Shown here piece by piece: positions 1 through 59,227 of a DNA stretch of 59,227 nucleotides. The DNA lies in NCBI GenBank assembly GCA_013349615.1, contig DUZJ01000011.1, positions 1 to 59,227 on the forward strand, given 5' to 3'. Below the pieces are notes generated by a model that was not told the DNA's origin, made no database searches, and saw only the letters and a program-made list of their open reading frames with translations. How positions within the stretch are numbered: the stretch's first letter is position 1; every line of letters starts with the position of its first letter. This stretch comes from Planctomycetota bacterium (GTDB lineage: Bacteria; Planctomycetota; Phycisphaerae; Sedimentisphaerales; Anaerobacaceae). The translations under genes and the position numbers were made by a program.

Positions 1-485
1 ATTTTTTTGTGTCTACCAAACAACCAACACCTCTTTTTAGGCGCAGTTAAACCCTCTCCTCTCCCCCCGCACTGAAACAATAACCCGCACGTAACAATAA
101 GGCGATTCCGGCACCCCAAATGTTGATACCAAACTCCCAAAGATTGTCTTGCATCTTGGGTCTTAAGTTTTGTGTCTGTTCCTAATCCGCTTCTAAAAAA
201 TTCGTGCCTTAGTGGCGCTTTAATATAGGTAAAAATGCGCGATCAAAAGCTGCCATAGTTAAAACTAAAATCCCAAAAAAATAAAAAAATTTTAACTCCT
301 TTATTACCAATAACTTAATCCTGTAAATCCTGTCAAAAACAAGCCGATTTTCGTATCAAACGCGCACATTCGTGCATTTATGAGGGCACTCTGTTTTTTA
401 CAGAGGCCCGAATCCCTGCATGTCGCAGGCAGGGAACCATTTTGACAGTTTTTTTTGCAGAAGCCCAAAATGAAGGAAATGGTCA
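1..485. other. Non-coding region with interspersed repeat fragments
   Basis: No convincing gene lies here. A 60-codon minus-strand frame (304-486) has no ribosome-binding site or recognisable protein character. The stretch holds fragments that look like dispersed non-coding repeats. A 14-bp word at 201-214 (ttcgtgccttagtg) recurs exactly at 4495-4508. The window edge cuts the left side, so an upstream neighbour is not visible. Confidence 0.5.
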
Positions 486-598
486 ATGGTTATTGCTAAA
501 TGGTTATTGGTAATTGGCCGCGAAACGCCCGCTGTCATCTGTCTTCTGCCTTCTGTCCTCTGCCTTCTGACTTCTGTCCTCTGCCTTCTGTCCTCTAC
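481..598. repeat. Short tandem and polypyrimidine repeats upstream of recO
   Basis: Two low-complexity patches are seen. Around 486-517 the word atggttattg is repeated. From about 536 to 598 the plus strand is an imperfect tandem of tctgcctt/ctgtcctc units, almost entirely pyrimidine plus G. The reading frame that runs through it (LPSVLCLLTSVLCLLSS) looks like translated repeat rather than a protein. Confidence 0.7.
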
Positions 599-640
599 AA
601 CTGTAGTGAGCGCACTACAAATCGCTCATTTTATGCAAAA

Positions 641-825
641 CAAACCCAATTTCCAAAAAGACCAAATGAACGTAAGCCGAGTTTCAACAAAGGATTATGC
701 AAAATGGACACTTGGTCAACGTGGGAAAAACAAACCCAATTCAAACCCAATACAAACCCAATCAAACCCAATTAAAGCCAATAAAATGCCAAAACAAACC
801 CAATACAAACCCAAACAAACCCAAT
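641..825 (+). repeat. CAAACCCAAT repeat field
   Basis: Eight copies of the decamer caaacccaat (one ending in aaa) lie at 641, 731, 742, 753, 763, 795, 806 and 816. They are spaced 10-11 bp apart inside two clusters. Open frames read through the field give peptides rich in KPN, QTQ and NPI with no stop, so gene callers may extend recO upstream or invent small proteins. Because the unit works in every frame and carries no start signal of its own, I read it as non-coding repeat DNA. Confidence 0.8.
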
Positions 826-890
826 TTCAAAGGCAAAAAAATGGTGGAGCATGTTGTTTTGTTTACACAATACGATACGATATACGAGAT

Positions 891-1631
891 ATGTTGATCA
901 AGGACATTGCTATTTGCATACGCGCTGTCGATTATTCTGAAACATCGCAGATAGTAACACTTTTCACCAGGGCGACCGGCAAAATCAAGGCCATCGCCAA
1001 GGGCTCGAAACGGCCCAAATCGGCATTCGACGGCCCCATCGAAATATTCTCCTGCGGCAAAATCGTCTTCTCCGATTCAAAAAGGGAAAAACTCGCAACC
1101 TTGACCGAGTTCGAGCAGCAGGCCGGCTTTACACATCGCAGCGACAACCTTTTCGCCTTAAACTGTTGTCTGCTCGGCGCCGAGCTGCTGAGCAATTTGA
1201 CAAATGATTACGACCCGCACCCTCAGCTTTTCGACAGCTTCCGGCAATTCTTAGAGAGCATACGAGAAACGAGTCACGAGAGACGAGACACGATTTCATT
1301 GCTGATATTATTCCAGTTGGCCCTGCTAAAAGAAGTCGGCCTACAACCAATCCTAAATGCCTGCGTAAACTGCAAAGGCAACTTCAGAACCAATTGGTCC
1401 GAAGTCTACTTTAGCAGCCTGGCCAATGGCTTGATTTGCAGAGATTGCGAGGCAAGCTTCCCCGACAGGATGAGACTAACAAAAAATGCCGCGGGCTGCC
1501 TGGCCAATTTGAAAATGCTCGCCGAATCGGATGAAAAAACGCTGAATGAAATTGAGAAAGTCTTAATTTATCATTTTACCGAGCTTCTCCACCGCCCGCC
1601 CAAAATGGCGAAGTATATCTTAGAAACCTAA
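891..1631 (+). CDS. recO: DNA repair protein RecO
   Basis: RecO is the recombination mediator that, with RecR, loads RecA on SSB-coated single-stranded DNA and anneals strands in RecF-pathway gap repair. The 246-residue product begins MLIKDIAICIRAVDYSE, typical of the N-terminal OB fold. It has the C-terminal zinc site as C158-x2-C161 and C183-x2-C186. The frame is open upstream to 486, but that part is translated CAAACCCAAT repeat, so the ATG at 891 is the start that matches the family. Residues about 123-135 (SIRETSHERRDT) are encoded by cgaga/cacga repeat-like DNA, possibly a repeat absorbed by the gene. The 3' end overlaps the convergent gene by 12 bp. Confidence 0.93.
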   Translation: MLIKDIAICIRAVDYSETSQIVTLFTRATGKIKAIAKGSKRPKSAFDGPIEIFSCGKIVFSDSKREKLATLTEFEQQAGFTHRSDNLFALNCCLLGAELLSNLTNDYDPHPQLFDSFRQFLESIRETSHERRDTISLLILFQLALLKEVGLQPILNACVNCKGNFRTNWSEVYFSSLANGLICRDCEASFPDRMRLTKNAAGCLANLKMLAESDEKTLNEIEKVLIYHFTELLHRPPKMAKYILET

Positions 1632-2441
1632 AAGCCTCAATATTCTCAGCTTCTCATCGATTTCTTCATCCTTTTCAGAACCGATGATTACGACATACAG
1701 CCCCAAGGCCCCAAAAAACCAAAGGACCATAAAAAACAGCATCAGGCATTCAACAGCAAATCGAAAAGTCCGGTCTTCATAGCCAAAAGCATTGATTTGC
1801 AGCATAGCTCCGTAACGGCCAGGCACATAAAAGAGCAGGAACACACAAAAGAGGCTCCAGGCTGCAAGCAAAAGCGGCAGGAGCGTTGACTCTGTTGTGC
1901 TCACACGCTTGCGCTTAGGCGATAAAGGTTCCGCAGCAGGGACATCCGGCACGTCAGCAATCTCTTCGGCCTCGACAGGACCGGCTTTAGGTTCCTGAGT
2001 CTCGTTAGGTTCCCGGCGTTCTGTGGGTTCCCCGGCTTCCTGAAATTCCAGCAGTTCCTCACGTTCATGGCTTTCCTGCGGCTCTTCCGGTTCCTTTAAT
2101 TGCTCAAGTTCTTCGAGTTCCTGTTTCCCCAGGGATTCGAAAGGCTCTTCGCTTTCCTGGGCTTCTTGAGGTTCTTTGGATTCTCGCGGTTGCTGAAAAT
2201 CCAGGATTTCTTTGTGCTCCTGAGCTTCTAAGGATTCCAAAAGCTCTTCGCTTTCCTGGTTTAGCCAGGTATCTTCTGCGTCCGGGGGCTCCCGGCCTTG
2301 CCGGTCTTCCTGACGTAATTTCTTATCACACTGCTCACACACAATTCGGCCCTCATCTACATAGGCCTGCTCAGCAAGGCCGATGATTCCGCTACATTCT
2401 TCGCAGATTTCTTCTTTCATATTTTCAAACTTAATCCCCAA
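1620..2441 (-). CDS. Zinc-ribbon, Glu-rich repeat, two-TM membrane protein of unknown function
   Basis: I do not recognise a named family. Three parts are visible in the 273 residues. An N-terminal ribbon has two CxxC-type pairs (CEEC and CEQC, about 20 residues apart), as in LIM-like or zinc-ribbon modules. A central stretch of about 120 residues is very rich in Glu, Pro and Gln with irregular EPQE/ESEE-type repeats and no hydrophobic core. A C-terminal part has two hydrophobic segments (about 187-205 and 226-252). An alternative start is M8 (MKEEICEEC). It lies 33 bp downstream of ruvB on the same strand and may be cotranscribed with it. The layout suggests a membrane-anchored scaffold with a cytoplasmic metal ribbon, but that is inference. 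Confidence 0.75.
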   Translation of the reverse strand: MGIKFENMKEEICEECSGIIGLAEQAYVDEGRIVCEQCDKKLRQEDRQGREPPDAEDTWLNQESEELLESLEAQEHKEILDFQQPRESKEPQEAQESEEPFESLGKQELEELEQLKEPEEPQESHEREELLEFQEAGEPTERREPNETQEPKAGPVEAEEIADVPDVPAAEPLSPKRKRVSTTESTLLPLLLAAWSLFCVFLLFYVPGRYGAMLQINAFGYEDRTFRFAVECLMLFFMVLWFFGALGLYVVIIGSEKDEEIDEKLRILRLLGF

Positions 2442-2474
2442 CTCCGGCAGAAGTATTCGAACTTGTTGAATTGA

Positions 2475-3524
2475 CTACTTGTCCTGCTCGAACAGCTCAG
2501 GCTGTTTGGAATCGCGTTTCTTTCTCTGGAGCTTAAGCCCTAAATGCTCGCAGGCTGCTCTGGTAATTTCTCTGCCCCGTTTGGTTCGTCGTAAAAAACC
2601 TATCTGCAAAAGATACGGCTCCACTACATCTTCGAGGGTGTCCCTTTCTTCGCCGAGGGTTGCCGCGAGCGCATCAATACCAGCCGGGCCTCCATCATAA
2701 ACGCCCGCCAATGCACGCAAAAACGCCCTGTCCGGCTCATCCAATCCCAGCGAATCAATTTGCTCCATCGCCAGCGCTCTTTCGACAATTTCGGCACTAA
2801 GCACTCCTGAGCCTTTCACCTGAGCGTAGTCCCTCACCCGCTTTAATAATCGATTCGCAACTCGAGGCGCCCCGCGAGACCGCCCTGCAATCAGTTCCAA
2901 CGTCCCGTCCTCGTACTGCAATTGCAACAGCCCTGCGGACCTCTCTAAAATCGCTGTCAACTCTTCGGCTGTATAAAAAACCAGATGGTACAGCATCCCG
3001 AACCGACCGCGAAGCGGAGCGCTGAGGAGGCCCGCCCGTGTCGTTGCGCCGATTAACGTAAAACGCTTCAGCGGAAAGTTTATCGTCTTTGCGTGCAGAC
3101 CGCTGTCAACCGTAAAGTCGACCCTGAACTCTTCCATCGCAGGATAAATAAACTCTTCGACCGGCGTGCTGAGTCGGTGGATCTCATCGATGAAAAGCAC
3201 ATCGCCCGTGTTTATATTGCTCAAAAGGCCCATCACGTCACCGGCCTTTACCAAAGCCGGCCCCGATGAGCTCCGCAGCCTCGCCCCCATCTCGTTTGCT
3301 ACAACATTAGCCAACGTCGTCTTGCCGAGACCAGGCGGGCCGTAAAACAAAATATGCTCCAACGGCTCAGACCTCTGCTTGGCCGCTGCTATGGCAATCG
3401 ACAGCTTTTCTTTAACGCTGCACTGGCCTACACATTCGTTCAGGAATTTTGGCCGAAGTGAGACGTTAAAGCTCTCTTCCACCTCATTCAAAGATTGACC
3501 ACTTATGATTCTTCCTATCGCCAT
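2475..3524 (-). CDS. ruvB: Holliday junction branch-migration ATPase RuvB
   Basis: RuvB is the hexameric AAA+ motor that, loaded by RuvA, drives branch migration of Holliday junctions. Numbered from the ATG at 3524, Walker A GPPGLGKTT is at about 62-70 and Walker B DEIH at about 113-116. The arginine-finger region (GATTRAGLLSAPLRGRFG) and the C-terminal winged helix (GIDALAATLGEERDTLEDVVEPYLLQ, read in parts) follow. The frame is open to 3572, but those 16 codons lie on an inverted repeat (3546-3581) and lack family similarity, so MAIGRIISG is preferred. It follows ruvA on the same strand, as in most bacteria. Confidence 0.95.
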   Translation of the reverse strand: MAIGRIISGQSLNEVEESFNVSLRPKFLNECVGQCSVKEKLSIAIAAAKQRSEPLEHILFYGPPGLGKTTLANVVANEMGARLRSSSGPALVKAGDVMGLLSNINTGDVLFIDEIHRLSTPVEEFIYPAMEEFRVDFTVDSGLHAKTINFPLKRFTLIGATTRAGLLSAPLRGRFGMLYHLVFYTAEELTAILERSAGLLQLQYEDGTLELIAGRSRGAPRVANRLLKRVRDYAQVKGSGVLSAEIVERALAMEQIDSLGLDEPDRAFLRALAGVYDGGPAGIDALAATLGEERDTLEDVVEPYLLQIGFLRRTKRGREITRAACEHLGLKLQRKKRDSKQPELFEQDK

Positions 3525-3545
3525 AGTATAGCGTGTAGTACCTTG

Positions 3546-3581
3546 TTCGTAGTTCGCAGTCTCTGAACTCACAACTACGAA
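3546..3581. repeat. Short inverted repeat between ruvA and ruvB
   Basis: The arms ttcgtagtt (3546-3554) and aactacgaa (3573-3581) are exact reverse complements separated by 18 bp. The element sits between the ruvA stop and the preferred ruvB start. It is probably a small interspersed repeat and could form a hairpin in the ruvAB transcript. Confidence 0.6.
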
Positions 3582-3593
3582 CTACCACCTATT

Positions 3594-4223
3594 TTAGACT
3601 TCTACTCCCTGCCTCAACCTGTACACCAAAGGCACGAGCTCCTCAGCCGAGTTTATATCGGGATTCTTCTGAGAGGCCAATTCAATCAACTCAATCGCAT
3701 CCGTTCTTTTTTCACCCCAGGCGATAAGTATCTCCAGGGCTTGGGCCTGAAATGGCTGCAATCTAACTTCCGCCGGCCTGACCGCTTCGGCCCCAACCGC
3801 GAAAGTCTGTAACTTTCCTTTCAGCTCAGCGATAATCTGCTGGGTCATCCTCTTGCCCACTCCCGGAAGTGATATCAGCGTCTTATCATCGGCGTTCTCA
3901 ATCGCGGCCGCTATGGTAGCTATCGGAATACTCAACGACCGCAATCCCTTTTTTATACCCATTCCTTTGACGCTGATAAATTTGGTGAAAAAATCCCTCT
4001 CGCCTGCACTCAAAAAACCTACCATCCTCGGTATCAGATTTCCGCCTCCCGGCGTACCCTCATAGTATTCCATAGTGCAAAGCGTAATATCGGCGCCGAT
4101 TTTGTCCGACAGTGCGCTTACGCAATAGCTGGGCAGCATCACTTCATACCCGACCGCCCCGACCTGCACCAGGGCGCTTTCGCTGTCGAGTTTGACAAGT
4201 TTGCCTTCGATTCTTGCTATCAT
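3594..4223 (-). CDS. ruvA: Holliday junction DNA-binding protein RuvA
   Basis: RuvA forms the tetramer that grips the four-way junction and recruits RuvB. The product is 209 residues, close to the family length. The N-terminal OB domain begins MIARIEGKLVKLDSESALVQV. The helix-hairpin-helix region includes the GIGKK-like GMGIKKGLRSLS and LPGVGKRMTQQIIAELKGKL. A C-terminal three-helix domain after about 150 binds RuvB. It is the first gene of a ruvA-ruvB unit. ruvC lies 3 kb away on the other strand, so the RuvABC set is split across two local operons. Confidence 0.95.
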   Translation of the reverse strand: MIARIEGKLVKLDSESALVQVGAVGYEVMLPSYCVSALSDKIGADITLCTMEYYEGTPGGGNLIPRMVGFLSAGERDFFTKFISVKGMGIKKGLRSLSIPIATIAAAIENADDKTLISLPGVGKRMTQQIIAELKGKLQTFAVGAEAVRPAEVRLQPFQAQALEILIAWGEKRTDAIELIELASQKNPDINSAEELVPLVYRLRQGVEV

Positions 4224-4538
4224 ATAGGCACGTCTCTAACCGGCCACTCAACCGGGTGTGGTTATTTCATCTCTATTTAGCATCCGGTTCAACTGTGGAT
4301 TCCTTTATAAAAAACCATGTTAACAACAATACGCAGAATCTTCAAGCGAAATATCCGTATTTTCTCTACCTCCCACACCAATCTCCCCAAAATCGCTAAT
4401 CGTAAATTGTAAATCGCGACGCCAATCCTCCAATCTCTAATCACTATTTCCCTGAGTTCTCTGCGTCTTTTGTGCCTTTTCGCAACTGACTTTCTTCGTG
4501 CCTTAGTGTCTCCGTGGACAAAATAAACGGAATTTCTA
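4224..4538. other. Intergenic region between divergent ruvA and an unknown gene
   Basis: I see no gene. The right half is made of repeat-like sentences: an aatcgtaaattgtaaatcgcg patch near 4397-4418, ttctctgcgtc at about 4456-4466, and the exact 14-mer at 4495-4508 shared with 201-214. A minus-strand frame (4289-5020) crosses this region but overlaps a better gene and has no family character. Confidence 0.5.
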
Positions 4539-4569
4539 TTGACAGTTTTTTTGGCCAGGACTCTAATAC
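4539..4569 (+). promoter_or_regulatory. Candidate sigma-70-type promoter
   Basis: TTGACA at 4539-4544 is followed after 17 bp by TCTAAT, or after 19 bp by TAATAC (4564-4569). It faces the gene starting at 4647 and would give a leader of about 70 nt. Confidence 0.5.
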
Positions 4570-4646
4570 TGTAGAAGATATGGGGGCCCGAGAGAATAAG
4601 GCCTTTGGTTCGTCTGTCGGGCAGTGATTTTAAGAGGGAAGGCCCA

Positions 4647-5408
4647 ATGAAAAAGATAACGGCCATATTAACAGGTTGTATAGTACTAACTATAGGGCTA
4701 TTTTTACTTTTCAATAATCCGTCGGATGAGGACACGCCGAACTCAGAATCTATTCCATCTGAGACAACATCTACGGCCCGAATTTCAGTAGATAAGTCGG
4801 GACATCCGCCTGACAGAACGCCGTCAAAGCCAATAACACCTGTTGATTCTTCTGTAACGAAGGAGGAGTTTGGGCAATTATCACGAGAAGACCAAGACAA
4901 AATGGTAGAAGAATTTGTAGACGTGTTCTGGAAAGCCGAATCAGGGGTGTCAGAGCAGACAGTTCCGGAAAGAGAATACCTGTCTCTTGACGTTTTCAGT
5001 AGTCCATATATGCAGACCATAAATGAAAGTGACTTCCTGCAGTTATCACCAGAGGACCGGGAAACAGCGATAGTTAAAGTAATGGATTCCTGCCGTCAGT
5101 ATCGTACTCATATTTTAGATGTTATTGCGCAAGCTAAGGTTTGTGCTTCTAATAATGATTATGTTAGAGCAGAAGCACATCTCATATCCGGATTAGAAAG
5201 AGGAAGAGCCTTAAGTGCAAATAAAGAGGGCTTGCTTATAACTCGCCTGGTGGGAATCGCGTGTCAAAAGGCCAGTTTGAAAGAAATGGAAAGATTATAT
5301 ACCAGTATGGGCGCCCATTCAAAGGTGCAAATGGCCCAGCGGCAATTGCAGGACATTGAGATAGAAGTTGCAGAAATACGAGAGACGGCACAGCAATTCA
5401 AGCAATGA
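4647..5408 (+). CDS. Membrane-anchored hypothetical protein
   Basis: No named family is recognised. The ATG at 4647 is chosen because a purine-rich site (agaggga) lies 8 bp upstream and the next residues (MKKITAILTGCIVLTIGLF) form a signal anchor. The frame is open 14 codons further upstream without a site. The remaining roughly 230 residues are hydrophilic and mostly helical. A Ser/Thr/Pro-rich linker covers about 25-65. Two related motifs, FGQLSREDQDKMVEEFVD and FLQLSPEDRETAIVKVMD, repeat about 55 residues apart. The C-terminal third resembles TPR-like helical hairpins. It probably sits outside the membrane as a helical repeat scaffold. Confidence 0.7.
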   Translation: MKKITAILTGCIVLTIGLFLLFNNPSDEDTPNSESIPSETTSTARISVDKSGHPPDRTPSKPITPVDSSVTKEEFGQLSREDQDKMVEEFVDVFWKAESGVSEQTVPEREYLSLDVFSSPYMQTINESDFLQLSPEDRETAIVKVMDSCRQYRTHILDVIAQAKVCASNNDYVRAEAHLISGLERGRALSANKEGLLITRLVGIACQKASLKEMERLYTSMGAHSKVQMAQRQLQDIEIEVAEIRETAQQFKQ

Positions 5409-5430
5409 GACGCTTCTCACAACGAGTTTA

Positions 5431-5450
5431 CCCTGAGCTTTTCGAAGGGC
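5431..5450. repeat. Interspersed short palindromic repeat (ccctgagc...cgaaggg type)
   Basis: The stretch has the form ccctgagc-tttt-cgaagggc. A related form, ctgagctcagtcgaag, is at 13692-13707. Such CTGAGC/TCGAAGG words are widespread intergenic repeats in environmental bacteria, as far as I recall. It is followed by a redundant aaccc/gcatcgag tract to about 5503. Confidence 0.55.
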
Positions 5451-5642
5451 AACCCGCAATCCGTAACCCGTAACCCGCATCGAGTATCCAGCATCGAGCA
5501 GTAACTCACCAATTAACAAATTAACTAATCCGGCCTTGCGGGCGAAGTCAAATCCGATATACTTTTGAATTTGAAGCCACCTGTAAAAAAGGTTATTGTG
5601 GCGTTTTTATTACGAGCAGGTATATTATTAGGTCTTAAACGG

Positions 5643-5664
5643 GCCGTATTTTAGCCGATACGGC
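5643..5664 (+). promoter_or_regulatory. Hairpin in the cysS leader
   Basis: Perfect 7-bp arms gccgtat (5643-5649) and atacggc (5658-5664) enclose an 8-nt loop. It ends 34 nt before the cysS start and has no T-run. No T-box specifier arrangement is evident. Confidence 0.4.
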
Positions 5665-5698
5665 AAGTGTTAAGCAGTGTCAGAAGGCAATTTGAAAA

Positions 5699-7177
5699 AT
5701 GGGATTGAAGCTATATAACAGTCTGACAAGAAGGAAAGAGGAGTTCAAGCCATTGAAGGAAGGCTGGGTCGGCATATATGTCTGCGGCCCGACCGTATAT
5801 GGCCACGCACATCTGGGACATGCGAAGAGTTATGTCAGCTTTGATGTTCTGGTTCGATACCTCCGCTATCTGAGATACAACGTTACTTATGTGCAGAACA
5901 TAACTGATGTGGGCCATTTGACCGACGATGCTGATGAAGGCGAAGATAAGCTCGTCGTGGCGGCGAAAAAGGAACGTAAGCACCCGATGGCGCTGGCGGA
6001 ATACTATACACGCAGCTACTTTGAGGACATGGACCGGTTAAATTGTGTTCGGCCGGACATAAGTCCGCGAGCTACCGGCCATATAATTGAGCAGATAGAG
6101 CTGGTAAAGACACTTCTGAAAAAGGGCTATGCTTATGAGGTCAATGGCTCTGTGTATTTCGATGTGTCTAAATTCGAGGACTACGGGAAACTTTCGGGCC
6201 GAAATGTCGATGAGATGTTGGCCGGCGCCCGCGTAGAGGTCTCACCGGAGAAAAGAAAGCCGGCTGACTTTGCACTTTGGAAGAGGGCCGAGCCGAACCA
6301 TATTATGCAGTGGCCAAGCCCATGGGGGCCCGGCTTCCCGGGATGGCATCTCGAATGTTCGGTAATGAGTATGAAATATCTCGGCAAGACAATCGACATC
6401 CACGGCGGAGGATTAGAGAACCAGTTCCCGCACCACGAGTGCGAAATCGCCCAGTCGGAGGCGGCCAACGGCGTGCAATTCGTGCGATATTGGCTTCATA
6501 ATAATATGATTACCGTTGACAGCCAGAAAATGGGTAAGAGCCTGGATAATTTTATTACGCTGAAACAGGCGTTTTCAGGTGCACACGAGAGATTGACCAG
6601 AAGCTACGACCCGCTGGCGGTCCGGCAATTGATTTTGAACAGCCACTACAGAAGTCCGCTGGATTTTTCGGACGCTGCGTTGTTTGCAGCACAAAGCGGT
6701 TTCCAAAAAATCACCGAAACTGTTAAAGCAGTACGAAAAAGAATGAGCACAGCGAGCGAAAGCCAGGTTGATAAAGAGATGGCAGAACAGTTGAAACAAT
6801 CGAGGGAAAAATTTGAAGCGGCAATGAATGACGATTTAAATACGTCCGTTGCACTGTCAGTTCTGTTTGAACTTGTTCGGCTGGCGCAGAAACTCCTCGA
6901 CGATAGCAGTACAACCGTTGGGACCCTTAACCTGGTAAATGTTCTATTTGACCGGCTGGGCGGAGAGGTGCTGGGTATCGTAAGAGACGAATATCCGCAA
7001 ACCGGCCTGGCTGATGATGAAACGATGGATAAGCTGGTTGACGTTTTGATTCAGCAGCGAAATGAAGCTCGCAATAACAGGGATTTTGACAAGGCGGATG
7101 AGCTCCGTGACAAACTAAGCGAAATCGGCATTGTTTTGGAAGATACGCTCGGCGGAACTGAGTGGAGAAGGAAATGA
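5699..7177 (+). CDS. cysS: Cysteine--tRNA ligase
   Basis: This class I enzyme charges tRNA-Cys with cysteine using ATP. In the 492 residues the zinc-ligand Cys29 sits in YVCGPTVYG, followed by the HIGH-type motif as HLGH (about 38-41). The zinc-binding WHLECS and HHECE motifs are present, and the KMSKS loop reads KMGKS (277-281). The C-terminal DALR-type helical domain begins around 350, and the tail has the usual RDFDKADELRDKL. Length and order match the family. The last codons overlap ruvC (ATGA at 7174), showing translational coupling. Confidence 0.97.
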   Translation: MGLKLYNSLTRRKEEFKPLKEGWVGIYVCGPTVYGHAHLGHAKSYVSFDVLVRYLRYLRYNVTYVQNITDVGHLTDDADEGEDKLVVAAKKERKHPMALAEYYTRSYFEDMDRLNCVRPDISPRATGHIIEQIELVKTLLKKGYAYEVNGSVYFDVSKFEDYGKLSGRNVDEMLAGARVEVSPEKRKPADFALWKRAEPNHIMQWPSPWGPGFPGWHLECSVMSMKYLGKTIDIHGGGLENQFPHHECEIAQSEAANGVQFVRYWLHNNMITVDSQKMGKSLDNFITLKQAFSGAHERLTRSYDPLAVRQLILNSHYRSPLDFSDAALFAAQSGFQKITETVKAVRKRMSTASESQVDKEMAEQLKQSREKFEAAMNDDLNTSVALSVLFELVRLAQKLLDDSSTTVGTLNLVNVLFDRLGGEVLGIVRDEYPQTGLADDETMDKLVDVLIQQRNEARNNRDFDKADELRDKLSEIGIVLEDTLGGTEWRRK

Positions 7178-7662
7178 GAATACTCGGTATCGATCCGGGT
7201 TTGCAGGTCTGTGGATACGCTTGTCTGGAGGTTGGCCAGGATAAGGAGAAGTTGATTGAAGCAGGTATTATTCGTACGGACGGCGGCTCGGCGCTACAAG
7301 AAAAGCTCAATAGGATAGCTGAGGATATAGAATCGCTGCTAAAAAACTTCAAGCCTGATACAGTCGCAGTTGAAGAATTGTATGCACACTACGCCCATCC
7401 ACGGACCGCGATACTGATGGGGCACGCAAGAGGGGTCATTCTGCAAAAATGCGCGGAGGCGGGAATCGAGGTCAGAAGCTTTAGCGCGACGCATATAAAA
7501 AAATCAATCACCGGAAACGGCAGAGCATCGAAGGGACAAATCCAGAGGACTATTCAGACTATGTTGTCTTTGCCCAAGCTGCCTGAGCCGAGCGATGTGG
7601 CGGATGCCATAGCAGCGGCAGTCTGTTGTTCCAATTCGATTAGCATCGTTACGAAATTTTAA
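7174..7662 (+). CDS. ruvC: Crossover junction endonuclease RuvC
   Basis: RuvC is the dimeric RNase-H-fold nuclease that resolves Holliday junctions by symmetric nicks. The 162-residue product shows the four acidic residues of the active site: D7 in GIDPG, E67/E68 in VAVEELY, and D141 and D144 in SDVADA. The glycine/lysine-rich loop (KKSITGNGRASKGQ) is also present. The ATG at 7174 overlaps the cysS stop. A GTG four codons upstream is possible but less likely. cysS-ruvC is an unusual pairing, with ruvA and ruvB on the opposite strand nearby. Confidence 0.95.
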   Translation: MRILGIDPGLQVCGYACLEVGQDKEKLIEAGIIRTDGGSALQEKLNRIAEDIESLLKNFKPDTVAVEELYAHYAHPRTAILMGHARGVILQKCAEAGIEVRSFSATHIKKSITGNGRASKGQIQRTIQTMLSLPKLPEPSDVADAIAAAVCCSNSISIVTKF

Positions 7663-7737
7663 TCGCGGATACCCGCCTGCGCGGGTACAAGTTAACACAG
7701 ATTTTGTTTATCCACGAATTTCCGGTGGTTATCAAAA

Positions 7738-7850
7738 ATATGGATTCCTGCTCCGTCTAAAGCCGGATTCCGTTCCGTCCAAGGAAGGCCGGATCTTCGA
7801 CAAACAGATGCCGGATCTTCGACTTCGACTTCGCAGGTATGACATTTTCG
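7738..7850. repeat. Degenerate interspersed repeat block between ruvC and ispF
   Basis: The sequence contains ggattcctgc and gcaggtatgaca-like ends with internally repeated words (ggattccg/ccgtcc, and gccggatcttcgac twice at about 7789 and 7811). It lies between two convergent genes. It looks like a decayed member of the ggattcctgc/gcaggaatgac repeat type. Confidence 0.5.
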
Positions 7851-7860
7851 TGTTGCGGTT

Positions 7861-8373
7861 TTAGAGTGTTCTTTTGTATTTGCGTTTTATGAGTGCAATT
7901 GCTGTTGCGGCGATGGCTTCGCCGGCGCCTATGTCGCCGAGGCCCTCGTTTGTCTTGGCCTTGATGTTGACGGCGTTAAAATCAACGCCAAGGAGACTTG
8001 CGATGCAGCGTTTTATCTGAGGTTTTACCGGCTCAAGCCGCGGCTCCTCGGCGTGTATTATTAAATCAATATTGACGATTTGCCAGCGTTGCTCTTCAAG
8101 CCGTTCCTTTACGATAACCAAAAGCTCCTTGCTGTCTGCGTCTTTGAACTGCGGGTCCGTATCTGGAAATAATGTCCCTATGTCGCCCATTCCGCTTGCG
8201 CCAAGCAGGGCGTCGATGACAGCGTGTAATGCGACATCGCCGTCGCTGTGTCCGGACAATCCATCCTCATCGGGCACATATACTCCGCCGAGCATCAGCC
8301 TGCGGTATTCAACTACGCTATGGATGTCGGTGCCGATTCCTGTTCGATATTCGTGGTCATGGTCCTCAATCAC
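7861..8373 (-). CDS. ispF: 2-C-methyl-D-erythritol 2,4-cyclodiphosphate synthase
   Basis: IspF closes the cyclodiphosphate ring in the MEP isoprenoid pathway, releasing CMP. The 170 residues show the metal site D16-x-H18 in GTDIH and H50 in the signature GHSDGDVALHAVIDALLG. The substrate loop DIGTLFPDTDPQFK and the C-terminal AKTNEGLGDIGAGEAIAA are also present. The ATG overlaps the last 4 bp of hisB (ATGA), so it is translationally coupled as the last gene of hisC-hisB-ispF. No ispD is fused or adjacent. Confidence 0.96.
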   Translation of the reverse strand: MIEDHDHEYRTGIGTDIHSVVEYRRLMLGGVYVPDEDGLSGHSDGDVALHAVIDALLGASGMGDIGTLFPDTDPQFKDADSKELLVIVKERLEEQRWQIVNIDLIIHAEEPRLEPVKPQIKRCIASLLGVDFNAVNIKAKTNEGLGDIGAGEAIAATAIALIKRKYKRTL

Positions 8374-8954
8374 AATAGTCCCTTTGTGCTGGGGACATCC
8401 GTGCCAACGATTCCGACTGCTGCCGCAAGGGCCTGGCCCAATCCTTTGAAAATGGCCTCAGCTATGTGATGACTGTTTGTGCCATAGGGTACGTTTATAT
8501 GCAGATTGAATTTTCCGTTATTCGAGAAGCTGCGGAGCATCTCTTCAAGGCACTCGACGTCGAAGTCGCCGATTTTATCCGTTCGATATTCAACGTTATA
8601 CACACAGCTCGGCCTGCCTGACAAATCTACCGACACGTTGGCCAAGGCGTCCTCCATAGGCACGGAACTATGGCCGTACCTGGCAATCCCTTTTTTATCG
8701 CCAAGACTTTTGAGCAGACATTCGCCGAGGCATATTGCGACGTCTTCGACCGTATGGTGAGCATCGACATTCAAATCGCCCTTAGCTTTAACAACAAGGT
8801 CGATTTTGCCGTGCTTGCTGAAGTGCGTGAGCATGTGGTCTAAAAAACCGATGCCGGTATCAATCTCATATTTGCCGGCACCATCGAGGTTAAGCTCAAC
8901 CGCGACGTCAGTTTCTTTCGTTTTTCTATGAATCTTTGCAGTTCTGTCTGCCAT
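8370..8954 (-). CDS. hisB: Imidazoleglycerol-phosphate dehydratase
   Basis: This is the manganese enzyme of the sixth step of histidine synthesis, giving imidazole acetol phosphate. The 194-residue monofunctional form lacks the HAD phosphatase domain seen in enterobacterial HisB. Signature elements are GIGFLDHMLTHFSKHG, DAHHTVEDVAICLG and the C-terminal GTNSHHIAEAIFKGLG. It begins 10 bp after hisC and overlaps ispF by 4 bp. Confidence 0.97.
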   Translation of the reverse strand: MADRTAKIHRKTKETDVAVELNLDGAGKYEIDTGIGFLDHMLTHFSKHGKIDLVVKAKGDLNVDAHHTVEDVAICLGECLLKSLGDKKGIARYGHSSVPMEDALANVSVDLSGRPSCVYNVEYRTDKIGDFDVECLEEMLRSFSNNGKFNLHINVPYGTNSHHIAEAIFKGLGQALAAAVGIVGTDVPSTKGLL

Positions 8955-8964
8955 AAGAATCCTC

Positions 8965-10023
8965 TTAACCTGATAAGATTTCCTTCAAAGCCGAAATCAG
9001 TTTATCGTTTTGTTCACTGGTGCCAACGGTTATTCTCAGTTTGTCGCTAAGTCCGGGCAAGTCAAAGTACCTCACATAAATATTGCGTTCGACTAATTTA
9101 TCATAGATTTCGCCGGCTTTGCGTTCTTTGCTTTTTGCAAGTACGAAATTTGCGTAACCTGCCGGGACTTCGAACTTTAATTCTCTAAGGTGTTCGGTCA
9201 ATCTTTCACGGTCTTTCTTTACTTTTTCGACATTTTCTGCAAAATACTTTTGGTCTTTTATTGCTGCGGCGGCAAGGGCGACAGCAACGGCATCGACATT
9301 ATACGAATCCTTGAGCTTCATAAGAGAGGCTATCAAAGGCGGCTGGGCAATCGCATATCCGAAACGCAGCCCCGCAAGTGAATATCCCTTGCTCATTGAG
9401 CGCAGTATAATCACGTTATCAAAATCTTTAACCAGGCGTATGCAATTGTCTTCGGCAAAATCCACATAGGCCTCATCAATCAGCAGTACGCCGTCCAATT
9501 CATCGGCCAAGGAAGCCATCTCGTCCACACCTATAAAAGTCGCGCTGGGTGCATTAGGATTACAAACAATGGTCAAAGCAGCACCGGCGGCAGCTAATTT
9601 GGGCGGCAGGTTAAACTCGCTGTCGAATGGGAGCTCCATCACCTCGCAATTTTGCAGATTGGCCAGCACCGGATAAAGTGAATACGTGGGGACAGGGTAT
9701 GCAGCCGGTCTGTCCTCGTCGCAAAATGCACGCAAAGCGATAGTGAGCAATTCGTCTCCACCGTTACAGCACATAATATTGTCAGGTGAGACGCCGTGAA
9801 CCTGGGCTGCCGCCTGTCGGAATTCGTCTCCTGTCGGGTCGGGGTATCGGCGAAGCTGTTCTGCGTTAATTTCGGCCAGCACCTTCATTACAGCGGGTGA
9901 AGGTGGATAGGGATTTTCATTGGTGTTCAGCTTCAGCACGTCCGTCTGCTTCGGCTGAAAGCCCGGCTCGTAACCCTTTACCTGTTCAATGTTGTCCCGA
10001 AAATATCCCATAATCTGCTCCAA
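8965..10023 (-). CDS. hisC: Histidinol-phosphate aminotransferase
   Basis: This PLP enzyme converts imidazole acetol phosphate and glutamate to histidinol phosphate. The 352 residues follow the class I/II fold. LNTNENPYPPSP is at the N terminus, the PLP-binding NAPSA follows, then LLIDEAYVDF and the Schiff-base lysine K212 in RSMSKGYSLAGLRFG. The C-terminal substrate arginine lies in KLRITVGTSEQN. It is the first gene of the hisC-hisB-ispF unit, so no other his genes are local. Confidence 0.95.
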   Translation of the reverse strand: MEQIMGYFRDNIEQVKGYEPGFQPKQTDVLKLNTNENPYPPSPAVMKVLAEINAEQLRRYPDPTGDEFRQAAAQVHGVSPDNIMCCNGGDELLTIALRAFCDEDRPAAYPVPTYSLYPVLANLQNCEVMELPFDSEFNLPPKLAAAGAALTIVCNPNAPSATFIGVDEMASLADELDGVLLIDEAYVDFAEDNCIRLVKDFDNVIILRSMSKGYSLAGLRFGYAIAQPPLIASLMKLKDSYNVDAVAVALAAAAIKDQKYFAENVEKVKKDRERLTEHLRELKFEVPAGYANFVLAKSKERKAGEIYDKLVERNIYVRYFDLPGLSDKLRITVGTSEQNDKLISALKEILSG

Positions 10024-10130
10024 ACAAATTACAGCCCCAGATTATACGGATTTTTGGCGGAAGTAAAAGAGAAGATTTTGTGATATTTACGAGACAATAA
10101 GTAAGTTATCAACTCTTTGTGCGAAAGAAT

Positions 10131-10982
10131 CTATTTTTGGCAGTAGTCAATGAGACGTGCGATTTCTCTGCGGAGGTCCCTTCGGTGGACAATCATATCG
10201 ACGAAGCCGTGCTCTAACATAAATTCAGCGGTCTGAAAACCTTCGGGCAGCTCTACCTTTATGGTTTCGGCAATTGTGCGAGGCCCTGCAAAACCAATCA
10301 AGGCACCCGGCTCAGCAATTATACAATCGCCTAACATTGCAAAGCTGGCCGTTACGCCGCCGGTGGTGGGGTCGGTCAAAACTGAAATGAAAAGTCCCCC
10401 AGCCTCGTCGAATTTGGCTAACGCCGCAGAAGTTTTTGCCATCTGCCCCAGTGAGACGACTCCCTCGTGCATCCTTGCTCCGCCGGAGCAGCTAACTACC
10501 ACTAATGGCAGTCTCTCGTCCATCGCCATGTCAACGGCGGCGCAAAACTTTTCGCCAACGACAAAGCCCATAGAGCCCATGAGGAAATTCGGCTCCATGA
10601 CCGCCAAGATAACACGCCTTCCCTTTATAAATGCCTTTCCGATGAGCATAGCCTCCTTTGCGCCGGATTTTTTCTCGCCGGCCTTTAGACGCTGCTTATA
10701 AGTTGTGCCTCTGAACTTGAAGCCGAGGGGGTCATAGGTCTTCAAATCGCCAAGAACCTGCTGAAAGGAATCCTTATCAAGCAGATACTTAATCCTGGTC
10801 GCTGCTTCAATTCTGAAATGATGATTGCATTCTGGACAGACATTTAGATTTTTCTCAACAGTGCTTTTATAGAGCATGTGCTCACAGGCCGGACACCGTA
10901 CCCAGAGACCTTCGGGCATCTCTTTGCGCGGCTTCAACGAAAAACCGTTCCATTTGGATTTTACTTCTTCGGCCATAGCCAT
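10131..10982 (-). CDS. accD: Acetyl-CoA carboxylase carboxyltransferase subunit beta
   Basis: AccD pairs with AccA to transfer CO2 from biotin to acetyl-CoA, making malonyl-CoA for fatty acid synthesis. The 283 residues start with the four-Cys zinc ribbon (C30, C33, C49, C52). The crotonase-like core follows, with GSMGFVVGEKF, SGGARMHEG and the TDPTTGGVTASFAMLGD oxyanion region. Met3 is an alternative start. accA is not adjacent. Confidence 0.96.
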   Translation of the reverse strand: MAMAEEVKSKWNGFSLKPRKEMPEGLWVRCPACEHMLYKSTVEKNLNVCPECNHHFRIEAATRIKYLLDKDSFQQVLGDLKTYDPLGFKFRGTTYKQRLKAGEKKSGAKEAMLIGKAFIKGRRVILAVMEPNFLMGSMGFVVGEKFCAAVDMAMDERLPLVVVSCSGGARMHEGVVSLGQMAKTSAALAKFDEAGGLFISVLTDPTTGGVTASFAMLGDCIIAEPGALIGFAGPRTIAETIKVELPEGFQTAEFMLEHGFVDMIVHRRDLRREIARLIDYCQK

Positions 10983-11153
10983 AACATTCCATCAATGATG
11001 AGATAATTTTATCATAAATTTACAGATATTGCCATAAAAATTAGCACACCATATCAGAGCAAATCAACGAAAACGGTGTTTGAGCCAGTAAAACAGGCCG
11101 CGAAATGACTTTTTTATAGATCCCTCGGCTCCTTCGATATTACTCAGGACAGG

Positions 11154-11216
11154 TACGCTTGGAATGACAGGAGAAATACGCTTGGAATGACAGGGGAAAT
11201 ACGCTCGGAATTACAA
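11154..11216. repeat. 23-bp tandem repeat (tacgcttggaatgacag...)
   Basis: Two full 23-bp units (11154-11176 and 11177-11199) differ at one or two bases. A partial third follows (11200-11216). The ggaatgacag core resembles ends of interspersed repeats elsewhere in the window. Confidence 0.75.
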
Positions 11217-11248
11217 TCTCTTTATTAGAGGATTTGAACCGAAAGGTT

Positions 11249-11313
11249 AAAAAGCAATTCGCCGAGCATGCCGTGCCTATCTTCGAAAGACAGTTAACAG
11301 CATGCCCGGCGAA
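11249..11313 (-). terminator. Stem-loop downstream of the tubulin-like gene
   Basis: The arms ttcgccgagcatgc (11258-11271) and gcatgcccggcgaa (11300-11313) pair over 14 positions with one mismatch. On the minus strand the stem is followed by gcttttta, so it may terminate the upstream gene. The 28-nt loop is long for an intrinsic terminator. Confidence 0.45.
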
Positions 11314-11345
11314 CTTAATTGCCAAGCACGGGTCGCTTGATTAAC

Positions 11346-13160
11346 TTAACCAACCTCAACAGCCATGCGACTCTTGAGCTCTTCAAGCCGAGATTTACAA
11401 GTTTCCATGCCTCCGATAATCGTGTAGACCCTAACGGATTCCCTTCCATCTTCATATATCCCTCGATGAATGGTGGCCTCGCCTGTTATCTCAGACAAAT
11501 TATCAAACGCATAGTCAATGTTGTCCTGCAAGCCTTTGACGCTCGCCATTAATTTTTTCCCGGCGACCACTACGCAACCAGCCAGTTTTGCAGTCGTTAA
11601 ATCGAAACCGCCTGCAAGCAGCGTCTTGCCAAGGTTCTTTTTGACGGCCTGCGATATTGCAAACTTGTCCTGAAATCTGTTCACTTTGGTCAGGCCCATT
11701 ATGGCACATCCGCCGGCCTCCATAATGCTGTGATAATCTACAGGGTCAAAGGAGGTATAGCGGCTGCTCAAGGCACTGAGCCTGTTGAATATATCAAACA
11801 GACCTGAGACAGTGCTGTTTATGCTGGGCCAGAATGACCTTACTGTCATTCCCGGATACATCTTGTTAATTTTGTCATTGTCAATGAAGATGAGAGGCGA
11901 TATTTCCCCAGCGGCGGCCATTTTACTTAAATCAGTGGCCACTTTCCAGGCATTCTCAGCTACCTTTGGCGAACTTGCTTCGCCGACGGTGGGTAAAGTC
12001 ATAACAACGCCAACCTTCGTGTCCGGGTTTGGCAGGCCAATATATCGAGCATAGCTTTTACAGATTTCGACCAAGCCTTGTGCACTTCCACCACCTGTTC
12101 CACCACCGGCACCAAAGGAAATCATGAGGTGGTCCACCTCAGCGCCAAATGTCTGGCGGGTCAAGTGCAAAATTTCCTGCTGATATTGCTGTACGGCATT
12201 CTGACCTCTTCCCATATCCTTACCTGCACCCTTTTCGCCCATGTCCATGAGGAACTTTTGATTTTCGGGAATATCGAGCAAATCCAAATCATGGTGAGTG
12301 GTATTAATGGCCAATACCTTCTTATAGCCCAGGTCATAAAAAGACTTGACTAATCTTCCGCCGCACTGACCTGCACCAATCCAGGCATATCGTGTAGAAC
12401 CCTTGATCCGGTCCTTAATGCCGCTCTCGAGCGAAATATGTGGCTCATACTGCTCCAAGTCTAACTGGGGCAGGAGCCAGGCGTTGAAATCAAATTGACC
12501 CTTTTGCGTTACGTGGCTTCGTCTTTGGGTGGCTTTCCTCGCGGGTTTTGTAGTTGTCTGCGCCTTCGGTGTTACATGCTCGGTGGGTGCCGGGCGTTTC
12601 GGAACTACGGTCTTTCTGGTTACCGTTGCCTTCGGTGCCGTGTGCCTCTTGGCTGTCGTGCGTTTCCTTGTGGTTGTTTTTGCCTTGGGTGTTGCGTGTC
12701 TCTTGGCTGTCGTGCGCTTCCTTGTGGTTGTTTTTGCCTTGGGTGTTGCGTGCCTCTTGGCTGTCGTGCGCTTCCTTGTGGTTGTTTTTGCCTTGGGTGT
12801 TGCGTGCCTCTTGGCTGTCGTGCGCTTCCTTGTGGTTGTTTTTGCCTTGGGTGTTGCGTGCCTCTTGGTTGTCGTGCGCTTCCTTGTGGTTGTTTTTGCC
12901 TTGGGTGTTGCGTGCCTCTTGGCTGTCGTGCGCTTCCTTGCCGTGGACTTCTTTCCTGCCTTTGCCTTGGGTGTCGCGTGCCTCTTGGCTGTCGTGCGCT
13001 TCCTTGCCGTGGACTTTTTGCCTGCCTTTGCCTTTGGCGTTGCACGCCTCTTGGCTGTCGTGCGCTTCTTAGCAGTTGGCTTTCTGCTCGCCTTAGCCTT
13101 CTTCGAGGCAGGCCTTTTTCCAGTTGCCCTTTTTTTAGTTTTAGCTGATCTTTTTGCCAT
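11346..13160 (-). CDS. FtsZ/tubulin-like GTPase with N-terminal histone-H1-like tail
   Basis: The 604 residues have two very different halves. Residues 1-222 are almost only Lys, Arg, Ala, Thr, Pro and His in tandem units of the KRTTAKRHATPKAK type, as in histone H1 C-terminal tails and bacterial H1-like proteins; no acidic residue appears before about 193. Residues about 258-600 are a tubulin/FtsZ-fold GTPase. T1 is GAGQCGG (about 262-268), a T3-like GAGKDMGR follows, and T4 is GAGGGTGGG (about 350-358). The T7-like FDPVDY carries both acidic residues (D472, D475) needed to activate the neighbouring subunit's GTP. Start ATG 13160 has GGGAG 8 bp upstream; the TTG five codons earlier is unlikely. 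A polymer-forming GTPase that also binds DNA is the natural inference. Confidence 0.88.
   Translation of the reverse strand: MAKRSAKTKKRATGKRPASKKAKASRKPTAKKRTTAKRRATPKAKAGKKSTARKRTTAKRHATPKAKAGKKSTARKRTTAKRHATPKAKTTTRKRTTTKRHATPKAKTTTRKRTTAKRHATPKAKTTTRKRTTAKRHATPKAKTTTRKRTTAKRHATPKAKTTTRKRTTAKRHTAPKATVTRKTVVPKRPAPTEHVTPKAQTTTKPARKATQRRSHVTQKGQFDFNAWLLPQLDLEQYEPHISLESGIKDRIKGSTRYAWIGAGQCGGRLVKSFYDLGYKKVLAINTTHHDLDLLDIPENQKFLMDMGEKGAGKDMGRGQNAVQQYQQEILHLTRQTFGAEVDHLMISFGAGGGTGGGSAQGLVEICKSYARYIGLPNPDTKVGVVMTLPTVGEASSPKVAENAWKVATDLSKMAAAGEISPLIFIDNDKINKMYPGMTVRSFWPSINSTVSGLFDIFNRLSALSSRYTSFDPVDYHSIMEAGGCAIMGLTKVNRFQDKFAISQAVKKNLGKTLLAGGFDLTTAKLAGCVVVAGKKLMASVKGLQDNIDYAFDNLSEITGEATIHRGIYEDGRESVRVYTIIGGMETCKSRLEELKSRMAVEVG
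12666..12935 (-). repeat. Five 54-bp tandem units inside the H1-like tail
   Basis: Five consecutive 18-codon units ending in TTTR are nearly identical in DNA. They are flanked toward the N terminus by related 22-codon units ending in KKSTAR and on the other side by one degenerate unit. Such arrays expand and contract by slippage, so tail length probably varies among strains. Confidence 0.9.
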
Positions 13161-13188
13161 TTTTACATCTCCCAATTAAATTATGTTT

Positions 13189-13204
13189 TTAACAAGCTTG
13201 TTAA
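13189..13204. promoter_or_regulatory. Perfect 16-bp palindrome upstream of the tubulin-like gene
   Basis: TTAACAAGCTTGTTAA is a perfect 16-bp palindrome 28 bp before the start codon. Its position and symmetry suit a repressor operator. A clear -35/-10 pair around it is not evident. Confidence 0.55.
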
Positions 13205-13832
13205 TTTTCAACTTTTCTACTACTTTCGACTTAACACGGGCGGTTTTGCAATCGCTGGTTTTTATCGGCTATTAGAGTCGAGGACATAATTTCTTTTTTT
13301 TTCAAAAAAGCCGTTTTTCAGAAATATCCCGTATGAAATGCCAAATCAAATAATGAGACGCTGAATGAGTTTACATAGGCCGACAACAAAATAGCCCCCT
13401 AAAGCAGTCAGAAAACGAAACGTGTCGGAATTTCTGCGGTTAATCAGCTTTGTGTAGTCGAAGGCCACAACAGACTGTCCGAAAAATACACGGAAAAATG
13501 CCGGCAATAACAAACATCCGATAACTTCTCGTATGGAATGAAGAATACATCCTCCGGAGCTAACGGATAAAGACTCCCTAAACCGGACTCGTGCGAAATG
13601 CCAGTTTGACGGCAAAAGAAACCAGAGACTAATAAACGGCACCTGTTTTTAAGTTATTTACAGGCAACGAGCCATTCCCAAGGACATTCGGCTGAGCTCA
13701 GTCGAAGCCCTGCGTTTGAGGCTGCCACCCATCAAATTAAATGTTGCAAAAAATTAGGTAGAAACAAAGCTCGAAATAAATATGGACCTGGGGTCCTATA
13801 TAAACCTGGACATACATCTGGAATGCACGAGA
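13205..13832. other. Intergenic region without convincing genes
   Basis: This region separates rpe from the tubulin-like gene. A 98-codon minus frame (13346-13642) lacks a ribosome site and family features. An interspersed-repeat word (ctgagctcagtcgaag) lies at about 13692-13707. A small ggacc/ggtcc palindrome near 13783 has no T-run. Confidence 0.5.
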
Positions 13833-14513
13833 CTATCCAAGGGGGCAGGCATCTCGAATTGCGTTTATTGCAGCGATACGGTCGGATTTTGAAAATATTG
13901 CGCTGCCGACTACAAGGGTGTCAGCACCGAAAGAAACCACTATCGGCGTGGTGTCAGGGTCTATTCCGCCATCGACTTCGATTCTTATTTCGGGGCCGAC
14001 AATTTCCCTTATTCGTCTAACCTTTTTTGCGGCCTCGGGCATAAACTTCTGCCCGCCAAAACCCGGCCGCACCGTCATCACCAGGACCATATCGCAAAGC
14101 GGGGCGATTTTCTCTACCGCCTCGACGGGCGTTTCGGGATTGAGGCATATCCCGGCAGTGCACCCTAAATTGTGTAATGTGTCGATAAGTATTTGCGGCT
14201 GGTCGGCCACTTCGATATGAAATGTTATGTGGTTTGCGCCGGCTTCAACAAAGGCTTTAGCATATTTATCAGGCTCACTTATCATCAAGTGAGCGTCGAA
14301 AACAAGACTGCTGTACTTGCGAAGCTTTGCAATGACCGGCGGTCCAATCGTGATATTCGGCACGAAGTGGCCGTCCATAACGTCCAGATGCACGATACTG
14401 GCGCCAGCCGACTCAACCACAGCTATCTCGTCAGCCAACCGTGCAAAGTCGGCACTCAGTATCGACGGCGCAATCTCAATTGTTCCCGCTTTAGGTAATC
14501 GCAAATCGGACAT
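13833..14513 (-). CDS. rpe: Ribulose-phosphate 3-epimerase
   Basis: Rpe interconverts ribulose-5-phosphate and xylulose-5-phosphate in the pentose phosphate or Calvin pathways. The 226-residue TIM barrel has the opening IAPSILSADFARL, the metal ligands H42 and D44 in VHLDVMDGHFVPNIT, and DAHLMI. VMTVRPGFGGQKF and the acid VDGGI near the C terminus follow. It is the last gene of the gap-pgk-rpe block, 62 bp after pgk. Confidence 0.96.
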   Translation of the reverse strand: MSDLRLPKAGTIEIAPSILSADFARLADEIAVVESAGASIVHLDVMDGHFVPNITIGPPVIAKLRKYSSLVFDAHLMISEPDKYAKAFVEAGANHITFHIEVADQPQILIDTLHNLGCTAGICLNPETPVEAVEKIAPLCDMVLVMTVRPGFGGQKFMPEAAKKVRRIREIVGPEIRIEVDGGIDPDTTPIVVSFGADTLVVGSAIFSKSDRIAAINAIRDACPLG

Positions 14514-14575
14514 AAGGCAGGCTCTTTTGATATCTGGTCTTGAACTCGTTAATTTTGAACTTCGAATCGTGAAGT

Positions 14576-15814
14576 CTATTTTTCATCGAGGATTTCGAGA
14601 CACTTAAATTTCTTTCCCTCTAAAAATTCAAGTGACGCCCCGCCGCCGGTGGAAATATGACTTATCTGTTCTTCGAGGCCAAGGTTCTTGACGGCACTTG
14701 CACTGTCACCGCCTCCGATTATACTGCGTGCGCCTTTCTCCGTAGCCTCGGCGACTGCTGAAGCAACGACCTTTGTTCCTTCATCAAAAGGCGGTATTTC
14801 AAAAACGCCCATCGGGCCGTTCCAGACAATGGTTCTGGCATCGTTAAGCTTTTCGGCAAAAAGCTTTCTGCTTTCGGGGCCGATATCAACACCCTGCCAA
14901 TCAGGTTCAATATCACCATCAATAACTTTATTCTCAGCGCCGACTTTTAACTCGTGTGCAACTACGGTATCAACCGGAAAAACCATTTCGCAGCCAGCGT
15001 CTTTTGCCTGTTCAACCAGCTCGGCAGCTTTATCAAGAAAATCATCTTCGCATAAGCTCTTTCCGACGGCGCGGCCATCGGCCTTGAAGAACGTATAGGC
15101 CATCGCGCCGCCAATCAGTATGCAGTCAACCTTGTCGAGAAGATTTTCAATTACACCTATCTTGTCGGAGACCTTCGCTCCACCTAAAATTGCTACGAAG
15201 GGTTTTTCAGGATTACTGAGCGTCTTGCCCAGGAATTTTAGCTCCTTTTCGATTAAAAACCCGATGACCTTAGGCTTGCCTTCCATAACCGTCGGAACGG
15301 TATACATCGAAGCGTTGTCCCTGTGTGCGGTTCCGAAGGCATCGTCCACATAGATATCCGCCATATCGGCAAGCTCTTTTGCAAAGTTGTCCTTGGCCTC
15401 TCTCAACTGCGTATCCTCTTTTGCAGCTTTGTCCTTTATGGTTTCTTCCTTGTGGAAGCGCAGGTTCTCAAGCAGCATACAGTCACCCGGCTTAAGAGCC
15501 TGCGCTTTGTCTTTTGTCTCAGAACCAATACAATCGTCAGCGAAAATAACGTCGGCTCCCAGAAGCTGCGACAATCTCTGGGCTACCGGCGCCAAAGACA
15601 ACTTCTCATACCTCTTGCCCTTGGGCCGGCCAAGATGGCTCATAAGAATCAATGCACCGCCGCGCTCCAGGATGCTCTTTATAGTCGGCAATGCCTTAAC
15701 GATTCGGTCATCGCTTGTAATGTTGCAGGCATCATCCAAGGGCACATTAAAATCACACCTCATTAATACCTTCTTGTCCTGTACATCGATATCAGCAACG
15801 GTTTTTTTGGCCAT
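14576..15814 (-). CDS. pgk: Phosphoglycerate kinase
   Basis: Pgk transfers phosphate between 1,3-bisphosphoglycerate and ADP. The product is 412 residues, a normal length. The N-terminal RCDFNVPLD and SHLGRPKG bind the triose. The hinge and nucleotide domain include GGAKVSDKIGVIENLL and WNGPMGVFE, and the GGGDSA loop lies near the C terminus. It sits between gap and rpe on the same strand. Confidence 0.97.
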   Translation of the reverse strand: MAKKTVADIDVQDKKVLMRCDFNVPLDDACNITSDDRIVKALPTIKSILERGGALILMSHLGRPKGKRYEKLSLAPVAQRLSQLLGADVIFADDCIGSETKDKAQALKPGDCMLLENLRFHKEETIKDKAAKEDTQLREAKDNFAKELADMADIYVDDAFGTAHRDNASMYTVPTVMEGKPKVIGFLIEKELKFLGKTLSNPEKPFVAILGGAKVSDKIGVIENLLDKVDCILIGGAMAYTFFKADGRAVGKSLCEDDFLDKAAELVEQAKDAGCEMVFPVDTVVAHELKVGAENKVIDGDIEPDWQGVDIGPESRKLFAEKLNDARTIVWNGPMGVFEIPPFDEGTKVVASAVAEATEKGARSIIGGGDSASAVKNLGLEEQISHISTGGGASLEFLEGKKFKCLEILDEK

Positions 15815-15831
15815 TTTCTTACCTCGATTTC

Positions 15832-15948
15832 TTTACCGCCGAGCTCGCCGAGGACGCAGAGATTTTTAATATTTCATTTCCGTACAACTTATGCCGTTTT
15901 CCTTTTATTCTGTTTTTCCTCTGCGCTCCCGGCGTTCTCGGCGGTAAA
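15832..15948. repeat. 30-bp inverted repeat between gap and pgk
   Basis: The arms 15832-15861 and 15919-15948 are about 85-90 percent reverse complementary. They share tttaccgccgag and ctcggcggtaaa ends and enclose 57 bp. The words (accgc...gcagag) belong to the same family as 55048-55077 and the ctctgcg fragment near 4458. It could fold in the gap-pgk transcript and affect relative expression. Confidence 0.75.
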
Positions 15949-15953
15949 TTTTT

Positions 15954-16967
15954 CTACATCGCCGCCATCTTTTCCATAATGTCAACGGTTCGGTTCGAAT
16001 AACCCCATTCGTTGTCATACCAACTGACGACCTTAACGGTCCTTCCGATGACTATTGTGCACAAAGAATCGAAGATGCTCGAAGCAGGGTCATTAACGAT
16101 GTCACTGCTGACGATTGGCTCATCACAATAAACCAGGAAGCCTTTCATCGGGCCTTCGGCTGATTTTTTCATCGCTGCGTTCACATCATCGACGGTAACG
16201 TCCTTTTTGACATTAACCACAAGGTCAACGATACTTCCGACAGGAATGGGTACGCGAATAGCAAAGCCATCGAGTTTACCGTCAAGTTCTGGGATAACTT
16301 TGCCGATGGCCTTTGCTGCGCCGGTGGTAGTTGGGATCATGTTGGCCGCTGCGGCCCGCGCTCGACGCAGGTCACTATGTATCATATCAGCCACATTCTG
16401 GTCGTTTGTGTAGGCATGAATCGTAGTCATAACACCCTGCTCAATACCAAATTCATCGTTAAGGGTCTTGGCCAGAGGCGCCAGGCAGTTGGTGGTACAG
16501 CTTGCGTTCGATACACATTTGACCTCACTGGTCAGCTCGTCATCGTTAACACCCAACACAATCGTCGCATCGATATTGTCCTTTGCCGGAACACTTAGTA
16601 TAACCTTTTCGGCGCCGGCCTTGATATGGTCGGCATAACCGCCCTTGGGTGATTCTGCTGTGCGAAAGATTCCCGTCGATTCCAGAACAATCTTTACGCC
16701 CATATCCTTCCAGGGCAGCTCGGCGGGATTCCTGACAGCCAAAACCTTGATGGATTTGCCATTAATGACTAATTCATCATCTTTCGCTTCGACTGTGCCG
16801 CTCCATTTGCCCATGACCGTATCATATTTGAACAGGTGCGCAAGGCTCTTTGCGTCCGAGAGGTCATTGACTGCGACCAGCTCCAAATCGCCCTTTCTTT
16901 GCATAATAATTCTTGCGACTGCTCTGCCGATTCGGCCGAACCCGTTAATTCCAACCTTTGTTGCCAT
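15954..16967 (-). CDS. gap: Glyceraldehyde-3-phosphate dehydrogenase
   Basis: This enzyme oxidises glyceraldehyde-3-phosphate with NAD(P) and phosphate. The 337 residues open with the Rossmann motif [10 protein letters not shown]. The catalytic thiol is C157 in SNASCTTNC, and the C terminus has [12 protein letters not shown]. Coenzyme preference cannot be settled by eye. It leads the gap-pgk-rpe unit and has a strong promoter upstream. Confidence 0.97.
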
Positions 16968-17039
16968 TTATAAATCTCCTTAACCTTTTGATTTTAACAG
17001 TACTTCCTTTTTTCATGCTTGAAAGCAAACGAAGGAGCT

Positions 17040-17068
17040 ACTTTATTTACAACGCTGGCCATTGTCAA
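17040..17068 (-). promoter_or_regulatory. Promoter of the gap operon
   Basis: On the minus strand TTGACA (17063-17068) and TAAAGT (17040-17045) are exactly 17 bp apart. This predicts a leader of about 65 nt before gap. Confidence 0.65.
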
Positions 17069-17197
17069 GGATTTATTGAAAATCCGCCAATTTGGCTGCC
17101 ATTCTAAGCCCAAAAAGCATTTTGTGGGATTTTTTCGGGGATATTGTGTAACATAACGGCCTGTCGCGCAATTATATCTTTGGTGATGGTTGGTGCT

Positions 17198-17758
17198 ATG
17201 GCGAAAAGTGTTAAGCAGACGGATGCCGATAATATTGTACTGCGGGCCCGTACGGAAGCTGAAGCCTTAGGGCAGCTCTACGAGCTGTATTATGAGCGGA
17301 TTTTCCGATTTTGCGTCCACCGGCTCTTCAGTAAAGAGACGGCAGAAGATGTAACGTCAATAATTTTTCTGGAGGTAGCGAGCAGGATTCGCAGCTTTGG
17401 CGGCAGAACGGAACAGGATTTTCAAAACTGGCTGTACGCCATAGCAGCCAACCAGGCAAACGCTTATATAAGGAAAACGTCCCGACGTAAAAGGCTTCTT
17501 GCGGAAGCTGCCGGTTCGATGACGGATAACACCACCGACAACTCCTCGGAGCTGAACTGGCCGAGGCTTTATGCGGCTATATTGAAACTAAATTCAGAGC
17601 ACCAAACCATCATTACGTTGCGATTCTTCGAGAATATGGAGTTCGAGCAGATAGCAAAGATTTTAGACGCCAGGGAAGCAACTCTGCGTGTTACGTTACA
17701 CAGGATTCTTAAGAAGTTACGAAGGCGTTTGGAAACCGTTTTCGAGGGGGAGTTGTAA
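17198..17758 (+). CDS. ECF-type RNA polymerase sigma factor (cassette 1)
   Basis: A sigma-70 family regulator directs RNA polymerase to a specific promoter set. Region 2 covers about 20-90 (LGQLYELYYERIFRFCVHRL, then ETAEDVTSIIFLEV). Region 4 covers about 120-180, with the helix-turn-helix (FEQIAKILDAREATLRVTLHRILKKLRR, read in parts). Upstream in-frame starts exist at 17144 and 17186; the ATG at 17198 gives 186 residues, the usual ECF size. The stop is 1 bp before the anti-sigma-like gene, so they are cotranscribed. Confidence 0.88.
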   Translation: MAKSVKQTDADNIVLRARTEAEALGQLYELYYERIFRFCVHRLFSKETAEDVTSIIFLEVASRIRSFGGRTEQDFQNWLYAIAANQANAYIRKTSRRKRLLAEAAGSMTDNTTDNSSELNWPRLYAAILKLNSEHQTIITLRFFENMEFEQIAKILDAREATLRVTLHRILKKLRRRLETVFEGEL

Positions 17759-17759
17759 A

Positions 17760-18659
17760 ATGTTTAAGAACGAAGATGATTTCAAAAAAATAGTTGGCCG
17801 GCTTAACATTGATGATAAACCGAGTCCCGGGCATCGCGAAAGCTTGCGCCGGCAAATGATTTCTGTCTTTGACAAAAGCGGGGAAGAACCCATAACCAAA
17901 TCAAGGAGTTTAAGGAGCACAATTATGAAAAGCCCGATTCCAAAACTGGCCGCAGCGGCTGCTGTCATTATCATTGTAGTCATCGGCGCGTATTACTTAA
18001 AGCCGGATGACTCAACTACGATGGTTGATATAGTGCCAAAGCAACCTACCCCCACTGGCACCCAATTGGTAGCATTGGATATCAAGCTGCCGAAGCCGAT
18101 GTTTGTTGGCACGCCGCAGGATGTCAAGGTAGAATACCTTGAGAAACCCTTAGGTAAGCCGCGGCCGCCGTTTTATGCACCGGTTGGCACAAAAAATGTC
18201 GCCATCGGAAAACCAGTAACCAGCACCGATGAATTTCCTATCATCGGTAAGCTGGAATGGATAACCGACGGAGACAAAGAAGGTGCCGACGGCAGCTTTG
18301 TCGAGTTAGGCCCGCTTGAGCAACACCTTACTATCGACCTTGAAGCTGAGTATAATATATACGCGATTGTTGTCTGGCATTACCATAAGGAGCCGCGGGT
18401 TTATTTCGATGTGGTGGTGCAGGCTGCAAGCGACCCTGATTTCACCGTGAATGCTTCGACCGTGTTCAACAATGACATTGACAACTCTCTGGGTCTTGGC
18501 GTCGGCAAAGATATGCACTATACCGAGACTGCAGAGGGTAAACTCATCGATGCCAAAGGTATTCGCGCCCGCCATGTGCGATTGCATAGCAACGGCAATA
18601 CAACCTACGACGTAAATCACTATATCGAAGTGGAAGTTTACGGCAAGGCCGCAGAATAA
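17760..18659 (+). CDS. Membrane anti-sigma-like protein with C-terminal discoidin-like domain (cassette 1)
   Basis: Of 299 residues, 1-55 are cytoplasmic and charged, the expected place to bind the sigma factor just upstream. One membrane segment covers about 62-79, and the rest is exported. Residues about 145-297 resemble an F5/8 type C (discoidin) galactose-binding-like fold: an NVAIGKPVTST opening, WITDGDKEG, LTIDLEAEYNIYAIVVWH and RARHVRLHSNGNT. Such domains bind carbohydrate or surfaces, so it may sense a glycan. No zinc-finger HC2 motif is seen. A second ATG at M56 has its own strong ribosome-binding site. Confidence 0.8.
   Translation: MFKNEDDFKKIVGRLNIDDKPSPGHRESLRRQMISVFDKSGEEPITKSRSLRSTIMKSPIPKLAAAAAVIIIVVIGAYYLKPDDSTTMVDIVPKQPTPTGTQLVALDIKLPKPMFVGTPQDVKVEYLEKPLGKPRPPFYAPVGTKNVAIGKPVTSTDEFPIIGKLEWITDGDKEGADGSFVELGPLEQHLTIDLEAEYNIYAIVVWHYHKEPRVYFDVVVQAASDPDFTVNASTVFNNDIDNSLGLGVGKDMHYTETAEGKLIDAKGIRARHVRLHSNGNTTYDVNHYIEVEVYGKAAE
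17912..17927 (+). promoter_or_regulatory. Internal ribosome-binding site and ATG in anti-sigma gene 1
   Basis: AAGGAG at 17912-17917 lies 7 bp before an in-frame ATG (17925) that opens MKSPIPKLAAA, exactly at the membrane segment. Equivalent sites occur in the other two cassettes. Confidence 0.55.
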
Positions 18660-18690
18660 TACAGCCAAAAATGTACAAGAGGTCTATTCC

Positions 18691-18718
18691 GGCCGGGCTG
18701 GTTTGACCCGGTCTTTTC
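18691..18718 (+). terminator. Intrinsic terminator of cassette 1
   Basis: ggccggg (18691-18697) pairs with cccggtc (18107+600: 18707-18713), with one G-T pair and a loop of about 9 nt, followed by tttt. It lies 32 bp after the anti-sigma-like gene. Confidence 0.6.
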
Positions 18719-18804
18719 TATGCGCTTTTGCAGGAAAAATCGGAAATTTGAGGCTGGAAAGTAAAAAGCCGACAAAAAAGTGGTTTTATTTAGAGTAAAA
18801 TATA

Positions 18805-18830
18805 GTCCTTCATCGTTATATTAGTGACAA
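18805..18830 (+). promoter_or_regulatory. Upstream motif shared by cassettes 2 and 3
   Basis: The sequence catcgttatattagtga resembles catccttcactatatagtga upstream of cassette 3 (21283-21302). Each lies 35-60 bp before its sigma gene. They may be promoters read by related ECF factors. Confidence 0.4.
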
Positions 18831-18864
18831 TCGATTGTTCTGATATCAGGTAAGTGAGTTGAAG

Positions 18865-19410
18865 ATGCTCGAAGACAGATTGCTTCTATGGAGATTTAAG
18901 TGCGGCAGCCGAGATGCTTTCCGAGTTATCTATGAAAAGTATGCCGCTGATTCGCTAACGTTAGCAGCTAACCTTCTGGGCGACAGCAGTACGGCAGAAG
19001 ATGTTGTGCAGGATGTTTTCATCTCCTTTGCAAAATCCATGGATAAGTTTCATCTAAGAGGAAGTCTAAAAGGCTATCTGGCAACTTGTGTCGCTAATCG
19101 AGCGCGTGATTACCTCCGCAAAAAAAAGCGTCGTCCAACTGTTTCAGTCAACGAAGCTGAACAAATGACATCAGATGCCAAAAGCCCGGTTCAGTTGGTG
19201 ATACGCACCGAAGAATTGCAAAAATTGAAGCACGCGATTGCCCAGCTTCCTTATGAGCAGCGAGAGGCAGTAGTACTTCACCTACACAGCGATTTGAGAT
19301 TCAGGCAAATAGCCAAATTGCAGAGAGTATGCGTTAAAACAGCCTTAAGTCGTTACCGATACGGCCTGGATAAACTGCGGTCAATGTTAAATGGCGAGGC
19401 AAAAAGATGA
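18865..19410 (+). CDS. ECF-type RNA polymerase sigma factor (cassette 2)
   Basis: The 181-residue product has region 2 (FRVIYEKYAADSLTLAANLL, then STAEDVVQDVFISFAKSM) and region 4 (LPYEQREAVVLHLHSDLRF, then a helix-turn-helix ending SRYRYGLDKLRSML). The ATG at 18865 is preferred over a TTG two codons upstream; gagttgaag is the ribosome site. The stop overlaps the next ATG (ATGA), coupling it to its anti-sigma-like partner. Confidence 0.9.
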   Translation: MLEDRLLLWRFKCGSRDAFRVIYEKYAADSLTLAANLLGDSSTAEDVVQDVFISFAKSMDKFHLRGSLKGYLATCVANRARDYLRKKKRRPTVSVNEAEQMTSDAKSPVQLVIRTEELQKLKHAIAQLPYEQREAVVLHLHSDLRFRQIAKLQRVCVKTALSRYRYGLDKLRSMLNGEAKR

Positions 19411-21131
19411 GAACGGCAGATAATATGGAAAAGTTAATCAAGAAACTGCGTTACAAAACCAGCGTCGAAACGCATGACAGAGTCCTTGGCAATGTTTTCC
19501 AGGCGCTGGATGAATTTGAAGCACACAAACCGAGCGCAACTGCGCCGAATATAGGGAGAACGATTATGAAAAGTTCAATTACAAAACTTGCTATCGCCGC
19601 CGCGGTGATAATTATTGTAGTGCTTATCAGCATACATCAGTTCGCCGGGTCCATCGATTTGGCGGCCCCAACATTTGCACAAACCATAGAGGCTATGAAA
19701 AAAATGCCCTGGATGCATATTACTATGGAGTTTGATGTGCCTCAACCAAATAAAATAGGGAGTTTCTGGAAATGTTTTGACCCCCCTATAGAAGCCAGTC
19801 AAGATGTTGACGGAAAAACCAAATACTGCGACTACAACAAGGAAATAATGTATGTATACAATCCAGAAGTCAATGCTATAACAATTGGCCAGACAATAAA
19901 TAAGGAAAATTTGGGTTGGGCCAAATCGCCCTTCGACATGATTTCAGCGATTATCGACCCAATGCGTTATGACAGCAAAATCTCAAGAGAGGAAGCAAAA
20001 ATCGACGGTGTTGATGTTGAAATCATGCATATGCATATAATTTCCGGTGGTGGAGACGTTACGCTAATTCGTGACATAAAGCGTAACCTACTCATCAGTA
20101 TGGAAACGGAAGATACTTTACCACAAATGAATAAGAGGATAACTGCCAAAGCTATTTTCGATTATCCCCAACAAGGTCCGAGGAACATTTATGATTTAGG
20201 GGTGCCAAAGAATGCAAAAATAATCGACCAGCGTCCAAGAGGAGACTTAAAGAATTTGATAGCAAATGTTCAGCATCAGTTTAACAAAGGATATGGAGAC
20301 CATATTGCAGCGGTGTTGGAATCCGGGGTCGGTAAAAATGGAACTTTGAAGCCATATTTTATTCGGATGATGCGAAAATATGGACAATTACAGCGTGCAG
20401 ATACTTACTTCGCAGCCATTAACTCAGGCACAGAACCAAAATCAGCGGTGAATCTTTACGAAAAGGCAAAAAATAAATGGCCTGACATCACCTGGCCTAA
20501 CCTTACCTTGGAGCAGGTCAAAAAGGTAGAATCCAATGAAGCCATTGAACAACAACAAATATTTAATGGGAAAGATACAACTATACGGTACTACAAAGCT
20601 GGTGAAGAAAAAATTACCTCTAATCGCCACCCCGGAAAGGTCGGGTTTTATGGAGAAGGTCGGACTATGAATTGGACTTCATGGGTTGACCTTTCTGTTT
20701 TAAGCCGAGGCAGTCGATATCGTGAACCAAAGTTAAAATTGCTTTCACCAGACCCAAAACGCGAAGGGCTCGTCGGGCTGGAAATATATGAACCTGGAAT
20801 AAAAAATCCTATAGGCAATAAAGGAGAAAAGATAATTGGAGCAACAACTGATAGATATTGGTTTGACCCATCCAGAGATTATCTGCTACTGGAACATGAG
20901 CAGGAAATGGAAAAAGGTCGATTTCCTTCTGAAACGAAGAGCAGAACGGTAACATTAGAGGTAAAGCAGACATCAACCGGCCAATGGTATCCAAGCCATA
21001 TTCGTCAAGAACGAAGATTCAACAATGAACATTATCTTGGACAAACAACAGACAAAAGGATTATTCTCGATACTGAGCCTGTATTCGAGAAGAATATTTT
21101 TGACCCTAACTATATTTTCAATGCCAAATAA
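19407..21131 (+). CDS. Membrane anti-sigma-like protein, large (cassette 2)
   Basis: The 574 residues consist of a short cytoplasmic part (1-55), a membrane segment (about 60-78) and a large exported domain. It starts directly at the sigma stop, so a regulatory partnership is likely. Exported residues about 85-290 resemble the LolA/MucB-like beta folds seen in other planctomycete anti-sigma-like proteins: paired strands with WMHITMEFD and a YDLGVPKNAKIID end. The remaining roughly 280 residues have a second similar region ending FEKNIFDPNYIF. No zinc-binding HC2 motif is seen. An internal ATG at M54 has its own ribosome site. Confidence 0.75.
   Translation: MRTADNMEKLIKKLRYKTSVETHDRVLGNVFQALDEFEAHKPSATAPNIGRTIMKSSITKLAIAAAVIIIVVLISIHQFAGSIDLAAPTFAQTIEAMKKMPWMHITMEFDVPQPNKIGSFWKCFDPPIEASQDVDGKTKYCDYNKEIMYVYNPEVNAITIGQTINKENLGWAKSPFDMISAIIDPMRYDSKISREEAKIDGVDVEIMHMHIISGGGDVTLIRDIKRNLLISMETEDTLPQMNKRITAKAIFDYPQQGPRNIYDLGVPKNAKIIDQRPRGDLKNLIANVQHQFNKGYGDHIAAVLESGVGKNGTLKPYFIRMMRKYGQLQRADTYFAAINSGTEPKSAVNLYEKAKNKWPDITWPNLTLEQVKKVESNEAIEQQQIFNGKDTTIRYYKAGEEKITSNRHPGKVGFYGEGRTMNWTSWVDLSVLSRGSRYREPKLKLLSPDPKREGLVGLEIYEPGIKNPIGNKGEKIIGATTDRYWFDPSRDYLLLEHEQEMEKGRFPSETKSRTVTLEVKQTSTGQWYPSHIRQERRFNNEHYLGQTTDKRIILDTEPVFEKNIFDPNYIFNAK
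19553..19568 (+). promoter_or_regulatory. Internal ribosome-binding site and ATG in anti-sigma gene 2
   Basis: AGGGAGA (19553-19559) precedes an in-frame ATG (19566) opening MKSSITKLAIAAA at the membrane segment, the same layout as in cassettes 1 and 3. Confidence 0.5.
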
Positions 21132-21177
21132 ACTATTTTGAATTGACCAAATTTCTTGCAGAAGTCAAAAGTTCCAT

Positions 21178-21204
21178 GCTGGGCTGCTCAGCCCGGCTTT
21201 TTTT
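21178..21204 (+). terminator. Intrinsic terminator of cassette 2
   Basis: gctgggct (21178-21185) pairs with agcccggc (21190-21197), with one G-T pair and a 4-nt loop, followed by seven T. The bases after it (atgcgcttt) match those after terminator 1. Confidence 0.85.
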
Positions 21205-21274
21205 ATGCGCTTTCGGCGACAAATGCGGCAACTTCCCTCTCAGCGTCCACTTTTTTTATTTTTTTTGTCGCAAA

Positions 21275-21306
21275 GACCCCTCATCCTTCACTATATAGTG
21301 AAAACA
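21275..21306 (+). promoter_or_regulatory. Upstream motif shared by cassettes 3 and 2
   Basis: catccttcactatatagtga aligns with the motif at 18811-18827 and contains a tcactatatagtga palindrome (21289-21302). It lies about 35 bp before the sigma gene. It could be an operator or an ECF promoter. Confidence 0.45.
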
Positions 21307-21337
21307 TGAATCCTTAAGAGTTTTTTGAGGTGCTAAT

Positions 21338-21880
21338 ATGCCTGATACTGATAAATACTACATTGAACGTTGTTTAGACGGCCATCCGGATGATTTTCGC
21401 TACCTTGTTCGACGCTATCAGGGCGTTCTACTGGCACATTTAGCCGGGAAATTAGGTAACAAAGACAGCGCCGAGGAGGCCGCCCAGGAAACTCTTGTAC
21501 GGGCCTACTTCAATATGGGCAAACTGAGAAAGACGGAGTCGTTCTTTCCATGGCTGCTCGGAATCAGCGACCGCGTGGCAAAGGAACAGCAAAGAAAAGA
21601 ACAAATCCGCCGACAGCGAGAAGCTATCCGTTCGTACTCGGAGGAAGCCGGGAGCCCGGAACTCTCACAGGATTACGCACTCGAAGCGGCAATCGCCGAG
21701 CTGCCTGAGGCGTACAGGAGAGTTATCCTGCTGCGATATTACGGCGGTTACTCGTGCAGTCAGGTCGCCGAGCAGTTCGATATGCCGTTGGGTACAGTTA
21801 CAAAAACACTTTCGCGGGCTTATGCAATGCTGCGGGAATCACTACAGAATCAGAATAAAGAAGAAATTTATGAGGTGTGA
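21338..21880 (+). CDS. ECF-type RNA polymerase sigma factor (cassette 3)
   Basis: The 180 residues have region 2 (DDFRYLVRRYQGVLLAHLAG, then DSAEEAAQETLVRAYFNM) and region 4 (LPEAYRRVILLRYYGGYSC, then VAEQFDMPLGTVTKTLSRA). This is a standard ECF layout. gaggtgctaat precedes the ATG. It is followed within 3 bp by a gene with a zinc-finger anti-sigma motif, making this the clearest sigma/anti-sigma pair of the three. Confidence 0.93.
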   Translation: MPDTDKYYIERCLDGHPDDFRYLVRRYQGVLLAHLAGKLGNKDSAEEAAQETLVRAYFNMGKLRKTESFFPWLLGISDRVAKEQQRKEQIRRQREAIRSYSEEAGSPELSQDYALEAAIAELPEAYRRVILLRYYGGYSCSQVAEQFDMPLGTVTKTLSRAYAMLRESLQNQNKEEIYEV

Positions 21881-21882
21881 AA

Positions 21883-23187
21883 ATGAATTGCACAGAATGT
21901 AAAGAACTTTTGGTTGCTTATGTTGAGGGACTTTTGGACGAAACAGAGAAACAGGCAATTGCCGAACATCTTAAGGATTGTCCGGCGTGCCAGGCTGAAT
22001 CAGCAGAAGTAAGGGCCCTTCGAGACCGCCTGGTTAAAAATGGTAAGGTCTTATCCGACAGCCGGCTTGAGGATGAGGTCTTGAACAGGATTATTCAGGA
22101 ACAAAATGTAAGGCTCAAAACTGCGCGCAAAGCTGGCGAAGGCCTTAATATAAGGAGAATAATAATGAAAAGTCGAATTACAAAACTGGCCGCAGCGGCG
22201 GTGATAATTATCGCTGTTCTGGTAGGTATACATCAAATTGGTGGAGGCACTGTGACTTTTGCCGATGTCATCGAACCAATTCTCAATGCGCGGACTGTGA
22301 TTTTTGATTTCCTAATAGGTGAAGAAGAGAGTAACCCGGTCATGCACGAGATAGTTGTTGGTCCACGAATCAGAAGGACCATATCGAACATGCCGGGCAT
22401 GACCCAAATTATTGACATGGAAACTGGGAAGATGTTGGTACTCCTGGACGCAGAAAAAACAGCGGTGTATGTCGATATAAAAGGCCAACTCCAGGAAATG
22501 ACAAGAGGCTATATAGAGTTTGTCCGGGAAGTCCTTATGGAATTAAAAGACAGCCCTGATGTTAAAGAGCTTGGTGAGCAGGAAATCGACGGCCAAAAAG
22601 CCATCGGTTTTTCAGGCCGGGGCAACAATAATCAGGAATTGAAGATATGGGCCGATCCCAAAACTGCTATTCCGATACGAGTAGAACTGCGATTAGGAAG
22701 AGAGTTTTTTATGGTTTTGAAGAATTTCAAGTTTGATGTGCCCATAGATGACTCACAGGTTAGTATGGACGTGCCGCCGGGTTATACTTTACAGGAGGGC
22801 GAAGTCGACTTCACCAAAGGCACCGAGGAAGACTTTATTGAGAGCCTTCGTATCTGGGCCGAGGTTCTGCTGGACGGCAACTTCCCGGAGGTAGTGGGCA
22901 CGGAACAGTATATGAAACAAGTGCCTCTGCTTGGAGAAAAGCTTGTTCAATCGGGCCTCTCAGACGAAGAAGTAGGAAAAAAAGTGGGAATGATATTTCC
23001 ACGAGGAATGTTCTTCCTGCAATTATTAGAAGCCGACGGCAAATATCACTATGCCGGCAAAGGCGTTAAACTCGGCGACGCTGATAAAGCGATATTCTGG
23101 TACCGCCCGGAAGGCTCGGACACTTATCGCGTTATTTACGGTGACTTGAGCGTTAAGGATGTCGATGCGGAGAATCTGCCGAAGTAG
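21883..23187 (+). CDS. Zinc-finger (HC2-type) transmembrane anti-sigma factor (cassette 3)
   Basis: Residues 1-36 hold the anti-sigma zinc site, MNCTEC then H29-x3-C33-x2-C36 (AEHLKDCPAC). A charged linker and one membrane segment (about 98-116) follow. The exported domain (about 120-340) is LolA/MucB-like, with LGEQEIDGQKAIGFSG and an IWADPKTAIPIRVEL strand pair. A final roughly 95 residues include KYHYAGKGVKLGDADKAIF. Upon a signal the zinc domain would release the sigma factor encoded just upstream. The ATG at 21883 has gaggtg 6 bp upstream; the GTG at 21877 is less likely. An internal start at M95 (22165) has a perfect ribosome site. Confidence 0.88.
   Translation: MNCTECKELLVAYVEGLLDETEKQAIAEHLKDCPACQAESAEVRALRDRLVKNGKVLSDSRLEDEVLNRIIQEQNVRLKTARKAGEGLNIRRIIMKSRITKLAAAAVIIIAVLVGIHQIGGGTVTFADVIEPILNARTVIFDFLIGEEESNPVMHEIVVGPRIRRTISNMPGMTQIIDMETGKMLVLLDAEKTAVYVDIKGQLQEMTRGYIEFVREVLMELKDSPDVKELGEQEIDGQKAIGFSGRGNNNQELKIWADPKTAIPIRVELRLGREFFMVLKNFKFDVPIDDSQVSMDVPPGYTLQEGEVDFTKGTEEDFIESLRIWAEVLLDGNFPEVVGTEQYMKQVPLLGEKLVQSGLSDEEVGKKVGMIFPRGMFFLQLLEADGKYHYAGKGVKLGDADKAIFWYRPEGSDTYRVIYGDLSVKDVDAENLPK
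22152..22167 (+). promoter_or_regulatory. Internal ribosome-binding site and ATG in anti-sigma gene 3
   Basis: AAGGAG (22152-22157) lies 7 bp before an in-frame ATG (22165) opening MKSRITKLAAAAV. The following DNA (acaaaactggccgcagcggc) is nearly identical to that in cassette 1. Confidence 0.55.
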
Positions 23188-23217
23188 GTTTGCCGAGTAA
23201 GTATAATATGTGTCACA

Positions 23218-23247
23218 AAGGCCGGGCTGATTTTGCTCGGCCTTTTC
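23218..23247 (+). terminator. Intrinsic terminator of cassette 3
   Basis: aaggccgggc (23218-23227) pairs with gctcggcctt (23235-23244), with one G-T pair and a 7-nt loop, followed by a short T-run. It also faces the converging sulfatase gene and may serve both strands. Confidence 0.8.
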
Positions 23248-23253
23248 TATTTC

Positions 23254-24771
23254 TTAGCGGCCCGGCATTGCGCCGTAATAAGGATACTTGTCGAATGCGT
23301 CACCTTTGCCGAGGACGCGAGGGTCTTTAGTCACCTTTAGCTCTGCCATCAAATCGTCGGCGAGTTTGCTTTTTACTTTAGCATACTCGGGCCGGTCAGC
23401 GACATTATTTAGTTCGGCAGGGTCCTTCCGCAGGTCATACAGCTCCTCAGCCGGGCGCTTTCCAAAACCCAGCTCAAATAACTTCTTAACCTTTGGGTCG
23501 TCGCGGTACTTCAACATATAAGACTTTGCAGGTGCCGCATTAACATCCGCATAACCATAATGTGTGCCGAGCGGACGGGACACCACTATTTTCGTAGGTT
23601 GGTCATAACCTTTGGGAGCACCGGCTGGCCAACGGTCCGGCTTGAAGTTGCGGATATACAGAAAATCGTGCGTCCGTATCGCCCGCATCGGATAACCTGC
23701 CATACCGGTTTGCTGACAGGGTACATGACGCTCTTTGCCGGTCAGGACGTGGTCGCGCTTCGGGTCCACGCGCCCGGACTTGGCCGATGTCAGCACATTC
23801 AGGAAACTCTTCGCGGTCATCCCTGGCGTGGGCTTGAGTCCGGCTGCTTCAAGGAACGTCGGCGCTAAATCCGATAGACTGATAAAGTCCTCCACGACAC
23901 GGTCGCCTTTTACTCTTGCAGGCCAGCGTACCGCAAGCGGGACGTTCGTGCCGAGGTCGTACAGATTGCTTTTGCACCTCGGGAACGGCATACCGTTGTC
24001 GCCGGAAATCACTACCAGTGTATTTTCAAGCTCGCCGTTTTCTTCCAGAACCTTCAGCAGCTCTCCGACCTCGCGGTCGAAGCGCTGAACCTCCCAAAAG
24101 TAGTCACAGATATCCGTGCGGACCTCTTCGCTGTCCGGCAGGCACGCCGGCACTTCTACATCCTCAAGTTTCATTCCGCTGTTGACGCCCGATTTCCACT
24201 TGTAGCCGCGGTGCGGGTCGTAGCTGCCAAACCAAAAGCAAAACGGCTCGCCTTTCGGCCGGTCTTTCAAGAACTGCTGGAAGTTTTTGTATTGTGGCCC
24301 TGCGGGATTACGTTTTCGGCCACCCGGCCCGTCGCGGCCCGGCGCCCAGCCTTTGCGTGTAAATCCAATATGGTAACCGGCCTGCTCCAGCAAATCCGGA
24401 TAGACCTTGAACTTTGCCGGCAGCGTACTCCAGAGGTTGCCGCCCTCCTCCAGTCGCCAGTGCCACTGTCCGGTCACGATAGCACCGCGCGACGGTGTAC
24501 ACGAAGGAGCAGAGACATACGCATTCTTAAACAGCACCCCTTCACGCGCCACACGGTCGAATGCCGGCGTTTTGACAACTTTGTCCCCGGCGATGCCGGC
24601 GTGAGGCCAGGACCAATCGTCCGCAAGGCAAAAGAGGATATTCGGCCGTTTCCCGGCTGCTCCACCCCTAAGCTGCTGCGCGAAGCTCACACATCCCGGC
24701 ACAGCCAATGATGCTGCACCAATGCCCATTGCTTTCAAAAAATCACGGCGAGTGTTATTGAGCGTACTCAT
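23254..24771 (-). CDS. Tat-exported sulfatase, heparan-N-sulfatase-like
   Basis: This type I formylglycine sulfatase hydrolyses sulfate esters or sulfamates of polysaccharides. Of 505 residues, 1-30 carry a Tat signal (TRRDFLKAMG) ending in a possible lipobox Cys (AVPGC27). Metal ligands are DD51-52 in LADDW, and C91 in CTPSR is the residue converted to formylglycine. The N-terminal WSWPHAG and the fold order resemble the SGSH-like sulfatase group. The C-terminal part has RAIRTHDFLYIRNFKPDRWPAG in pieces. It is the most downstream of three sulfatases on this strand. Confidence 0.92.
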   Translation of the reverse strand: MSTLNNTRRDFLKAMGIGAASLAVPGCVSFAQQLRGGAAGKRPNILFCLADDWSWPHAGIAGDKVVKTPAFDRVAREGVLFKNAYVSAPSCTPSRGAIVTGQWHWRLEEGGNLWSTLPAKFKVYPDLLEQAGYHIGFTRKGWAPGRDGPGGRKRNPAGPQYKNFQQFLKDRPKGEPFCFWFGSYDPHRGYKWKSGVNSGMKLEDVEVPACLPDSEEVRTDICDYFWEVQRFDREVGELLKVLEENGELENTLVVISGDNGMPFPRCKSNLYDLGTNVPLAVRWPARVKGDRVVEDFISLSDLAPTFLEAAGLKPTPGMTAKSFLNVLTSAKSGRVDPKRDHVLTGKERHVPCQQTGMAGYPMRAIRTHDFLYIRNFKPDRWPAGAPKGYDQPTKIVVSRPLGTHYGYADVNAAPAKSYMLKYRDDPKVKKLFELGFGKRPAEELYDLRKDPAELNNVADRPEYAKVKSKLADDLMAELKVTKDPRVLGKGDAFDKYPYYGAMPGR

Positions 24772-24825
24772 ATTTGTTTCCTCCTGTTTTTGTTTTTAGC
24801 TTTTATCCGGTTCAGTTTGCCCGCC

Positions 24826-26193
24826 TTAAGACTGGTTCTTTTCAGCGGCCCTTCCCGGCGGTCGAGCGTTTGCCTTCAATTCTCGGTCAAACTTTTCCAT
24901 CACGCCCGTTAGACGCTTGACTATTTTGGGATGCCCGGCTGCGAGATTGTTCTTTTCACTGATGTCAATTTCAAGGTCATACAATGCTGTCTTCTTTTTG
25001 CGGTGCAGTTTCCATCTACCGCTGCGGACGGCTTCGAGTTTGTTGCCTCTATAATAGAAGAAGGCTTTATGCGGTGACTTTGCCCTCGGCCTGCCGGAGA
25101 TTAGCGGCCATATATCTTTTCCATCAATGACGCGGTCGGCAGGTGGTTCGGCACCGGCCAACCGCGCAAATGTCGGCAGCAGGTCAATTGTGCCGCAGAC
25201 TTCGCCGCAGACCTTGCCTTCAGGGATTTCCCCGGGCCAGCGCATAATCGTCGGCTCGCGCATTCCGCCTTCATAGGTGGTGAATTTTCCGTCACGCAGA
25301 GGCAGGGCGGAGCCTCCATGATGCTTCTTGCCCAACCACGGGCCGTTGTCTGAGGTAAAAAGCACCAAGGTTTTTTCATCAATGCCCAGCTCTTTTAACG
25401 TCTTGAGAATCCGGCCTACGCTCCAGTCGATTTCCTCTATCACGTCGCCATATAAGCCGCGTTTGCTTTTTCCCTTAAATTTTTCCGATACGAACAGCGG
25501 GACGTGCGGCATCGTGTGCGGCAGATACAGGAAAAAGGGGCGATTTTTGTTTTCGGTTATAAACTTGATTGACTCTTCGGTGTATCTTTGTGTCAGTGTC
25601 GCCTGTTCGGCCGGGTGCTCGATGATGTCTTCGTTACGCATCAAGGGCGGGCCGCTTTTATCACCGCGCTTGATTCGCATGTCGTTGCTGTAAGGGATGC
25701 CATAGTAAGAATCGAATCCCTGCTGCATCGGTAAAAACTGCGGCAGGTGGCCAAGGTGCCATTTGCCGACGCAGGCGGTGGCGTAACCTTGAGCTTTGAG
25801 AATGTCAGCAATGGTGACTTCTTTGGGATTTAAGCCAATGCTGTCTCTTGGGAATAATACTTTTGTGATACTTACTCGTGGCGGATAACAGCCGGTCAGC
25901 AAAGCGGCCCGCGACGGCGAACAAATCGAAGCAGCCACATAGAAGTCCGTGAACTTCATACCCTCGGCGGCCATACGGTCAAGATTCGGTGTATTTATAT
26001 TTGGTGAGCCGAAACAGCCAACGTCCTGGTAGCCCTGGTCGTCGGTGAAGATGATTATGAAATTCGGCTTGTCAGTAGATGCCTTAGGCGAAACTCGCTG
26101 AGCCCCGCCCGCACATCCCGGCACGGCCAATGATGCAGCACCCAGACCCACTTTTTTGAGAAAATCACGACGTGTATAACCAACTGTTTCCAT
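24826..26193 (-). CDS. Tat-exported sulfatase, arylsulfatase-like
   Basis: The 455-residue type I sulfatase has Tat signal YTRRDFLKKVG, possible lipobox AVPGC27, metal ligands in FTDDQGY (D51-D52) and the formylglycine site C91SPSR. GKWHLGHLPQFLP gives the second active-site region with Lys and His, and FTSDNGPW gives the metal Asp/Asn pair. Overall it resembles N-acetylgalactosamine-6- or aryl-sulfatases; the substrate cannot be fixed from sequence. It shares strand and signal type with its two neighbours. Confidence 0.93.
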   Translation of the reverse strand: METVGYTRRDFLKKVGLGAASLAVPGCAGGAQRVSPKASTDKPNFIIIFTDDQGYQDVGCFGSPNINTPNLDRMAAEGMKFTDFYVAASICSPSRAALLTGCYPPRVSITKVLFPRDSIGLNPKEVTIADILKAQGYATACVGKWHLGHLPQFLPMQQGFDSYYGIPYSNDMRIKRGDKSGPPLMRNEDIIEHPAEQATLTQRYTEESIKFITENKNRPFFLYLPHTMPHVPLFVSEKFKGKSKRGLYGDVIEEIDWSVGRILKTLKELGIDEKTLVLFTSDNGPWLGKKHHGGSALPLRDGKFTTYEGGMREPTIMRWPGEIPEGKVCGEVCGTIDLLPTFARLAGAEPPADRVIDGKDIWPLISGRPRAKSPHKAFFYYRGNKLEAVRSGRWKLHRKKKTALYDLEIDISEKNNLAAGHPKIVKRLTGVMEKFDRELKANARPPGRAAEKNQS

Positions 26194-26292
26194 ATTTATC
26201 TCTCCAACTTTTAGTCACCCTTTTATATCCGTATGAACATCGCCTGGATTGTATTCGGTTGACGCTTTTGGCTCAAGAGCATTCTCTTTTCT

Positions 26293-27711
26293 CTACGGGG
26301 TTTTAACACCGATTTCCGTTCTCCAAGCTGTCAGGCGTTTTTTTAGTTCGGAGGCTTTTGTGGGCATTTTCTCTGCCAGGTTGTGTTTCTCCGCTACATC
26401 GTCGGCGAGGTTGTAGAGCTCGACCTCGTCTTTATCGAAGAACTCGATGAGCTTGAAGCTGCCGTCCCGGATTGCCCCGGATGAGCGTCCGCCGAGGAAA
26501 TGCGGCTTTTTGAGTGGATAGTGCCAATAGAGCGTTTCGCGGGCAAGCTCGGCCTTGGGATTCTTGAGCAAAGGCAAAATAGACACACCATCAAGAAGTT
26601 GGCGTTGGTCCGCTTTGAGGTCTGCGAGCTGAAGAAACGTCGGGTAGAAATCGATATTGCTGGTCGGCGTATTGCAAATACCGGCCGGTTTGATGACTGG
26701 CGGCCAACGGATGATTAACGGCTCGCGGATGCCGCCCTCGTAAAGCGTGGACTTGCCGGCCCGCAGCGGGGCATTGGAGGTAACCCGGTCCTCGCCGCCG
26801 TTGTCGCCGGTAAAGATTAGAACGGTGTTTTCGGCCAGGCCCAATTCGTCGAGCTTGTTGAAAATCTGCCCGACACCTTCGTCGAGGCTTTCGAGCTGCG
26901 CAGCGAGGTGTGGATTATTCCGCCGGGCCCTATTCCCTCTGCCGGCGCCGGGCTTTTTTTCATACTTTGCAACGAGTTCAGGCTTGCCCTGCAGCCGGGT
27001 GTGGACGGCGTAGTGACTCAGGTAGAGAAAGAAAGGGCCATCCTTGTGCCGCTCGATGAACTCGATGGCTTCGAGGTTGCAGCGATCGACGAGGTATTCT
27101 GTGCCGGGCAGACGCTTTTTGATTTGCTTGTTGAAGTGATAGGGATGAAAGTAGCTGCCGCCGCCGATGCCGCGGTTTTCCGAGACAATCGTTTCGTCAA
27201 AGCCGTGTTGAGTTGGTGGGACTTCCTTAGCACCGTGGTTGGTATAACCGGTAAGGTGCCACTTGCCTATGATGCCTGTGGCGTAGCCGGCCCGCTTGAG
27301 CATCTCGGCGATGGTGATATGGTCGGTCGAAAGATGATTTGCATCGTTTGGACGAAGGTAATCGGTCATTCCCACTCTTGCCGGATATTGTCCGGTCATC
27401 AGGGCCGCTCGATAAGGTGAACAGACGGGTGCCGATGCGTAAGCATTTGTAAACTTGATGCCCTGGCTCGCCAGTCTGTCGAGGTTGGGCGTTTCATTAA
27501 AGGTGTTGCCGTAGCATCCCAGCTCGGCCCAGCCCAGGTCATCAGCCAGAATGAAGATGATGTTGGGCTTTTGGGCAGATGCCCTGTCCGTGGTTGGTCT
27601 TGAGAAACTTACGCAGCCCTGCATCGTCAGTGCCGCCGTCCCCAGCCCTATGGCTTTTAAGAAGTCACGACGTGTGTAATTCACTTTTTTGCTCCGATTC
27701 CCATCTTTCAT
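26293..27711 (-). CDS. Tat-exported sulfatase with CSPYR active-site motif
   Basis: The 472 residues have Tat signal YTRRDFLKAIG, lipobox-like TMQGC33, metal ligands DD57-58 in LADDLGW and an active-site Cys97 in CSPYR. The usual motif is CxPSR or CxAxR, and Tyr replaces Ser here. The minimal C-x-P-x-R frame is kept, so formylglycine formation is still plausible. GKWHLTG, HYAVHTRLQG and FTGDNGG complete the active site. It resembles arylsulfatase A-like enzymes. It starts 6 bp from the end of tilS. Confidence 0.92.
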   Translation of the reverse strand: MKDGNRSKKVNYTRRDFLKAIGLGTAALTMQGCVSFSRPTTDRASAQKPNIIFILADDLGWAELGCYGNTFNETPNLDRLASQGIKFTNAYASAPVCSPYRAALMTGQYPARVGMTDYLRPNDANHLSTDHITIAEMLKRAGYATGIIGKWHLTGYTNHGAKEVPPTQHGFDETIVSENRGIGGGSYFHPYHFNKQIKKRLPGTEYLVDRCNLEAIEFIERHKDGPFFLYLSHYAVHTRLQGKPELVAKYEKKPGAGRGNRARRNNPHLAAQLESLDEGVGQIFNKLDELGLAENTVLIFTGDNGGEDRVTSNAPLRAGKSTLYEGGIREPLIIRWPPVIKPAGICNTPTSNIDFYPTFLQLADLKADQRQLLDGVSILPLLKNPKAELARETLYWHYPLKKPHFLGGRSSGAIRDGSFKLIEFFDKDEVELYNLADDVAEKHNLAEKMPTKASELKKRLTAWRTEIGVKTP

Positions 27712-27716
27712 TTTGC

Positions 27717-29156
27717 TTAGTTTGTATCAGTTATTTGCAGTCGAAGAATCTTTCGGGTGCCGGCGGTGAGCTTGGCTTGCTCGCTGATTCGGATGGGCCA
27801 AAGCCAGATTATCTTTTCGCTATCGGCGACAACAAGTATCTTCCGTCGTAACCGGTGCGGCAGCTTTGCAGCGGTCAGGAATTTGCCCACCTTTTTGTCC
27901 GACGCCAAGCCCAACGGCCAAAACCTATCGCCGGTTTCACGAAGACGAACCATTAAAGGCAACTTAAGTTTATCAAAATCAAACTGCTCTACAAGCTGGA
28001 TTCTCGATTTTGTTTTTTTACGAGTATCCGGCATTGAGCCTTTAGTGTCGAGAACAGTTGCTTCTATTAAATATCGGCCAAACCTTGTCTGTCCAGGAAC
28101 TTTCAACGTTGTACTCTTGTTGATTTGTTTGCCAGGGAGACTTTTTTTGGGCCGAGCAAAAATCAGATTACCGTATTCGCGCCGAACCACAAAACCGGCC
28201 GGCAGTTCGATTTTTTTGTTACCGACTTGCCGCTTCGCCAGTTGAAATATACTTTCATAGTGTCGCTGCGTCAAATCCCGCTCGCCGCTGCCAAGGGCAG
28301 TCAGGCTTCGCCGAATAAGCTCGACCTTTACTGCGGGAGGCTGAGTCAAAAACATATCCAAATTAAGCATTACTTTGTTTCTTGAAAGGTCGGCCAGCTC
28401 CGTCCAGGCCTTGTCTGCACAATTGCAAACCAGGCTGTAAAACTTCCGGGCCGAGTCGGCCAACTCGGCCAAACTGTCCACGACCGAGCCGTTACAATCC
28501 TTCTGTAATGCCGGCAGCAGCCGATGCCGAATAAAGTTTCGCCTGTATGTACAATCAGCATTTGTATGGTCCCGGCGCCATTTCAGATTTCGTTTTCTCA
28601 GGTACTCAATAATCTCATCCCGGCTGACACAGAGCAGCGGCCTTACAAATCGAATATCGTCGGTAAAGACGCGTACCGGCCAGATGCCTCCAAGGCCTCG
28701 AAAGCCCGTCCCGCGAACCAGCCGCTGCAAGATTGTCTCGGCATTGTCGTTTTTGTGATGCGCCGTCGCTATATGTTTACAGTCGTTCGCCTTTGCGATA
28801 TCAAGCAAGGTCTCAATCCGCAGTTTCCGAGCGGCGGTCTCAATCGACAGTTTGTTTTTACGGGCAAAGCCGCGGACATCCAACCGCTTAGTTGTTATGG
28901 GTATGTTAAGTTCGCGAGCCCGGGAGATAACAAAATCTTCGTCCAGGTCCGCATCAGCTCCCCTTAGCTGATGATGTATATGAGCGCACACAATGTCGGC
29001 ATTTAAGACGTTCGCTGTTTTCAGAGCCGACACTGCATACAGAAGCGCTGTCGAATCAGCTCCGCCGGAAACGGCCAACAAAAGACTATCCGCCTGCTCA
29101 AAGAGCCGGTTTGCCTTTATAAAATCCGCTACTTTGTTCTCAAATTCAAACAGCAT
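27717..29156 (-). CDS. tilS: tRNA(Ile)-lysidine synthetase
   Basis: TilS attaches lysine to C34 of the AUA-reading tRNA-Ile. The 479 residues open with an N-type ATP pyrophosphatase loop, SGGADS (30-35). IVCAHIHHQLRG, ATAHHKNDNAETILQRLVRGTGFRGLGG (read in parts) and RPLL follow. The C-terminal substrate domain includes VRLRETGDRFWPLG and LPHRLRRKILVV. The length matches the long form with a C-terminal domain. Confidence 0.94.
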   Translation of the reverse strand: MLFEFENKVADFIKANRLFEQADSLLLAVSGGADSTALLYAVSALKTANVLNADIVCAHIHHQLRGADADLDEDFVISRARELNIPITTKRLDVRGFARKNKLSIETAARKLRIETLLDIAKANDCKHIATAHHKNDNAETILQRLVRGTGFRGLGGIWPVRVFTDDIRFVRPLLCVSRDEIIEYLRKRNLKWRRDHTNADCTYRRNFIRHRLLPALQKDCNGSVVDSLAELADSARKFYSLVCNCADKAWTELADLSRNKVMLNLDMFLTQPPAVKVELIRRSLTALGSGERDLTQRHYESIFQLAKRQVGNKKIELPAGFVVRREYGNLIFARPKKSLPGKQINKSTTLKVPGQTRFGRYLIEATVLDTKGSMPDTRKKTKSRIQLVEQFDFDKLKLPLMVRLRETGDRFWPLGLASDKKVGKFLTAAKLPHRLRRKILVVADSEKIIWLWPIRISEQAKLTAGTRKILRLQITDTN

Positions 29157-29167
29157 TTTTTATACAT

Positions 29168-29197
29168 AAAAAAAGGGCCTGATATCCAGCCAGGCCC
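29168..29197 (-). terminator. Intrinsic terminator between the lipoprotein gene and tilS
   Basis: On the minus strand gggcctg and caggccc (29191-29197 and 29175-29181) pair perfectly over 7 bp, followed by seven T. It ends the lipoprotein transcript 35 bp after its stop. Confidence 0.85.
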
Positions 29198-29232
29198 GAT
29201 ACTGTATCGCAAAACTTTTGCTCATTCTTTTG

Positions 29233-30015
29233 TCAACGCCGTGGGTTTTCTTCCTCGATTTTTGTCAACACCCTGATGCGTCTTTTCGCAAATTCCTTGT
29301 AATGCGGCGACAGCACTTCATCTTTAAGGACTTCCTGATAAAGCTGGAGCGCCTCTTCCCTCTGGTGCAGCTTTCTATCCAGAACGTATGCCGCCTTATA
29401 CTTTGCCGGATGGATAGTATAACGGTCCCACTGATATGCCCTCTTGTATAACTCTACCGCTATCGTATAGTCCTTAAAATACTCATAAATCCCGGCTGCC
29501 CTGAAGGCGGCATCGTCAATCTTGTCACTTCTCCTATATTTTTCTATGAGCTGGTTGTATTTATTCAAAGCCAGCCGCAAAGTATCTTCATCTTTAAGAA
29601 AGGGCAGCGGTCCGGCCGACTTTTCAATCTGCGATGCCTCCTCGTAGAGTGCGTCCGCTTCGGGAATGGAAGTCTCCGCTTTCAATCTCGAACCGGCGAA
29701 GATGCCCTCAATGACATAGTTGTATTGCGTAACGGCTTCGAGGCCGGCCAGCTCTTTTGTGGCCCAGTCGAGTTTCATACTATCGCCCCTCATTGTATAG
29801 TATCTTATGAGCAATTCGAGACCCTGGCGATATGCCTGCCGATTAAGTGACACCTGCTCGATGATATCCGCCTCACCGGTATCGGCAATCGAAACTATCG
29901 GGGCTGTCCCGGGGTAAGTGGGCGCAAGCTGACTTCTGCCGGTGTCAACGCCCCTGCAGCCGACCAGCACGTTCAATAACACTATAAGCACTGCGGTTAA
30001 AATTGTCCTTGCCAT
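29233..30015 (-). CDS. Lipoprotein with tetratricopeptide-like repeats
   Basis: The 260-residue product has a lipoprotein signal (TAVLIVLLNVLVGC20) and helical repeats from about 65 onward. The pattern resembles BamD/TPR-like scaffolds: ADALYEEASQIEKS, ALNKYNQLIEKYRRSDKIDDAAFR and AVELYKRAYQWD, read in parts. GAAAGGAGG just before the ATG is a strong ribosome site. A weak promoter (TTGATT, 16 bp, TAAGAT) lies upstream on the minus strand. The role is unknown; a periplasmic scaffold is likely. Confidence 0.8.
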   Translation of the reverse strand: MARTILTAVLIVLLNVLVGCRGVDTGRSQLAPTYPGTAPIVSIADTGEADIIEQVSLNRQAYRQGLELLIRYYTMRGDSMKLDWATKELAGLEAVTQYNYVIEGIFAGSRLKAETSIPEADALYEEASQIEKSAGPLPFLKDEDTLRLALNKYNQLIEKYRRSDKIDDAAFRAAGIYEYFKDYTIAVELYKRAYQWDRYTIHPAKYKAAYVLDRKLHQREEALQLYQEVLKDEVLSPHYKEFAKRRIRVLTKIEEENPRR

Positions 30016-30380
30016 AACGGCCTCCTTTCAACCTTGAACCTAATCCTTTGGATACAAATTACCAACCGGAAATCTCTACCGGCGTATATCTTAATACAGT
30101 ACCGGATAAAATCAATCATCAATTTATCAATTGAAACGCCTGGCCGTCAAGAATAAAGTCTTAAAAAATATTCGGCCTCGAGCCTGAAGACAATAAAAAA
30201 AGTGAGCTAAGGTGAGCTAAAGTTATGAGAATGTTGAGCTTACCGCACTTTAGGCACTTTTCACTTTAGGCACTCCACACTTTTTACCGGGTTGGATATT
30301 ATGTCCACAGATACCGCCAAGTTCACAACCTCGTCCCGGAACAGCAAAAAGGTGGACAGAACAGGCTGGAGAGGGAAATA
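30016..30380. other. Region upstream of the Rhs fragments
   Basis: It carries small direct repeats (gtgagctaa twice near 30202-30218, actttaggcactt twice near 30248-30273). A 26-codon frame (30301-30381) has an end that overlaps the GTG of the next gene (TAGTG). It probably includes the left boundary of the Rhs insertion. Confidence 0.45.
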
Positions 30381-31220
30381 GTGGAAAATCTTTTCAGAAA
30401 GGAGGCGTTATCGGCCATTTGCCCGGTCCGAGTAGATTTAACGAATTGTTATCGCATTTTCAAGGATTCCAGCGAATCAGGTGAGCGTAAATATTTAGTT
30501 GACATCGTGGGCGATTTGCCGGTAATATTAATGGAGCTAAATAATAGCGGAGTTATCGTGAAGACTTATATTTACGCTAATAGCCAGATAATCGCCCAGC
30601 ACACCGGCAACCACGAAGCAAACAGATACTTCTACCTGCACGACAGGATCGGCAGTGTCCGGCAGGTCATTGATACTTCGGGCAGTCTGGAGAATTCTTA
30701 CACATTCGATCCCTTCGGCGAAGGATTTTCCACAGAGATTCAGGAGAATGTGAGCAATCCCTTCCAATTCACCGGCCAGTACTTCGACTCCGAGATTGAA
30801 GAATACTATCTCCGTGCCCGTCAGTACGACCCGCACATCGCCCGATTCACCTCCCGTGACCCGGTCTTCGGCAAGCCGTTTCATCCCCTCACACTGCATA
30901 AGTACCTGTATTGTCTGAACGATCCACTAAATAGAACCGATCCGACCGGTGAAACTGCTGCAGCATATTTACAACCCATATGGGAGGCGGCCTCGACTTC
31001 TACTAATATAGTTCTATCCAACTGGCCCAGCACGAGAAAAGTTGTCGGGCCTATATCGCTATCAATAGGAACAGCAGAGGCTGGATTTCACACTCTCCAC
31101 ATATTGTATTTAAGGTCCTTACAGCATATGATAATGAACGTTATACTCTATGAGGATCTTGGCGTTAGTGAAGAAAATCTCCTTCCAGTAGGATGGGAAT
31201 TGTTGTTCAGTCGCGATTAA
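30381..31220 (+). CDS. Truncated Rhs core protein with novel C-terminal tip (copy 1)
   Basis: Full Rhs proteins are 1000-2000 residue delivery shells that carry a toxic C-terminal tip; this 279-residue frame is only the end of one. Residues about 25-195 are Rhs core: YFYLHDRIGSVRQVID, NPFQFTGQYFDSEIEEYYLRARQYDP (read in parts), RFTSRDP and the closing YLYCLNDPLNRTDPTG. The last roughly 85 residues after PTG are a tip I do not recognise. A ggagaggg site precedes the GTG start. Similarity to copy 2 begins abruptly near 30452, so the first 23 residues are probably junction sequence. It is likely a displaced fragment or silent tip reservoir. Confidence 0.75.
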   Translation: MENLFRKEALSAICPVRVDLTNCYRIFKDSSESGERKYLVDIVGDLPVILMELNNSGVIVKTYIYANSQIIAQHTGNHEANRYFYLHDRIGSVRQVIDTSGSLENSYTFDPFGEGFSTEIQENVSNPFQFTGQYFDSEIEEYYLRARQYDPHIARFTSRDPVFGKPFHPLTLHKYLYCLNDPLNRTDPTGETAAAYLQPIWEAASTSTNIVLSNWPSTRKVVGPISLSIGTAEAGFHTLHILYLRSLQHMIMNVILYEDLGVSEENLLPVGWELLFSRD

Positions 31221-31243
31221 CTTTTGCAAAAGGGAAATAACTT

Positions 31244-31609
31244 ATGTTTTGGAAGATCTATTTTTTTGTTCTGGTTGTCCTTTTGGCCTTTTATCATTCA
31301 AGTGTTAGATTTCCACGCATTTGGGAGGTTCTCAATCTCGTTATCGATGTTATAGCGCTTATAGGTCTTTTTGGTTTTTGTTGGGAAAAGAAGATATTTA
31401 AGCGCCTATTTTGGAAAACCTTTCTGCCAATTTGCATAATCTGGAGTGTACTTTACCAACTTTTTATACCTGATATTCAAAAAGTATACGTCGCGCCTTA
31501 CCCAGGTTGGTTTGAACTCGCAGATAGAATATTTTCATTGTCTATTAATATTCTACTCTTTATCGCCCTTTACCTTTATGGATTCAGAAGAACTGAATTA
31601 TGGGAATAA
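31244..31609 (+). CDS. Small four-TM membrane protein behind Rhs tip 1
   Basis: The 121-residue hydrophobic protein has about four membrane segments (about 3-18, 27-45, 56-72, 95-112). It starts 23 bp after the Rhs fragment, with aaaaggga 9 bp before the ATG. By position it is a candidate immunity partner for tip 1, since Rhs tips are normally followed by immunity genes. No family is recognised. Confidence 0.6.
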   Translation: MFWKIYFFVLVVLLAFYHSSVRFPRIWEVLNLVIDVIALIGLFGFCWEKKIFKRLFWKTFLPICIIWSVLYQLFIPDIQKVYVAPYPGWFELADRIFSLSINILLFIALYLYGFRRTELWE

Positions 31610-31883
31610 TCTAAAATTATTTAAACGAGGTGCTATGTTATGAGGCGGTCAGCCTTCCTTTTCCTTTTTGTGCTGATCTGCCCCCGCATTATGTCTCACA
31701 TACGATTGGAGACTTATCCACGTTCTTTGTCCTGCAATCCGACAGGTGGAGCGTAGCGGAGCCTGATTGGTAATCAGCATGTAAAACAGCCACGGGTCGG
31801 CACGCAAATCGGCCACACAGTACGACTTTGAGTTCAACTGGGACAACAAGCTCCGCAAAGTCGAGCAAGGTGCGACTGTTGTC

Positions 31884-32615
31884 ATGTCCGTCAAGTACGA
31901 TCCTAGTGGCAATCGCATTTTCAAGGATTCCAGTGCTACAGGGGAGCGCAAATATATCGTTGACGTAACAGGCAAGCTGCCGGTAATATTATTGGAGCTG
32001 GATTCAGCTGATAATATGGATATTATGAAAAAGTACATCTACGCAAACGGCCAGGTATTAACCCAGCACGACATAGACGACGACGCCTTACCCGCCAAGG
32101 ACGATATGTACTTCTATCTGCACGACAGGCTCGGCTCGGTAAGGCAGGTAATAGACAACTCCGCCAGCGTGGTTAAATATTACACCTATCAATCCTTCGG
32201 CAAAACTATTGAAGATGGCGGCACGTTTGATAATCCCTTCCAGTTTACCGGACAGTACTTCGATTCCGAGATCAAGGAATACTATCTCCGTGCCCGCCAG
32301 TACGACCCGCACATTGCCCGTTTCACCGCCCGCGACCCTGTCTTCGGCCAATTCTACAGGCCATTAACTCTGCATTCGTATCTGTACTGCATGAGTGATC
32401 CGGTGAACATGGTTGATCCTGAGGGCAGATGGGCTTGGAATTTAGTAAGTCCAATACTTTCCGGTCATGCATTATATTGGCATGGAGTAGACTTTGTAGC
32501 TTATGCTGTATCTTCCGAAAATTGGAAGTTCTTTCATCTCGCAGACTTAACTTTTAAATTTATGCCTGTAGGTATGGCAATGTCATCTGTTATATCATAT
32601 CACATACTTTGGTGA
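31884..32615 (+). CDS. Truncated Rhs core protein with novel C-terminal tip (copy 2)
   Basis: The open frame runs back to 31785 without a start and encodes a YD-type repeat (QYDFEFNWDNKLRKVEQG) before the ATG at 31884, so a 5'-truncated Rhs gene is clear. The core includes YFYLHDRLGSVRQVID, YYLRARQYDPHIARFTARDP and YLYCMSDPVNMVDPEG. The tip of about 58 residues after PEG is hydrophobic (HALYWHGVDFVAYAV) and unlike tip 1. Over the shared core the DNA is highly similar to copy 1. It has no N-terminal export or shell domain, so it is probably not secreted on its own. Confidence 0.75.
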   Translation: MSVKYDPSGNRIFKDSSATGERKYIVDVTGKLPVILLELDSADNMDIMKKYIYANGQVLTQHDIDDDALPAKDDMYFYLHDRLGSVRQVIDNSASVVKYYTYQSFGKTIEDGGTFDNPFQFTGQYFDSEIKEYYLRARQYDPHIARFTARDPVFGQFYRPLTLHSYLYCMSDPVNMVDPEGRWAWNLVSPILSGHALYWHGVDFVAYAVSSENWKFFHLADLTFKFMPVGMAMSSVISYHILW

Positions 32616-32619
32616 CCAT

Positions 32620-32940
32620 ATGATAAAATGGCTTTTACTCATATCGTGGACAATATATTTACTTAACTCTTGGAAGGACAAGAGAGAGCTTTTTAAAAGG
32701 TGTGTTTTAGCATTGCCTTTTTCCTTGCTGGTAGTTGTGTTATTTAGGCTTACAGTTTTCAGACTTTCGGATTCTTGGCCTTTTGATTTTGGGATTATCA
32801 TGTTTATTTTGCTAACAGCAGGGACAAAGAATTGGAAGCAGCATTTTGTTTTTAGCTTGGTAATAGGGACTATTCTTATTAGCCTGCTGGCTACCGTGAT
32901 TATTTTGATTAAAAGTATGCTGGCTGGCCCTGTGAACTGA
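32620..32940 (+). CDS. Small three-TM membrane protein behind Rhs tip 2
   Basis: The 106-residue protein has about three hydrophobic segments and starts 4 bp after the copy 2 stop, suggesting coupling. It is a candidate immunity gene by position only; no family is recognised. Confidence 0.6.
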   Translation: MIKWLLLISWTIYLLNSWKDKRELFKRCVLALPFSLLVVVLFRLTVFRLSDSWPFDFGIIMFILLTAGTKNWKQHFVFSLVIGTILISLLATVIILIKSMLAGPVN

Positions 32941-32955
32941 AAGACCAAAGCTATT

Positions 32956-33336
32956 ATGAGAACATACATTCTAATAGGATGTGTTTATTTTTTAGTTGGA
33001 TGCATTATAGCGGTTCTGGCGTTTTATGAATCTTATTCTGCTCGATTATCACGTTCGCAGAAAAACTTTGAAATGCGGCCTTTGCTGGTGAAATCAGCCA
33101 AATTTGCTGGGGCCTGTCTTCTGCTTCTTGTAGTATTTACCATTTCGCAAAAAGCGTGCAGGTATTACCACATAAGTTTCGTGATTTCCTTTATGATTTC
33201 TGTTTTAATTTCGTTGGGGTTTCTGGGATTTTGCCATCTGCCGAATATGAAGCACCCTTCTTCTTTAGATGATCCCGCCATAAAGAAAGGTACAGAAAAT
33301 AAGAATAAAGATTTTCCAGTCAAACCGGAGAAATAA
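32956..33336 (+). CDS. Small membrane protein
   Basis: The 126 residues have hydrophobic segments at about 4-24, 47-63 and 70-92 and a polar, Lys-rich C terminus. It follows the previous gene by 15 bp in the same orientation. It may be a second immunity-like protein of the Rhs tip 2 cluster. No family is recognised. Confidence 0.6.
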   Translation: MRTYILIGCVYFLVGCIIAVLAFYESYSARLSRSQKNFEMRPLLVKSAKFAGACLLLLVVFTISQKACRYYHISFVISFMISVLISLGFLGFCHLPNMKHPSSLDDPAIKKGTENKNKDFPVKPEK

Positions 33337-33468
33337 GTACAAGGTTTGCAGGTTAAAGATATCTGATGTTTGCTACAGAAAAGTTCTTTGAAAAACTCAT
33401 ATATCCATGCACACCGTCAGTTTCTTTGTTAGTATGACGGTGATTACAGTGTGGATAGACCTTTTTAA

Positions 33469-33660
33469 CTGAACGACAGATTAGGCAGCATCCGACAGGT
33501 AGTTAATACTTCCCGGAATGTGGAGAACCGCCACACCTATAATCCGTTCGGTGAATTATGTGACACGGAGACCGAAGAAACTATGTCCAATCCGTTTAAA
33601 TTCACCGGCCAGTATTTAGGCGCTGAGATAGACGAATACTACTGACGTTTCCGACAATAG
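33469..33660 (+). pseudogene. Rhs core remnant with in-frame stops (copy 3)
   Basis: Translation in one frame reads LNDRLGSIRQVVNTS, NPFKFTGQYL and EIDEYY, then TGA (33643), RFRQ, then TAG. In copies 1 and 2 the same place reads YYLRARQYD. The stop replaces the Leu codon, and no start or downstream tip remains. This is a clear dead fragment. Confidence 0.88.
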
Positions 33661-33697
33661 AAACTTAAATTTTCAAACAAAAAAATATGGTGCAAAT

Positions 33698-34117
33698 ATG
33701 AAAAAAATATGGCTTAAATTAGTTGTGGCTTTTGTTTTAGTCTCGTTGGTTATTTTTTTGGGCATAATTTTCTGGCCCAATGAAACTGAGCCAACGGCCG
33801 AATCAAAGTACACAGGACAGGCACAGAAAGAGGACAAAAGCGATTTAAGGCCGGAGCCGAACACGCAACAGCCGGTAGTGAAACAGGAATCTGAGCCAGT
33901 TAGGCCAAGAGGACCGCAGATTCCCCGGGAGGAAAGACTGTATCCGCAGGCGGAAAAATTGTATCAGATGGCTTCACGGCATAAACAGCCTGTCAGTTCC
34001 CCGGCTGTCAGTTATAAGATATTGGTAAGTTGCTGCCAGCAGATATTCAACAAGTATCCGAACAGCCCACAGGCCGGGAAAGCAAGGAAATTGCCACAGA
34101 GCTTCAAGAGAATGTGA
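33698..34117 (+). CDS. Membrane-anchored small protein, 3' end altered by an Rhs scar
   Basis: The 139 residues have a signal anchor (about 5-26: LKLVVAFVLVSLVIFLGII), a Pro/Glu-rich linker (about 30-85) and a short helical end with YPNSPQAGKARK, as at the edge of a TPR-like repeat. The last dozen residues are read from a DNA stretch homologous to the Rhs core but in another frame. The original gene was probably longer and was cut by that insertion or exchange. Confidence 0.55.
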   Translation: MKKIWLKLVVAFVLVSLVIFLGIIFWPNETEPTAESKYTGQAQKEDKSDLRPEPNTQQPVVKQESEPVRPRGPQIPREERLYPQAEKLYQMASRHKQPVSSPAVSYKILVSCCQQIFNKYPNSPQAGKARKLPQSFKRM

Positions 34118-34143
34118 GCAATCCCTTCCAGTTTGTCGGCTGA
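34087..34143 (+). pseudogene. Rhs core scar (copy 4)
   Basis: The frame reads ATELQENVSNPFQFVG then a stop. It matches copy 1 STEIQENVSNPFQFTG at 30735-30780, with about 41 of 47 bases identical. It overlaps the end of the preceding small gene in a different frame. Confidence 0.8.
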
Positions 34144-34186
34144 GACACTCTTTTTTTAGAGGACCTACGGAAACTGAGGGCCTACC

Positions 34187-36490
34187 TTACCTGTTAAGTT
34201 GCAGGCGCTGCCTGACAGCCTGCTGTTCGTAGAATTCAATCCGCTGCCTGATTTGCTGTGCACGCTGCTGGTTTCCGGCAGCGTCAGCAAGATTGAGCGC
34301 TTTCTCGGCAGATAGAATGGCCTGGCGGAATTGACCGGCTTTGGCATAGCTTTCGGCCAGGAGCTCGTGCAGTATCGGCGATTTGTCAACGTCCGGTTTA
34401 AGAGAGACGGCTTTGCCGTAATGGCTGAGAGCGTTATCGCTCTTTCCCTCGGCAGCCAGGGTCAGGGCAAAGTCGTAGTGAATTTTGCCGTTGTCCGGGG
34501 CAAGGCGTACCGCCTGGTCTAAATGGGCCTCGCTCTCCCGGAACTTTCCGTTGTAAAACAAGGCTAAACCAAGGTTGTGATGCATGTTCACGGCGTTGTA
34601 CTGCTTGTCGAGTCCCTGCGGCATACGCCGTAAGGCCTCCGAGAGATGTTTGACGGCCTGGTCGAATTTTTTCTGGTGCAGCATCGCCATACCCAGGTCG
34701 TGGTGTGCGAGGGCATTGTCCGGAGCAAGCTTTATTGCCTTTTCCAAGTGTGCCATTCCCTCTTTTACCTTTCCCTTGACGTTGTACAAAAGAAAACCCA
34801 TCTTCAGGTGCGCCTGGACGTTGTTCGGATTTATTTTCAGGGCCTCTCTATACTCAGCTATTGCGTTGTCCGGCTCACCGGCTTTGAAAAACTCATTTCC
34901 GGCCCTGACAAAAGAATAATCGTTGAGGAAGTTTTCTCGGATTTTTTTAATTGCCGCTGGCTTAGCGTTGACAAACTCCGGGATGTTGGCAGCGCGGTCC
35001 GGTGCGGTAAAGTGCTCCAACAGGATGGCCGGGCTGCTGCGTCCCTGTTCGTCGATGTGAGTGAGGAAAATCTGCGTGTAGGCCGAATTGGCTTTTGAAG
35101 AAAATGCCAGCCACCTGCCGTTGGGCGACCAACTGTGCCAGGAGTTCATCCGAGGCGTGTTGGCGCGGAGTCTTCTTGCCTTGCCTCCCTCGGCGCCGAT
35201 GATGTAAAGCTCGCTGTCGGGCTGGAGCAGCATGTAACTTTTGGCTTTGCAGAAGACAATCCATTTGCCATCGGGTGAAAATTCGGCGAAGTAGTTGCTC
35301 ATACCATTGCCGGATGCCCCCTCGATTGGCTCGGGCGTGCCGCCTTTTCCGTCATTATATGGAATTCTGTACAAGTCGAACAGGAAGGGCCTTCCGTCTT
35401 CGGTGAATTCTTTGCACTCTTCGCGGGTCAGAAGCACCTTGCCCTTGCCCTTTGTGTGCTTGAGGTCGTATGCCTTGGCTTTGGCAAAAACGATATACTT
35501 GCCATCGGGACTCCAGCTTGGGTTGCTCTGGACATAATTTGGGTCATCCGCACCCGGCAATGAGTGAAAGGTTTGCGTTTGCCGGTTGTATATACAAAGG
35601 ATGCCCTTGATAGGAAAAAACAATTGAGAGAAGGCCAGGGGCGGCATCGGAACAAAGACAGACTTGTCCTTGACCGTGCTGACGACGACCCTGCCGTCCG
35701 GAGAGAGCTGAGAAAGCAAGCCGAAGGTCTGCTCTCCATCCTCGGCCCTGTAATCGTTCCACGTTATGATGTCACTCGCAGCCAGGACCATTTTTTCCGC
35801 GACGCTTGAAATAACGTATGAGCCTTTACTATTGGCGTAATCCACATCCATCGCGAGGGTTTTTGCATCAGCGGTAAACGAGTGGCAGTTTCCGCAGACG
35901 GGTAACTTCTCGAGGATGACCGGCGGCTGCTTCGGCGAAGAGATTGCCCCAAAACGCCACCGGATGCGCGAGGGGTCTTTGACGGCATCAACAAAGGGCA
36001 GGTCCACTTCGCGATAGAATAATGGCGCACCGACCTCGTCTTTTGATGTTGTGATTGATATTCGGCCGCCGGAGAGGATTTTGGCGGGGGCGGAGCGATT
36101 TACGCCCAGCACGGTAACTTCCGCCTCTTTTTCCAGGGTTCGTTTCTTTATGGCCTCCCATTCTTTTACTTTTGGCTTCCACTGCTGCTGGGAGGTTACG
36201 AAATTCATACGTCCGCTGCTGTCCTGGAACTTGATAGTAACCAGCCAAGAGTCAGAGCCGGTTTTTTCATCCTCCCAACGAAATGTAGGTGCTACAATTT
36301 CCGGGGGGAAAAGCGTCTCGTCAGACGGATAAAGAATCGTCAAGCCGCTGTATTCCGCTTCATCTTGATAAACCGCCAATACATCCTCTACATGGACATC
36401 GGGCCTGAGGAAAGCAATGAGCGTGACCGCCGCAATAACGACAGCCACTGTGCTGACGCCCACGACAATATATACACTTGATTTGCGCAT
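34187..36490 (-). CDS. Membrane-anchored CXXCH / beta-propeller / TPR protein
   Basis: In 767 residues, a membrane anchor lies at 5-27 and a beta domain follows to about 185. A single CGNCH (C199-H203) is a possible c-type haem attachment site. A PD40/TolB-like propeller (about 320-520) has repeats such as PSWSPDGKYIVFAKAK and AEFSPDGKWIVFCKAK. Five to six TPRs (about 545-760) follow, for example AIAEYREALKINPNNVQAH. Similar cytochrome-like PD40-TPR proteins occur in planctomycetes, as far as I recall. The role may be extracytoplasmic electron transfer or scaffolding. It converges on the Rhs scar. Confidence 0.85.
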   Translation of the reverse strand: MRKSSVYIVVGVSTVAVVIAAVTLIAFLRPDVHVEDVLAVYQDEAEYSGLTILYPSDETLFPPEIVAPTFRWEDEKTGSDSWLVTIKFQDSSGRMNFVTSQQQWKPKVKEWEAIKKRTLEKEAEVTVLGVNRSAPAKILSGGRISITTSKDEVGAPLFYREVDLPFVDAVKDPSRIRWRFGAISSPKQPPVILEKLPVCGNCHSFTADAKTLAMDVDYANSKGSYVISSVAEKMVLAASDIITWNDYRAEDGEQTFGLLSQLSPDGRVVVSTVKDKSVFVPMPPLAFSQLFFPIKGILCIYNRQTQTFHSLPGADDPNYVQSNPSWSPDGKYIVFAKAKAYDLKHTKGKGKVLLTREECKEFTEDGRPFLFDLYRIPYNDGKGGTPEPIEGASGNGMSNYFAEFSPDGKWIVFCKAKSYMLLQPDSELYIIGAEGGKARRLRANTPRMNSWHSWSPNGRWLAFSSKANSAYTQIFLTHIDEQGRSSPAILLEHFTAPDRAANIPEFVNAKPAAIKKIRENFLNDYSFVRAGNEFFKAGEPDNAIAEYREALKINPNNVQAHLKMGFLLYNVKGKVKEGMAHLEKAIKLAPDNALAHHDLGMAMLHQKKFDQAVKHLSEALRRMPQGLDKQYNAVNMHHNLGLALFYNGKFRESEAHLDQAVRLAPDNGKIHYDFALTLAAEGKSDNALSHYGKAVSLKPDVDKSPILHELLAESYAKAGQFRQAILSAEKALNLADAAGNQQRAQQIRQRIEFYEQQAVRQRLQLNR

Positions 36491-36806
36491 CGTTCCTCTC
36501 GGGGCTTATTTTTTTAATCCACTATCGTCCCTGTCTGGTCTCAACTGGTTATTGAAAGACTTCAAGCCCGGCTTGGTTTACACCTCGCCACGGGCCTCAT
36601 TTAATATAGCAAATCGGCCGTACGAGTATAGTGCTTGTGGTCGTTTCTGTCAAAGCAGCCTGTTGGCTTAGATGCAAGCGACAAGCTCGGCGTTATCGGT
36701 CTTCTCCAACCAAACACACAAATTAAATGCGCTCTACATTATCCAGTTACCGGCTCACAAGTGCAATACCCCCTCCCTTACGGTCAGGGCCCTGTTTGAG
36801 AATTAT
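36491..36806. other. Intergenic region, nothing recognised
   Basis: Two short plus frames (36417-36671 and 36672-36890) cross this region without ribosome sites or family features. I see no hairpin with a T-run and no repeat. Confidence 0.45.
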
Positions 36807-37292
36807 TCACATCAAGGCTTTTTCAAAATCTTTTACTTTGGGCGGTTTTTTGCCTTTGGCAGCAGCAATCTTATGTCCTTCCGCTCTTAGGTGCCCAGCC
36901 TGAGCTTTAACACCTCCGGGAAGTTTAGGATTCAGGCTGCCGTCTGTTTTAATTACCCGCCAATAAGGTGTTATACGTTTTTTCCCTGCCCGCAGGTCTT
37001 CTTCGGCGGCCTCAGCGGAAATACGAATGAAAATGCCGGTAGTGAGTGGACAGGTAGAGTCCGCCTTGAAATCCTTTGCAAGCCGCTCTCTGATTTGTCT
37101 TACAGTAAGCAGCTTTCCCTTTCTCACTTTTCTAATTAAGCCATCAACAAGTAGAGGTGTGGGCACGAGGACCCTTCTGCCGCCGAACCTTTTTTCCCAC
37201 TTCGCAGGACCATTGACGACTTTGGGGAGGCCTTCAGGGTGATTTTCCAGCTTTTGACGCCAGCTCGTGCGTGATTTGAATTTATTGCTCAT
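36807..37292 (-). CDS. Alkyltransferase-like (MGMT-fold) protein without catalytic Cys
   Basis: The O6-alkylguanine transferase fold is suggested by the C-terminal signature ITPYWRVIKTDGSLNPKLPGG followed by LRAEGHKI (read in parts). It aligns with PCHRV...GGxxxK/L in MGMT. Residues 109-113 read PYWRV, so the alkyl-acceptor Cys is Tyr. That places it with alkyltransferase-like proteins, which recognise but do not repair alkylated guanine. The 161 residues include an extra Lys/Arg-rich N-terminal 40. Winged-helix residues LLTVRQIRERLAKDF are present. Function as a damage sensor is inference. Confidence 0.75.
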   Translation of the reverse strand: MSNKFKSRTSWRQKLENHPEGLPKVVNGPAKWEKRFGGRRVLVPTPLLVDGLIRKVRKGKLLTVRQIRERLAKDFKADSTCPLTTGIFIRISAEAAEEDLRAGKKRITPYWRVIKTDGSLNPKLPGGVKAQAGHLRAEGHKIAAAKGKKPPKVKDFEKALM

Positions 37293-37518
37293 CTTTGCAC
37301 CTGTATATCACAAATCATCGAATGGTATATATCCGCCCTTAGTCATACGTGACTTCCGGCATATTAGGCCAAATACTCGCCTTTACAATAACCAAAATCC
37401 TCTTTTCCGTCAATCGCCGAACAGACGGCCAAAAGCCCGGTTGCAACGTAGAAATGGCCTTTGCAGAGCTGATTTGCGAACCGCTAAAAAAAATTTGTAA
37501 TTTTTTTTCAAAAATATC

Positions 37519-37570
37519 TTGAATTAGTACGAAGTTGTGTTATACTTGTAATAGTTAGAGTAGTACAAGT
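37519..37570 (+). promoter_or_regulatory. Promoter and YtrA-type operator of the GntR-ABC operon
   Basis: TTGAAT (37519-37524), 16 bp, TATACT (37541-37546). Overlapping the -10 is ACTTGTA (37544-37550), 13 bp, TACAAGT (37564-37570), exact inverted halves. The spacing matches the known YtrA-type operators with 13-bp centres. Autorepression by the following regulator is likely. Confidence 0.75.
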
Positions 37571-37584
37571 TGTAAGGTATATTT

Positions 37585-37980
37585 ATGCAGTTTCATATAG
37601 ATAATGCTTCGGACAGGCCGGTTTATCAGCAGATAATGGACCAAATCAAGCACGATATCGCCTTAGGCAGACTCATCAAAGAAGAAAAACTGCCTACTGT
37701 GAGGCAATTAGCCAAACAGCTTGCCCTGAATCCCAACACGATAGCCAAGGCCTACCGCCAGTTGGAACAGGAAGGTATCATTGTCACCAAACCGGGCGCC
37801 GGCGCTTTTGTCGCGAATCTCGACAGCAATTTGAGCAGGTCCGTTCGGAAAAAACTGGTTTCTGAGAAGCTTGAGCGAATCGCAGTTGAGGCATTTCACA
37901 TGCAAATTGACAGGCAAACACTGTTGGAGTGGTTCGGAAACGCAGTTGAAAAATTCAATTGGCCTACAAAGAAGGGATAG
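37585..37980 (+). CDS. GntR-family (YtrA-type) transcriptional regulator
   Basis: Of 131 residues, a winged helix-turn-helix covers about 10-75 (YQQIMDQIKHDIALGRL, LPTVRQLAKQLALNPNTIAKAYRQLEQEG read in parts, then PGAGAFVA). A short helical C terminus lacks any large ligand domain. This is the YtrA subfamily, usually the repressor of a downstream ABC transporter. The gene is 4 bp before such an ATPase, and a matching operator lies in its promoter. Confidence 0.93.
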   Translation: MQFHIDNASDRPVYQQIMDQIKHDIALGRLIKEEKLPTVRQLAKQLALNPNTIAKAYRQLEQEGIIVTKPGAGAFVANLDSNLSRSVRKKLVSEKLERIAVEAFHMQIDRQTLLEWFGNAVEKFNWPTKKG

Positions 37981-37984
37981 TCGA

Positions 37985-38887
37985 ATGGATGAGAACGTTA
38001 TCAGAGTCGAAGAACTTGTTAAATACTTCGATGGCCGATGCGTATTGGACGGCATTAATCTCAAAGTGCCGCAGGGCTGTATATATGGCTTGTTGGGACG
38101 GAATGCCGCCGGCAAGACAACAATTATCCGGATTCTTTTAGGCCTCGAACCGCCAACCCGCGGACGGACTTTTCTGCTGGGCAGCGAATCAACGAACCTC
38201 TCGGCAAAAGTGCACGGCCGAACAGGTTACGTAGCTGAAGGTCATAATCTTATCCAAAACTATAAGGTCGGCCGACTTGTAAAACTTTGCAAAGCCCTTT
38301 CCCCGCAGTGGAACGATGAGTTCTTTAATCATCTCGTAGAAACATTCCGCCTGCCGATGGACCGGAAGGTAAGGCAACTGTCCATCGGTATGCGAGCGAA
38401 GTTAAACCTGTCACTCGCTATGGCGATAGAGCCTGAGCTGCTCGTCCTTGACGACCCGACATTAGGACTTGATACCGTAGCGCGCAGGCAATTCCTTGAG
38501 CTTGCCATCGATGTAATTCAGAAGGAGGGCAGAACTATACTATTTAGCTCGCACATTTTGGGCGACGTCGAACGAATTGCCGACAGGATAGGAATAATCG
38601 CCGCCGGCAAACTCGTTGTGGATTGCCCGCTCGAAAGGCTCAAAGAACGGGTAAAAAAATTAAGGCTGATTTTCCCCGAATCTGTCCCCGCAAATCTGCA
38701 CCTGACGGAAATTATAAATCAACAAACCGAGGGCCGTGAGATGGTAATAACCGTTGTCAACTGGAACCAACAGAAACAGGCCCTTGTTGATGTTTTCAAA
38801 CCTTCAAGCTGTATTGAAATCCCGATGAGCCTGGAGGACATATTCATAGAATGCACGAAGCCTCAAACGATGCCTATTAACGCGTGA
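37985..38887 (+). CDS. ABC transporter ATP-binding protein
   Basis: The 300-residue ATPase has Walker A GRNAAGKTT (a variant of GxNGAGKTT), the Q-loop region around VAEGHN, and a signature read as LSIGMRAKL. Walker B is LLVLDDPTLGLD and the H-loop is SSHILGD. The residue after the Walker B Asp is Asp where Glu is usual. Glu normally activates water, so hydrolysis may be slowed. Start ATG 37985 is 4 bp after the regulator. It works with the permease downstream. Confidence 0.92.
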   Translation: MDENVIRVEELVKYFDGRCVLDGINLKVPQGCIYGLLGRNAAGKTTIIRILLGLEPPTRGRTFLLGSESTNLSAKVHGRTGYVAEGHNLIQNYKVGRLVKLCKALSPQWNDEFFNHLVETFRLPMDRKVRQLSIGMRAKLNLSLAMAIEPELLVLDDPTLGLDTVARRQFLELAIDVIQKEGRTILFSSHILGDVERIADRIGIIAAGKLVVDCPLERLKERVKKLRLIFPESVPANLHLTEIINQQTEGREMVITVVNWNQQKQALVDVFKPSSCIEIPMSLEDIFIECTKPQTMPINA

Positions 38888-38903
38888 TAACAGGAGATAT
38901 GAA

Positions 38904-39554
38904 ATGTTCACACTTATAAAAAGAGAGATTGAAGACCATATAGCATATTTTATCGGAGCGGCCATTCTCTCAGGAATCTTTATTGTCCTATCGATTTTGG
39001 TAATATCCGCCAATGAAGCCAGTGAGCCCATTGTATTTGTCGGACTTTGGGTTACGGCGATTGTTGTGTTGATAATCGGTCTAACCGGTATGGGCGTAAG
39101 CCAGATGTATATGGACAAAAGCAGAAGAATCTCCGCATTTTTATCCGGACTGCCGGTAACACGAGGCCGGATACTAACAGTTAGGATTGTCGCGGGGATT
39201 CTGGCTATTCTAACATTTCTTGTGCCTCTTACCATTACAGCAATGGTACTGTTGCGTCTTTTTATGCCGGCCGGACCAATATATTCCGTATACTCTTCCG
39301 TATACTCCGGATTTATATTCGACATATTTATAGCGACATTTCTGATGAGCTTTGCCTGCTATTGCATTGGCTTGCAAACCGGCTGGACATCAAGCAAAAT
39401 CACACCCACGTTAGGCGGCATGGCTTTAACCTTTGTGCTTGTTCCGTTGATTGTTGTCAAAGGTTTTGGGCTGCATATCGTAGTTATACTACTGCTGTTC
39501 ATTATCGCCTCTTTAGTACGTACATGGCATAAGTTTATGTCAACATCACTTTAG
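38904..39554 (+). CDS. ABC transporter permease (ABC-2-like)
   Basis: The 216 residues have about six membrane segments, for example IAYFIGAAILSGIFIVLSILV, and AIVVLIIGLTGMG, and VVILLLFIIASLV (read in parts). The SQMYMDKSRRISAFLSGLPVTRG loop between segments 2 and 3 is the typical coupling region of the ABC-2 type. It is 16 bp after the ATPase, preceded by aggag. Confidence 0.85.
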   Translation: MFTLIKREIEDHIAYFIGAAILSGIFIVLSILVISANEASEPIVFVGLWVTAIVVLIIGLTGMGVSQMYMDKSRRISAFLSGLPVTRGRILTVRIVAGILAILTFLVPLTITAMVLLRLFMPAGPIYSVYSSVYSGFIFDIFIATFLMSFACYCIGLQTGWTSSKITPTLGGMALTFVLVPLIVVKGFGLHIVVILLLFIIASLVRTWHKFMSTSL

Positions 39555-39564
39555 GAATATAACG

Positions 39565-41295
39565 ATGAAGTCACTAACAAGTTATCCTGTTAAGGTTTTC
39601 GCTACGGGTTTTGTTGTTCTGACGTTACTGTCGATACCACTATTCTGGTTCCGATTTCTATGCGAGATGTCCCTTGCCTGCAGGATGCCTCGCGATGCCA
39701 GAGACGTCATTATCATGCCTTCCGGACTGGTCCCGCCCGAGCTTGAAAATGACCCTAACGTGGTTCGGCACTCCCATGTGCTTGCTTCTAATGCGTACCA
39801 TAGAGAACAATTATTCCTTGGTATCGTGGATTATTTTGAATCGAGAGTACCAGGGGGACGCCGCTCGAACATTTACTATTACAATAAAAAGGACGAAGAC
39901 TGGACGTATTTTGACGAAAGGACCGGGCAAATCGTGTGTCAGTTGTATATATATGAGGAAGGGAGGTCTGCAGAAAAAGGCCCATGGGCAAAGAAAGTAC
40001 AGAAAGTACGACTTTATGTGGGTCCGGAAGGTATTTCAGAAACCGCTGATAAAAGCCTCGGCAGATTCATAGCCCCAATAATTTCAGACCAATGGCACTA
40101 CAATCCCAATACAGGGGAATCCTACTGGACATCGCGATGGCAAACATTGTATGACCAGAAGCTCCGCCGCTTTTTCTCCATTTATTTTAATAAAAGGACG
40201 GTTGTCAAGGGGCCGCAGCTTGCCAAAGACGCCCCCCACAATCCCGTCCAGATAGGCTATTTAGGCAAAAATAATCTAGCCCCATTAGATTGGGGCCCTC
40301 CCAATCTAAAACTTTCCGAAGAGGATATCAAAAAAAGAGGTCTTACTATTGACCCTAATCGGCCAAAGCCACTACCACCCCCTCCGGGAGGAACACCGAG
40401 CCGGATAATACCAATAGTACGACAATATCTTGGCTATGCGTATGCGGGCGAGTATCTGCTCGTGCTTGACAAAACCGGCCGCATTGACCTGCTCGACCAT
40501 AAAACACTTGAATTTGCCGGGACCGCAGGTTTTCTGCCGAGGCCCCAATTCTCGTCAACGGAATCGGCGACAGACGCAGATTTGTTGGGCTATCACGCTT
40601 TTCCCCTGGCCTTTACGACCGACAAAAAATATCGTGGTATGTACGCGGCCAGCGTCAGCCGTGAAGGGACTGCTCTTGCGCTGGCCGTTTACGATGAAAA
40701 GGGGAAACTAATTAAAACAAGCCACACCACGCTTACAAAAGATATTCGGAGTAGGCGCCAAGTTATACCTTCCAGCAGGGCAGTTTTTTTTGAGGCCCCC
40801 TGGGCGCCTGCATCAACCATCGGTAAATATCTGGTTGAGAACCTTCACCCGCCACTTTTGAGTATTGCCTCGTACTTTACGGCTGATAGTTTTGAAGCTA
40901 CCGCCGGTCACAGAGCACTTTTTGTCCTGCCGAATTCGTTTGTAGCCATGAAAGGCAGGGATATTGGTGGAAACATCGGCACCAGATTCTACGCAGCCCT
41001 ATTGATAATATTGCCGTCGATAATATTGGCAATATTGCTTGTCTGGCGGGTAAGCAAAGACGCTACCGCAATCGGTCTTTCTAAAAAAACAAGACTTTGC
41101 TGGATAATCGGTACCACTGCTTTTGGTCTGACCGCTTATATTACGTACAGAGTGACCCGGCCAAAGATAACTCTGGTTACGTGCGCCAACTGCGGCAGGC
41201 TAAGAAGACCCGATATGGACAGGTGCCATCGCTGCGGCAGCAAATGGCGCGTGCCGGAACTGACACCACCCACATGGCGAGTCATCGATAGCTAA
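39565..41295 (+). CDS. Large membrane protein with C-terminal zinc ribbon
   Basis: The 576 residues have one membrane segment near the N terminus (about 8-30). A large outside domain of about 430 residues is rich in Tyr, Trp and Pro. Two membrane segments lie near 472-494 and 510-532. The cytoplasmic end has two CxxC pairs (CANC, CHRC) about 13 residues apart, a rubredoxin-like zinc ribbon. It starts 10 bp after the permease and is part of the same operon. No family is recognised. It could be the sensor or substrate-contact part of the ABC system. Confidence 0.75.
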   Translation: MKSLTSYPVKVFATGFVVLTLLSIPLFWFRFLCEMSLACRMPRDARDVIIMPSGLVPPELENDPNVVRHSHVLASNAYHREQLFLGIVDYFESRVPGGRRSNIYYYNKKDEDWTYFDERTGQIVCQLYIYEEGRSAEKGPWAKKVQKVRLYVGPEGISETADKSLGRFIAPIISDQWHYNPNTGESYWTSRWQTLYDQKLRRFFSIYFNKRTVVKGPQLAKDAPHNPVQIGYLGKNNLAPLDWGPPNLKLSEEDIKKRGLTIDPNRPKPLPPPPGGTPSRIIPIVRQYLGYAYAGEYLLVLDKTGRIDLLDHKTLEFAGTAGFLPRPQFSSTESATDADLLGYHAFPLAFTTDKKYRGMYAASVSREGTALALAVYDEKGKLIKTSHTTLTKDIRSRRQVIPSSRAVFFEAPWAPASTIGKYLVENLHPPLLSIASYFTADSFEATAGHRALFVLPNSFVAMKGRDIGGNIGTRFYAALLIILPSIILAILLVWRVSKDATAIGLSKKTRLCWIIGTTAFGLTAYITYRVTRPKITLVTCANCGRLRRPDMDRCHRCGSKWRVPELTPPTWRVIDS

Positions 41296-41350
41296 AACCG
41301 AGGACTACCTCATCGCGTTTCTGTCAGCGACGCATTTGGCCCCGCTTTTG

Positions 41351-42811
41351 TCAGACTTTCTCTGGTACCACGAACGGCTCGCGATAGTTGCGCTTGACAA
41401 GCATATTCGCCCAGTCACTTTTCTCGCCGACAAACTTTTCGGTTCGGGGATCCATCGTCAGCATCGGTCCCATGGTGATGGGCTCTTTGGCAAGATCGAC
41501 CTCGTTGGCATTCAAGTGCTCAAGCATGCGGTCGAATGCGTCCTTTAGAACAGCGTTATCGCCAATAGCTTGCTTGATTTCGTCGGCGGACATCTTTTTG
41601 CCCAGCAGGTATGAGATGTTGCCCATGTGGCAAAGGGCGCTGGATAGGTGTCCTTTTTCGATATCGGCGTTTAGATCGCTGACCTTATGGCTTCGGACGG
41701 CCTTGATGAAGTTGGCGTAGTGTCCGCCACCGCCGCCGCCCTTGAACTGTTTTACCTTCTTGTCGTTATTGTCGTATATCCAGCCGCCGCCGCCGCCACC
41801 GACGAAGTAGCCATTCTCACATTCAACCACCATTCCGATGCGGGTGCCCCTGTAGTGGTCCATTGACGTCTCGCCCTTCTTGCGGGGCAGGCCACGAACC
41901 TCGAAAATGAGTGGAGCGGGCTTGTAATCGAGGTACACAATCTGCGTGTTGCCCGTTTCGCCTGCATCTCCGACGGCGAACCGTCCTCCGATGCTGATGA
42001 CACGCGGGGCGAGCTTCGGGTCGCCCAGGGCCCAGCGGGCAAGGTCCATTTCGTGAATGCCCTGGTTGCCGAGGTCGCCATTGCCGGTGTTCCAGACCCA
42101 GTGCCATTTGTAGTGCAACTGCTTTCTTCGCAGCGGCTTCATCTCAGCCGGTCCGCACCATAGATTATAGTCCACACCCTCCGGAACCGTATTCGGTCCA
42201 TTTGTCCCGTGAACAATCCCATTTCCACTAAAGCGGGGCTTGTAGCAAAAACCACGTGAAACTTTGATTTTGCCGATGTTGCCTCGGCGTATGTACTCGA
42301 ACACTTCAATCAGTCCTTCGTCGGAGCGTTTCTGTGTGCCGGTTTGTACAATGCGGTTGTATTTTCTTGCGGCCTCGACCACCTTGCGGCCTTCCCAGAC
42401 GTTATGTGAGACCGGCTTTTCACAATACATATCCTTGCCCGCCTGGCAGGCCCATATTGTTACCAGCGAATGCCAGTGGTTAGGTGTCGCGGTCGAAACG
42501 GCATCGATGCTCCTGTCGTCCAGCATTTTGCGAACGTCCATATAGGTTTTGAGCTTGGCGTTGTTTTTCTTCTCAAAGTCCCTTGCCTTTTTCTGAACGT
42601 GGGCCTTGTCTGCATCGCAAATCGCGACAACACGGACGCCGGGGAGCTTGTTGAAGTTACCAATGTGGCCTCCGCCCTGGCCTCCGACACCAATGACTCC
42701 CACACGAATGTCGTTGTTCGCCCCGAGCACACGGGCATACGGGACCAACGCTAACGATGCACCGACGGCCATCGAACTTTTGAAAAAATCACGACGAGTA
42801 AATTTACTCAT
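41351..42811 (-). CDS. Tat-exported Gfo/Idh/MocA-family oxidoreductase
   Basis: In the 486 residues, Tat signal FTRRDFFKSSM is followed by a Rossmann fold GVIGVGGQGGGH. The cofactor-shell motif is CEKPVSHN, with Lys in EKP. The C-terminal beta-sheet domain is Gly-rich (CENGYFVGGGGGG). Such periplasmic members act on sugars, though many lack proven substrates. A promoter lies just after the upstream gene. It may work with the isomerase-like neighbour in sugar metabolism. Confidence 0.9.
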   Translation of the reverse strand: MSKFTRRDFFKSSMAVGASLALVPYARVLGANNDIRVGVIGVGGQGGGHIGNFNKLPGVRVVAICDADKAHVQKKARDFEKKNNAKLKTYMDVRKMLDDRSIDAVSTATPNHWHSLVTIWACQAGKDMYCEKPVSHNVWEGRKVVEAARKYNRIVQTGTQKRSDEGLIEVFEYIRRGNIGKIKVSRGFCYKPRFSGNGIVHGTNGPNTVPEGVDYNLWCGPAEMKPLRRKQLHYKWHWVWNTGNGDLGNQGIHEMDLARWALGDPKLAPRVISIGGRFAVGDAGETGNTQIVYLDYKPAPLIFEVRGLPRKKGETSMDHYRGTRIGMVVECENGYFVGGGGGGWIYDNNDKKVKQFKGGGGGGHYANFIKAVRSHKVSDLNADIEKGHLSSALCHMGNISYLLGKKMSADEIKQAIGDNAVLKDAFDRMLEHLNANEVDLAKEPITMGPMLTMDPRTEKFVGEKSDWANMLVKRNYREPFVVPEKV

Positions 42812-42859
42812 AATGCTTCCCTTCCTTTCGTTTATTAAATTTTTACAATAGTCTTATCT

Positions 42860-42888
42860 AGGATACCTTAGAATCGGTTCCTTGTCAA
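42860..42888 (-). promoter_or_regulatory. Promoter of the oxidoreductase gene
   Basis: Minus-strand TTGACA (42883-42888) and TATCCT (42860-42865) are 17 bp apart, starting directly after the stop codon of the upstream gene. The oxidoreductase therefore has its own start of transcription. Confidence 0.65.
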
Positions 42889-44688
42889 CTATTTTGCCGG
42901 TTTTATTGCAGCATACTCGCGGTAATGTTCGGCCACTTTTGCCTGCTTTTCATCACCTTTATGGAAATACAGCCGATAGCGGAACGTTAAACTCTTACCG
43001 TCCGGGATTGTAATATCTCCTGTACCCTTTGGCTTGCCCTCAAAGTTGTGCACGCCGAAGGGATTGGCCGCAAACAGTCCGTAGGTGCGAACGTGCCACC
43101 ACGTCGGATGTTTCGGATTAGTGGGATGGTCGAAAATGGCCACGCCTACGATTTGGCCCTCTACCGGGCCAAAGTAGTCGCACCAGGCCGCACGCTTGCC
43201 CCAGGCAGCGCCGTCACGATTACCTTCACTGTTAATAATATGTCCCTTACCGACTTTGCCGTCCACCCGCATCGTAGGCGCCAGCCGTATCGCCATCGAA
43301 CCTTCCTTGGTATCACCCATAACGACCTTGCCATGCGAGGCGTGGATGGTTATCTCGAAGTCCATTATTTGCCCGTCCGGGCGATTGTAGAATCTATGCG
43401 TTCGGGTGTCCGTGCAGATGACTTTCCCGTCGCGTGCAACCCATTTGTTGCGTGACTGAATTATACCAACCTTCCGACCGGAGGAAATCTGGACGAATTT
43501 GTCGTGGACGATTTTGCCGGACCTGCTGCCCTCGCTCCAGAAATCAACGCCATTCACTTCTCCGTGGGTAAACCACAAAGAGCGGTGATGGCGATGGTCT
43601 TGCGTTTCGTCCTTGCCCTCCTTCATAGGCCAGTGGCGAATAATTGGTACACCGGTCGGGCCAATCACGGGATAGAAGAACGGCCTGGGCACATCCTGGT
43701 AATTGTATTCCGTAAACAGCTTACCATTGATTTCAACTCTCAGCTTCTTGTCAACATCGTTAATCCTGACGTTTCGCGTAATTGCTCCGACCGCCTGTGC
43801 CTTTGCAATCATCCGCCCAAAAACCTGCCGCTGCTCGATGAGCGCCTTGATGCGGTCTTTTGGTTTGGTGCGGGCCTCAAGAAGAATCCAGCCGGCGTAG
43901 TCCATCCCCACCAACAGGTTCATCAGCTCCTGATAGGGGTAGCTGCCGATGTTTAGCTCACGGATGTGCACGGTGTCACCGAAGCGGTCCTTGACAAGGT
44001 CGAAGTTGTGTTCCAGCCCATCGCCCTGCAGGTCCTGCGAGTTACAGTTCCAGCAGACGCCGACGTTGGGATTGTCGGCCACGTCCATAATCCCTTTGAT
44101 AATGGGCAGTGGCGAGCATCCGCCGTGGACCTCCAGGCGAATTTTCTGGCCGAAGTCGGCACCGAACCTGCCCAGTTGATTGAGCGATGTGCCGATTTGC
44201 TCGATTGTCTTTTCGCGCGACACGTTCTTAGGCAGATCATTCGGCTTGACCTTCACGCCGGTGCCGCCAACATCGCGGCTAAGCCTGATGTACTGCTTTG
44301 CCCCTTCGATGTCTCTGGCGAGCCTTGCAGGGTCAGCGTGGTGGAATGCGAAGTTGGTGCCCAAACCCACGAGCGTAACGCCGCTGTTGTCGAAGCGTTT
44401 CTTCACATCCCGCCGTTGTTGAGTGTTGAGGCCCGATTCGACGTTATGCGCATGCTGGGTCCGCAGCTCAACACCCAGGACCCCTGTCCTTTCACAGTTG
44501 GCTATCAGTGTCGGGAGGTCCCAGTCTCTGCCCCACTGGTAGGTAACCAGACCAAATCTCATCCCGGAACCCGGCTTTTCGGCAGCCACCGTCAGCACTT
44601 TGCCCAGCGGCCCGGCAGTAATCGCAGCGGCACCAAGGCACATCGACTGCTTGAGAAAATCCCGGCGTGTGTTACGAATTGTACTCAT
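42889..44688 (-). CDS. Fusion of xylose-isomerase-like TIM barrel and PmoA-like (DUF6807) domain
   Basis: The 599 residues have a Tat signal (NTRRDFLKQSM). A sugar-phosphate isomerase/epimerase-type barrel covers about 40-300, with metal-type residues in RLEVHGGCSPLP, VGVCWNCNSQD and WILLEARTK. From about 300 to 590 there is a beta-rich domain of the family listed as PmoA/DUF6807, with the hallmark QDHRHHRSLWFTHGEVNG. The second family is usually a stand-alone protein of unknown role. Fusion suggests that it acts on the same sugar as the barrel. Substrate unknown. Confidence 0.85.
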   Translation of the reverse strand: MSTIRNTRRDFLKQSMCLGAAAITAGPLGKVLTVAAEKPGSGMRFGLVTYQWGRDWDLPTLIANCERTGVLGVELRTQHAHNVESGLNTQQRRDVKKRFDNSGVTLVGLGTNFAFHHADPARLARDIEGAKQYIRLSRDVGGTGVKVKPNDLPKNVSREKTIEQIGTSLNQLGRFGADFGQKIRLEVHGGCSPLPIIKGIMDVADNPNVGVCWNCNSQDLQGDGLEHNFDLVKDRFGDTVHIRELNIGSYPYQELMNLLVGMDYAGWILLEARTKPKDRIKALIEQRQVFGRMIAKAQAVGAITRNVRINDVDKKLRVEINGKLFTEYNYQDVPRPFFYPVIGPTGVPIIRHWPMKEGKDETQDHRHHRSLWFTHGEVNGVDFWSEGSRSGKIVHDKFVQISSGRKVGIIQSRNKWVARDGKVICTDTRTHRFYNRPDGQIMDFEITIHASHGKVVMGDTKEGSMAIRLAPTMRVDGKVGKGHIINSEGNRDGAAWGKRAAWCDYFGPVEGQIVGVAIFDHPTNPKHPTWWHVRTYGLFAANPFGVHNFEGKPKGTGDITIPDGKSLTFRYRLYFHKGDEKQAKVAEHYREYAAIKPAK

Positions 44689-44805
44689 CTTTGTCCCTTT
44701 CGGTTAAGGCTATGTTGTCAGGAATCAAGTTTTTGGATATTTTCCTGAAAGCATTGAAACTAAATTTTTAGCCCATCCTCACATAATTGGCTCGATTAAA
44801 ACAAT

Positions 44806-44834
44806 ATTATCTATACCTTAAGCCGCTATGTCAA
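44806..44834 (-). promoter_or_regulatory. Promoter of the isomerase/PmoA-like fusion gene
   Basis: Minus-strand TTGACA (44829-44834) and GATAAT (44806-44811) are exactly 17 bp apart. This predicts a leader of about 110 nt before the start at 44688. Confidence 0.65.
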
Positions 44835-44984
44835 GAGAATTCAGGAAAAATTTGAGACAGTCCTGCTGAAAAAAAATGGGCTTTTGCTGCGTTTCGAGCG
44901 AAGCCGAGAAATCTATTAAAAAATAAGCCTCACTCCGCAGCCGCGGCCCGCCATAAAATCTTCGCCCCCGTTTGTAAATCGCGA

Positions 44985-45593
44985 TTACATGCCTTCCAGT
45001 TTAATCGATACAAGAACCTTCCTGCATGTGCAGTGATTTCCCAAGTGGCATAAAGCAAGTTCGGAAGCGGCAAAGCTCGCCGGCAGCGCGTGGTTTTCTA
45101 TTTGGCCATAACCGATTGTTATATGAGGGAAAAAATTCTCGAAACTTACCTTTTCCCGATAGTTCTTAATCCACAGCAAAGTCGATTCCGCAACCTCCTC
45201 GCCGCCACATATCATATCTTCGGTTACGTCGCTGCTAAAGACAGCCGAGAGTTTGTCGCAAACCATTTCATGGAGTGACTGAAGCTGCTTCGTTTTTTCC
45301 ACCTCATAGACAGAGACTTTTTCGCCTTTCGAATTTCCTGAAGTCCGGACACCAACGACTTTCAAATCCGGCAGTGAGGTTTCTGTTGCGATTTTCTCTA
45401 AAACTTTCCCGATAGCCGTGATGTTCCCTTCTTCAATACAGCCCATAGCCAGTGAAATGTGCGGCAGGCAATTCTCCTTATTCAGCTCAATTTTTGTTCC
45501 GAATCTTTTCACTAATTCAGCGTTTATTTTAATCGCCCGAGCCGTCATCGCCTCGTCCGGCAGTAACACAACATCAACCGCTATTCTGCTCAT
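44985..45593 (-). CDS. 2H phosphoesterase-like protein (2'-5' RNA ligase fold)
   Basis: The 202 residues have the two defining motifs H45-x-S in LPHISLAMG and H157-x-T in FPHITIGYG. These form the bipartite active site of the 2H superfamily, which hydrolyses or joins 2'-5' and 2',3'-cyclic phosphodiester bonds. It is the last gene of a nupC-cupin-symporter unit (39 bp after the symporter), so it may act on nucleotides taken up by the operon. That is inference. Confidence 0.8.
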   Translation of the reverse strand: MSRIAVDVVLLPDEAMTARAIKINAELVKRFGTKIELNKENCLPHISLAMGCIEEGNITAIGKVLEKIATETSLPDLKVVGVRTSGNSKGEKVSVYEVEKTKQLQSLHEMVCDKLSAVFSSDVTEDMICGGEEVAESTLLWIKNYREKVSFENFFPHITIGYGQIENHALPASFAASELALCHLGNHCTCRKVLVSIKLEGM

Positions 45594-45631
45594 ATTTCTC
45601 CGGCCTCAAAATTCTTAATCCCATATTGAAA

Positions 45632-47107
45632 TCATTTTCCGGCAGTAATTTCTCCGACAACTTCCTCATATTGCCTTAATACTTTCTGGTTTTTCTGTCC
45701 GGCGACAATGTTGACTAAAAAAATCGTCAGACAATTAGCAATAAAGCCGGGAACGATTTCATACATATATTCGCCCAATCCGACCTGCTTCCATACTACA
45801 AGAACCACCGTGCCCATCACCATCCCCGCCAAAGCTGCCTGCCAGCTTGTCTTTCGGGAGAACAAGGCGAAGAGTATCAAGGGTCCAAAAGCCGCCCCGA
45901 AGCCGCCCCATGCATAAGCCACTATTTTCAAGATGGTCTCGCCGCGAGGCAGGGCCAGAATCAACGCTATCACTGAAATTATGATTACGCAGATTCTGCC
46001 CACCAAGATGATTTCTTTCTCCGTTGCGTTTTTCTTTATCGCCTTCCGGTAGAAGTCTTCGGTCAATGCCGACGAGGAAACAAGAAGCTGTGAATCTATG
46101 GTTGACATAATTGCGGATAAAATGGCGGCCAGCATTATCCCTCCCAACCACGGGTGGCACACCTGCCTAATCATATAAATAAAGACCTTCTCATGCTCGC
46201 CTTCTTCGACAGCCAAATTTTCAAACATGCCAATCCCAACGAAGCCGATAATGACCGCCCCGGTCAAGGACAGAAATACCCAAACGATAGCTATCGTCAT
46301 CGATTCGGGCAATTTACTCACCGACTTGACACTCATAAACCGGGCCAGTATATGGGGCTGTCCGAAATAGCCCAGGCCCCACGCCATCGCAGAAATAATC
46401 GCCAACAGCCCGACTGTCCCTTTTGCCGGCAGCAGACAAGTCGATATCTCTTTAAATTTCATTGCCTGGCTTATGGCCTCGGCTCCTCCTACTCTCACAT
46501 AGGCAACTGCCGGGACAATTATCAAAGCCAGAACCATAAGCGCACCCTGGAACAAATCGGTCCAGCACACGGCAAGAAATCCGCCCAAAAAAGTGTAGGC
46601 GATTATTATCCCGCCCCCGACGATTACGGCTGTCCTGTACTGAATGCCGAAAGTAGATTCAAAGAGTTTGCCCGTGGCCATAAGTCCGCTTGAGGCGTAT
46701 ATAGTGAAGAATATCAAAATGATAATCGCCGAAACCACCCTCAAAAGGCCTGTCGGGTCACCGAAACGCTGCTCAAAAAAACAAGGCAGCGTTATCGAAT
46801 CTGTCTTTTGCGTATAAACTCTCAGCCTGCTTGACACCAGCTTCCAGTTCAGGACCGTTCCCAGAAACAACCCTATCGGTATCCAGACCTTCCCCATCCC
46901 ATACGCATAAATTGCTCCCGGCAGAGCCATCAGCAGCCAGCCGCTCATATCGCTGGCCTGCGCGGAAAGTGCCGTCACCCACGCCCCCATACCACGACCA
47001 CCAAGCAGATAGTCCTCTATGCTCACCGACCTTCGATAAAAATAAAAGCCAATGCCAAGCAGCAATACAAAATAAACAATAAATGTAACCAACGTCGGAA
47101 TCGACAT
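45632..47107 (-). CDS. Sodium:solute symporter (PutP-like)
   Basis: The 491-residue SSS-family transporter uses the Na+ gradient to import small solutes. About 13 membrane segments are seen. Family features are YLLGGRGMGAWVTALSAQASDMSGWLL (read in parts), AYTFLGGFLAVCWTDLFQG and the SAIMSTIDSQLLVSSSAL region. The family resembles proline symporters, but the substrate is not determined by sequence. It is third in the nupC-cupin-symporter-2H unit. Confidence 0.9.
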   Translation of the reverse strand: MSIPTLVTFIVYFVLLLGIGFYFYRRSVSIEDYLLGGRGMGAWVTALSAQASDMSGWLLMALPGAIYAYGMGKVWIPIGLFLGTVLNWKLVSSRLRVYTQKTDSITLPCFFEQRFGDPTGLLRVVSAIIILIFFTIYASSGLMATGKLFESTFGIQYRTAVIVGGGIIIAYTFLGGFLAVCWTDLFQGALMVLALIIVPAVAYVRVGGAEAISQAMKFKEISTCLLPAKGTVGLLAIISAMAWGLGYFGQPHILARFMSVKSVSKLPESMTIAIVWVFLSLTGAVIIGFVGIGMFENLAVEEGEHEKVFIYMIRQVCHPWLGGIMLAAILSAIMSTIDSQLLVSSSALTEDFYRKAIKKNATEKEIILVGRICVIIISVIALILALPRGETILKIVAYAWGGFGAAFGPLILFALFSRKTSWQAALAGMVMGTVVLVVWKQVGLGEYMYEIVPGFIANCLTIFLVNIVAGQKNQKVLRQYEEVVGEITAGK

Positions 47108-47151
47108 AGAAGGACAAATCCTAAATGCTAAATATTATGAACCAAATGCTT

Positions 47152-47517
47152 TCAACTATCGAAAACATCCTCGTCCTCTTTTCGCCACGCGGGGTCCACG
47201 ATGCACAAAAATATCAAATCAGAGTTTCCCATATTTTCGATATATTGCGTCGAGTGCGGCCGAATATAAACAGCACAATCGGAATTAACTTCGAAAGATT
47301 CTTTATCTATGTGCATCAAACCATGTCCAGCCATAACGTAGTAAACTTCGGAAGATTTGAGTCTATGTGGTTTAGTTGCCTGGCCGGGCGGGACCTTTGC
47401 ATGAGCCAGGCTGTAACGAATCAGCACATCCGCTTTTTCAGGGTGCAAAAGCTCACGTAAAATTGAACCATCGCCAGCGACAAGTTCTTTGCTGTCCTTC
47501 AAGTGTGTTACGGACAT
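47152..47517 (-). CDS. Cupin-fold protein
   Basis: The 121-residue small beta-barrel has the first cupin motif around KPHRLKSSEVYYVMAGHGLMHID (read in parts), with His and Glu metal ligands, and the second around VYIRPHSTQYIEN. It starts 2 bp after the nupC-like stop, so it is coupled. It may bind a metal or small molecule such as the transported solute. Confidence 0.85.
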   Translation of the reverse strand: MSVTHLKDSKELVAGDGSILRELLHPEKADVLIRYSLAHAKVPPGQATKPHRLKSSEVYYVMAGHGLMHIDKESFEVNSDCAVYIRPHSTQYIENMGNSDLIFLCIVDPAWRKEDEDVFDS

Positions 47518-47519
47518 AA

Positions 47520-48827
47520 TCAGTCTCCGAATAGAATTGATGCCTTGCCTTCTGTAAAGAATGTTCCAGCAACACAGGCGGTCATAAGACAGGCCAATGT
47601 TGCCGCTGCCAGCGCTCGTAGCGCGACGGCGGCTATATTGCGTGTTTTATCCGGAGCCAAGGCGCTAATACCGCCGACAAAAATAGCCATTGAGGCAAGA
47701 TGAGCAAAGCCACATAAAGCGTAGGTGGTAATCACAGCCGAACGTCTATGCTGCAATAAATTTTGCTCTAAAGCAACTGCTAAATCCTTATAAGCAACGA
47801 CTTCGGTAACAATCACACGCTCGCCGATAATTTTGGAAACCTCTCCTGCATCGGAGACAGGCACACCAAGAATTATCGTCAACGGGTAAAAGATGTAACC
47901 ACAGATTGTCTTCAAAGAGAGTTCCGTCTCAAGGCCAAAAATCCAGGTACCCAAAGCAGAAACAAACAAATCAACGAGTGCAACCAGACCCAATACCGCT
48001 ATAAGCAGCGCCACTATCCCGACAATCATCTTAACGCCGGCATTCGCCCCGTTAATAATCGCTTCAAAAAGGGTGCTCTCCTTTTCATAAAATGGGCGAA
48101 CGTGTATTCCCAGAGTTTCGGGCTTATCTTTCTCAGGGAAGACAATTTTCGACATAACAAGCGCCGCCGGAGCCGACAGCAAAGATGCCGAGACCAAATG
48201 ACCGGCGATTGTGGGAAATTGCGCTTTCAAACCAAAGACATAAAGAGCAAGAACATTGGAAGCAACCGTAGCCATCCCGGCAGTCAGAATAGTGCAAAGC
48301 TCAGATTGCGTCATCCGGCCAAGATACGGCTTGACAGTCAGTGCCGATTCAATGCCTACAAAAATATTGCTGGCAGCAACTAAAGATTCTGCGCCGGACA
48401 CCCTCATGAACTTTGTAAATACATAGGCAAAGGCCCTGATAATCAGTGGCATTATCCTGAAATAGTACAAAATCGCAATCAGGGCCGAGAAGAAAATGAT
48501 AGTAGGAAACGCTTGAAAAGCTAAAATAAAACCCAGTGACTCTTCTCCCACTTCGCTTGTCTGGCCTGGCGCAAGCGCGAGTCTACCAAAAACGAACTTG
48601 GCCCCGGCCGAGGCCGAATCAAGAACCTTGATTACCACGTTATTGACAAATGAAAATAAATTTGAACCGACGGGAACAATGAAAATAAAAACACCGATTA
48701 TTATTTGCAGGCCAATCCCCCAGATAATAACCCTGAAGTTCATACTCTTTTTGTCGGCCGACAAAAGCCACGCAAAGCCGATTAAAATAAATATCCCCGC
48801 GAAACTGATAAGATTATAGACATCCAT
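47520..48827 (-). CDS. Concentrative nucleoside transporter (NupC-like)
   Basis: The 435-residue CNT-family permease imports nucleosides with H+ or Na+. There are about ten membrane segments. SLGFILAFQAFPTIIFFSALI, VFVGIESALTVKPYLGRM (FVGIESAL in part) and LTAGMATVASNVLALYV are typical. The end has TYALCGFAHLASMAIFVGG. It leads the four-gene unit with cupin, symporter and 2H protein, which points to nucleoside uptake. Confidence 0.92.
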   Translation of the reverse strand: MDVYNLISFAGIFILIGFAWLLSADKKSMNFRVIIWGIGLQIIIGVFIFIVPVGSNLFSFVNNVVIKVLDSASAGAKFVFGRLALAPGQTSEVGEESLGFILAFQAFPTIIFFSALIAILYYFRIMPLIIRAFAYVFTKFMRVSGAESLVAASNIFVGIESALTVKPYLGRMTQSELCTILTAGMATVASNVLALYVFGLKAQFPTIAGHLVSASLLSAPAALVMSKIVFPEKDKPETLGIHVRPFYEKESTLFEAIINGANAGVKMIVGIVALLIAVLGLVALVDLFVSALGTWIFGLETELSLKTICGYIFYPLTIILGVPVSDAGEVSKIIGERVIVTEVVAYKDLAVALEQNLLQHRRSAVITTYALCGFAHLASMAIFVGGISALAPDKTRNIAAVALRALAAATLACLMTACVAGTFFTEGKASILFGD

Positions 48828-48846
48828 ATCTAACTCACCACACTTG

Positions 48847-48885
48847 CCCCCGCCGTTTTGCTTCGCAAAAACGAAGCAGCGGGGG
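48847..48885 (-). other. Compound hairpin upstream of nupC
   Basis: Inner arms tgcttcg (48859-48865) and cgaagca (48872-48878) and outer arms cccccgc (48847-48853) and gcggggg (48879-48885) flank a small bulge. It lies between DUF72 and nupC, both minus-strand. No T-run follows, so it is not a clear terminator. It may be a dispersed repeat. Confidence 0.5.
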
Positions 48886-48930
48886 GAATCCCGCCCTACT
48901 GTCGGCCTCCGGCGGAAAGCAATCTCATGT

Positions 48931-49809
48931 TTAATCCCAAAATTTCTTTTGGGGATTCTCTGTTCTCAAGGCAATCTTTGCCAGATTCGGATAAGTTTTC
49001 AAAAGACCTTCAGGAACAAGCTGCTTTTCGCCGCCAAGCAAAGCCTTCAACTCGATAGCATTGGCAAGCTCAGCACCTCGATAATGGTTGTTAGCGATAA
49101 TTGTAAGTGTCTCAAAGGCATTAGCCAACCTATCGATTCTTTTCTTTATACCAGCAAGTTCATCGCCGCTGTAATAGTAATCGTAAGTTTCGTCTCTGGA
49201 AGCTTTGCTGAACCATTTTTCTTCATTTCTGCCGTGCATCCTAAAATAGCCGTTTTTGCCGACAGTGCAATGCTGCATATCGAATGAATTGTAAGTAGTT
49301 GGGTAATCAAGGTTGCAGACCGAAACGCCAAGCTCTTCCAGGAACCGCAAAGCATCTTTTTCCTGCCACGATTTATGCCTTACCTCCACCGCCAGAGCGA
49401 AGGCATCGGAGAAGCTCTTTACAATCTGTGACAAATGCTGTCGGCTATCTTTGCAATCAGCAAAGTCGTATCTGAATTGAACTAATAAATGCCGCAGCCT
49501 GTCTGCTTCGAGCAGAGGCCCAAAACCCGTGTGAAACTGCTTTACGATTTCAGCATCGATATTACCTTCATGAGTAAAGTCTCGATGCAGCTTTGCTGTA
49601 AAAAAGAACCCTGCTTTTTTTGAGGTTTTTTGCAGCCACGATTTTGTGGTTTTCTCAGATGGCGGTCGGTAAAAAGTGCCGTTAATTTCAATACAATCGA
49701 CGAACCTGCTTACGTATTCAAGCTGGTCGACCCCCGGCTCTGTATATACAATCGGCTTCCAGTCCGGATAGGACCAGCCCGCTATTCCTACGTAAACCTT
49801 ACCTGCCAT
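48931..49809 (-). CDS. DUF72 family protein
   Basis: The 292-residue TIM-barrel-like protein has the family opening KVYVGIAGWSYPDWK and features EINGTFYRPPSEKT, FFFTAKLHRDFTHEG and YFRMHGRNEEKWFS. Function is unknown; archaeal and bacterial homologues are common. ATG at 49809 is preferred because the 16 codons upstream come from an interspersed repeat-like stretch (49810-49857). Confidence 0.9.
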   Translation of the reverse strand: MAGKVYVGIAGWSYPDWKPIVYTEPGVDQLEYVSRFVDCIEINGTFYRPPSEKTTKSWLQKTSKKAGFFFTAKLHRDFTHEGNIDAEIVKQFHTGFGPLLEADRLRHLLVQFRYDFADCKDSRQHLSQIVKSFSDAFALAVEVRHKSWQEKDALRFLEELGVSVCNLDYPTTYNSFDMQHCTVGKNGYFRMHGRNEEKWFSKASRDETYDYYYSGDELAGIKKRIDRLANAFETLTIIANNHYRGAELANAIELKALLGGEKQLVPEGLLKTYPNLAKIALRTENPQKKFWD

Positions 49810-49819
49810 TTGTCGTCCC

Positions 49820-49857
49820 TGCGCAGCATTGTCATCCCTGCGAAAGTGGGGACCCAA
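49820..49857. repeat. Interspersed repeat (cattgtcatccctgcgaaagtggggacccaaaa type)
   Basis: The words tcatccctgcgaaagtgggg resemble short palindromic repeats of the cctgcgaaagcagg type. It provides a false N-terminal extension to the DUF72 gene. Confidence 0.55.
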
Positions 49858-49925
49858 AATATTCAGCTCCCAAATTTGTTGGTGGTTGGTTTAGATATCG
49901 CCGGCACAGCTAAGCAGTACGAATA

Positions 49926-50750
49926 CTATTCTCCGAGATGCCGGATGACGCCGTATTTCCGGAGTACAACCAAATCCGCCTTTTTGGCCGGCTGGTCCTC
50001 TTTGACCTTGTAATTAACGTCCATAACTTCAATAAACTCCGCTGTATACTCCTTTAACACGCCGCAATATTCAAATATTTTATCGCCTTTAATCAGCTCA
50101 AGCACAACCCTGTTGCCGATATATCTTTCCAGTAAAGGCTCGTAGGAAGTCCCCATCGAACCCATCAATCCCTGCTTCATCTGCGAAACATATTTATCCT
50201 GAGAACTCAGCACCGCACCGGCTGGAGTGGCCTTCTTGGCCTGACTCATTAACAGATTTACCACCTCCATCACCGAATCTCTTACCGTTTTGAAAAGATT
50301 TCCTGTTTTCCTTTTTAGCCTTCGAAGCACTGTTGGATGATAGGTCATTTTTAGTTTTTTCTCCCTTTCTTTTTTATTGCGTTCACTTAACTCATCGTGG
50401 TAGCGAATCAAGGTCGCCATATTAGGATATTCATGCTTATACAGAATATAGCTCGTTTCATCATGGCCCTGTTCGTCTTCGTGCCTTGTCGGGTAAACAA
50501 ATTCCAGGCCGGTATTTTCCACCCTCAATTTGCCCCAGATTGTCTTGCCGGATGTTTCTTCCAGGGTTACCATGTTCTGCGCAAAATCCTTCAGACACTT
50601 ATCCCTGCTTATTCTTCTGATGAAGGCGGCCACAACCGTAGCCAGGATGATAAAAATTATAGTTATGGCTGTATAAGGTATACGTGGTGTAGTTTCAGTT
50701 TGAGCTAATATATTACCTATAGTTTCAGCTTCAGCTAATATATAAGGCAT
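49926..50750 (-). CDS. Membrane-anchored protein of unknown function
   Basis: The 274 residues have a membrane segment at about 26-44 and a cytoplasmic, mostly helical domain with a basic middle (KKEREKKLKMTYHPTVLRRLKRKTG, read in parts). A conserved-looking C terminus includes LLERYIGNRVVLEL and YTAEFIEVMDVNYKV. The first 16 residues contain a near-duplicate (ILAEAETIGN then ILAQTET), an in-frame direct repeat. No family is recognised. It follows umuC on the same strand. Confidence 0.7.
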   Translation of the reverse strand: MPYILAEAETIGNILAQTETTPRIPYTAITIIFIILATVVAAFIRRISRDKCLKDFAQNMVTLEETSGKTIWGKLRVENTGLEFVYPTRHEDEQGHDETSYILYKHEYPNMATLIRYHDELSERNKKEREKKLKMTYHPTVLRRLKRKTGNLFKTVRDSVMEVVNLLMSQAKKATPAGAVLSSQDKYVSQMKQGLMGSMGTSYEPLLERYIGNRVVLELIKGDKIFEYCGVLKEYTAEFIEVMDVNYKVKEDQPAKKADLVVLRKYGVIRHLGE

Positions 50751-50861
50751 AATAGACTCCTATTAAGATAATCTTCTCCCAGTCCACTTCCACTCCATTA
50801 GTACGACCATCGCAAAGTTCTCCACAACAACCCCAATGCCGGCTCAAAACACAAATTTAGA

Positions 50862-52127
50862 CTACCCCACCTCGGCCAATTCATCCCATCGAGTGGTATA
50901 TCTTTTTGAGCGTCTAACAAACTTCGTCCGCCATGGCTGGTTTATTCCCTCCGCCGCCCACGTTAATGCTCTTCTATGTAACCTCGTATTGACAGCATCG
51001 ACCGCCCCCATCAATCTTCTCGATTTTTGCCTGTCACTTTCATCAAACAGATTACGCTGCACGCTGCCTTCCGGCACAAGGTCACTGAGAATAACTCCGG
51101 CTTTATTAAATAAAAACCCTTTCCGATACAACCGCTCCACGCTCCTTATCGCCCCGTCAATCAACTCGGGCGTATAGCTCGTAGCAGTCGGAAAGCTGAC
51201 CGTATGCGAATTGAAGTATCTCTTTCGTGCATCGACAAAACGGCTTGTCATCACAAAGATGGTTTCAGCGCCGGCAGCCAAACCCTGCTCTCGAAGTTTC
51301 TCACCAGCCCTCGAAGCATAACTTGCTATTGCTTCTTTGAGCTCGTAAATTTCCTCTATTTTTCTGCCAAATGTCCGTGATACGGTGATGCCCTTTTTCG
51401 TCGGCGGCTGCTCCTCCAACTCATAGCAACTGATGCCCCGCAGCTCATAAACCGTCCTGACACCGGTAACGCCGAAGCACTGCCTCATCCAGTTTACATC
51501 CACGTCCCGAAGGGCAAGTGCCGTATTAATCCCTGCTCTCTTTAACTTAATCGCGGTCTTTATCCCCACCCCCCAGATGTTCTCTACACTGGTCTGCGCC
51601 AGCGCTTCGTCTATAGAGGCGCGGCCAGTAAGTTCAAACACACCAGCCGCCTTACTGAACCTCCTAACAATCCTCTGGGCCATCTTTGCCAGCGTCTTTG
51701 TCTCCGCGATACCGATTGAAACCGGTATGCCGGTCCACTGTTTCACGGTTTCTGCGATTTTTCGACAATAACCTGTCAGATTATTGCTCAAGCCCGCAAG
51801 ATTCAAAAACGCCTCATCAATTGAATAAACCTCAATCTCAGGCGTAAAATTACAAAGCGTCTCCATCAGTCTGTCTGACATATCCTTATAAAGGGCGTAG
51901 TTGGATGAAAGCACCTCTACTTTGTTTTTTTCTATTTTCTCTCTGACCTTAAAGAAAGCCGCCCCCATCCCGATACCGAGCTGCTTCGCCTCTTCTGACC
52001 TCGCTATCACACAGCCATCGTTGTTGGAAAGCACTACAACGGCGAGTGGCTCTAAACGAGGATTGAAAACCCGCTCACAGGAGACGTAGAAATTATTACA
52101 ATCAACAAGGGCAAATATACTCTTCAT
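50862..52127 (-). CDS. umuC: DNA polymerase V catalytic subunit UmuC
   Basis: This Y-family translesion polymerase has 421 residues. Palm catalytic acids are D9 in LVDCNNFYVSCE and D104/E105 in YSIDEAF. Fingers, HhH and little-finger regions follow, with GVGIKTAIKLKRAGI and RTFGRKIEE. The C terminus has the DRQKSRRLMGAVDAVN region. It starts 3 bp after umuD, so the two are one operon. Confidence 0.96.
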   Translation of the reverse strand: MKSIFALVDCNNFYVSCERVFNPRLEPLAVVVLSNNDGCVIARSEEAKQLGIGMGAAFFKVREKIEKNKVEVLSSNYALYKDMSDRLMETLCNFTPEIEVYSIDEAFLNLAGLSNNLTGYCRKIAETVKQWTGIPVSIGIAETKTLAKMAQRIVRRFSKAAGVFELTGRASIDEALAQTSVENIWGVGIKTAIKLKRAGINTALALRDVDVNWMRQCFGVTGVRTVYELRGISCYELEEQPPTKKGITVSRTFGRKIEEIYELKEAIASYASRAGEKLREQGLAAGAETIFVMTSRFVDARKRYFNSHTVSFPTATSYTPELIDGAIRSVERLYRKGFLFNKAGVILSDLVPEGSVQRNLFDESDRQKSRRLMGAVDAVNTRLHRRALTWAAEGINQPWRTKFVRRSKRYTTRWDELAEVG

Positions 52128-52130
52128 AAT

Positions 52131-52562
52131 TCATAACTCGTGTATAACGTTGGTGACAACCCCCCAAACCTCGAATTCCATTTCCTCATCGATTTCCTGG
52201 CTCCGGTAGTTCTCATTCTCAGCTTCAAGGGTCAATTTGTTCTTACGCATCCGGATTCTTTTGACCGTAAGCTCCCCGTTGATAGCAGCTATAACAACAT
52301 TTTTATCTCTGGGCTCAATACTTCGGTCAACAACCAGCATGTCCCCATCGTGAATGCCCGCTTTGACCATCGAATCCCCTGTAACTCTGACGAAGAATGT
52401 CGCCGCCGGGTTCCTGATAAGATGCTTATTCAAATCGAGCTTTCCTTCTTCGTAATCAGCCGCCGGAGATGGAAACCCTGCCGGCACCCTCGCCGTAAAT
52501 ATTGGCTGCCGGCGTTTTGTCGACCGGTCCGGTCTATAAACTATCTCCACCCTGGTCTTCAT
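52131..52562 (-). CDS. umuD: UmuD, LexA-like self-cleaving subunit of polymerase V
   Basis: UmuD is cleaved to UmuD' when stimulated by RecA filaments, activating UmuC. The 143 residues show cleavage site A28-G29 in PAGFPSP, catalytic S64 in TGDSMVKAGI and K101 in ELTVKRI. It has no DNA-binding domain. Promoter TTGATT, 17 bp, TATAGT lies directly upstream. No clear LexA box is seen, so SOS control is unproven. Confidence 0.95.
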   Translation of the reverse strand: MKTRVEIVYRPDRSTKRRQPIFTARVPAGFPSPAADYEEGKLDLNKHLIRNPAATFFVRVTGDSMVKAGIHDGDMLVVDRSIEPRDKNVVIAAINGELTVKRIRMRKNKLTLEAENENYRSQEIDEEMEFEVWGVVTNVIHEL

Positions 52563-52569
52563 ACCTCAC

Positions 52570-52598
52570 ACTATACGCCTTTTTCTTTTCAAAATCAA
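52570..52598 (-). promoter_or_regulatory. Promoter of umuDC, nearly leaderless
   Basis: Minus-strand TTGATT (52593-52598) and TATAGT (52570-52575) are 17 bp apart. The -10 box ends only 7 bp before the ATG. Transcription would start at or next to the start codon. Confidence 0.6.
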
Positions 52599-52782
52599 AT
52601 ATACTTACACCAAACCGAATTTGAAATTTGCAGATTCGAGAGGTCCCTATTAAGCTTGCCGCCTCCATTTGGTTACAAAATAATTTTTACTGCTATCAGC
52701 TTCAAGAAGCCGAAAATATATTTAAGGAGGCAGGTTTGCCTCTGCTGAAAAAAATTTCTTTCCCTAAGTACAGCAAAATTCA

Positions 52783-53940
52783 ATGCTTACTACGATAAGA
52801 AACAATCCGGTCGCCGATTATATTGCGGTTGTCGTGGTTGTCTTGATGGCTATCGGGACGGTCTTTGTCTTCTCGGCTAGTGCTAACATTAGCCAGGAGC
52901 TTGACTTAGAGAGATTCTACGATTTTCCAGCCTTCCGGCAAATGCTATTTTTCCCATTGGCTTGTGCGGTTTTATACGCCGTCTCATATTTTGATTATCG
53001 CAGGTTCAGCCTGACTAACGGCCTGCTAAAATCCCCGACGAGCTATTTGTTAATCCTTAGTATAGCGTTACTTATATTTGTCCTGTTGTTCGGCACAGAA
53101 ATTAACCGCGCCCGGCGATGGCTTAGAATCCCCGTCGGCTCCATAACGATAAGTTTTCAGCCCTCCGAATTAGCCAAATGGATGATTGTGTTCTTCTTGG
53201 CAGCGGTCTGCGATAAGTTTGGTACTAACATCAAGTTATACTGGAAGCGGTTTGTCCCGATTTGCTTGGTGATAGCCGCAGTAGTCGCTCTCGTAATCAC
53301 CGAAGATTTTGGTACGGCAGCATTTATATCGCTTTTGGGGCTTCTGATGTTGATAATCGCCGGCGTCAAATGGTGGCATATTTTGACCGGCCTGCCGTTT
53401 GTTGCAATTGGATTTGCTGTGGCATTGGTCCGTTTTCCCGGACGAATTAAACGAATTTGGGCTTTTTTGGACCCTGAAAAATGGGCCGACTCCATTGCCT
53501 ACCAGGCGAACCAGTCGCTGATTGCCCTCGGCTCCGGCGGATTGTTCGGAAAAGGACTGGGTAGAGGAATTTGCAAATACGGCCATCTGCCGGAAGATAC
53601 AACGGATTTCATTTTCGCCATCATCGGCGAAGAGCTCGGCTTCATTGGAACAGCGGCGGTCATCGTATTGTTTATCGTATTTGTCTGGCTGGGGATTTTG
53701 GTAGTTAAGCGCTGCCGGGACCGTTTCGGCCGGATTTTGGCCGGCGGAATTGTTTTAACAATCGCCGTTCAGGCGGCAGTCAATATCGGGGTGGTGACGG
53801 TTATGCTGCCGACAAAAGGTATTCCTCTGCCGTTTGTAAGTGCCGGCGGAACGAGCATGCTGCTGTCATCCGCGGCGGCCGGTGTGTTGTTAAATATCGC
53901 CAAACAATCCGCCAAGAATAAAGTTGGAGAAAAAGAATAG
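52783..53940 (+). CDS. ftsW: Peptidoglycan polymerase FtsW / SEDS family
   Basis: The SEDS-family glycosyltransferase polymerises lipid II at the septum. The 385 residues have about ten membrane segments. Key features are FSASANISQELD, FQPSELAKWMIVFF, the NQSLIALGSGGLFGKGLGRG loop (read in parts), TDFIFAIIGEELGFIG and LPFVSAGGTSML. It is followed by murG with a 1-bp overlap, as in the dcw cluster. RodA could be an alternative, but linkage to murG favours FtsW. Confidence 0.92.
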   Translation: MLTTIRNNPVADYIAVVVVVLMAIGTVFVFSASANISQELDLERFYDFPAFRQMLFFPLACAVLYAVSYFDYRRFSLTNGLLKSPTSYLLILSIALLIFVLLFGTEINRARRWLRIPVGSITISFQPSELAKWMIVFFLAAVCDKFGTNIKLYWKRFVPICLVIAAVVALVITEDFGTAAFISLLGLLMLIIAGVKWWHILTGLPFVAIGFAVALVRFPGRIKRIWAFLDPEKWADSIAYQANQSLIALGSGGLFGKGLGRGICKYGHLPEDTTDFIFAIIGEELGFIGTAAVIVLFIVFVWLGILVVKRCRDRFGRILAGGIVLTIAVQAAVNIGVVTVMLPTKGIPLPFVSAGGTSMLLSSAAAGVLLNIAKQSAKNKVGEKE

Positions 53941-55049
53941 TGGGCGCCAGGAGATTTTTCTTCGCCGGCGGCGGGACCGGGGGACATATATATCCCGCTA
54001 TCGCCGTGGCGGAACAAATATTAAAACTCGAACCAACAGCAAAGATACATTTCTTTGTCAGCACTCGCGGTATTGATGAGCAAATACTATCAAAGACCAG
54101 CTTTGAGACAACTACGCTTCCAGCCAGGGGCTTTTCGGCCCGGCCTGACAAACTGATTGGCTTCTGCACTTCGTTCTTAAAAAGTTATGGAATCGCCAAA
54201 CAAGCAATTGCTGAAAGCCAAAACGCTGTCGTGATTGGGGTCGGCGGCTTTGTTGCAGCGCCGGTTTGCTTCGCAGCACATAAGTTAAAGGTGCCCATCG
54301 TGCTTTTGAATGTTGACATCGTACCGGGTCGGGCAAATAAGATAATAGCCCGCTGGGCAGACGAGATATTCGTGCAGTTTGATGAGACCAGGCAATCTTT
54401 TGCCAAAAGAAAGGCGGGCGTTAATGTTGTTGGCTGTCCCCTGCGAAGCGGCTTTGACAATCCGGAGACTGATAAGGTCAAGAGTGAATTAGGCCTTGAT
54501 GAAAATAAAAAGACTCTGCTCATAACCGGAGCATCGAGCGGGTCGGAAAATATCAATAAAGCGGTGTGTTCACTGTTGGAAAATTTAGCCGACTTCGCCG
54601 ATGATTGGCAGATTGTTCATTTGACAGGGGCCGCCAATTACGAAAAAGTCAGGCAAATGTACGCTGATGCAAAAATCGGGCATAAGGTTCTGAGCTACTT
54701 TGATGATATGCCGAGCTTATTAGCTGCCGCGGATTTGGTTGTCGGACGAAGCGGAGCGGTCAGTGTGGCCGAATATGCGGCGGCTTCCGTGCCGAGTATA
54801 TGTATGCCTTATCCATATCATAAGGACCGGCATCAATACCTGAATGCCGGCAAATTGGTTGAGGCCGGGGCAGCGGTCATAGTAGATGATTTGCCGGATG
54901 AAAAAGAGCGGTCGGAATGGCTGGCCGAAGAGTTGGAAGAGTTGATGAAAGATGAAAAGAAGCGAGAAGAGATGAGACAAGCCTGCAAGTCGATTGCGAG
55001 GTTGGATGCCGGTTTGCAAATCGCAGAAGGTTTACTGAAGATTGTTTAA
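53940..55049 (+). CDS. murG: UDP-N-acetylglucosamine--N-acetylmuramyl-(pentapeptide) transferase MurG
   Basis: MurG adds GlcNAc to lipid I, giving lipid II. The 369 residues have the Gly-rich loop AGGGTGGHIYP, a VIGVGGFVAAPVCF region, TGASSGSENINKAV in the hinge, and RSGAVSVAEYAAASVPSICMPYPYHKDRHQ (read in parts). The start is GTG at 53940, sharing a base with the ftsW stop. This implies that cell-wall synthesis is active in this organism. Confidence 0.95.
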   Translation: MGARRFFFAGGGTGGHIYPAIAVAEQILKLEPTAKIHFFVSTRGIDEQILSKTSFETTTLPARGFSARPDKLIGFCTSFLKSYGIAKQAIAESQNAVVIGVGGFVAAPVCFAAHKLKVPIVLLNVDIVPGRANKIIARWADEIFVQFDETRQSFAKRKAGVNVVGCPLRSGFDNPETDKVKSELGLDENKKTLLITGASSGSENINKAVCSLLENLADFADDWQIVHLTGAANYEKVRQMYADAKIGHKVLSYFDDMPSLLAAADLVVGRSGAVSVAEYAAASVPSICMPYPYHKDRHQYLNAGKLVEAGAAVIVDDLPDEKERSEWLAEELEELMKDEKKREEMRQACKSIARLDAGLQIAEGLLKIV

Positions 55050-55077
55050 CCGCAGAGTACGCGGAGGTCGCAGAGAA
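55048..55077. repeat. Interspersed repeat (aaccgcagagtacgcggaggtcgcagaga type)
   Basis: The same accgc...gcagag words as in the 15832-15948 inverted repeat occur just after murG. Confidence 0.5.
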
Positions 55078-55108
55078 TTCAATATTCAGAGAAAACAGCT
55101 CACTAATT

Positions 55109-58100
55109 TTACATTTGGCTCTTTAACGCTTGTATTACGGATTCAATAAATTTCAGCCACTCGTCCTCGCCTATCATTTTTCTTACTTCCGCATCTGTAA
55201 GCCAAAGTTCTTCAAGCCACTTTATTAACTCCACAATATCAGCCTTAGTAACTTGGGGCTGCGGCTTTTTGGCCGATGCGGATGGTAAAATCTCTTCTGC
55301 AAGGCCGAGACCTTCGCTCATACCCAGGCCCATACTCTTACCCATACCCTGGCCATAACTAAAGGGAAAGGCTTTTGCCCAGGCCCTCTGCCAGAGCCAG
55401 TCTTCGCAGAAGCGGGCAAGGTCGGCATAATCGATGCAATTGTTGTCAACGAGGTCGTAAATATCGTTGTAATCGTTGACATCTGAGGTTTTTTGCCAGA
55501 CGTTTGCAAAGAGGGCGTAATCGAAGAAGTTTACAATTCCGTCACTATTGAAGTCAGCCGGGCTCCGGTAATATTCGTCGGCACCCATATCGACTATTTC
55601 GGTTCCGTTACCATCTCCATCTACTACCCGGCGTTCGCCGTCGATGTCCGTCATATTGGCGTCGGGATTGAAATCGGGGTCGCCGGCGTCGATACAGTTT
55701 GAGTCGGCGGTGAGGTGATAATCATAAATTTGGTATGTTTTACCGGTGAGAGCGATGGACTCCACGTTGCTCCATACCTTAATCGTGTTGACATTGTTGG
55801 AGACTATAAAGAACTGCAGGTACTGGTTCTGTGTATCAGGATTAACAAATTTACCTGCGAGTTGGTTAACGGCCCAGTTGGCATTCGCATTGGTCAAAAT
55901 GCTTTGAAATGTTGAGTTGTCGTAAGAGGCGTCAGCCGTCCACAAGCCGGTCGGCGAGTTTACAGTAAAGAAACAGGGGTCCTTGTTGATATTTCCCGTA
56001 CCTTCCCAAACTTCATTTACATCGCAGTAGTTTACATATAAGCTACATGTATTGCTATCATTGCGTATCTCATCAAACACGTTATTCCAGAAGATGCAGT
56101 TAGTTACATCCACATACGAATAATACGTGTTGCGCATACCGCCGCCATACCACGCGGCGTTCCCGGCAACCGTGCAGTTGGTCAAACTCACACCAGAATA
56201 ATCGTTGTTTATCCCACCAGCTTTGTCATAGGAAGTATTTCCACTAAAGATGCAATTAGCGACCGCTAATGAAGAGAAATCGCAGTTATGCATACCGGCA
56301 CCGGCGCCAGGTGACCAAGTGACAGTATTGCCGGTGAAGATACAGTTAGTTGTATTTGGACTGGCAGAACTGTTTAACAACCCTCCGCCATGCTGTGCAG
56401 AGTTCCCGCTGAAAGTGCTGTTAATTAGTGTTGGAGAAGACTCGTTGTTGTACATTCCGCCGCCATAATAGGTCGCGTTATTGCCGCTGAAAATACAATT
56501 TGTTATGTTCGGGCTGGAATAATTTTTGTTGGATATTCCGCCGGCATAATCGGCCGAGTTTCCACTGAAGGTGCAGTTAATTATTGTGGGAGAAGACTGG
56601 ACATTGTACATGCCGCCGCCAGACGTAGTAGCAGTATTGTCAGTGAAACTGCAATTAGTCAAGTTCGCAGAGGAATATTGGTTGTACAGCCCTCCGCCAT
56701 TGTAAGCTGTATTATCGCTGATGTTGCAGCCTTTTAAGGTCAGGTTTGTGGAACCCTGGCAGTATACTCCGCCGCCATACCACTCATTATAAACTGAACC
56801 TTTGGCATTTCCGGCTGTGATGGTAAAGCCATCAAGTATGGCGTTATTGACGTCTTCACATTGGACGACGTGGTAGCTGTTATCGCTGTGGTTATTTGGC
56901 GCTGCTATATCCCCGCTGAGAACAGTTTCGTAGGCATCCGGGTCACGGTCCACCCATTGACCGCCGCCGGGTGGAAATCCGCCGTAAACGGCGACATTAT
57001 CGAGAAGCTCGAAAGAAAACGACCGAATACCTCGGTTGGTTGGTCTATACGTTCCTTTAGCTACCCATATTTGTTCGCAGCCGCATTCGCGGGCGGTATG
57101 GAAGGCATCCTGCAAATCTGTGTAGGCATCGAGCCAAGAAGTGCCGTTATTGTAACCGTTGGCATCCTGGTTAACGTAGATTATATCACCCCCATAGCAG
57201 CATATATTTGTTTCTTCTATAGTGTAACTGAAGTATTGGTCGCCTTCCATTTCACAGTAATTTTTAATTTTTCGGCCGGGCTTTGCATAGTAATTGACTT
57301 TGACAGTCAACTGAAGACAATTGGAATCAGCACCTGAAATATCATTAATGTCCCAGGTTACCGTATTGGAGTCAAGGTGATAGACCCCGCAGGGGTCCGA
57401 TGAAGATGAATAATACTCCACCTCAACAGGAAGATAATCTGTTATTACTACATTCGTGTCGGCGTAGCCGTTAGCATCATAGCAAATGTTATATACAAGA
57501 TAATTCTCATCAATCATATTCCAGGGATAAACGCAATCGACGTCATTGACATTATCAACCTTGTTCATATCAAAAACATGCAATTTGGTTTTATAAGTTG
57601 CTATAGTAATAATATCACTGCCAGCCCCTCCCCCGAGTTCAAAGGGAACAAAAAATGAGTCTTGCCCAATGGTGAATTTATCGTGATATGATGTGCCCCA
57701 ATTGGACATTTCATTTGGTTCCAGACCATCATACACGCCGCTTGCAATGCCCTCTGCTGTAAATTCGGTAACGTTTTCGCCGGTGTTGTAATGCGCATTC
57801 ACGTCCCAAAATTCGGGAAGATAATCAAATTCAGCTTTGCATCCGAGCGTAATCATCCCTGTACCGCTGCCTTTAAGGACCCAGTCAATGGCCTGAACTA
57901 AAAACACTTCAGCAGCCTGTGGGCCATTAACGGTATGAAAGTCCGCATCGTGGCCGCTCAAAATCACCCTGCCCGTGATACCTGCGGCCAGGATTTCGGC
58001 ATCGAGTCCGCTGATGTCTCCTTCAGAATTCCATCCAACAATAAGGATGTCGTGAGTTTCTAAATCTTCTGATGTGACCTCATTACCGTCATAGAAATCC

Positions 58101-58306
58101 CGTATATCACAGGAAATTCCTAAATCTTCCATTGCATCTTTAATGCTTGGTTCATAGCCGCCGGGATTATAAATAAGGAAACTAAAATCGTTGGGATCGA
58201 AAGGTAAGTCAACGGCAGCTACAGGCGAAGCGAAAATTACCAATAAGAACAAACGTAGAAAAGTAGATAACAAATTTCCATATTGAGATTTTTTTGAGTT
58301 AAACAT
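55109..58306 (-). CDS. Secreted beta-helix protein with dockerin-like domain
   Basis: In 1065 residues, signal peptide 1-32 precedes an alpha/beta domain (about 35-255). A beta-sandwich of the DUF11 type (about 265-370) follows. A right-handed parallel beta-helix (about 385-800) has GGGMYN and TNCxFxGNxA repeats, similar to polymorphic outer-membrane repeats. A dockerin-like calcium domain (about 915-985: DFNSDGIVNFFDYALFANVWQ, read in parts, and NNCIDYADLARFCEDWLW) comes next. A Met/Gly-rich tail ends the protein. Such domains suit cell-surface attachment or a cohesin-like partner. CAGGAGGC precedes the ATG. Confidence 0.88.
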   Translation of the reverse strand: MFNSKKSQYGNLLSTFLRLFLLVIFASPVAAVDLPFDPNDFSFLIYNPGGYEPSIKDAMEDLGISCDIRDFYDGNEVTSEDLETHDILIVGWNSEGDISGLDAEILAAGITGRVILSGHDADFHTVNGPQAAEVFLVQAIDWVLKGSGTGMITLGCKAEFDYLPEFWDVNAHYNTGENVTEFTAEGIASGVYDGLEPNEMSNWGTSYHDKFTIGQDSFFVPFELGGGAGSDIITIATYKTKLHVFDMNKVDNVNDVDCVYPWNMIDENYLVYNICYDANGYADTNVVITDYLPVEVEYYSSSSDPCGVYHLDSNTVTWDINDISGADSNCLQLTVKVNYYAKPGRKIKNYCEMEGDQYFSYTIEETNICCYGGDIIYVNQDANGYNNGTSWLDAYTDLQDAFHTARECGCEQIWVAKGTYRPTNRGIRSFSFELLDNVAVYGGFPPGGGQWVDRDPDAYETVLSGDIAAPNNHSDNSYHVVQCEDVNNAILDGFTITAGNAKGSVYNEWYGGGVYCQGSTNLTLKGCNISDNTAYNGGGLYNQYSSANLTNCSFTDNTATTSGGGMYNVQSSPTIINCTFSGNSADYAGGISNKNYSSPNITNCIFSGNNATYYGGGMYNNESSPTLINSTFSGNSAQHGGGLLNSSASPNTTNCIFTGNTVTWSPGAGAGMHNCDFSSLAVANCIFSGNTSYDKAGGINNDYSGVSLTNCTVAGNAAWYGGGMRNTYYSYVDVTNCIFWNNVFDEIRNDSNTCSLYVNYCDVNEVWEGTGNINKDPCFFTVNSPTGLWTADASYDNSTFQSILTNANANWAVNQLAGKFVNPDTQNQYLQFFIVSNNVNTIKVWSNVESIALTGKTYQIYDYHLTADSNCIDAGDPDFNPDANMTDIDGERRVVDGDGNGTEIVDMGADEYYRSPADFNSDGIVNFFDYALFANVWQKTSDVNDYNDIYDLVDNNCIDYADLARFCEDWLWQRAWAKAFPFSYGQGMGKSMGLGMSEGLGLAEEILPSASAKKPQPQVTKADIVELIKWLEELWLTDAEVRKMIGEDEWLKFIESVIQALKSQM

Positions 58307-58341
58307 AACGCCTCCTGTTCAAAAGAGTAAGTTTTGAAAAC

Positions 58342-58998
58342 TTATCGCCTGCGCCTGAAGAAAAGAACACCAATTAGCATTAAGACACCAGTCAGCGGTT
58401 CCGGCACGGCCTGTGTAATTGTTCCTTGTATAGAGAGCGAGTTTCCCGGGCCATATATCTGCAAGGATTTTGTGCCCCATTCATTCAGTGCCGGAGGCGT
58501 GGCAGGCAGAGCACTTGAGGAAAGCGCTGTATGCGTAAAGTCAACAAGTATCAAGCGAATTTCATCCACTAACACTCCATTGGAAAGAGGAGAATTTTCG
58601 TAGCTCTTTACCAAATACTCATCAAAAACAACACCAGAATAGTTAACATGATTGTCCCAAATTGAAATCACAAATTGTCCAATATGGCTTGGCACTGTTT
58701 TGAATTCATATCCTTCTATTAATATGTTAAATCCATAGGGTGAGTCATGTTGATATGTTCCCCCACCGCTATCAATTGTTGAAGAATTATAGGTGTATGT
58801 TCCTGTAAAATTACTGCCCTCATGAATTGTGTCCGGTGCGTTATATCCTCCTATGTGCGTTACATTACCGGTTATTTCAATAGTAATCGGTACAGCCTGT
58901 GCTAAAGGAGCTGATAATAGTAATGTTGCGAGTACAAAAATGGGCGCAATGCGCGCGTAAAGAATCTCGCCTCTCCATTGCAGTTTTCGAGCATCCAT
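58342..58998 (-). CDS. PEP-CTERM exosortase-sorted secreted protein
   Basis: The 218 residues have a signal peptide (about 15-36, ending AQAVP). A beta-rich exported body is followed by a C-terminal VPEPLTGVLMLIGVLFFRRRR signal. That layout (V-P-E-P, hydrophobic stretch, arginines) is the PEP-CTERM tag cleaved by exosortases. It precedes the beta-helix gene in the same direction. A strong promoter lies upstream. Confidence 0.88.
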   Translation of the reverse strand: MDARKLQWRGEILYARIAPIFVLATLLLSAPLAQAVPITIEITGNVTHIGGYNAPDTIHEGSNFTGTYTYNSSTIDSGGGTYQHDSPYGFNILIEGYEFKTVPSHIGQFVISIWDNHVNYSGVVFDEYLVKSYENSPLSNGVLVDEIRLILVDFTHTALSSSALPATPPALNEWGTKSLQIYGPGNSLSIQGTITQAVPEPLTGVLMLIGVLFFRRRR

Positions 58999-59031
58999 AG
59001 ATTTTCTCCTTCTAATTTATTGATATTAATC

Positions 59032-59060
59032 ATAATACCAAAATTCAAGGCTTAATTCAA
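59032..59060 (-). promoter_or_regulatory. Promoter of the PEP-CTERM gene
   Basis: Minus-strand TTGAAT (59055-59060) and TATTAT (59032-59037) are 17 bp apart, 34 bp before the start. A gaaggaga ribosome site is close to the ATG. Confidence 0.65.
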
Positions 59061-59227
59061 GCATTTTCCGGCTGAATTTACGTCAATTCCAGCCAGGAAA
59101 CGCCCTTGAGAGTTAGCCAAAGAATCAGGCCTTTTCACATATATTCAATTGTATGACCTGTCCGTTCCGTGTCTATCGTGCTAAATACGGATATATGAAT
59201 TTTTTTTACTTTTCAGCCGTTTTTTTG

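Follow-up and report, generated by a model that had tools for sequence, protein, structure and literature searches.

The window, the whole 59,227-nucleotide stretch of planctomycete DNA analysed here, contains a tubulin-superfamily gene on its minus strand (positions 11346..13160) whose product of 604 amino acids, counted from an ATG, joins a histone-H1-like N-terminal tail to a tubulin core. At a confidence just short of even, the protein is read as a likely GTP-polymerising tubulin with a fold nearest to that of TubZ, the tails of whose filaments would bind or hold chromosomal DNA. The original prediction had proposed this architecture from one sequence, and a protein search bears it out as a recurrent feature of the family: comparable tails are found in 92 of the 120 listed proteins, the best 120 of 1134 matches, so the idea of a tail confined to one assembly was rejected. 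No description of the combination was found in the accessible portion of the open-access literature, bioRxiv and subscription journals aside.

The open reading frame with a TTG start spans 11346-13175 (minus strand). The ATG at 13160 is the better fit, with a ribosome-binding-site-like GGGAG directly upstream (13169..13173, minus strand) and GGGAG-like motifs before the ATG in 7 aligned orthologues. Differences between the tail and that of the orthologue at L043 number 21/24/54 at codon positions 1/2/3, the pattern expected for a coding frame, compared with 31/18/97 for the core. The corresponding tail counts are 41/47/76 against L047, 43/37/82 against L049, 33/41/77 against L046 and 9/15/23 against L045. 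The position-3 excess is weaker in two comparisons, that of the L047 tail with the L049 tail (11/22/25) and that of the window's repeat units with one another (72/96/116). An intrinsic-terminator-like hairpin with a T run (11246..11314, minus strand; z -6.3) lies 3' of the stop codon, and a simple script test finds such a hairpin and T run in 19 of 21 tailed genes, the window's own included. This conserved downstream element had been considered as a centromere, a candidate rejected on account of the hairpin and T run. A 23-nt repeat with three copies (11145-11213) is found between the terminator and accD.

The linker and tubulin core comprise 385 residues (11349..12503, minus strand), with a predicted fold at pLDDT 85.9 and pTM 0.85. 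A conserved linker motif, LPQLDLEQYEP (12441..12473, minus strand), precedes the core. The T1, T4 and T7-type elements named in the original prediction are all present on the same strand: the T1 nucleotide loop GAGQCGGR (12354..12377), the T4 tubulin signature GAGGGTGGGS (12084..12113) and the T7 loop FDPVDY (11733..11750). The corresponding patterns GxGQCGGR, GAGGGTG[SG]G and FDxxDY each occur in 120/120 proteins (best 120 of 1134). Going by alignment, the acids of FDPVDY presumably sit at the FtsZ T7 positions.

Membership of the tubulin/FtsZ superfamily follows from a PF00091 match of 40.8 bits (cut-off 33). Canonical FtsZ is rejected, with 46.5 bits for the FtsZ equivalog TIGR00065 against a cut-off of 295.2, and the proposed unlikeness to ordinary FtsZ thus holds. 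The family searches and structure prediction once suggested as a check agree on TubZ: it is the nearest match by profile search, Foldseek and VIA, and FtsZ stands marginally above it, in a near tie, in the single-sequence PDB search. Rank two of the profile search is a potassium-uptake RCK chain (3.1e-10) covering only the first 90 positions. TubZ-like_C (PF22453) reaches 21 bits in the window protein, below its cut-off of 26, and is precomputed for 5 of the 120 relatives (best 120 of 1134). Tubulin_2 (PF13809), which we take to be the Pfam family of the FtsZl-1 tubulins, has no match in the window protein, in which nothing follows the core; some relatives reach its cut-off of 27 (P0046, 30.1; P0073, 28.7). 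PhuZ and eukaryotic tubulin are absent among the matches listed (50 VIA rows), which excludes nothing, and the window protein has no PADLOC or PHROG match.

The N-terminal tail (12504..13160, minus strand) has 219 residues, a net charge of +82, eight TPK motifs and one acidic residue. A tail of 222 residues made of Lys, Arg, Thr, Ala, Pro and His had been predicted; the composition stands and the length does not. Threonine accounts for 25.1%, lysine for 22.8%, alanine for 17.4%, arginine for 15.1%, proline for 6.8% and histidine for 4.1%, together 91%. Tandem repeats of 54 and 66 nt (12626..13068, minus strand) encode units of 18 and 22 residues, and TRF reports the 54-nt repeat with 6.8 copies at 12626-13006. 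The database copy P0001 has an identical core and a tail of 201 residues, one 18-residue unit fewer, which indicates either a variable repeat copy number or assembly uncertainty. Matches to the tail elsewhere in its own genome were not found, which is weak evidence because of the low complexity. HctB and AlgP are bacterial histone-H1-like proteins with a repetitive K/R/A/T/P tail containing TPK motifs. The window protein shows a similar tail, long, of low complexity, built of K/R/A/T/P and bearing S/TPK motifs, and differs from them in having it joined to a tubulin. S/TPK is present in 61 of the 92 tails (among the best 120 of 1134 family matches). RNA, polyphosphate, ribosomes or membrane would be equally plausible ligands for a basic tail of this kind.

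The 1134 matches come from 7992 scored candidates at a threshold of E<=1e-3. Since the best 120, headed by the window's own protein, are the closest ones, their proportions may not extend to the whole family. With a tail defined by a K+R share of at least 28% and a stretch of 30 residues or more ahead of the linker, the 92 tails, the window's own among them, range from 37 to 241 residues, with a median of 108 and a median net charge of +37.5; in 24 of the same 120 proteins, five of which lack a Met start, the linker is preceded by fewer than 30 residues, and four are intermediate. This recurrence removes the sequence-based grounds on which the original prediction could have failed: the core does not belong to a non-GTPase family and the tail is not an assembly error.

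Within the order, 28 carriers, the window's own genome included, were counted among 161 genomes, and 14 among the 66 good ones (at least 90% complete, at most 5% contamination); many of the 133 genomes without a family member are incomplete. A phylum-wide sample contains 7 carriers in 294 genomes, three of them weakly. Scanning of genome contigs yielded 37 loci, all in records titled as MAGs, of which 36 are titled Planctomycetota or a group thereof and one, L065, Candidatus Omnitrophota; the latter is 68% identical and reflects transfer or misbinning. FtsZ is over its cut-off in none of the 28 carriers (14 of good quality, many incomplete), with 13 of 14 controls positive, and the gene described here is the sole PF00091 match in its genome, which is 80% complete.

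The gene is chromosomal and lies among housekeeping genes, not on a plasmid or phage. An accD-type carboxyltransferase gene (10131..10982, minus strand) is the conserved downstream neighbour, and rpe, pgk and gap (13833..16967, minus strand) are the conserved upstream ones. The order accD, tubulin gene, rpe-pgk-gap is kept, with extra open reading frames in places, in L027, L031, L033 and L036, the last of which belongs to another family. There is no TubR-type gene beside the window gene, whose neighbours are accD and rpe, and there are no centromere-like iterons at 10983-13832 outside the coding repeats. ParB exceeds its cut-off in 24 of the 28 carriers and in 27 of 28 tested non-carriers, which indicates that segregation has another system; a replacement of ParB by the gene was rejected on the same count. 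Other genes of the window include ruvB and ruvC (2475-3572 and 7162-7662), and ruvB/ruvC clusters also adjoin the tubulin gene in L036. A tandem of three paralogous genes at 23254-27711 encodes proteins with Tat-like signals (TRRDFLK).

Several genomes encode a second tubulin after the core gene. One form of it, here termed B, carries C-terminal to its core an AAA lid (PF25601, AAA_lid_14) and, in some members, a Fis-type helix-turn-helix (HTH), as at L055:9233-11029, L058:6708-8288 and L066:8878-10581. B ends like an NtrC-class activator minus the AAA+ domain. In a scan of 11 distinct proteins with a C-terminal extension, the PF25601 lid is over its cut-off in every one and HTH_8 scores 22 bits or more in 6; four of the 11 had been preselected for a precomputed match. 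Among the matches listed in a second protein search, HTH_8 is precomputed for 7 of 120 proteins, and 75 of the 110 new proteins are extended by 80 residues or more. In those 75, the T4 motif reads GGGAG in 33, GGGTG in 21 and is other or unparsed in 21, and both T7 acids are found in 62, the remaining 13 being unparsed. The model of the L055 protein, built on a 34-row alignment (pLDDT 76.8, pTM 0.62), predicts helices at 541-561, 566-573 and 577-586 in a block of pLDDT 88-91, in a protein without an HTH_8 match of its own. The end of B matches the PADLOC model CARF_AAA_HTH, which reads as a match of its NtrC-type end.

The N-terminal module of the B paralogues has no family over cut-off. A stand-alone 72-residue protein in the window's own genome (L082:818-1036) shows a 58% match to the N-terminal module of P0032; its Rho_N score of 19.9 bits is below the cut-off of 24.9 and is only a lead, and the B-type tubulins share a similar module. 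Divergent paralogues without the T4 glycine motif and with the T7 acids kept occur at L041:7255-8313, L042:7661-8704, L075, L076, L078 and L079. An AAA+ ATPase (L030:11632-13119 and kin), which we take to be Ycf46-like, is found near several of these divergent paralogues and also near the tandem of core gene and B in L030 and L037.

The length of the tail varies with the company of B. Where the core gene is paired with B, the tail measures 0, 0, 0, 12 and 43 residues, and in the 19 others it measures 45 to 264; the p value of 0.0008 for these five pairs is uncorrected for kinship and overstates the case because the pairs are related. The count covers those genome loci whose core gene is complete. 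It leaves out the cut genes L044, L069, the first gene of L070, L072, L074 and L077, as well as second-copy or divergent genes (the second genes of L056, L068 and L070, and L067, L071, L073, L075, L076, L078 and L079). Among these second copies, L067, L071 and the second genes of L068 and L070 have N-termini of 18-25 residues and no HTH extension. The pairs counted include L053, in which masked bases truncate B, and L057, for which a piece of B lies on another contig of the assembly (L077). A tailed copy is also present in DSDH (L063, L067), JAFGPC (L068) and JAAYVQ (L069, L071), and the assemblies VRUL and JAOUFU contain a tailed copy plus a tail-less copy paired with B. Judged from sequence, the pattern reads as though DNA contact were supplied once, by the tail or by the HTH.

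A scan of IMG/VR shows 162 relatives in uncultivated viral contigs, of which 80 were kept (L083-L162), 47-51% identical to the window core. T1 and HRGIYED are present in 80 of 81 matched viral open reading frames, and the T4 sequence is GVSGGSGGGT in 51 of the 81 and GAGGGSGSGS in 22. The common viral forms keep the linker motif, most often as PTLDIEDYDP, and the T7 acids. They thus share linker and GTPase motifs with the window protein but have no comparable basic tail, the net charge before the linker being at most +7 in all 80 measured relatives; longer basic-looking starts in L095 and L141 may reflect upstream start codons. A terminase-type gene cluster is located in 53 of the 80 viral loci, its longest member matching the terminase large subunit (phrog_2, 9.5e-53). 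In a 47-row tree, the 14 sampled viral rows form one clade (98/83) and 30 bacterial rows another (59/83), with three plasmid genes distant. A tblastn search against 50,697 named phage records gave no match.

Among known systems, TubZ of the type III plasmid partition machinery (TubZ-TubR-TubY-tubC) is closest, as nearest profile and fold and in its GTPase motifs, and the likeness would extend to DNA coupling if the tail of the window protein does bind DNA. In contrast to TubZ, the window protein is chromosomal, with accD and rpe as neighbours and without a TubR-like gene or iterons. FtsZ belongs to the same superfamily and has the T4 and T7 motifs, whereas the long tail of the window protein is N-terminal. 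From the archaeal CetZ tubulins the window protein differs in being bacterial and in its H1-like tail; a cell-shape role belongs to CetZ, and there is no support for such a role here. The basic part is N-terminal in the window protein, whereas TubZ recruits its partners through a C-terminal tail, according to the accessible portion of PMC5322520. FtsZl-1 proteins are divergent prokaryotic tubulins that also occur in Planctomycetes, and the accessible text of Makarova and Koonin (2010, PMC2875224) describes them as carrying a coiled coil together with a helical domain at the C-terminus and, in four planctomycete members, an N-terminal kinase; the window protein has none of these.

A multistep mechanism can be proposed along these lines. 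GTP would drive subunits to assemble head to tail, and the T7 acids would complete the GTPase site of the neighbouring subunit as in other tubulins; GTP-dependent filaments are suggested by fold and motifs. One flexible basic tail per subunit would turn the filament into a multivalent, sequence-unspecific DNA binder, to which the composition of the tail and its swap in the paralogue point. As the filaments grow and disassemble, the nucleoid would be dragged, spread or compacted, a step proposed by analogy with TubZ. Where the tandem paralogue is present, contact with DNA would come from its Fis-type HTH, perhaps at specific sites, and its partner would need little or no tail. The whole would resemble a TubZ-like machine with built-in DNA binding replacing the separate TubR adaptor. 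Least certain is which DNA process is served; by analogy it may be segregation or nucleoid organisation. A wider version, doubtful though worth stating, holds that a chromosomal one-protein tubulin, without adaptor or centromere, moves or shapes the nucleoid in FtsZ-less planctomycetes, that its tandem tubulin-HTH partner aims it at sites, and that it descends from, or is shared with, the tubulins found in a large set of uncultivated phages.

Several other functions have to be weighed against DNA handling by tailed filaments. According to the accessible portion of PMC6952346, FtsZ is not found in planctomycete genomes, Phycisphaerae nevertheless divide by near-binary fission, and the question is raised there whether another protein drives this division. 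The lack of FtsZ over cut-off in the carriers, together with the single PF00091 gene of the incomplete window genome, would suit a division tubulin replacing FtsZ, forming a midcell ring in these Phycisphaerae and sensing nucleoid position or binding partners through its tail. This is unlikely: the core is nearer TubZ than FtsZ, no division family is found among ten scanned window neighbours, and most genomes of the order, many of them incomplete, have no member. Because most relatives lack it, the gene is not a general answer to FtsZ-less division. Binding of the tail to RNA, ribosomes, polyphosphate or membrane lipids, with the filament as a general cytoskeleton, is quite unlikely. Low-complexity K/R/T/A tails are unspecific by sequence, and the lysine-rich tail of TubY also associates with lipids (accessible portion of PMC7762940), but the partner's tail is short or absent where the paralogue has an NtrC-type end, with a Fis HTH in some.

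That NtrC-type end and the frequent replacement of the T4 threonine in B would instead suit a GTP-controlled gene regulator, with the core as an assembly switch and transcription acted on by the H1-like tail or the NtrC-type end. In B the Pfam models detect the lid but no AAA+ ATPase domain, and the tailed form retains its GTPase motifs, which leaves this improbable. The viral-contig relatives, their single sampled clade and the terminase-type clusters beside most of them invite a phage-related role, for or against viruses, for example the poisoning of phage filaments by co-assembly with the tail anchoring to host DNA; IetA defence models match the AAA+ ATPase located near some paralogues (7.3e-28), though CDC48-type models do so too. 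Such a role is very unlikely for the window protein, which has no match in PADLOC and occupies a conserved site among housekeeping genes, and the planctomycete clade is supported at 59/83.

The tailed filament holding chromosomal DNA is accordingly preferred, at the tentative strength given at the outset. The known plasmid-moving TubZ grips DNA via a separate adaptor; a tailed tubulin with an NtrC-ended sister would be the simplest DNA-coupled tubulin. Its setting would be bacteria that apparently divide and organise their nucleoids without FtsZ, and the viral relatives connect phage tubulins with those of hosts in a concrete way.
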